Below are positions 1 through 21,771 of a stretch of DNA of 21,771 nucleotides, piece after piece. Both the position numbers and the translations under genes were made by a program. The number at the start of each line of letters is the position of its first letter. The stretch's first letter is position 1. The stretch is from a virus. The notes under the pieces were generated by a model. That model saw nothing but the letters and a program-made list of their open reading frames with translations, was not told the DNA's origin and made no database searches. The stretch lies in IMG/VR virus record IMGVR_UViG_3300013295_000113, positions 1-21,771 of that record. The stretch is one strand, 5' to 3'.

Positions 1-147
1 GTTCCCATTGTCGTTCGCCATCTTAGCAAGTTCACCATTCTGAGCAAGCGTAGCTAGTTCAAGCTGTGCCTTGGCCTTGGCTTCTGGGTCAGGAATTAAC
101 TTGTCTATCAGCTTGTTGCCGATGCCAAGGATTGAATCGAGTAACAT
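1..147 (-). CDS. Phage holin, three-transmembrane GTA-like family (3' end beyond window)
   Basis: Holins make lesions in the inner membrane at the end of infection. The visible 49 residues run MLLDSILGIGNKLIDKLIPD and continue with a PEAKAKAQLELATLAQNGE-type helix. This N-terminal pattern (ILGIG, LIDxLIPDPEAKAKA, LAQxGELAKMA) is what I know from the three-transmembrane holin family first described in gene transfer agents. The membrane segments would lie downstream, outside the window, so they cannot be checked. There are two in-frame ATGs, at 150 and 147. I prefer 147 because the AAAGG upstream then has a 6-base spacer, and because it makes a TGATG overlap with the stop of the preceding gene. 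The frame is open to base 1. It is the last of three small lysis-type genes. Confidence 0.75.
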   Translation of the reverse strand, partial: MLLDSILGIGNKLIDKLIPDPEAKAKAQLELATLAQNGELAKMANDNGN

Positions 148-410
148 CATTTACCTTTCTGGCGTTCTTCAAGCAACGTCACTTTGACGTGCAAGCTGTT
201 AATTTCTTTGTATATCTCTTCCTTGAGCTTATGCCGCGCTTCAGCCGACAACGGACTGTCCGTAGGCACACCTTGAGATGTAATCAGCGCAGGCATTGAG
301 CCTTCAATCTTGGTCAATCGAGTGTTGAACGACGACACTTCACCAAGGAGCCATGCCAAAGAAGCAACGACGATGGGAACCACCGCCTTCATCACGTCTG
401 ACCAATTCAT
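147..410 (-). CDS. Small membrane protein with N-terminal TM helix and coiled coil, probable lysis accessory
   Basis: The 87-residue product begins MNWSDVMKAVVPIVVASLAW. A single hydrophobic helix spans about residues 8-24 and is followed by a charged, probably coiled-coil tail (about 56-84, SAEARHKLKEEIYKEI and on). This single-pass layout fits an inner-membrane spanin subunit or an anti-holin, but no diagnostic motif decides between them. I chose ATG 410 because GGGGAG precedes it by 9 bases; a start at 461 would overlap the upstream gene by about 50 bases without gain. There is one base between the upstream stop and this start, and the stop overlaps the next (holin) start, so the three genes are probably translationally coupled. 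Small proteins of this appearance occur in aquatic phages. The role is inferred from topology and position. Confidence 0.7.
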   Translation of the reverse strand: MNWSDVMKAVVPIVVASLAWLLGEVSSFNTRLTKIEGSMPALITSQGVPTDSPLSAEARHKLKEEIYKEINSLHVKVTLLEERQKGK

Positions 411-411
411 G

Positions 412-891
412 TCAATGTCTCCCCATAAAATCAACGTACTGCATAGTGCCCCATGCGACAAGTGTCACCAGACCAGCGCCAGTAATGGCTAGCAGCACAA
501 TCGTAATAGCTTCCTCAATCTCTTGCTTGCGCTTTGCCTTGGCCTTCTCTGCCGCAATTTCTTCGCTCTTGCGTTTAGCCACGATGTTGTTGCGCTCTAC
601 CATGATAGCCTGCCACACACCAGCTTGGCCTGACCAGATCAGGTGTTGCTTTAGTTCATCCTCAGCGTCTTGCAGCATCTTGGCGTGCATGACCGACTCA
701 AACGCCTGCGCCGTGTCCGACTTCCCAAACGTCTTCTTGGGCTGTGTAGCGGCCTTGGCTACAACATCCTTTGCCTCAAAAAACTTCATCAAGTCACCGC
801 TAATGCCTTGAAGGTCCTTGCCCATTTTAATCGCGGCTTGGATACCCTTTATGGCAGCTTGGGCAGCGGCAAAAGCGGTAAAGGGGTCCAT
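412..891 (-). CDS. Helical protein with C-terminal TM segment, conserved in aquatic phages, function unknown
   Basis: The 159-residue product begins MDPFTAFAAAQAAIKGIQAA. Most of it looks helical. Residues 33-90 carry a pattern I recognise from aquatic phage genomes (GDLMKFFEAKDVVAKA, FGKSDTAQAFE, ELKQHLIWSGQAGVW). A highly charged Lys/Glu/Ala helix (about 99-127) leads into one hydrophobic segment (about 128-148, AITIVLLAITGAGLVTLVAW) and a short tail. Its place directly before a small membrane protein and a holin suggests a role in lysis or a membrane-associated late function, but the family has no function I can name. The 32-base gap upstream shows no good Shine-Dalgarno site before the ATG, so initiation may be weak or coupled to the preceding fibre gene. 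Confidence 0.7.
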   Translation of the reverse strand: MDPFTAFAAAQAAIKGIQAAIKMGKDLQGISGDLMKFFEAKDVVAKAATQPKKTFGKSDTAQAFESVMHAKMLQDAEDELKQHLIWSGQAGVWQAIMVERNNIVAKRKSEEIAAEKAKAKRKQEIEEAITIVLLAITGAGLVTLVAWGTMQYVDFMGRH

Positions 892-923
892 GACTAAAAT
901 TCTGCGTACTAGTGCATCTATGT

Positions 924-2219
924 TTATCGCGCTTCCAGTGCCGCAATACGGGCGGTTAGAGATTCAATAGTTGCAAGTGCTTTTTGCAAAGACATAACAG
1001 TTACCGCCAAAACAGAACGGTCATAGTAACCCCACGGCTTTCCCTCTTCTGGGGTTGGTGCTGCTTCTGGGCCAATTGCAGAATTTACATTCTGCGCGTA
1101 AAAACCTAGCTGCCTATCAGTTCCAAAAGTTTCTTTTTTCTCTTCGTTGTAATACCAATACCCAGGCTCCAACTTGTTAAGCATAGAATCAGGGTCAACA
1201 GGAGCACCGTCTTTAATTTTCCATGTTTCATCTGAAACAGAAGATATGACGCCAGCCGCTGAAAATGTTGCTGCACCAGCGCCATACGCTGACATAGTAA
1301 CAATGCCGCTGTCATTAATAACAAAATCATCTCGCCATGCGCCAGTAGTTCCTTGTTGAATTTTAAATAATCCAGCCGCAGTTGCGGAGGGATTACTTAC
1401 ATTGACAATACGAGAACCGTAAAAATCAGCCGCTGAATAACCGAGGTGTAATCCAGTTGTTTGTAAACCTGCTGAATTATTTTGAATGTCTAATTTCGCT
1501 CTGGCATCGTTAATTGCGCCACCGCTAAGCAACACTAGGTTACTGAGTGCATCAATACGCATAGCCTCTGCGCCACTTCTGTACCATATATGCTGTCCTG
1601 TAAATGCTCCCGATGGCCCATAAATAAAATTATTAGAGCCATTTATTGTAAGCATTGCCAAATCTGTGCCAGAAGTATTTTTAAACTGCAAAGATATGTT
1701 GTTATTGAGGTTTACGTTGCCGCTAGAGTCGATACGCACACGTTCTGTGTTGGCTGAACCCGTACAAAATTGCAATGTACTTGCATCACCAATAATTCTG
1801 GCTTGATCTACGCTATTGGCTTGAAATGCAACCAAAGAAACATTGCTAGTTGCAGCATTTAATACTTGTGCTGCAAAGCCTGAAGATGCTTTTACAGTTA
1901 AAGTTACGTTTGCCCCTTCTACATGGAGCCTAGACGTTGGACTTGTAGTACCAATGCCTAAATTATTGCCGTCAAACGTCAAGTTGGAAGAGCCTGCAAC
2001 AAGCCCACTGCTGTTGTACAGCACCTGAGTTGTGGTGCTGGAACCTACACCACCCTTGGTGCCAATCACCTGCACCACGTTGCTGGAGTCCTTGTAGAAC
2101 AGCTTGCCGTCAAACGTATTGATGGCAAGCTCGCCAGCAGCCAAATTGGCAGCCAATGGCACATTGGTTGTAGTGGCACTGTAGTACAGCTTAATGGGGG
2201 TGAAACCTGATGCAGCCAT
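924..2219 (-). CDS. Tail fibre protein with C-terminal S74-type intramolecular chaperone
   Basis: The 431-residue fibre has an N-terminal segment (about 1-53) of the kind seen in phage fibres: ANLAAGELAINTFDGKLFYK followed by DSSNVVQVIG. The middle is Ser/Thr/Asn-rich beta repeat sequence, including LGIGTTSPTSRLHV near residue 87. The C-terminal 103 residues (from about 329) match the S74 peptidase/chaperone layout: SDETWK at 329-334 corresponds to the SDxRxK autocleavage site, then LEPGYWYYN, LGFYAQNVN, and a final helix ending LQKALATIESLTARIAALEA. In this family the domain trimerises the fibre, then cuts itself off before the Ser. The Arg usual at the fourth position is Thr here; Ser and Lys are kept. 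The ribosome site AAGGA overlaps the upstream stop. It is the last of the fibre genes and probably helps determine host range. Confidence 0.85.
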   Translation of the reverse strand: MAASGFTPIKLYYSATTTNVPLAANLAAGELAINTFDGKLFYKDSSNVVQVIGTKGGVGSSTTTQVLYNSSGLVAGSSNLTFDGNNLGIGTTSPTSRLHVEGANVTLTVKASSGFAAQVLNAATSNVSLVAFQANSVDQARIIGDASTLQFCTGSANTERVRIDSSGNVNLNNNISLQFKNTSGTDLAMLTINGSNNFIYGPSGAFTGQHIWYRSGAEAMRIDALSNLVLLSGGAINDARAKLDIQNNSAGLQTTGLHLGYSAADFYGSRIVNVSNPSATAAGLFKIQQGTTGAWRDDFVINDSGIVTMSAYGAGAATFSAAGVISSVSDETWKIKDGAPVDPDSMLNKLEPGYWYYNEEKKETFGTDRQLGFYAQNVNSAIGPEAAPTPEEGKPWGYYDRSVLAVTVMSLQKALATIESLTARIAALEAR

Positions 2220-2228
2220 GTTCTGTCC

Positions 2229-5200
2229 TTAGAAGAATGTGAAGAAGCCGGAAACGGGAGGCTTTGTAAACAGCCAGCCCGTATTATTACCGCCGTTTGT
2301 GTTGGTCGTTGACGTGGCGTCCCACACCGCCCCTCCGGTGGCGCTGCTGTCGGTGATGTGCAAGTACGTCACCGAGTCAGTTCCGCTTGCTTGACTAATC
2401 GTTGCTTGTGTTCCGGGCGTTGTAGCTTGCAGGTATTTTTGGTTTGTGCCGGTAGTAACAAACGAATTTACGGTGCTGGTTGTGCCGGACTTTAGTTGAA
2501 CAGTGCCGTTGGTGAATGTCAGTGTCCGAGTAGAACCTAGCGTAAACGCATCCTGCATGGCCCATGTTCCGCCTACGCCGTCAAACGTTACTGGATAATC
2601 TATTGTATTTCCTGCGCTGGTAATTGTCTTTGGGCCAGAGGTGGCTGCAAAAGTAATTGTTTGAAGCGCTGCCTGTTCTAAGAACATTCCTGAACTTAAA
2701 GTCAAACTACCGTACAAAATCTTACTTCCAAGGTTGCCAAGCGTACCAGAAAAGCCAGTAAAGTCTACGTTATTCCAATGTACATAAACATAAACAGTAT
2801 CAGTTCCCGCAGTAATTTTTAAGTTCATTGCTACTGCTTCACTACCGCCTGCAATATCTCCAATATCCAAATATCTTACGCCAAAACCGCCAGTATAGTA
2901 AGCTTCAAAATTTGAAGTTCCGGTATAACTAAAGTTTGTTGCGATGTCAAAGTTAATTGGCGCGCTGTTGTTTGAAGTAACAACAATCTTACCCGTACCA
3001 AATGCAAGTACACGGAGGTTGGTGTTGCTTGAGTAAAAACTTCCAGTAGTTAGCGTGTAGCCGTTTAAATCCAATGCACCAGCGGTTAAAGTGCAAATGC
3101 GACCAGCACCGGAAGTCAGGTCGTCTTGAAGCTTGAAAATAACATCTGTTGGAGTGGCTGCGGTACTATTGAAGATAAACGGATTGTCAAACACAACACT
3201 AGCGGTAGTAATAGTCCTTGTCCCCGCTACCGCCCCAGCAAAGGTAAATGTTCCAGTACCAGCAGTCTTGGTCATCGGCTGTGAGCCATTTCCAGTAGAC
3301 GCCTTAAAATTTCCGTAGATAGTTGGGATTGCGTTTGCCAGTGCGCCTGCGTACCCTGTTGGGTTTGTTCCATCTGTAAAGTCTAAATCACGCACAGAGC
3401 CGGTAGTAATCGTTAATATTCCAGTACCCGCAGAAATCCTAAACGAAATGCTATTGGTTTCAGTAACCGCGCCGGGTGAAATAGTTCGTGTAGACGCTGT
3501 ATTGGCATTGACAATAACCAACGGAGTGCCGCTGACTGTGGTAGTCGTACTTCCGGTGAATACCGTGCCCGCTATGGTTAGGGTGGTAGTAATGGTACCT
3601 GTTGACCCAAACGCTATCGTGTTCGCCCCAGCGCCGCAAGTAAAATTAACTACAGATAAATTTTTATTGGCAAAATCTAAAGTACCGGCGGTCAATGTAA
3701 GGTTACCCGTGTTGTTGGGTAGCGTTACTGGGCTTAAATCTACTGTTGTGTTTACAGCCAAGGTAAGTCCCCAGCCGGGGGAATCTACAAAAAGTTGACT
3801 CAAACGAATAGTAAGACCTGCAGAGTTTAAGGTCTGGATGGCCCCCTGCCCGCAAAACGTCCATGTAGGCGACCCCGTAACGGTAGTCATCGTCATGGCA
3901 GTTGTCAGTGTCACGTCACCGTAGAAGAAAGGGTCTAGGTTAGCTTGTGTCCAGTTAAAAGCCAATGTGCGCCCGCTTAAATCGAGCGCGCCTATGTTCC
4001 AGTTAGCGTCAATCGTGATGGTATTTCCAGTACGCAAACCGTCGCCTGTTGTGGCTCCAGCGTTATCAATAATACAAGTGTCTTGCGCCAGCGGAAAGTT
4101 GTTTAGTGCTGGGGTTCCGCCTGAAGATGTAGCCCATGCAGTTCCAGACCAGCTTGCACTTGCGCCATTTACCGTACTCCAGTATTTTGTGGCCCCCGCG
4201 CCAAACGTGATGTTGCTGTTGTTCCTGCAATTACCAAGCCGCGTGCCTGACCATGTACCCGCAGCGCCTGCTGCAACAATGTCTCTAAGATCAACATCCG
4301 CTAAGGTTGCAATAGCAGCAACAGTAAAAGTCCGCTGAGTGCCTACCGCGCTGCTTCGGAGCCAAAGCCTACGCACTGCGGTGTTTGCGGTTCCAATAGT
4401 CAGCGTTCCGGTAACAGTTTGATCTCCTGAAAAACCTATAGCACCAATACCGCTAGAGGTTCTAGAAGTAAAAGTTAAGGCGGTGTAGGTGTTTGAACCA
4501 GTGATAGTGACAGTAGCTAAAGCTGGGCTTGTAAACTGAACAGTACCGTATGTTAGGCCATTACCCCCAAACGTAGGTGAACCGTTTGAGCAAATAATGG
4601 TAGAAGACGCTCCGCTAAAGGTTAAGCTGGTCGCGTTTGGGTTTATTTGAAAACCACCAGTCGCAGTAAAAGTTAGTGTCGAAGAATTAAAAGTAATAGA
4701 CTTAAAAATACCGTTAGCCGAACCATAAGATGCAGCGTTAATGGCATAATTTGCACCAGTGTTAAACGTACCTGAAGTTACAGTAAAGTTTCCGGTGGTT
4801 GTTAGGGTGCTTCCAAGAGTCCATCCCCCGCTTGGATTAATAAACGTAACCGCCATTGTTCCCAACGTCACGGTGTTACCGTTTGTGGTAACGGTTTTTC
4901 CAGTGGTGGACGCCACGAAGTTTATGGCTGCGCCGGAGGTCGTAGTGAATACAACACCTGTGGCAGCATTTAACCAACTTCCGTAGCAATTGATTACTGA
5001 AGTAGCCGCAGAGGTGATCGTCACGTTACCAACGGCAGGGCCAGCAATTGTAATGTTTTGCGCTACCGCATTAGTTCCCACCGTGACCGCATATGCAGTG
5101 GCGTTTGATAGGGCGTTAAACTCAGCGTTATCTGCAGCCGTAGGTACGCCAGCACCGCCAGCGCCTCCGATGCTAGTAGCCCAGTGTGTGGTATCCGTGG

Positions 5201-5243
5201 CGTCCCAAGTTCCGTCCCCGCCAACCCAGTAGTAGGTTGCCAT
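2229..5243 (-). CDS. Large beta-repeat adhesin / tail fibre-like protein
   Basis: The 1004-residue product is rich in Thr, Ser, Gly and Asn, with long runs of alternating beta pattern such as TTGNFTVTSGTFNTG and SGTLGNLGSKILYGSLTL. This suggests a beta-helix or beta-solenoid, as in autotransporter-like adhesins. It starts with a Trp-rich header, MATYYWVGGDGTWDATDTTH, followed by GGAGGAGVPTAADNAEF. A second, diverged header begins near residue 352 (KYWSTVNGASASWSGTAWAT, then FPLAQDTCIIDNAG), so the protein seems built from two related modules. It ends with NTNGGNNTGWLF, a tail motif I know from other surface proteins of this type, and then a short aromatic end. A strong GAGGAG site lies just before the ATG. 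Lying between two other fibre genes, it is probably a receptor-binding or polysaccharide-contacting appendage; no catalytic motif was seen. Confidence 0.75.
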   Translation of the reverse strand: MATYYWVGGDGTWDATDTTHWATSIGGAGGAGVPTAADNAEFNALSNATAYAVTVGTNAVAQNITIAGPAVGNVTITSAATSVINCYGSWLNAATGVVFTTTSGAAINFVASTTGKTVTTNGNTVTLGTMAVTFINPSGGWTLGSTLTTTGNFTVTSGTFNTGANYAINAASYGSANGIFKSITFNSSTLTFTATGGFQINPNATSLTFSGASSTIICSNGSPTFGGNGLTYGTVQFTSPALATVTITGSNTYTALTFTSRTSSGIGAIGFSGDQTVTGTLTIGTANTAVRRLWLRSSAVGTQRTFTVAAIATLADVDLRDIVAAGAAGTWSGTRLGNCRNNSNITFGAGATKYWSTVNGASASWSGTAWATSSGGTPALNNFPLAQDTCIIDNAGATTGDGLRTGNTITIDANWNIGALDLSGRTLAFNWTQANLDPFFYGDVTLTTAMTMTTVTGSPTWTFCGQGAIQTLNSAGLTIRLSQLFVDSPGWGLTLAVNTTVDLSPVTLPNNTGNLTLTAGTLDFANKNLSVVNFTCGAGANTIAFGSTGTITTTLTIAGTVFTGSTTTTVSGTPLVIVNANTASTRTISPGAVTETNSISFRISAGTGILTITTGSVRDLDFTDGTNPTGYAGALANAIPTIYGNFKASTGNGSQPMTKTAGTGTFTFAGAVAGTRTITTASVVFDNPFIFNSTAATPTDVIFKLQDDLTSGAGRICTLTAGALDLNGYTLTTGSFYSSNTNLRVLAFGTGKIVVTSNNSAPINFDIATNFSYTGTSNFEAYYTGGFGVRYLDIGDIAGGSEAVAMNLKITAGTDTVYVYVHWNNVDFTGFSGTLGNLGSKILYGSLTLSSGMFLEQAALQTITFAATSGPKTITSAGNTIDYPVTFDGVGGTWAMQDAFTLGSTRTLTFTNGTVQLKSGTTSTVNSFVTTGTNQKYLQATTPGTQATISQASGTDSVTYLHITDSSATGGAVWDATSTTNTNGGNNTGWLFTKPPVSGFFTFF

Positions 5244-5245
5244 GA

Positions 5246-5410
5246 CTACTCCTCAGAAAGGGGTGAGGTTATAGCCGCAAGCCACGTATCGTACCGGGCC
5301 TGCTTCATGGCTTCGATCTCGGCGTCAGTCATGGTTTGGCCATCAAGCAAGACGATGGCGTCCGCGTATTTGCCGTAGGGGCTAACAAACTCAAAGTCGA
5401 TTTTTACCAT
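5246..5410 (-). CDS. Small 54-residue protein between fibre genes, function unknown
   Basis: The product begins MVKIDFEFVSPYGKYADAIV and ends in an acidic helix (TDAEIEAMKQARYDTWLAAI, then SPLSEE). Short proteins of this shape, with FxFxxPYGxYxDA and a DEEIE-like helix, recur beside fibre genes in aquatic phages, so I consider it real despite its size. ATG 5410 lies one base after the stop of the preceding fibre gene. A longer in-frame start at 5569 was not used because it adds a Pro/Ser/Thr-rich stretch that overlaps the fibre gene and does not resemble a natural protein. The stop is two bases before the next start. A fibre-assembly chaperone is one possibility from position alone; nothing in the sequence proves it. 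Confidence 0.65.
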   Translation of the reverse strand: MVKIDFEFVSPYGKYADAIVLLDGQTMTDAEIEAMKQARYDTWLAAITSPLSEE

Positions 5411-5411
5411 G

Positions 5412-6467
5412 TCAGAACCCAAAGACTTTAGCCAGCAACTGCCACTTGGTTGCCGTTGAGTTGTAAATGAACCCGACGTAGTCGTACTTGGAAGTCCCAG
5501 TGGTTGCTGTGGGCAGCGCAAGGTCGGTGGACCCGGCGAATATGGCGTTCCAAGAGAACACCTGGGCATTGGTGCATTGCAGGCGCAGGATGAACTTTTG
5601 GCCGTTTATGGGTGTCCCAGAGGGCTGCGCAACAATCAGCGTGCCCGCAAGTTGGGTATTGGTCTGTACGGCCACGTCAGTGGTGCCTACGTTTACGTTA
5701 ATAGTGTAGCCGTCAGCCAGCACCGTAGTACGCGGTGGCACAGTAATAGCAGTGGTTGCTGTAGTTGCTGTGGTGGCTGTTGTAGCCAGCGTGGCGGTTG
5801 CAGCATTGCCACCTATGGACAGCGCCGCTGCTGTGCCTGTAAGGCCCGTTCCTGCGCCACTGAAAGCGTTTGCCGTCATGGTGCCCGACACGGTAGGGCT
5901 GTTGGCCAAGGACACCGTTGGCGCCCCTCCCGACCCATTGCCGTTGGTCACCGTAATGTTGGTGGAACCCGTAAGGGTAACCGGTGTGGCAGTTGCGCCT
6001 GCGATGGCTAGCAACCCGGTGCCAGACTGCGACGCGATATTGGCTGTAAGCCCAGACAAAGCCACCGTAGGATTACCCGATACGCCGGAGCCGTTGGTTA
6101 CTGCAATACCTGACCCACTGACTGCAATAGATCGATTGACCAACGTGGCGGTCGCGTTCTTGACAACAAAGCCGGTGCTCAGGGCATTGAACAGGGCAAG
6201 TGCGCCGGTTAGGCCGATACTAAACACCCCTTGCCCGCCAGTGTCTGTCAGGACCAACCCAGTGCCGCCTACATACCCGAACTGGCGGCTTTGGGCAAGC
6301 GTGGGCTCGTTGTTGACCGTCAGGTAGGTTTGTGTTTGCGATAATATCGCACCGGCCAAAGCCGACGCGGTGGTTTGCACCGTAACGCCATTTTGCACGA
6401 CGGGCACAAGTTCAGCGCCAGTTATAGCGCCTGCTGCAGGTAGTTGTGATATGCGAATGTTTGACAT
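5412..6467 (-). CDS. Tail fibre / appendage protein
   Basis: The 351-residue product begins with ISQLPAAGAITGAELVPVVQ and NGVTVQTTA (about 6-35), an N-terminal module often found on phage fibres and probably the virion attachment part. The middle is made of short Gly/Thr/Asn-rich beta repeats (SGSGIAVTNGSGVSGNPTV, TGSTNITVTNGNGSGGAPTV). A low-complexity Ala/Thr linker follows at about 220-242 (GNAATATLATTATTATTATT). The C-terminal part (about 280-351, GQKFILRLQCTNAQVFSWN to YDYVGFIYNSTATKWQLLA) looks like a compact beta tip domain. It is the first gene of the fibre block. The 45-base gap upstream has no convincing ribosome site, which is odd for a structural gene. Attachment or receptor binding is inferred from layout. 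Confidence 0.8.
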   Translation of the reverse strand: MSNIRISQLPAAGAITGAELVPVVQNGVTVQTTASALAGAILSQTQTYLTVNNEPTLAQSRQFGYVGGTGLVLTDTGGQGVFSIGLTGALALFNALSTGFVVKNATATLVNRSIAVSGSGIAVTNGSGVSGNPTVALSGLTANIASQSGTGLLAIAGATATPVTLTGSTNITVTNGNGSGGAPTVSLANSPTVSGTMTANAFSGAGTGLTGTAAALSIGGNAATATLATTATTATTATTAITVPPRTTVLADGYTINVNVGTTDVAVQTNTQLAGTLIVAQPSGTPINGQKFILRLQCTNAQVFSWNAIFAGSTDLALPTATTGTSKYDYVGFIYNSTATKWQLLAKVFGF

Positions 6468-6512
6468 ACTTGTATAGGCATTTTACATTGTTAAGTTACA
6501 CTATGCATAACG

Positions 6513-7322
6513 CTAAGGCTGCGTATTATCCATTAAGCATCCAATCGCCAAAAGCGTAATACTGTGCGTACCACTATGCACTGAGGCTCTCCAACGCAAG
6601 TCAGTTTTTTGTGGCTGCGTAATAGGTATAGCACGTGCAACTACGTAAGATAGTTGAAATGTTGATTGCAAAAGCGTTAAAGTTACCGGGTTACTGCCTG
6701 CGTTGTTAGTTGTTTTTACGTCTAATGTAATGTACTCTGCGCCACTTGCACTACCTGCAAACGAGTCAATTTGATATAGTAGCAACGTGTAGCCATTAGG
6801 CACAGTGTAGTACCCGCCTTGCGACTTGCCGTACGTTGCTGTTATGTACCCATACGTTATGCCGCCATTGGTGCAAGAAATGTTGCCAACATTTGCAGTT
6901 TGCCCAGCAGCAGGCCGCAGCATCACAAGCACGTTTACGCGCAAAAACTGGTTTGTGGTTGCAACGCCTGTAACGCCATTTAGCGTTACTATTTCAGTAA
7001 TTTGATTGTAGCTGGAATCTAACCCCGAAACAAAAACTTGTGCAACACCTGTGTCAGTAGCTGATGAGCTTACAAGCGTCATCGTAACAGCTGCTGCGGG
7101 GAAAACATACTCAGTACTGCCGCCTAACTCCCAAATAGTACGAATCGTAGTACTTTGCGCTGGTCCAAGAGCAAACAAGTTAAAAACTGTAGTGCCAGCA
7201 ACTTTACCTCGCCCAACTTGCGACAGCCAATCAGCTGAAACAGTTGAAATCTCATTATTGGGTACTACGTAAACAGGGGTACTTACTGAAGCGCCTTGCG
7301 GTGGGAAGTAGTTAATTGTCAT
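6513..7322 (-). CDS. Beta-rich virion protein, probable tail or connector component
   Basis: The 269-residue product begins MTINYFPPQGASVSTPVYVV. Its centre contains VFVSGLDSSYNQITEIVTLN followed by GVTGVATTNQFLRVN, a pattern I know from virion proteins of marine and freshwater phages that resembles a beta-sandwich domain. The C-terminal third continues in beta pattern (GYYTVPNGYTLLLYQIDSF, TLLQSTFQLSYVVARAIPI). The start overlaps the stop of the previous gene by four bases (ATGA), and a G-rich stretch (GCGGGGGGC) lies 8-10 bases upstream. A related pattern (ISGYDYYGQPMSEII) occurs in the product of 12930-13985, so the two may share a fold. No enzymatic motif is visible. A structural role follows from position between the adaptor and the fibres. 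Confidence 0.65.
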   Translation of the reverse strand: MTINYFPPQGASVSTPVYVVPNNEISTVSADWLSQVGRGKVAGTTVFNLFALGPAQSTTIRTIWELGGSTEYVFPAAAVTMTLVSSSATDTGVAQVFVSGLDSSYNQITEIVTLNGVTGVATTNQFLRVNVLVMLRPAAGQTANVGNISCTNGGITYGYITATYGKSQGGYYTVPNGYTLLLYQIDSFAGSASGAEYITLDVKTTNNAGSNPVTLTLLQSTFQLSYVVARAIPITQPQKTDLRWRASVHSGTHSITLLAIGCLMDNTQP

Positions 7323-7687
7323 ATGTACAGCCCCCCGCTAATAGTAACAGTGAGCCCTGTGGTTGACGCCTTACCTTGAATAGACCAAAGACCTGAAAGC
7401 ACTTGCTCGCCTGTCCATTGCACAGTTTGCCCGTTTACAAGTGAGCAATTATAGAATATTGCATTGCCTGTACCTGCTGTGTCAACAGGTGACACCAAAT
7501 GTATATTAAAAGTTGCAGTAGCGCCACTAGTATTCACCACAGTAATATCACGTATGGCGGTTAATGCTTGCGTAGGCGCAAGATAAAAGACTGCAACAGA
7601 CGTAGTTAGCGCAGCTTGCGTTATAAATGTAGGCGTAGCTGTTTGATACTTAGCACGCGGAACAAATAGATTATTGTTGTATGGCAT
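7319..7687 (-). CDS. Small beta-sandwich-like virion protein, function unknown
   Basis: The 122-residue product begins MPYNNNLFVPRAKYQTATPT. The body follows a pattern common in phage genomes: TAIRDITVVNTSGATATFNI, a Gly/Ala loop, NAIFYNCSLVNGQTVQWTGE, then GKASTTGLTVTISGG at the end. Families with this IxxIxVxNTS...AIxxxxxLxxxxTxxW...KAS...VTxSG layout are predicted beta-sandwich proteins coded near tail or fibre genes. I do not know a proven role. The start overlaps the stop of the preceding gene (TAATG) and the stop overlaps the next start (ATGA), so it is translationally coupled on both sides. It could be a minor tail or decoration protein. Confidence 0.65.
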   Translation of the reverse strand: MPYNNNLFVPRAKYQTATPTFITQAALTTSVAVFYLAPTQALTAIRDITVVNTSGATATFNIHLVSPVDTAGTGNAIFYNCSLVNGQTVQWTGEQVLSGLWSIQGKASTTGLTVTISGGLYI

Positions 7688-8058
7688 TACGGACTCAAGT
7701 TATCAAGGTTGCCATCAATAGAGTCTTGCGATGTCTCAGGCGCAATGCCAACCTCACCTGCAGTTGTCTGCGTAACGGTTTGATCTGCAGCTGTTACAAC
7801 GTTCGGGTCAGTTGTTAGCGCGTTATCAACTTCTGCAACGTCAGCATCAGGCCGTGGAAAACGTATAGCAATTTTCTCAGGCTGCCGCGCAGGCAGTCTA
7901 TACGGGTCACGCTCATCATTACAACCATTGTTGCAAACGCGTAAACCTGGGATGTTGCGATCTTGTGAAATGTCTGCATACGCACGCTTCATTTTGCATC
8001 TATCACAAATAGCAATAGATAAAACAGTGTTGCCAAGCGTATTAAGCCATGCGCTCAT
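7687..8058 (-). CDS. Small Cys4 (zinc-ribbon-like) phage protein with acidic tail
   Basis: The 123-residue product begins MSAWLNTLGNTVLSIAICDR. Four cysteines sit at about 18, 21, 42 and 46 (ICDRCKMKR ... VCNNGCNDERDPYRLPARQP), a CX2C-X20-CX3C set that could bind zinc. The DPYRLPARQPE block after it is typical of a small protein I recognise from the connector region of aquatic phages. The remaining 60 residues are acidic and probably disordered (RPDADVAEVDNALTTDPNVV onward). Its ATG overlaps the stop of the adaptor gene by four bases and there is no good ribosome site of its own, so translation is probably coupled to the adaptor. A zinc-stabilised connector or assembly factor is a guess; the metal site is inferred from spacing only. 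Confidence 0.7.
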   Translation of the reverse strand: MSAWLNTLGNTVLSIAICDRCKMKRAYADISQDRNIPGLRVCNNGCNDERDPYRLPARQPEKIAIRFPRPDADVAEVDNALTTDPNVVTAADQTVTQTTAGEVGIAPETSQDSIDGNLDNLSP

Positions 8059-9113
8059 CTTGTGTATGGGCTTATGTTAGGCGCAAAATAGATAGGCGAC
8101 TTGTCCCGCTCTTCTTGCTCAGCCTGTAACCAGTACTTTTCAGCTTGATTTTCGCAATACGTAATGCGATCAGTCTGCACGCCAGGTAGTTCCATAGCCA
8201 TCTGATGCGCAAGCATATTCTGGATGGCTAGATACCATCGCTGGGGTATTTGAATTGAGCCTGATAAATCACCTACATCCTGTACGTAGTATGAACACCA
8301 CGCCACAATCTGAGGCGCGTACGTGGCAGGTGTAGGCCACAAATACATTGACGCTTGTGGAATTGTGCGATCAAACCAAAACTGTAGCGGGTAATTGCTA
8401 GTGAAGTTCTTATTAGGCAGATTTGTGTAGTCATCGCGATTCAAACGTGCAATTGGTATTTCAGTTGCGTTAGAGCCAAACACTACTTGGTACACACCCA
8501 TGTTTACGCCTGCGCTTTGCTGTATTCGCCAATACGGCGCAGAGGCAGATGGGTCTAAATCATAGTAAATCCACGTGCCCGCAACCCAAGTTGTAGCTCC
8601 AGGGCTGTAAAGTGTCACCCAAGTGCTATTATCAAGCGAGTATTGCACACTCAGAGTCACAGAACCCGACGTAGCTGGTAGGATACCCACGGAGCCCACG
8701 TAGATGTTACTACCAGCCCCATTATTGATGCCAATATTGCCTGTATTTGTTGTAAGTTGACAGATGTTGGTGTATTGCCCATCAAACGCGTAGGAAGAAT
8801 TCCCAGAAGAGCTGTAGCCGCCTGACGTATTAGCTGTGAGTGTGCGGTAATTTGAGTTTAGAACATCATTGACGCCTACAGGCAGCGTGTAGATGTACTT
8901 ATCAGGCACCAAGCCTAGCACAACTTTTTGAATGCACCAATACTGAATGCCGCGATTAACAAGATTTGACAGTAAGTAGTACAAACTTTGCGTTGACGCT
9001 TGCAGTTGCTCAACGGTTAGCTCTTCAGCAAGTTTTCCTGCACGACGTGCGCCACTGTCAATAAGATTTTGTACAGTGATAACAGTTTGACCAACAGTAC
9101 CGCTTGTTGACAT
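8055..9113 (-). CDS. P22 gp4-like head-tail adaptor with inserted discoidin-like domain
   Basis: The two ends of this 352-residue protein resemble the P22 gp4 / tail accessory family, which binds below the portal and closes the filled head. Residues 12-88 are a helical start (VQNLIDSGARRAGKLAEELT, LYYLLSNLVNRGIQYWCI) running into YIYTLPVGVNDVLNSNYR. Residues 228-352 carry the rest (DDYTNLPNKNFTSNYPLQFW, IQIPQRWYLAIQNMLAHQMA, MELPGV, and a final helix). Between them, about 86-216, sits a beta-rich segment with AFDGQYTNICQL, LSVQYSLDNSTWVTLYSPG and PYWRIQQSAG, which looks like an F5/8 type C (discoidin) carbohydrate-binding domain. Such an insertion could project from the tail surface. The upstream gene ends 10 bases before this ATG. 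Confidence 0.7.
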   Translation of the reverse strand: MSTSGTVGQTVITVQNLIDSGARRAGKLAEELTVEQLQASTQSLYYLLSNLVNRGIQYWCIQKVVLGLVPDKYIYTLPVGVNDVLNSNYRTLTANTSGGYSSSGNSSYAFDGQYTNICQLTTNTGNIGINNGAGSNIYVGSVGILPATSGSVTLSVQYSLDNSTWVTLYSPGATTWVAGTWIYYDLDPSASAPYWRIQQSAGVNMGVYQVVFGSNATEIPIARLNRDDYTNLPNKNFTSNYPLQFWFDRTIPQASMYLWPTPATYAPQIVAWCSYYVQDVGDLSGSIQIPQRWYLAIQNMLAHQMAMELPGVQTDRITYCENQAEKYWLQAEQEERDKSPIYFAPNISPYTR

Positions 9114-9123
9114 GTAGTATTAC

Positions 9124-9669
9124 CTAGTAGTTTTTAATTTTGCCACCCTCAGCGCAATGCCAGCGTTTTAATGACGCAGCTTTACGCGTAGGTTCACCTT
9201 TATCGTCTTTCATAGGTCCAGGCATGCCACTCATTCGTGCGCAAAAAGAATCATGCCTGCCGCCTTTTGCCTGTGGAGCTTTAAGGTGACTGCCTGTCGC
9301 CCTATTAAACTTGTCACGACCTTTTTGTGTTAAGCCTGCGCCTTTGTTTGTGGGCAGTTTTTCACCGCGACTAACAGACAGTACTGGGTCGCCACCACTT
9401 TTCATTTTGACTGTTTTTGCTGATGCTTTAAAGTCCGCAGCAGTTGGCGCGCCTTTGCTACCGGGCTTGCGCATGCGTTCGCCAGATCCTGCAGCAATAC
9501 GCTTTTGTTTAGCATGGATGTTATCCCACAAGCCTCCGGATTTTTTGCCAACTGCGTTCTTAACAGAGTACGCAATGGCAACTGCTTGCTTTTGTGGCTT
9601 GCCCGCTTTGACTTCAGCAGAAACATTCTTACTGAATGCTTCTTTAGACTTGCTTTTAAGCAACGGCAT
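9124..9669 (-). CDS. Basic Lys/Gly-rich protein with conserved aquatic-phage domain
   Basis: The 181-residue product is very basic. Residues 1-46 (MPLLKSKSKEAFSKNVSAEV, then KAGKPQKQAVAIAYSVKNA) form a small helical unit seen in many aquatic phage proteins. Residues 103-176 form a second conserved unit: SRGEKLPTNKGAGLTQKGRD, FNRATGSHLKAP, then SFCARMSGMPGPMKDDKGEP and RKAASLKRWHC. I recognise the latter as a domain of unknown function that recurs in marine and freshwater phages. Short KSGG, AKGG and AEGG motifs link it loosely with two other genes in this window. The high charge suggests nucleic-acid or capsid-interior contact, but this is inference. The start is one base after the preceding stop (TAATATG), with a weak AGG site 8 bases upstream. 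Confidence 0.7.
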   Translation of the reverse strand: MPLLKSKSKEAFSKNVSAEVKAGKPQKQAVAIAYSVKNAVGKKSGGLWDNIHAKQKRIAAGSGERMRKPGSKGAPTAADFKASAKTVKMKSGGDPVLSVSRGEKLPTNKGAGLTQKGRDKFNRATGSHLKAPQAKGGRHDSFCARMSGMPGPMKDDKGEPTRKAASLKRWHCAEGGKIKNY

Positions 9670-9670
9670 A

Positions 9671-12328
9671 TTAGGCCTGCGCTTCTTTCCAGCTTAGACG
9701 AGCTTGAATGGTAGATGCGCCAGTTGTAGTTGCAACTACGTACAAGATATCTGGGCCGTCCGGATACAAACCTGCTTGGGTGGTAGGTACGGTGTTGTTG
9801 ACGCCACCGCCCAAAATTGAGTTGCCCAAATCGCGAACCTGTGACAAGTCCAAAGTATTAATACCAATAGGCACGTATGAAGCTGCCAATGACTCGCCGC
9901 CGGTAATGGTTGCCGTAGTTCCGGTGGCACCATTGACAGCAATTTGCGCCAAGGAAGAAGTAAAACCTCCAGCAAGCTGCTGCGGCGAGATAAATGTAGC
10001 TTGGCTGCCCGTTCCAGAAAACGCTGCGGCAAGTCGCCCATTAAGCACCAAGTTAATAAGCACCTGCGATGTTGCAGCAATGATTGACACAGAGTCAAGT
10101 TGCAACTGCATGCGGTTAACATTCTCTTTCAGGCCCAAAGTATCTGTAGTGCCATTGTCTACTGATGGGGCAATGCGAATTGCCATCAATGCGTAAGAAC
10201 CAGCGGTTGCCACCGTTAATCCGGTTGTCATGCCGTAGTTAAAAATTAATGATTTATCGTCGTTGAACTGGCCATCCATGATGACCGATGAGCCCCAGTG
10301 CGAGATGGAAGGCACAGAGTCTTGGGTAGCGTACTCAACAGTCACAAATGCCGTTGCGCTGTAGGTAAACGCAGTTGCCGCAGCGCCGCCTGTTGCTCCG
10401 CGAGTGCATCCCGTTAGGGACGTTGCCGTCTTGCCGGTGTATGTGACGTACTCAATTGCGCCAGACGTGCCGCTCGCCGTGAGCTTTGCAGTTCCACTGG
10501 AATTAAACAGGGACGTATCCGCCACCGGGATCGTCGTGTCTGCCACGCCAATTGATGCTGTCAGGTAAGTTGTAGGCGTCAGACCCGAGGATTCGTAGTG
10601 CGACGGCAAGTTGCCGGAACGCATATACGCTTCATACTGGACGTTGTTGTTCTGCACTTGATGGCAATACGTAACCGCGCCGTCTTCCCCGCGAAGGCCC
10701 CAACGGATGGAGCCCGCGCCATACCAAGAGTAGTCGATGTACCACATCTGCATGCGAGATATGTCAAGCGTGTACCCGGAGGGGCCAGTGCCATCCATGG
10801 GGTCAAACCAAGTGGAGCGAGGGTATGCCGTGTCCGTTGTAACGGACATGATGTAGCCGCCATTTGGCGAGCTGGTGGCGTTGTAGCTGTTGCCCCGGTA
10901 CTCAGGAGCAATAGTCAGCGATGTATCGCTGGCGATTGCAATGACCCGGTACGACTGACCCCGGAGTACGCAAAATTGGCCGGGTGTGAGTGCAGTGGTA
11001 AAGTTGGTGCCGACACCGGTAACCGTTGCGTTTCCCTGTGTGACTTGGCAATAGCCAGCAGTCTGGATGGTTGAAGAGCGAACAACAGCGGTCAGGTTCT
11101 GGCCATCGTACTTAAAAAAGATGCCGTTTTGCTGGTCAAAGATACCCACCGAGTTCTGCGCGCCGTACCATGCGACAGGGTTAACACGAATTGCGTTACC
11201 CGTTGCAGGTGTTGAAGGCGGTGTATTAAATACTGTAGTTGCATAGGTGAACGTGGTTTTGGTAAACCCACCAGTCAAAATTGTAAACGTACCGTTGTAC
11301 TGCGATGGGGTCGCTCCAGACACTTGAATTACCGCTCCGGCAGCAAGGTTGTGTGGAGCGGAGGTGGTAACCGTAACGGTAACCCCAGACGCTGTTAGCA
11401 CCGGCTGGAACAGCGTTGGGCACAACGCCGAGCCGGTAGAGAACTGGATGCCCTTGCCTGACTGGTACCGGAAGTAGCGACGGGTCTGACGAATCAATTG
11501 CTGGTTGGTAATCGTGCCGCCAGCGGAAAACGCTACCCCGCCGTCGTAGGGGCGGGACTCCACCCATCCCGCAGGGCGCATGTACACGTTAACTTGTCCT
11601 GCACTATTTAGCGGGCTGGTGACCGCTGAAGCCGTCGTAAAGGTAAAGGTGCTGGCCGTCGGGGTTGTCGCAACGATCCACGCGCCGTTTACGTTAAGGT
11701 CAGAGGTAAAGCCGACCATGTAAACGTAGTCGCCGACATTCAACCCGTGCGGGTAGGTAGTTGTGCAAAGCGGGGTAGTGGTTGCGCTTGCGGTAATGCA
11801 ATTTGAACCAACTTGAAAGCCGCAGTTGCTGTAAAAGTAGCCGGGGTACACATAGGTCTTGCCGGGGTTGAACACGTTGGTGGTTGCCGTGGCATTGGCG
11901 TCAATGAGGAACGATACCGATGTACTCGCCGTGACAGTCGTAACCAACCACCAGCCGTTGATGTTGGGGTTTGTCGCGCCTTGAATAAAAATTGGGGTAC
12001 CCACCGCATACGCGGCGGTGCTCGCCATGAACACCGTTACGGTGCGGCTTGCGCTTGTCGTCTGGATACCAAGGGAAGACGAACCATTGTTGACCGTTGT
12101 AGAAATCTGAGGGATGTAGTATGCGCCTTGACGGTTGTTTTGCAGATTGATTGACTCCCACTTGGTAGGCTGCTGCCCGTACTCAAAGTCGGTGTCAATC
12201 AATGCTTGCGGTTGTGATACGCGCAGTTTATCTACAGGATCGTATGCCGCTGAACGCGACGAAGTCTGCGTGCGTAGTTGATTATCTGTTTGGCTTGTTG
12301 GGCCTGTGTAAGAAACTAGTTGTGACAT
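9671..12328 (-). CDS. Large virion structural protein (885 aa)
   Basis: This is a large beta-rich protein with N-terminal block KLRVSQPQALIDTDFEYGQQ and PTKWESINLQNN (about 34-66), which I recognise from large virion proteins of aquatic tailed phages. Three related units follow at about 101-140, 190-231 and 322-362; each has HxLxxGxxVxVxG...NGxxxVxxxxxxxFTF (for example YPHGLNVGDYVYMVGF and APHNLAAGAVIQVSGA). A VTGVGTNFTTALTPGQF unit (about 436-480) and a second conserved block (SRMQMWYIDYSWYGAGSIRW, EAYMRSGNLPSHYES, about 524-581) come next, then a TTIPVADTSLFNSSGTAKL unit and a C-terminal domain. The sequence directly upstream has a good AGGTGA site, after the terminator. A tail hub, nozzle or tail-spike platform role is plausible; no enzymatic motif was seen. 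Confidence 0.75.
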   Translation of the reverse strand: MSQLVSYTGPTSQTDNQLRTQTSSRSAAYDPVDKLRVSQPQALIDTDFEYGQQPTKWESINLQNNRQGAYYIPQISTTVNNGSSSLGIQTTSASRTVTVFMASTAAYAVGTPIFIQGATNPNINGWWLVTTVTASTSVSFLIDANATATTNVFNPGKTYVYPGYFYSNCGFQVGSNCITASATTTPLCTTTYPHGLNVGDYVYMVGFTSDLNVNGAWIVATTPTASTFTFTTASAVTSPLNSAGQVNVYMRPAGWVESRPYDGGVAFSAGGTITNQQLIRQTRRYFRYQSGKGIQFSTGSALCPTLFQPVLTASGVTVTVTTSAPHNLAAGAVIQVSGATPSQYNGTFTILTGGFTKTTFTYATTVFNTPPSTPATGNAIRVNPVAWYGAQNSVGIFDQQNGIFFKYDGQNLTAVVRSSTIQTAGYCQVTQGNATVTGVGTNFTTALTPGQFCVLRGQSYRVIAIASDTSLTIAPEYRGNSYNATSSPNGGYIMSVTTDTAYPRSTWFDPMDGTGPSGYTLDISRMQMWYIDYSWYGAGSIRWGLRGEDGAVTYCHQVQNNNVQYEAYMRSGNLPSHYESSGLTPTTYLTASIGVADTTIPVADTSLFNSSGTAKLTASGTSGAIEYVTYTGKTATSLTGCTRGATGGAAATAFTYSATAFVTVEYATQDSVPSISHWGSSVIMDGQFNDDKSLIFNYGMTTGLTVATAGSYALMAIRIAPSVDNGTTDTLGLKENVNRMQLQLDSVSIIAATSQVLINLVLNGRLAAAFSGTGSQATFISPQQLAGGFTSSLAQIAVNGATGTTATITGGESLAASYVPIGINTLDLSQVRDLGNSILGGGVNNTVPTTQAGLYPDGPDILYVVATTTGASTIQARLSWKEAQA

Positions 12329-12341
12329 ATTTCACCTAATA

Positions 12342-12372
12342 AATAAAAAGCAAGGGCCGAAGCCCTTGACTT
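12342..12372 (-). terminator. Intrinsic terminator with UUCG loop after the Lys/Gly-rich gene
   Basis: On the minus strand a perfect 7-base-pair stem, CAAGGGC / GCCCTTG, at 12368-12351 closes a TTCG loop, giving the very stable C(UUCG)G tetraloop, and is followed by CTTTTTATTTATT. The stem begins four bases after the stop of the upstream gene. Flanking AAAAG / CTTTT can extend the pairing, so it may also work on the other strand. It lies inside the late gene series, so it should lower expression of everything beyond it unless read through or anti-terminated. Confidence 0.85.
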
Positions 12373-12918
12373 TTAGAAACTGCAAGAGCCGCCTTTTTTC
12401 ATGGGGGTATGCCCGCATGAATCCATGCGCATTGCGCTGTGCTTAACATGCCCGCCAGCTTTGTAGCCTGGGGCGCACAAGCCGCCAGTGGCCATTTTGC
12501 CGCCTTTTTTCAGCTTTAAGTTTGTGCCCTTAGCGCCTTTGTGCTCTTGCGTGTCATGCTGCTTAAAGGCTTTTTTGATCATGGCCTTATCTTGTGCCAT
12601 GTCAGACTTGCTGCCTTCAGCCTCGCCACCTTTTTTCATAGGGCGCATAGGCATTGCTGCCATACGAGGCGCTGCAGGCTCAGCAACAGGCATTGCCATA
12701 CGAGGCGCTGCAGGCTCAGCAACAGGCATTGCCATGCGTGGGCGGGCCATCATGCGTGCACGAGATGCCATCGCAGGTGTTACTCGAGGCGTAACCATGG
12801 GTACACCCCCATCAGCCATGTGCTTTTTATGCGCACGACCACCTTTTTTCAGCTTCGCCTCATCAACAGACGGCTCAGTGGTTTGCATTTTAGGTTTACG
12901 GCTAAAATTTGTTGCCAT
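12373..12918 (-). CDS. Lys/Gly-rich (KKGG) repeat protein with Met/Pro/Ala tandem unit
   Basis: The 181-residue basic protein starts MATNFSRKPKMQTTEPSVDE. KKGG-type motifs recur: KLKKGGRAHKKH, PMKKGGEAEGS, LKLKKGGKMATGG, YKAGGHVKHS and PMKKGGSCSF at the very end. The middle holds two identical 12-residue units (RMAMPVAEPAAP) coded by a perfect 36-base tandem repeat, plus a partial third. Cysteines cluster at the C-terminus (GGLCAPGY, RMDSCGH, GGSCSF). Such proteins are common in aquatic phage structural regions, but I know no proven role; an internal virion or DNA-condensing protein is a guess from charge and position. A strong AAGGAG site lies upstream of the ATG, arguing for high expression. 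It is followed directly by a terminator. Confidence 0.65.
   Translation of the reverse strand: MATNFSRKPKMQTTEPSVDEAKLKKGGRAHKKHMADGGVPMVTPRVTPAMASRARMMARPRMAMPVAEPAAPRMAMPVAEPAAPRMAAMPMRPMKKGGEAEGSKSDMAQDKAMIKKAFKQHDTQEHKGAKGTNLKLKKGGKMATGGLCAPGYKAGGHVKHSAMRMDSCGHTPMKKGGSCSF
12661..12732 (-). repeat. Perfect 36-base tandem duplication inside the KKGG gene
   Basis: Two identical 36-base copies (12661-12696 and 12697-12732; each begins CATACGAGGCGCTGCAGG on the plus strand) lie head to tail. The length is a multiple of three, so the copies add 12 residues each without breaking the frame. Perfect identity suggests a recent slippage event, and copy number may vary between related phages. Confidence 0.9.
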
Positions 12919-12929
12919 GATATACTCCT

Positions 12930-13985
12930 TTACGCTTGGTCAGAGCCAAGCAAGCCTGCACGAGTGGAATTGGGGCCAACTTGAATTGCAGTCAAACCCA
13001 TGCTAAGCAGCAAACGCTTATTGCCATCTGGTGTACCAGTAATTGCGTAAGTACCGCGCACATCAGGCGTAACTGGGCTAGACACGCTTGAAGGAACCAA
13101 GTTCAACGCGTTGGCAGTGTAAGAACCTGTGGTTGTCACTTTTGTACCGGCCAAGTAGTTAGCTTGCGTAGTCGAAATGTTACCTGTAGTGGCAGAAGCA
13201 TTGGTCCACCAGTAAGTAGTATTCAAAGACACAGCACCAAGTGAGCCAATAGTGCCAGTAAACTGCACCAAAGTACCGCTAGGCGGCGAATAAAGCACTG
13301 TAAAAACACCCGGCGTGGCAATTGTCAATGCAGAAACAGCTTGCGTAGAGTAAAAAGTGGTTCCACCACCTAGACCCGCCAAAACACCGCCAGTATTATC
13401 AATAGTACCTGCAGCAAATTTTGCAGTCAGCACGTAAGAAGGGTCGACCACTTTGGCAGGCAAGCCCATAACTTTGGTAGTATTGACAGACACAGCAACT
13501 GCAGTAGCTGCAGAGAACGCAACACTAGAAACTTGGAAGAATGCTTTGCGACCTGACGTTGTAGTAGACGCCACCGTGCCAGATTGAATAATCTCACTCA
13601 TGGGCTGACCGTAGTAGTCATAACCAGAAATTGTGATTACAGAGTTGGTAGGCGAGCCTGCCGCTGTGGTAACGCTAACTGCACGTGGGTAGTCAAATTG
13701 CACCACGACAACGCCATCAGTGCGCGTAACTTGCGTAGTACCTGCAGTTGCACTTGTAGCTGCCAATTGCGCACTACCGCTATACGTGGTAGCAACTGTT
13801 GGCGTAACAGCTGCCAAAACTGCGCCAACTGTCACAGTAGCAGGAGTTTCATCTAGCAAATACACACGACCCATAGGGCCAAAACCCAAATCCATGGGCG
13901 CTGGGTTACCAAGATTGCTATTGGTATTGATACCGGCAAAAGATTGCGCAGTACCTAAGAAGAGATCATCAGAAAATTGAGGCAT
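12930..13985 (-). CDS. Beta-rich virion protein downstream of the major capsid gene
   Basis: The 351-residue product begins MPQFSDDLFLGTAQSFAGIN and has a conserved start with GPMGRVYLLDETPA. It continues with VVVQFDYPRAVSVTTA, then SVITISGYDYYGQPMSEIIQ (about residue 120-140) and Ala/Thr/Gly-rich beta sequence. The C-terminal end (PDVRGTYAITGTPDGNKRLL) is compact. Proteins of this type are found in aquatic phages next to capsid genes; decoration, head-fibre or tail roles are possible. The ISGYD...SEII motif resembles one in the product of 6513-7322. The gene is preceded by a terminator and a 71-base gap, and has GGAG 9 bases before its ATG, so it may start a separately controlled segment. 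Confidence 0.65.
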   Translation of the reverse strand: MPQFSDDLFLGTAQSFAGINTNSNLGNPAPMDLGFGPMGRVYLLDETPATVTVGAVLAAVTPTVATTYSGSAQLAATSATAGTTQVTRTDGVVVVQFDYPRAVSVTTAAGSPTNSVITISGYDYYGQPMSEIIQSGTVASTTTSGRKAFFQVSSVAFSAATAVAVSVNTTKVMGLPAKVVDPSYVLTAKFAAGTIDNTGGVLAGLGGGTTFYSTQAVSALTIATPGVFTVLYSPPSGTLVQFTGTIGSLGAVSLNTTYWWTNASATTGNISTTQANYLAGTKVTTTGSYTANALNLVPSSVSSPVTPDVRGTYAITGTPDGNKRLLLSMGLTAIQVGPNSTRAGLLGSDQA

Positions 13986-14011
13986 TTTGTCTGCTCCATG
14001 AAAAGTATGAC

Positions 14012-14048
14012 AAGAATTAAGAAAAGGGGCTGGTGATTAGCCAGCCCC
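14012..14048 (-). terminator. Intrinsic terminator after the major capsid protein gene
   Basis: On the minus strand GGGGCTGG (14048-14041) pairs with CCAGCCCC (14033-14026) around a 7-base loop, and is followed by TTTTCTTAATTCTT. This is a clear rho-independent terminator 8 bases beyond the capsid stop codon. Terminators directly after the capsid gene are known in other phages, where they help make capsid protein the most abundant product; that role is inferred here. Confidence 0.85.
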
Positions 14049-14056
14049 GCTCTGGC

Positions 14057-14971
14057 TTATACGCCAGGTGTGCCGTACACGCTGCGTGGGTCAGTCCAGT
14101 TAGGAATGTAACGCTCGGTAGCCTTATAGCGCATGCTATCGGTTTCGAAGTCACCTTCCATGGTCTTCTCCAAAGCACGACGCATCATCAGCTTCAAGCC
14201 TTCAGGCGCGTCGGTTTGTACCCACCAGTTGGTGGCAGAAGTTAAACGACTGATAACAGATGCGCCTTCAGGCAGCAAGCCAATCGATTTGATCGGGTTG
14301 ATGTCGTTGTTAGCAGTACCTGCACGCAGGACAGACTTCAACAGCACTTCAGCTTGGAACACATTACCAGGCGCAACAACCAGCTTCACAGGTTGGAGAC
14401 GGATTTTCTTACCGTTGTTGTCAACTGCTTGACGAACTTGGATAAGCATCTGCTCCAAAGAAGTTTGGCTCAAGTTAGCTGCTGTAGACAGCAAGTTGCT
14501 AAACGAACCAGCTGCAATGGGGTGTGCAGAGTTGCTCAAAGAAACGCCATCACCACCAGTATAAGAGCTATTGAAAGCGCGGTTTAAGATGTTAGCGCAA
14601 AGCAGTTCTTTGGTTTCCACCAGAGATTGTGCCAAATGCTTAGCATAAACTTGACCGATACGGATGTGGTCGCCGTCTTCAACCAAGACTTTAGTCAATG
14701 CAAAAGCAAGACCAAACACTTGATAGACGTAGCGTTGCAAGAAGAGTACGCCGCCTTGTTGGTAAGAAACAGGCGAGCCGTCCGGCAATTGCGGAGCAGC
14801 GCCAAATCCGTACAAGACAGGTTCTTCGTGGTAGTTGCGAGGGATGCCAGATTGCTCACGGAATACCGTGGACCATTCATCGGCGCGTTGGTCGTAAACT
14901 CCATCAAATGCTTCGTTGAGGATGGGCTCGACGATGCTTCGGAAGTCCGTACTTCTCATTGGTGCAGCCAT
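14057..14971 (-). CDS. Major capsid protein, Mu gpT-like HK97-fold family
   Basis: The 304-residue product forms the head shell. It begins MAAPMRSTDFRSIVEPILNE, with a helical start and AFDGVYDQRADEWSTVF. The middle (about 121-151: ETKELLCANILNRAFN, SSYTGGDGVSLSNSAHP) is the pattern I know from Mu gpT-like capsid proteins, where a GGDG-S...HP block follows the long spine helix. Later parts fit too: RLQPVKLVVAPGNVFQAEVL (P-domain strand), NWWVQTDAPEGLKLMMRRAL and the closing YIPNWTDPRSVYGTPGV. The length is usual for the HK97 fold without a fused protease. A strong AAGGAG ribosome site precedes the ATG and a terminator follows, both fitting high expression. Scaffold and decoration genes lie upstream, a normal head order. 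Confidence 0.85.
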   Translation of the reverse strand: MAAPMRSTDFRSIVEPILNEAFDGVYDQRADEWSTVFREQSGIPRNYHEEPVLYGFGAAPQLPDGSPVSYQQGGVLFLQRYVYQVFGLAFALTKVLVEDGDHIRIGQVYAKHLAQSLVETKELLCANILNRAFNSSYTGGDGVSLSNSAHPIAAGSFSNLLSTAANLSQTSLEQMLIQVRQAVDNNGKKIRLQPVKLVVAPGNVFQAEVLLKSVLRAGTANNDINPIKSIGLLPEGASVISRLTSATNWWVQTDAPEGLKLMMRRALEKTMEGDFETDSMRYKATERYIPNWTDPRSVYGTPGV

Positions 14972-14983
14972 TGTTTATTCTCC

Positions 14984-15559
14984 TTATGCAATAGCGTTGA
15001 AGGTACCGAAGAACTGAGAACGTGGGTTCACAACTCGAACGATAACATATGAATCACCCCAAGCATTGTCAGGGTAAGCGCCAATATCAACGACACGCAT
15101 GTCGCCGGGGTTGCCATTGCCTACAGCAGTCGAAACACCCAAGGTGCATTGCGACAAACCGGTGGTGGTAGAACCTGCAGCGATGGCGGAGAAGTTGTAC
15201 TCATTACCAATAGAGGTTTGCGCAATGGTAGCATCGGTTTGAATTTCATAGACAATGTTGTTGTCATTGTAGAAATACGCAATGATGTTAGTGCCTGCAG
15301 TACTGGCAGGCCAGTAATTGGAAACACGACGACGGCCAGTTGTGTCAGTAAACTCAACGCCTTGAAAAGCACCGGACCAAACAGCGCCTACGGTGGCGAT
15401 AATGATAACGCCAGCGGACGCACTGTATTGTACAGGTTGACCTTTGAGAATGTTCGAGCCGTAGCCCGACGTAATGCCGTTGGTAAGCGCTTGCGCGCGA
15501 TCCAGACCCGAAGGATGAAACGCGGGGCGCAAACCGAACGGAGCAGAGGTAGCACTCAT
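14984..15559 (-). CDS. Probable capsid decoration / head protein
   Basis: The 191-residue product begins MSATSAPFGLRPAFHPSGLD. Its pattern (APFGLRP, NGITSGYGSNILKGQPVQY, GAFQGVEFTDTTGRRRVSNY, WPASTAGTNIIAYFYNDNNI, VYEIQTDA) is one I recognise as a small protein coded beside the capsid gene in many aquatic phages. The beta-rich make-up, size and place 12 bases before the capsid gene suggest a shell-decorating or cement protein, though I know no biochemical proof for this family. The end (VRVVNPRSQFFGTFNAIA) is well formed, so the gene is intact. AAGGAG lies 6 bases before the ATG. Co-transcription with the capsid gene is likely, since no terminator separates them. Confidence 0.75.
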   Translation of the reverse strand: MSATSAPFGLRPAFHPSGLDRAQALTNGITSGYGSNILKGQPVQYSASAGVIIIATVGAVWSGAFQGVEFTDTTGRRRVSNYWPASTAGTNIIAYFYNDNNIVYEIQTDATIAQTSIGNEYNFSAIAAGSTTTGLSQCTLGVSTAVGNGNPGDMRVVDIGAYPDNAWGDSYVIVRVVNPRSQFFGTFNAIA

Positions 15560-15577
15560 ATTAACTCCTTAAATAAA

Positions 15578-16111
15578 TTACCCAAATACGGGCACTTTTG
15601 CGGTTTGGTCAAACTTCATGCCGTCGCCTTCAATCATAACCAGCGGCTTACCCCGACTATCTTTTGCACCGAGCATTTGCTCTTGTTGAACTTGCACCTT
15701 TTCTTGTTCGTCCAATGGGGCGTAATGATGCATTTCTGCCATTAGGTCCTGGTAGACGTCCTCGGGTAGTTTGTACAAAATCATCTCGTTGCACGCGACA
15801 AATCCTTCATGTTCACCTGACTTGACTCTATAAGTCTCAAAGCCGTGCACTTCTTCGGCTTTCACAGGCATATAGCCTAGTCGTAAACGTTTATGGATGG
15901 GGTCATACTGGTTGGTAGTAGAAAGCCAGCACAAATGAAAACCCGGAATCTCGGGTGGGGTCGGAAGCGCTTCTTGCAGCCACTCCGAACGGAATGCCCT
16001 ACGGCGTTCCTCAGACGATACAAACTGTTCTTCAGGCGGACGACGCGATGCATCATCATCCGCACGTGTTTCACGGCCTGCACGAGTATTTCTTTTCAAA
16101 CGATCATCCAT
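15578..16111 (-). CDS. Conserved phage protein between scaffold and decoration genes, function unknown
   Basis: The 177-residue product begins with a highly charged, Arg-rich start (MDDRLKRNTRAGRETRADDD) that probably is disordered. The centre (about 56-120) looks folded: GFHLCWLSTTNQYDPIHKRL, LGYMPVKAEEVHGFETY and GFVACNEMILYKLPEDVYQD. The last part is Gln/Glu-rich and ends VMIEGDGMKFDQTAKVPVFG. Proteins with the HLCWLSTTNxxDPIxxRxxxGY pattern recur in the head-assembly block of aquatic phages, but I cannot name a function. A head-completion or scaffolding helper is inferred from position. The start codon overlaps the scaffold stop (TAATG), with AGGAG 6 bases upstream, so translation is coupled to the scaffold gene. 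Confidence 0.7.
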   Translation of the reverse strand: MDDRLKRNTRAGRETRADDDASRRPPEEQFVSSEERRRAFRSEWLQEALPTPPEIPGFHLCWLSTTNQYDPIHKRLRLGYMPVKAEEVHGFETYRVKSGEHEGFVACNEMILYKLPEDVYQDLMAEMHHYAPLDEQEKVQVQQEQMLGAKDSRGKPLVMIEGDGMKFDQTAKVPVFG

Positions 16112-17103
16112 TATGCGCTCCTAGTCTTGTTACTGCGGTCCCATTCAGCGTAGTTGCGAATGGCTTTCTGCCTAAGTTCTGAATTTTCCCACAAACCTGC
16201 CTCTTTCATCGCAGATACGCGCTGAGGGCTTAATCGAAATTCATTCGATCTAGTAGTTGCTGTGGTTTCACGTCCTGAACTTGTCATAACAGACCTGGGC
16301 CTTTGCGTTCGAGTACCGGAGTCATTATACCCCTGTTTTTGAGCTGTGGGAATATACTTTTGCAAACGATCTGTAAGTTCTTCCCAATAATCTTCAGATG
16401 TTGGGTCATAGCCTTCACTTGTAAGGCGTTTGTCAATGACTTGGGCAATTTGAGACTCCTCATTCTTACCGCTTGGGTCGTACCATGGGTTGTCTTCCAT
16501 CCATTCAGTAGCCATTCTTTTGACAACAGGGTCGGGCTGCGTAATGTTTTGCGCAGGCTGCGACATTTGCTTTGTAGCTTGATGCTTTAAGCTGGTCAAA
16601 GACTCCAACTTGCGCTGCGCTTCAAACCACATTTCTTGCGCAGACGTTACGCCGTGCCCATCCTTGGACTCAACAGCATTTTGCATCTTCATTTTAGCGT
16701 ACTCAACCTGCACGCCGGCATCTTCAATGGCCTTATCAACACGTGCAAGCTCGGCGCCTGATGTACGTTGCTCAATATGGGCAATGCGCTCTGATAAAGA
16801 CTGATTTTGCTGCCGTAAAGCGTTAACTAAATGCGAAGATTCACGTGCTTTTTCACGGTGAAGTTGCTTTTTTAGCTTTCGTTCCTCACGTCGAGCGGCT
16901 CGAATGGCCTCTCTGTTAGGGTCGTGGTCCAGCCCATCATTTTGTTGTGATGGACTATCCATATCGTTGGTGCTTGAGTCATCTGAGTGCATCAACGAAT
17001 CAGTATTTGCTTGCGGAGATGCAATAGCATCAGGCAAAGTGACAACTGCGCTGCCATCTTGGTCTTCAGACACTTGCATTTCCATTTTATCTGTAGATGT
17101 CAT
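16111..17103 (-). CDS. Scaffold-like capsid assembly protein
   Basis: The 330-residue product (MTSTDKMEMQVSEDQDGSAV) has an acidic, Asp/Ser-rich start, a long charged coiled coil (about 70-180: REAIRAARREERKLKKQLHR, SLSERIAHIEQ, LARVDKAIEDAGVQVEYAKM) and a basic C-terminal part ending AIRNYAEWDRSNKTRSA. Acidic start, central coil and basic end, coded between portal and capsid, is the usual make-up of a phage scaffolding protein, which directs shell growth and then leaves or is degraded. A Met-Glu-Asp-Asn-Pro-Trp patch (ATEWMEDNPWYDP) near the middle recurs in related aquatic phage proteins. I chose ATG 17103 because AAAGGA precedes it by 6 bases; the TTG at 17118 has no such site. No protease motif is seen. 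Confidence 0.7.
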   Translation of the reverse strand: MTSTDKMEMQVSEDQDGSAVVTLPDAIASPQANTDSLMHSDDSSTNDMDSPSQQNDGLDHDPNREAIRAARREERKLKKQLHREKARESSHLVNALRQQNQSLSERIAHIEQRTSGAELARVDKAIEDAGVQVEYAKMKMQNAVESKDGHGVTSAQEMWFEAQRKLESLTSLKHQATKQMSQPAQNITQPDPVVKRMATEWMEDNPWYDPSGKNEESQIAQVIDKRLTSEGYDPTSEDYWEELTDRLQKYIPTAQKQGYNDSGTRTQRPRSVMTSSGRETTATTRSNEFRLSPQRVSAMKEAGLWENSELRQKAIRNYAEWDRSNKTRSA

Positions 17104-17109
17104 AAGTTT

Positions 17110-17115
17110 TCCTTT
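17110..17115 (-). promoter_or_regulatory. Ribosome binding site deciding the scaffold start
   Basis: AAAGGA with a 6-base spacer points to ATG 17103. The upstream in-frame TTG at 17118 overlaps no comparable site, so the longer version is unlikely. Confidence 0.6.
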
Positions 17116-17121
17116 CAAAAC

Positions 17122-17541
17122 TTAGATGAAAGCTTTAATAGCCCTGGGATCGCCTGTCACTCGGCCAATAATCTCATGGTCATTAAAGAACGTAAACAGC
17201 GCCTTGCCTTTTGCGCTGCCATCTTCAAAGTCAATCTCCCAGCGATCGCCGCCCCACTTTGGCACGCGAACGTAATCACCAACTTGGCACCACACGCCTT
17301 CAGGCCATGGTTCCATAGTGTCTCGCTTTTTGAACGCAATAGGTCCAACAGCCAAGACTTTACCGATCATGGTATTCCACTTCTCGGTTTCTTTCGATTC
17401 TTCTGGGATGTAAATGCCAGAACTCGTCACCTTATCTTTTACTGCTCTCAATTGCACGAGAACACGAGCACCGTACGGCGCCATAAGTGGATCGATTACT
17501 GGAAACGCTTCTTCAAGCGTTTGCTCTGCATCAAAGGTCAT
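17122..17541 (-). CDS. GroES-like co-chaperonin (Cpn10 family)
   Basis: Co-chaperonins of this family cap GroEL and allow a client to fold. The 139-residue product has the family core: PLMAPYGARVLVQLRAVKDK (about 18-37), a mobile-loop-like TSSGIYIPEESKET (39-52) in which Ile43-Tyr44-Ile45 stands where GroES has the Ile-Val-Leu that binds GroEL, then GKVLAVGPIAF (60-70), QVGDYVRVPKWGG (86-98) and the closing strand with IIGRV. A 15-residue Lys/Pro/Trp-rich insert (KKRDTMEPWPEGVW) replaces a shorter loop. Phages such as T4 (gp31) make their own co-chaperonin to fold capsid protein; the gene here sits among head genes, which fits. I chose ATG 17541, with AAGAGG 9 bases upstream, over a TTG at 17559 without a site. 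It overlaps the upstream gene by 11 bases. Confidence 0.8.
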   Translation of the reverse strand: MTFDAEQTLEEAFPVIDPLMAPYGARVLVQLRAVKDKVTSSGIYIPEESKETEKWNTMIGKVLAVGPIAFKKRDTMEPWPEGVWCQVGDYVRVPKWGGDRWEIDFEDGSAKGKALFTFFNDHEIIGRVTGDPRAIKAFI

Positions 17542-17716
17542 CTCTTTTTTCCTCTTCAAGTAAGTTGTTGATAATCTGCAAGGTTTCTTCCAAACCTGCG
17601 TGACGTCCTGTTAAGCGCAAATAACTTTCAAAAGTTGAGCAATGACCTTGCGCCATTGCATCAGCAATCTCAAACTGCTTTTGCTTAATCAGGTCTATAA
17701 GAACGCTAATTCGCAT
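17531..17716 (-). CDS. Small helical phage protein, function unknown
   Basis: The 61-residue product, MRISVLIDLIKQKQFEIADA to a final NNLLEEEKRDDL, is predicted to be two or three helices. The layout LIxxKQFEIAxxxAxG...ESYxRLxGxxAGLxxxLxIIxxLLxEE recurs in small proteins coded between portal and capsid in aquatic phages, which is the reason I keep it. I know no function; a small assembly or packaging helper is a guess. The start overlaps the stop of the upstream gene by one base (TAATG), with GAGGA 6 bases upstream. The stop lies 11 bases inside the co-chaperonin gene, so the three genes are probably translated as one coupled series. Confidence 0.75.
   Translation of the reverse strand: MRISVLIDLIKQKQFEIADAMAQGHCSTFESYLRLTGRHAGLEETLQIINNLLEEEKRDDL
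17551..17556 (-). promoter_or_regulatory. Ribosome binding site deciding the co-chaperonin start
   Basis: AAGAGG lies 9 bases before ATG 17541, inside the end of the upstream gene. It is the reason for preferring this ATG over the TTG six codons upstream. Confidence 0.5.
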
Positions 17717-18060
17717 TAGCGTCCTCGACCGGCACTCTTCTTCATAGGCGCAACTATCGCAATAGTCAATCCGCCTTTAGCATGCCCGCCTTTTTTCATG
17801 GTGGCAATCTTACCCGTGGGCTTATTGTAAGGGAGCTTTTGGCTGCTGTCGTTAATTGCTGTCTGAGACTGTTTTTCAGACTTAGCACCCATGGTGTTGT
17901 GCTTAGCGCCTGAAGCCTCATCCCACATCACTTCAGCAGGCTTCTTCACTGCCCCGCCTCCCGCGTACTTGGCGACTTTACCGCCGCGCTTTAAGTGTGT
18001 TTCAGCGCCTGCTTGGCCCATGGCCAAACGTTTGTGCATGTTAATTGCGTCATCGCTCAT
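17716..18060 (-). CDS. Small basic Lys/Gly-rich protein following the portal gene
   Basis: The 114-residue product begins MSDDAINMHKRLAMGQAGAE and contains THLKRGGKVAKYAGGGAVKK, a middle part with AEVMWDEASGAKHNTMGAKS, and an end with KIATMKKGGHAKGGLTIAI and MKKSAGRGR. It is strongly basic and low in hydrophobic residues apart from a short patch near the end, so it is probably flexible. The RGGK and KKGGHAKGG motifs link it to the products of 12373-12918 and 9124-9669. There is one base between the portal stop and this ATG, and the AGGAG ribosome site lies inside the last portal codons. Translational coupling with the portal suggests a use in similar numbers, perhaps near the portal vertex or inside the head; the function is unknown. 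Confidence 0.65.
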   Translation of the reverse strand: MSDDAINMHKRLAMGQAGAETHLKRGGKVAKYAGGGAVKKPAEVMWDEASGAKHNTMGAKSEKQSQTAINDSSQKLPYNKPTGKIATMKKGGHAKGGLTIAIVAPMKKSAGRGR

Positions 18061-18061
18061 G

Positions 18062-20566
18062 TTAAGCTCCTAAATTAGATTGCAGATGTTGTTGAGCGGC
18101 GAGTGTAGTCTGCAGTTGCTCATGTTGCAGCTGTACAGCGTCCCTTGAAAGTTCGGCTGCCTTGATCCGTTCTTGTACCAAGTTATTTTCAGTATTCTCA
18201 ACTTGCTGTGCTTGCAGTTTTTGCTGCGCAAGTTGGGTGTCTGCTTGATCTTTTTGTGTTTTACGCTGTGTTTCAGCCATCGCTGTTTGCCCAAGCATTT
18301 GCACCTGCGCCATGATATTGGGATCAGTAGGCGCGCCTTGCTGCATGCCTTGCGACAGTTGCTGCATCTTCTGCATCAGCTGCGCCATAACCTGCCCAAC
18401 TTGCTGAAGCTGCTCTGCCGCGTCTTGGTGCACATGCTGTGTTGCAACGGCAAGCAACTGCTGCGCTTCGCGGATGGTAGGCTCAACCTTAAGCACATTG
18501 TAAGGGCGGCCCAGCGCTGTACTGGTGTAGCCATCAGCCATGGTAAGGTACCATAGCGTCAAGTGCTGCTTAAGATGCTCTAAACATTGTGGGATAAACC
18601 CCGGGGCAATTGCTGGGTTGCCTCCAAACAGCGGGTCCAACGCATAAGCAATGTGCACCTTGAAGTGCGCAATATGATCTTGCATCGGGTACGCACCAAC
18701 TGGCTTGCCAATGGTCATGGCCACGTTTTCAAGTGCAGGATTCATATCATGCATCTCTTGCGGATCTGGCAACACCATGGCTATGTCAGTAAGCTTAATC
18801 TGCTTAAGGATTCGCTTCTCAACTTCAAGGCGGTTGTACAGGTCTGGGTTTGCTTGCGCGCGAGCAGCAAGGGTTTGGATTTGCGCGTAGCGTTGGCTCT
18901 CAGCAAAGATATGCGGGTCACTAACTGGGATGACATCAGCGTTGGAAATGAAGTCGTCAGTTGTGACTTTTAGATCTTCAACAATCTCACTCTTGCGCTG
19001 GTCATTGAGATACCAACGATTGATACGGGCAAGAACTTTAAAGACACGGCGCTGAGAATCATGCAACCGCGAGTGGATAGAGCTAAACACCGCAGCGCCT
19101 TGCTCAATCAATGCTTGTGTAGTGCCTACAGGCGCATTGGATGTGATATCAGCAATCTTCTCTTCACTGGTGGTAACCACACCCTTTGCTGCGTCAGTTA
19201 GAATTCCTAGTAACTGCAGAAGCACCGGGCTTGGGCCATTGAAAGGCACAGGCATGGCAATCTTGCGGATGTCATCCACTCCCGGTGCGCCTTCAATCTC
19301 AGCTACCTGCGTAGGCTCAATGACCGTGCTTTGCCCTGAGATCTTGGCGCCTTTGAGCTTGAGCATAGTAGGTGCATTGTTAATATGCGCCGAATCAAGC
19401 AGAGCACGCAAAGCTCCAGTAAGAGCAGCAGATAGCCCGCCAATAAGATGGGGAAGACCAATGGCATAAGCACCGCGCCAAGGAATAAACTTAAACTCAA
19501 TAATCCAATCAAGCTTCGTATACGCATCATCGCCATCTTCCCAGTTACGATACAAGCCTACAACATCGCGTGATGTCTCATCGATCATCATGATGTAAGG
19601 CGCACGTGCGCCTTGGCTATACTTGTCATCGGCTTCTTCAAGCCAAGTGCAGATATGGAATACACGACGCACGCCATCAACGTTGTCAGCTTTCTGCCGG
19701 CGGCCCTCAATCTTGTCATTAGCTTTTTCTGACTTAGTCTCATCAGGCATCATCGAAGTCTTATACACGCCTGTGTCGATGTACAAGCCTGTTGAAACGC
19801 GCAAGTCATACTCTTCTTGCGTGATGTCTTGCACTTCAGTCATACGACTGGCTGTGTAGAAGTTGCCTGCTGAGAAGGGAAGGTAGATGTTGTCAATGGG
19901 AACAAACTCAGCACGTGGGCGACGCATCTGCTCGTCATACCACATCTTGATGTATTGCGAGCCTCCCAGTGGTAGTTGCGTAAGCATCTGCTCTTGCTCA
20001 TCACGATACTCTTCAATCTGCTCTGTCAACTGCCAGTTCATGTAGTCGCGCTTACGCTCTGCGCGATCTACTTTATCTGCAGTAGTATCACCCACAATCT
20101 TGGTCTTGACAGGTCCATCGGCAGGGAATAGTTCTTTAATGGCTCGTGCCGCGAAGTCCACACACGCCTCGGCCATGACAGGATGGACCACCTTTGAAGC
20201 GCCTAGGAACTGCGCACCGCCAGGCGCATCAGAGCCTAAGCCCGTACGACGCAAGCCGTCTTCATACTGCTTATCGCGATCTTCTCGAGCCTCCTTGTCT
20301 TTCTCAATCAAGTCAATGTACTTAATTGCAAGACCGTCCAGCATAAGTAGGTCAAACTTATCTGCCAAGTTCTCATAGAAGTCAGGCTCATCATCAGGCC
20401 CTTTAAGATCAGGCATGCGCACAATTGCTGAGCCATCTTCTAGCTCCTCAACGTCCGAGTCACTCTGATCAAAGAGATCAATTTCTGCTTTATGCGCCTC
20501 AGGCTCATCAGCAATGCCGTCAACAAAGCGATCGTAGTCTTGGGGGATGGGCATTTCAAGAGCCAT
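18062..20566 (-). CDS. Portal protein (P22-like)
   Basis: The portal forms the twelve-part ring through which DNA enters and leaves the head. After an acidic start (PQDYDRFVDGIADE), the 834-residue product has the block GLRRTGLGSDAPGGAQFLGA, SKVVHPVMAEACVDFAARAI, KELFPADGPVK (about 105-160), which I recognise as typical of large P22-like portals in aquatic phages. Other fitting parts are YIKMWYDEQMRRPRAEFVPI (clip/stem region), WRGAYAIGLPHLIGGLSAAL, TGALRALLDSAHINNAPTML, and the SNAPVGTTQALIEQGAAVFS block. The last 150 residues are a Gln-rich helical tail (LQQVGQVMAQLMQKMQQLSQ and more), which may form a helical barrel as in P22. AAGGA lies 6 bases before the ATG. The length is above that of P22 (725 residues). 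Confidence 0.85.
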   Translation of the reverse strand: MALEMPIPQDYDRFVDGIADEPEAHKAEIDLFDQSDSDVEELEDGSAIVRMPDLKGPDDEPDFYENLADKFDLLMLDGLAIKYIDLIEKDKEAREDRDKQYEDGLRRTGLGSDAPGGAQFLGASKVVHPVMAEACVDFAARAIKELFPADGPVKTKIVGDTTADKVDRAERKRDYMNWQLTEQIEEYRDEQEQMLTQLPLGGSQYIKMWYDEQMRRPRAEFVPIDNIYLPFSAGNFYTASRMTEVQDITQEEYDLRVSTGLYIDTGVYKTSMMPDETKSEKANDKIEGRRQKADNVDGVRRVFHICTWLEEADDKYSQGARAPYIMMIDETSRDVVGLYRNWEDGDDAYTKLDWIIEFKFIPWRGAYAIGLPHLIGGLSAALTGALRALLDSAHINNAPTMLKLKGAKISGQSTVIEPTQVAEIEGAPGVDDIRKIAMPVPFNGPSPVLLQLLGILTDAAKGVVTTSEEKIADITSNAPVGTTQALIEQGAAVFSSIHSRLHDSQRRVFKVLARINRWYLNDQRKSEIVEDLKVTTDDFISNADVIPVSDPHIFAESQRYAQIQTLAARAQANPDLYNRLEVEKRILKQIKLTDIAMVLPDPQEMHDMNPALENVAMTIGKPVGAYPMQDHIAHFKVHIAYALDPLFGGNPAIAPGFIPQCLEHLKQHLTLWYLTMADGYTSTALGRPYNVLKVEPTIREAQQLLAVATQHVHQDAAEQLQQVGQVMAQLMQKMQQLSQGMQQGAPTDPNIMAQVQMLGQTAMAETQRKTQKDQADTQLAQQKLQAQQVENTENNLVQERIKAAELSRDAVQLQHEQLQTTLAAQQHLQSNLGA

Positions 20567-20574
20567 GGTATTCC

Positions 20575-21771
20575 TTATTCATAACCTTCAAGTAGCATGC
20601 GCAATTGCGTAACTAGTGCGTCACGAAGAGTAGTGCTATACGCATAGTCATCTGATGCCATGCCTAACACATTTTCCCAGCCTGCACGACCATTGTTCTC
20701 AAGGTCGCGTATTGAGCTACGAATTTGGCGCATTGCAGTAGGCCTAGCCATAGTGCTAAACACGCTCTCATCAAGAATTTCTAAAAGATGCTGCGCTTCA
20801 GCCATAGTACGTTCATCAGCAAGATCTGCGTCTCGTTCGGCAGCAAGATCTGCATGTCGTTCGGCAAGTATGTCTTCACGCGCTGCAGGGGGCAGCTGCG
20901 CAGGTCGTGCAGCGTTATTGCGCGCTTCCATGCCCATACTCACATCACGAGCAAGTAGCTCAAGCATATTTGGTGTAAACGTGTCTAATTGCAGTGTGGC
21001 GCCACCAAAAACCCTATTGCCGTTACGAATTAAGTTAGCAACTTCATTCGGGTCATCAACCCCATGCGTACGTGTTTGTTCCATAATACGCGTTGCAGCG
21101 TCATTGACAAGATTGAATTGCTCAGCATTTCGTAGTACAGATCGACTTAGGTCACCATAAGGCATAACTCTAACATTTGCGTTTAATGACGCTGCAAACT
21201 CACCATTACGTAAACGCTCCATACGCGCAGCCAAGGCGTCTTCTTGCGGGGCAGCAGTCGCAGCAGCAGGTTGATTAGCGCCATGCTGCTGATCTACTTC
21301 CCAGTCATCTACATGTATATCAGGCAGTATATCAGGTATGGCTGCAGGTGCTTGCGCAGCTGGTGGGCCTGCCATACGCTCATGCGCAAGTTGCCGCAGT
21401 GCTGATTCAAGAGTAGCGGGGTCAATCCTGTCATTGGTGCCTACATGCAAAGGCCGATCATGCCGCATCTCATCTACAAACGCCAAGATAGTTGGGTAAT
21501 GCTGTCTATTGCGATCAAAGCGCTGGCCTAGTTGATTCGTAAGCATAGGCACTGCAAGCCTGTCGGGGTCACTAAGTTGACTATGCAAGTCCTCATCAGA
21601 CATACGTGACAAAACGCGAGGCATTGACGCGTCGGCATTACTAGGCAATTCTCTAAAGTATCTTATAACAGCGTCTCGTGTGTCGGCTGACAGGCCAACC
21701 AACACACGTTGCGCTTCGTTAGAGGTAAGTACTGTTTCTAATGCAGGGATACCAATTTGCTGACTTGTGTA
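20575..21771 (-). CDS. Unrecognised protein with AER/ADL octapeptide repeat (5' end beyond window)
   Basis: The frame is open to the last base of the window, giving at least 398 residues. A GTG at 21705 could be read as a start, but the 22 codons before it (including QQIGIPALETVLTSNEAQR) continue without a stop and look coding, so the gene most likely starts outside. The sequence is Ala/Arg/Asp/Glu/Leu-rich and largely helical. A charged run around residues 280-310 holds about three 8-residue units (LAERHAD, LAAERDAD, LADERTMA). The C-terminus is helical (YAYSTTLRDALVTQLRMLLE). I do not recognise the family. Its place directly before the portal, with an 8-base gap, allows a terminase-adjacent, internal virion or large multi-domain protein; none is supported by motif. 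Confidence 0.7.
   Translation of the reverse strand, partial: YTSQQIGIPALETVLTSNEAQRVLVGLSADTRDAVIRYFRELPSNADASMPRVLSRMSDEDLHSQLSDPDRLAVPMLTNQLGQRFDRNRQHYPTILAFVDEMRHDRPLHVGTNDRIDPATLESALRQLAHERMAGPPAAQAPAAIPDILPDIHVDDWEVDQQHGANQPAAATAAPQEDALAARMERLRNGEFAASLNANVRVMPYGDLSRSVLRNAEQFNLVNDAATRIMEQTRTHGVDDPNEVANLIRNGNRVFGGATLQLDTFTPNMLELLARDVSMGMEARNNAARPAQLPPAAREDILAERHADLAAERDADLADERTMAEAQHLLEILDESVFSTMARPTAMRQIRSSIRDLENNGRAGWENVLGMASDDYAYSTTLRDALVTQLRMLLEGYE
20818..20865 (-). repeat. 24-base tandem repeat coding for charged octapeptides
   Basis: Two 24-base copies (20818-20841 and 20842-20865; AGCAAGATCTGC(G/A)T(C/G) ... on the plus strand) differ at only two positions, and a more diverged third unit follows. 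They encode consecutive 8-residue units of the A-E-R-x-A-D-L type in a helical region. Confidence 0.8.

Follow-up and report, generated by a model that had tools for sequence, protein, structure and literature searches.

A GroES-like co-chaperonin gene in a phage head-gene block and its association with a Mu gpT-like capsid protein

Background

Phage-encoded relatives of GroES have been found in podo-, myo- and siphoviruses (PMC4294664). The classic phage co-chaperonin for capsid folding is gp31 of T4: together with GroEL it is required for the folding of gp23, and GroES does not substitute for it there (PMC3012670). Cage size is the usual reason given why the host's GroES cannot replace gp31, and the accepted account comprises a larger chamber, missing roof loops and a client of 56 kDa (PMC6318259). 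Closer to the gene that is considered here are the GroES genes of two other kinds of phage: GroES is reported among the 13 core genes of the HTVC023P-type pelagiphages (PMC9599517) and is also shown in the CRP-901 type roseophages (PMC10149686).

The DNA analysed here (referred to below as the window) is the IMG/VR viral record IMGVR_UViG_3300013295_000113, a stretch of 21,771 bases. It carries a gene for a protein of the GroES family, located among head genes. Phage GroES genes are already known; the main new result is the unusually consistent link between this gene and one family of capsid proteins. A search of open-licence papers turned up no statement of that link, or of the conserved roof-position segment and C-terminal tail that are described below.

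The gene and its product

The gene lies on the minus strand (17122..17541). It opens with an ATG at 17541 and closes with a TAA ending at 17122; a Shine-Dalgarno-like GAAGAGGAAAAAAGAG 5' of the reading frame provides a clear ribosome-binding site, and the product has 139 amino acids (15.7 kDa, pI 5.1). Relatives are encoded by 343 IMG/VR stretches, and dN/dS, for those pairs that have a computable dS, lies between 0.03 and 0.12: the gene is real, and it is under strong purifying selection.

An initial annotation, made from the sequence by itself, had called the product a GroES-like co-chaperonin with a Cpn10 core, and a Cpn10 profile search had been set beforehand as a check. The claim is borne out. 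Pfam Cpn10 (PF00166) matches residues 21-105 at E 9.6e-10, with 38.8 bits against a curated cut-off of 21.1; all 80 of the 80 aligned relatives also match Cpn10 at E <= 0.01, and PHROG 3188 ("co-chaperonin GroES") matches the product at E 8e-9. Against the NCBIfam equivalog models for cellular GroES (the PRK00364 series), on the other hand, the best score is 27.7 bits where the cut-off is 136, which sets the phage product apart from an ordinary host GroES.

The predicted structure was likewise checked for the GroES beta-barrel, which is present. The AlphaFold model, a monomer computed from an alignment of 80 family sequences, has a mean pLDDT of 82.7, with the lowest values at the N-terminus and in the mobile-loop region. 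Its best Foldseek matches among solved structures are to human Hsp10 (E 2.6e-6) and to T4 gp31 (1g31, E 3e-3). A second structure aligner gives Z scores of 8.2-9.5 for GroES/Hsp10 chains (9.5 for 8wuc, with rmsd 3.6 over 94 aligned residues; 8.2 for 1aon, with rmsd 4.7 over 96), and 6.0 for gp31; dehydrogenase barrels do not exceed about 6. Below E 0.01, a profile search of the PDB finds only Cpn10-type chains. Identity to solved GroES is only ~20-30%.

The barrel by itself does not define a co-chaperonin: it is shared by alcohol dehydrogenase chains, which reach Z scores of up to ~6, and one could imagine that a GroES-like barrel from outside the co-chaperonins, for instance the dehydrogenases' N-terminal domain, has been misread. 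The chance of such an error appears to be negligible. Pfam returns Cpn10 matches and nothing of the dehydrogenase type, GroES/Hsp10 chains rank highest by fold (Z 8-9.5), and a 139-residue protein with a mobile loop is too short to hold a Rossmann domain as well; we have rejected this assignment. Judged by its sequence, the product is a co-chaperonin of the Cpn10/GroES family, a new member of the wider phage GroES lineage that has already been reported.

The mobile-loop segment comprises residues 36-50 (DKVTSSGIYIPEESK; 17392..17436, minus strand), with the tripeptide IYI at residues 43-45 and the lowest pLDDT inside the domain. The loop TSSGIYIPEE is present as had been claimed, but its IYI is nothing special. 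The tripeptide has I or L in first place and I, L, F or M in third place in each of 215 distinct homologues; its middle residue varies (IIL in 68, IVL in 61, IYI in 38). With IIL and IVL the commonest forms, IYI is ordinary within this family.

A Trp/Pro-rich segment at residues ~66-88 (GPIAFKKRDTMEPWPEGVWCQVG; 17278..17346, minus strand) was located by its conservation and by alignment to GroES. Its approximately 20 residues align, with a few extra ones, to the stretch of E. coli GroES between VLAVG and VGD. The segment apparently sits at the position of the GroES roof loop. It had been described as an unusual insert, and EPWPEGVWC is indeed there; rather than an oddity of one phage, however, it is a conserved signature of the family, with W84 in 95%, G82 in 92% and P80 in 87% (sequence-weighted, 215 homologues), and W or F at position 79 in all.

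The protein also continues beyond the end of GroES into a C-terminal tail, GDPRAIKAFI (17125..17154, minus strand), that has no counterpart in E. coli GroES. The consensus of the tail, (G)DPxxIKAF(I/L/V), is conserved (P132 in 89% and D131 in 81% of the 215 homologues, weighted); DPEDILHM and similar variants take its place in the DSL-LC04-like branch. Roof segment and tail are the candidates for client-specific parts of the protein.

The head-gene block

The gene had been placed inside the head-assembly block, and that placement is correct: it lies between the gene for the portal protein and a gene in scaffold position. All of the genes concerned are on the minus strand. The portal protein (18062..20566; 834 aa, 93.4 kDa) is recognised by PHROG 1216, portal, at E 5e-10. 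The immediate upstream neighbour of the co-chaperonin gene in the list of open reading frames is a 61-aa ORF (17531..17716) with a weak match to PHROG 32603, an entry without a function. Directly downstream comes a gene for a 330-aa protein (16111..17103; PHROG 28737, no assigned function) that is found between co-chaperonin and capsid genes in all relatives inspected; its role as scaffold is inferred from this position. Two further proteins of conserved order follow, one of 177 aa (15578..16111; PHROG 36003, no assigned function) and one of 191 aa (14984..15559; PHROG 37556, E 1.6e-10), and then the Mu gpT-like major capsid protein (14057..14971; 304 aa, 33.4 kDa), which is assigned by PF10124 (23.7 bits; cut-off 20.1) and by PHROGs 4523, 133 and 371, and whose relatives are annotated as major capsid proteins. 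In phages that infect Caulobacter, Pelagibacter or uncultured hosts the genes follow one order: portal, small ORFs, co-chaperonin, scaffold-position gene, two genes of unassigned function, capsid. A Roseobacter phage conserves it from the co-chaperonin gene through the capsid gene.

The further claim that the gene is translationally coupled to head genes was overstated. Its start does overlap the 61-aa ORF by 11 nt, but no head gene is recognised in the latter; downstream, the next gene starts 18 nt past the co-chaperonin stop and has its own ribosome-binding site. Across 207 relatives the corresponding gap is mostly 9-25 nt, with a 4-nt overlap in 17. That the co-chaperonin gene is part of an operon is clear; strict translational coupling to the head genes is not.

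Other features of the window can be noted briefly. Several small proteins rich in Lys and Gly, with KKGG/KxGG motifs, are encoded across the structural block (17716-18060, 12373-12918 and 9124-9669, minus strand). A repetitive protein of 1004 residues, rich in Thr, Gly and Ala (2229-5243, minus strand), is perhaps a fibrous appendage. Upstream of the portal gene and open at the window edge is the gene for a protein of at least 376 residues (20575-21771, minus strand) for which neither Pfam nor PHROG yielded a match at the limits used. The 21,771-nt window was also searched for tRNAs and Rfam elements, and none were found.

A location among head genes invites the thought that the protein might be a component of the virion, for example a head decoration or a part of the connector, that has kept the Cpn10 fold and no longer works with GroEL; a conserved, family-specific roof segment and a C-terminal tail for which GroES has no counterpart would be in keeping with such a role. 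We regard this as improbable, since the GroEL-docking tripeptide, for which a structural protein would have no need, is kept in 215 of 215 homologues. Moreover, the low confidence of the loop prediction is what one expects of a flexible part, and the gene can lie outside the head block, as the relatives discussed next attest.

The link to the capsid gene

The association of the two genes is seen from either direction. When IMG/VR contigs are found by way of a close relative of the capsid protein, the co-chaperonin gene is upstream in all 55 of the loci that have enough upstream sequence; when they are found by way of the co-chaperonin, the capsid gene is downstream in all 132 of the loci that have enough downstream sequence. 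Among 50,697 public phage records, 21 contain a relative of the capsid protein, at identities down to 24%, and every one of the 21 contains Cpn10: 14 have a tblastn match to the co-chaperonin, while in the other seven (capsid identity 24-40%) Cpn10 is identified by annotation or profile. By comparison, a single Cpn10 query matches only 26 of the 50,697 phage records; at the sensitivity of that query, then, the gene is rare in phages. IMG/VR contigs with distant relatives of the capsid protein contain Cpn10 in three of three cases when they are at least 44 kb long, and in two of 17 among shorter fragments. GTDB holds a relative in only two contigs of 5-6 kb, from Cellvibrio and Opitutae MAGs; both are probably misbinned phage contigs.

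That the association might be limited to the head block is ruled out by the seven phages that tblastn missed: they have Cpn10, and three of them have it elsewhere in the genome. These three are also the most divergent (ct7ZZ929, its near-twin ctJAH347, and the methanogen-assigned vir526), and their relocated Cpn10 genes are the strongest hint that the capsid link goes beyond shared position. In ct7ZZ929 the Cpn10 gene (MW202601.1, 13699-14163) is near a gene for a single-stranded DNA-binding protein, and its product has terminal extensions. The Cpn10 gene of the virus assigned to Methanomicrobiales (BK063670.1, 42826-43182) also lies away from the head block; if the archaeal host is without a group I GroEL, the partner of this Cpn10 would be a puzzle.

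Two considerations restrain what can be read from these counts. Being related, and in some cases near-duplicates, the 21 records do not represent 21 independent events. Relatives of the portal protein are present in 18 of the same 21 records, which rules out the portal as a separable marker: co-occurrence, which partly reflects shared ancestry, cannot separate the candidate clients from one another.

Alternatively, the protein could be a co-chaperonin of general use, adding to host GroES activity or standing in for it while late phage proteins of many kinds (tail, portal, fibres) are folded, and without a capsid client in particular. T4 gp31 and CocO are able to take over from GroES in every essential folding task of the host (PMC3012670), and the presence of the gene outside the head block in the three most divergent phages would be consistent with it. 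Yet bacterial hosts already supply GroES; the position in the head block is fixed in nearly all relatives; and the association with one capsid family is strict, even after relocation. On balance, a purely general role is possible but rather unlikely.

Partner and client

We think it highly probable, going by sequence, modelled structure and gene association, that the gene specifies a Cpn10 co-chaperonin that helps the host's GroEL to fold one of the phage's head proteins, the capsid protein being the likeliest. Host GroEL as the partner, already suggested in the initial annotation, holds up as a presumption: a search of 16 related records, including 12 public phage records, found no gene for GroEL/Cpn60. 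The client had been put down as "capsid or portal". A head client is favoured by where the gene lies, in the head block, and by its strict link to a single capsid family, but the portal is an unlikely one. The GroEL-GroES cage has a limit of ~60 kDa, which the 93.4-kDa portal protein exceeds; an encapsulated client is more likely to be the capsid protein or another head protein, and as between the two named candidates the 33-kDa capsid protein is the likelier.

The following sequence of events is proposed. Seven subunits would assemble into a ring, which would cap host GroEL by way of its mobile loops; the phage lid would replace or outcompete host GroES in the infected cell, and one of the phage's head proteins would thereby fold productively, with the 33-kDa capsid protein as the likeliest candidate. 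Why the phage should bring its own lid is less readily seen. With a capsid protein of only 33 kDa and a roof segment that is not missing, the "bigger cage" rationale of gp31 fits poorly: a protein of that size can be housed in the ordinary GroEL-GroES cage, and cage size leaves the need for a special lid unexplained. The Trp/Pro roof segment and the conserved C-terminal tail may instead tune the cage for its client, and that would account for the phage having a lid of its own rather than relying on the host's; this is the most economical guess. One can go further, and entertain an obligate pairing of lid and client, in which the Mu gpT-like capsid lineage, represented in phages of several bacterial groups and in a methanogen-assigned virus, would be unable to fold with host GroES and hence would have its own Cpn10, whose roof and tail suit the client through a mechanism other than gp31's enlargement of the cage. 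That speculation is tentative, and we would sooner doubt it than assert it.

Comparison with known co-chaperonins

The closest named relatives are encoded by the Caulobacter phages RW, KcrB, RLK and GB2A and by the uncultured phage ctpbd312; they are 49-57% identical to the window's protein along almost their full length, and the gene order is the same. Their roof segment is similar; the loop reads GGIIL in RW and GRIVL in ctpbd312, as against SGIYI here. The GroES proteins of the HTVC023P-type and CRP-901-type phages are of the same Cpn10 family, and their genes immediately precede the scaffold-position gene and accompany the same capsid family, but identity falls to ~27-38%, the C-terminal tail is different, and more genes separate portal from co-chaperonin. 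A Cpn10 gene directly before the scaffold-position gene, with a Mu gpT-like capsid gene further downstream, places the present locus in the HTVC023P/RW-like lineage.

With cellular GroES and mitochondrial Hsp10 the phage protein shares the barrel, the mobile loop and the profile match; it departs from them in its NCBIfam score below the cut-off, an N-terminal extension of ~20 residues, the Trp/Pro roof segment and the C-terminal tail. Like gp31 of T4 and CocO of RB49, it is a phage co-chaperonin of predicted Cpn10 fold. The gp31 structure 1g31 is matched by fold, at the E value and Z score given above, but is not found when the PDB is searched with a sequence profile of the phage protein. Gp31 has no roof loops and a client of 56 kDa; here, the alignment indicates a roof-position segment of ~20 residues, and the candidate client is a protein of 33 kDa. 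A phage Cpn10 accompanies this much smaller capsid protein in every complete genome examined. Should the link prove functional, it would provide a second system, with Caulobacter phage RW as its cultured representative, in which to ask what, besides the size of the cage, ties a capsid protein to a lid of its own.
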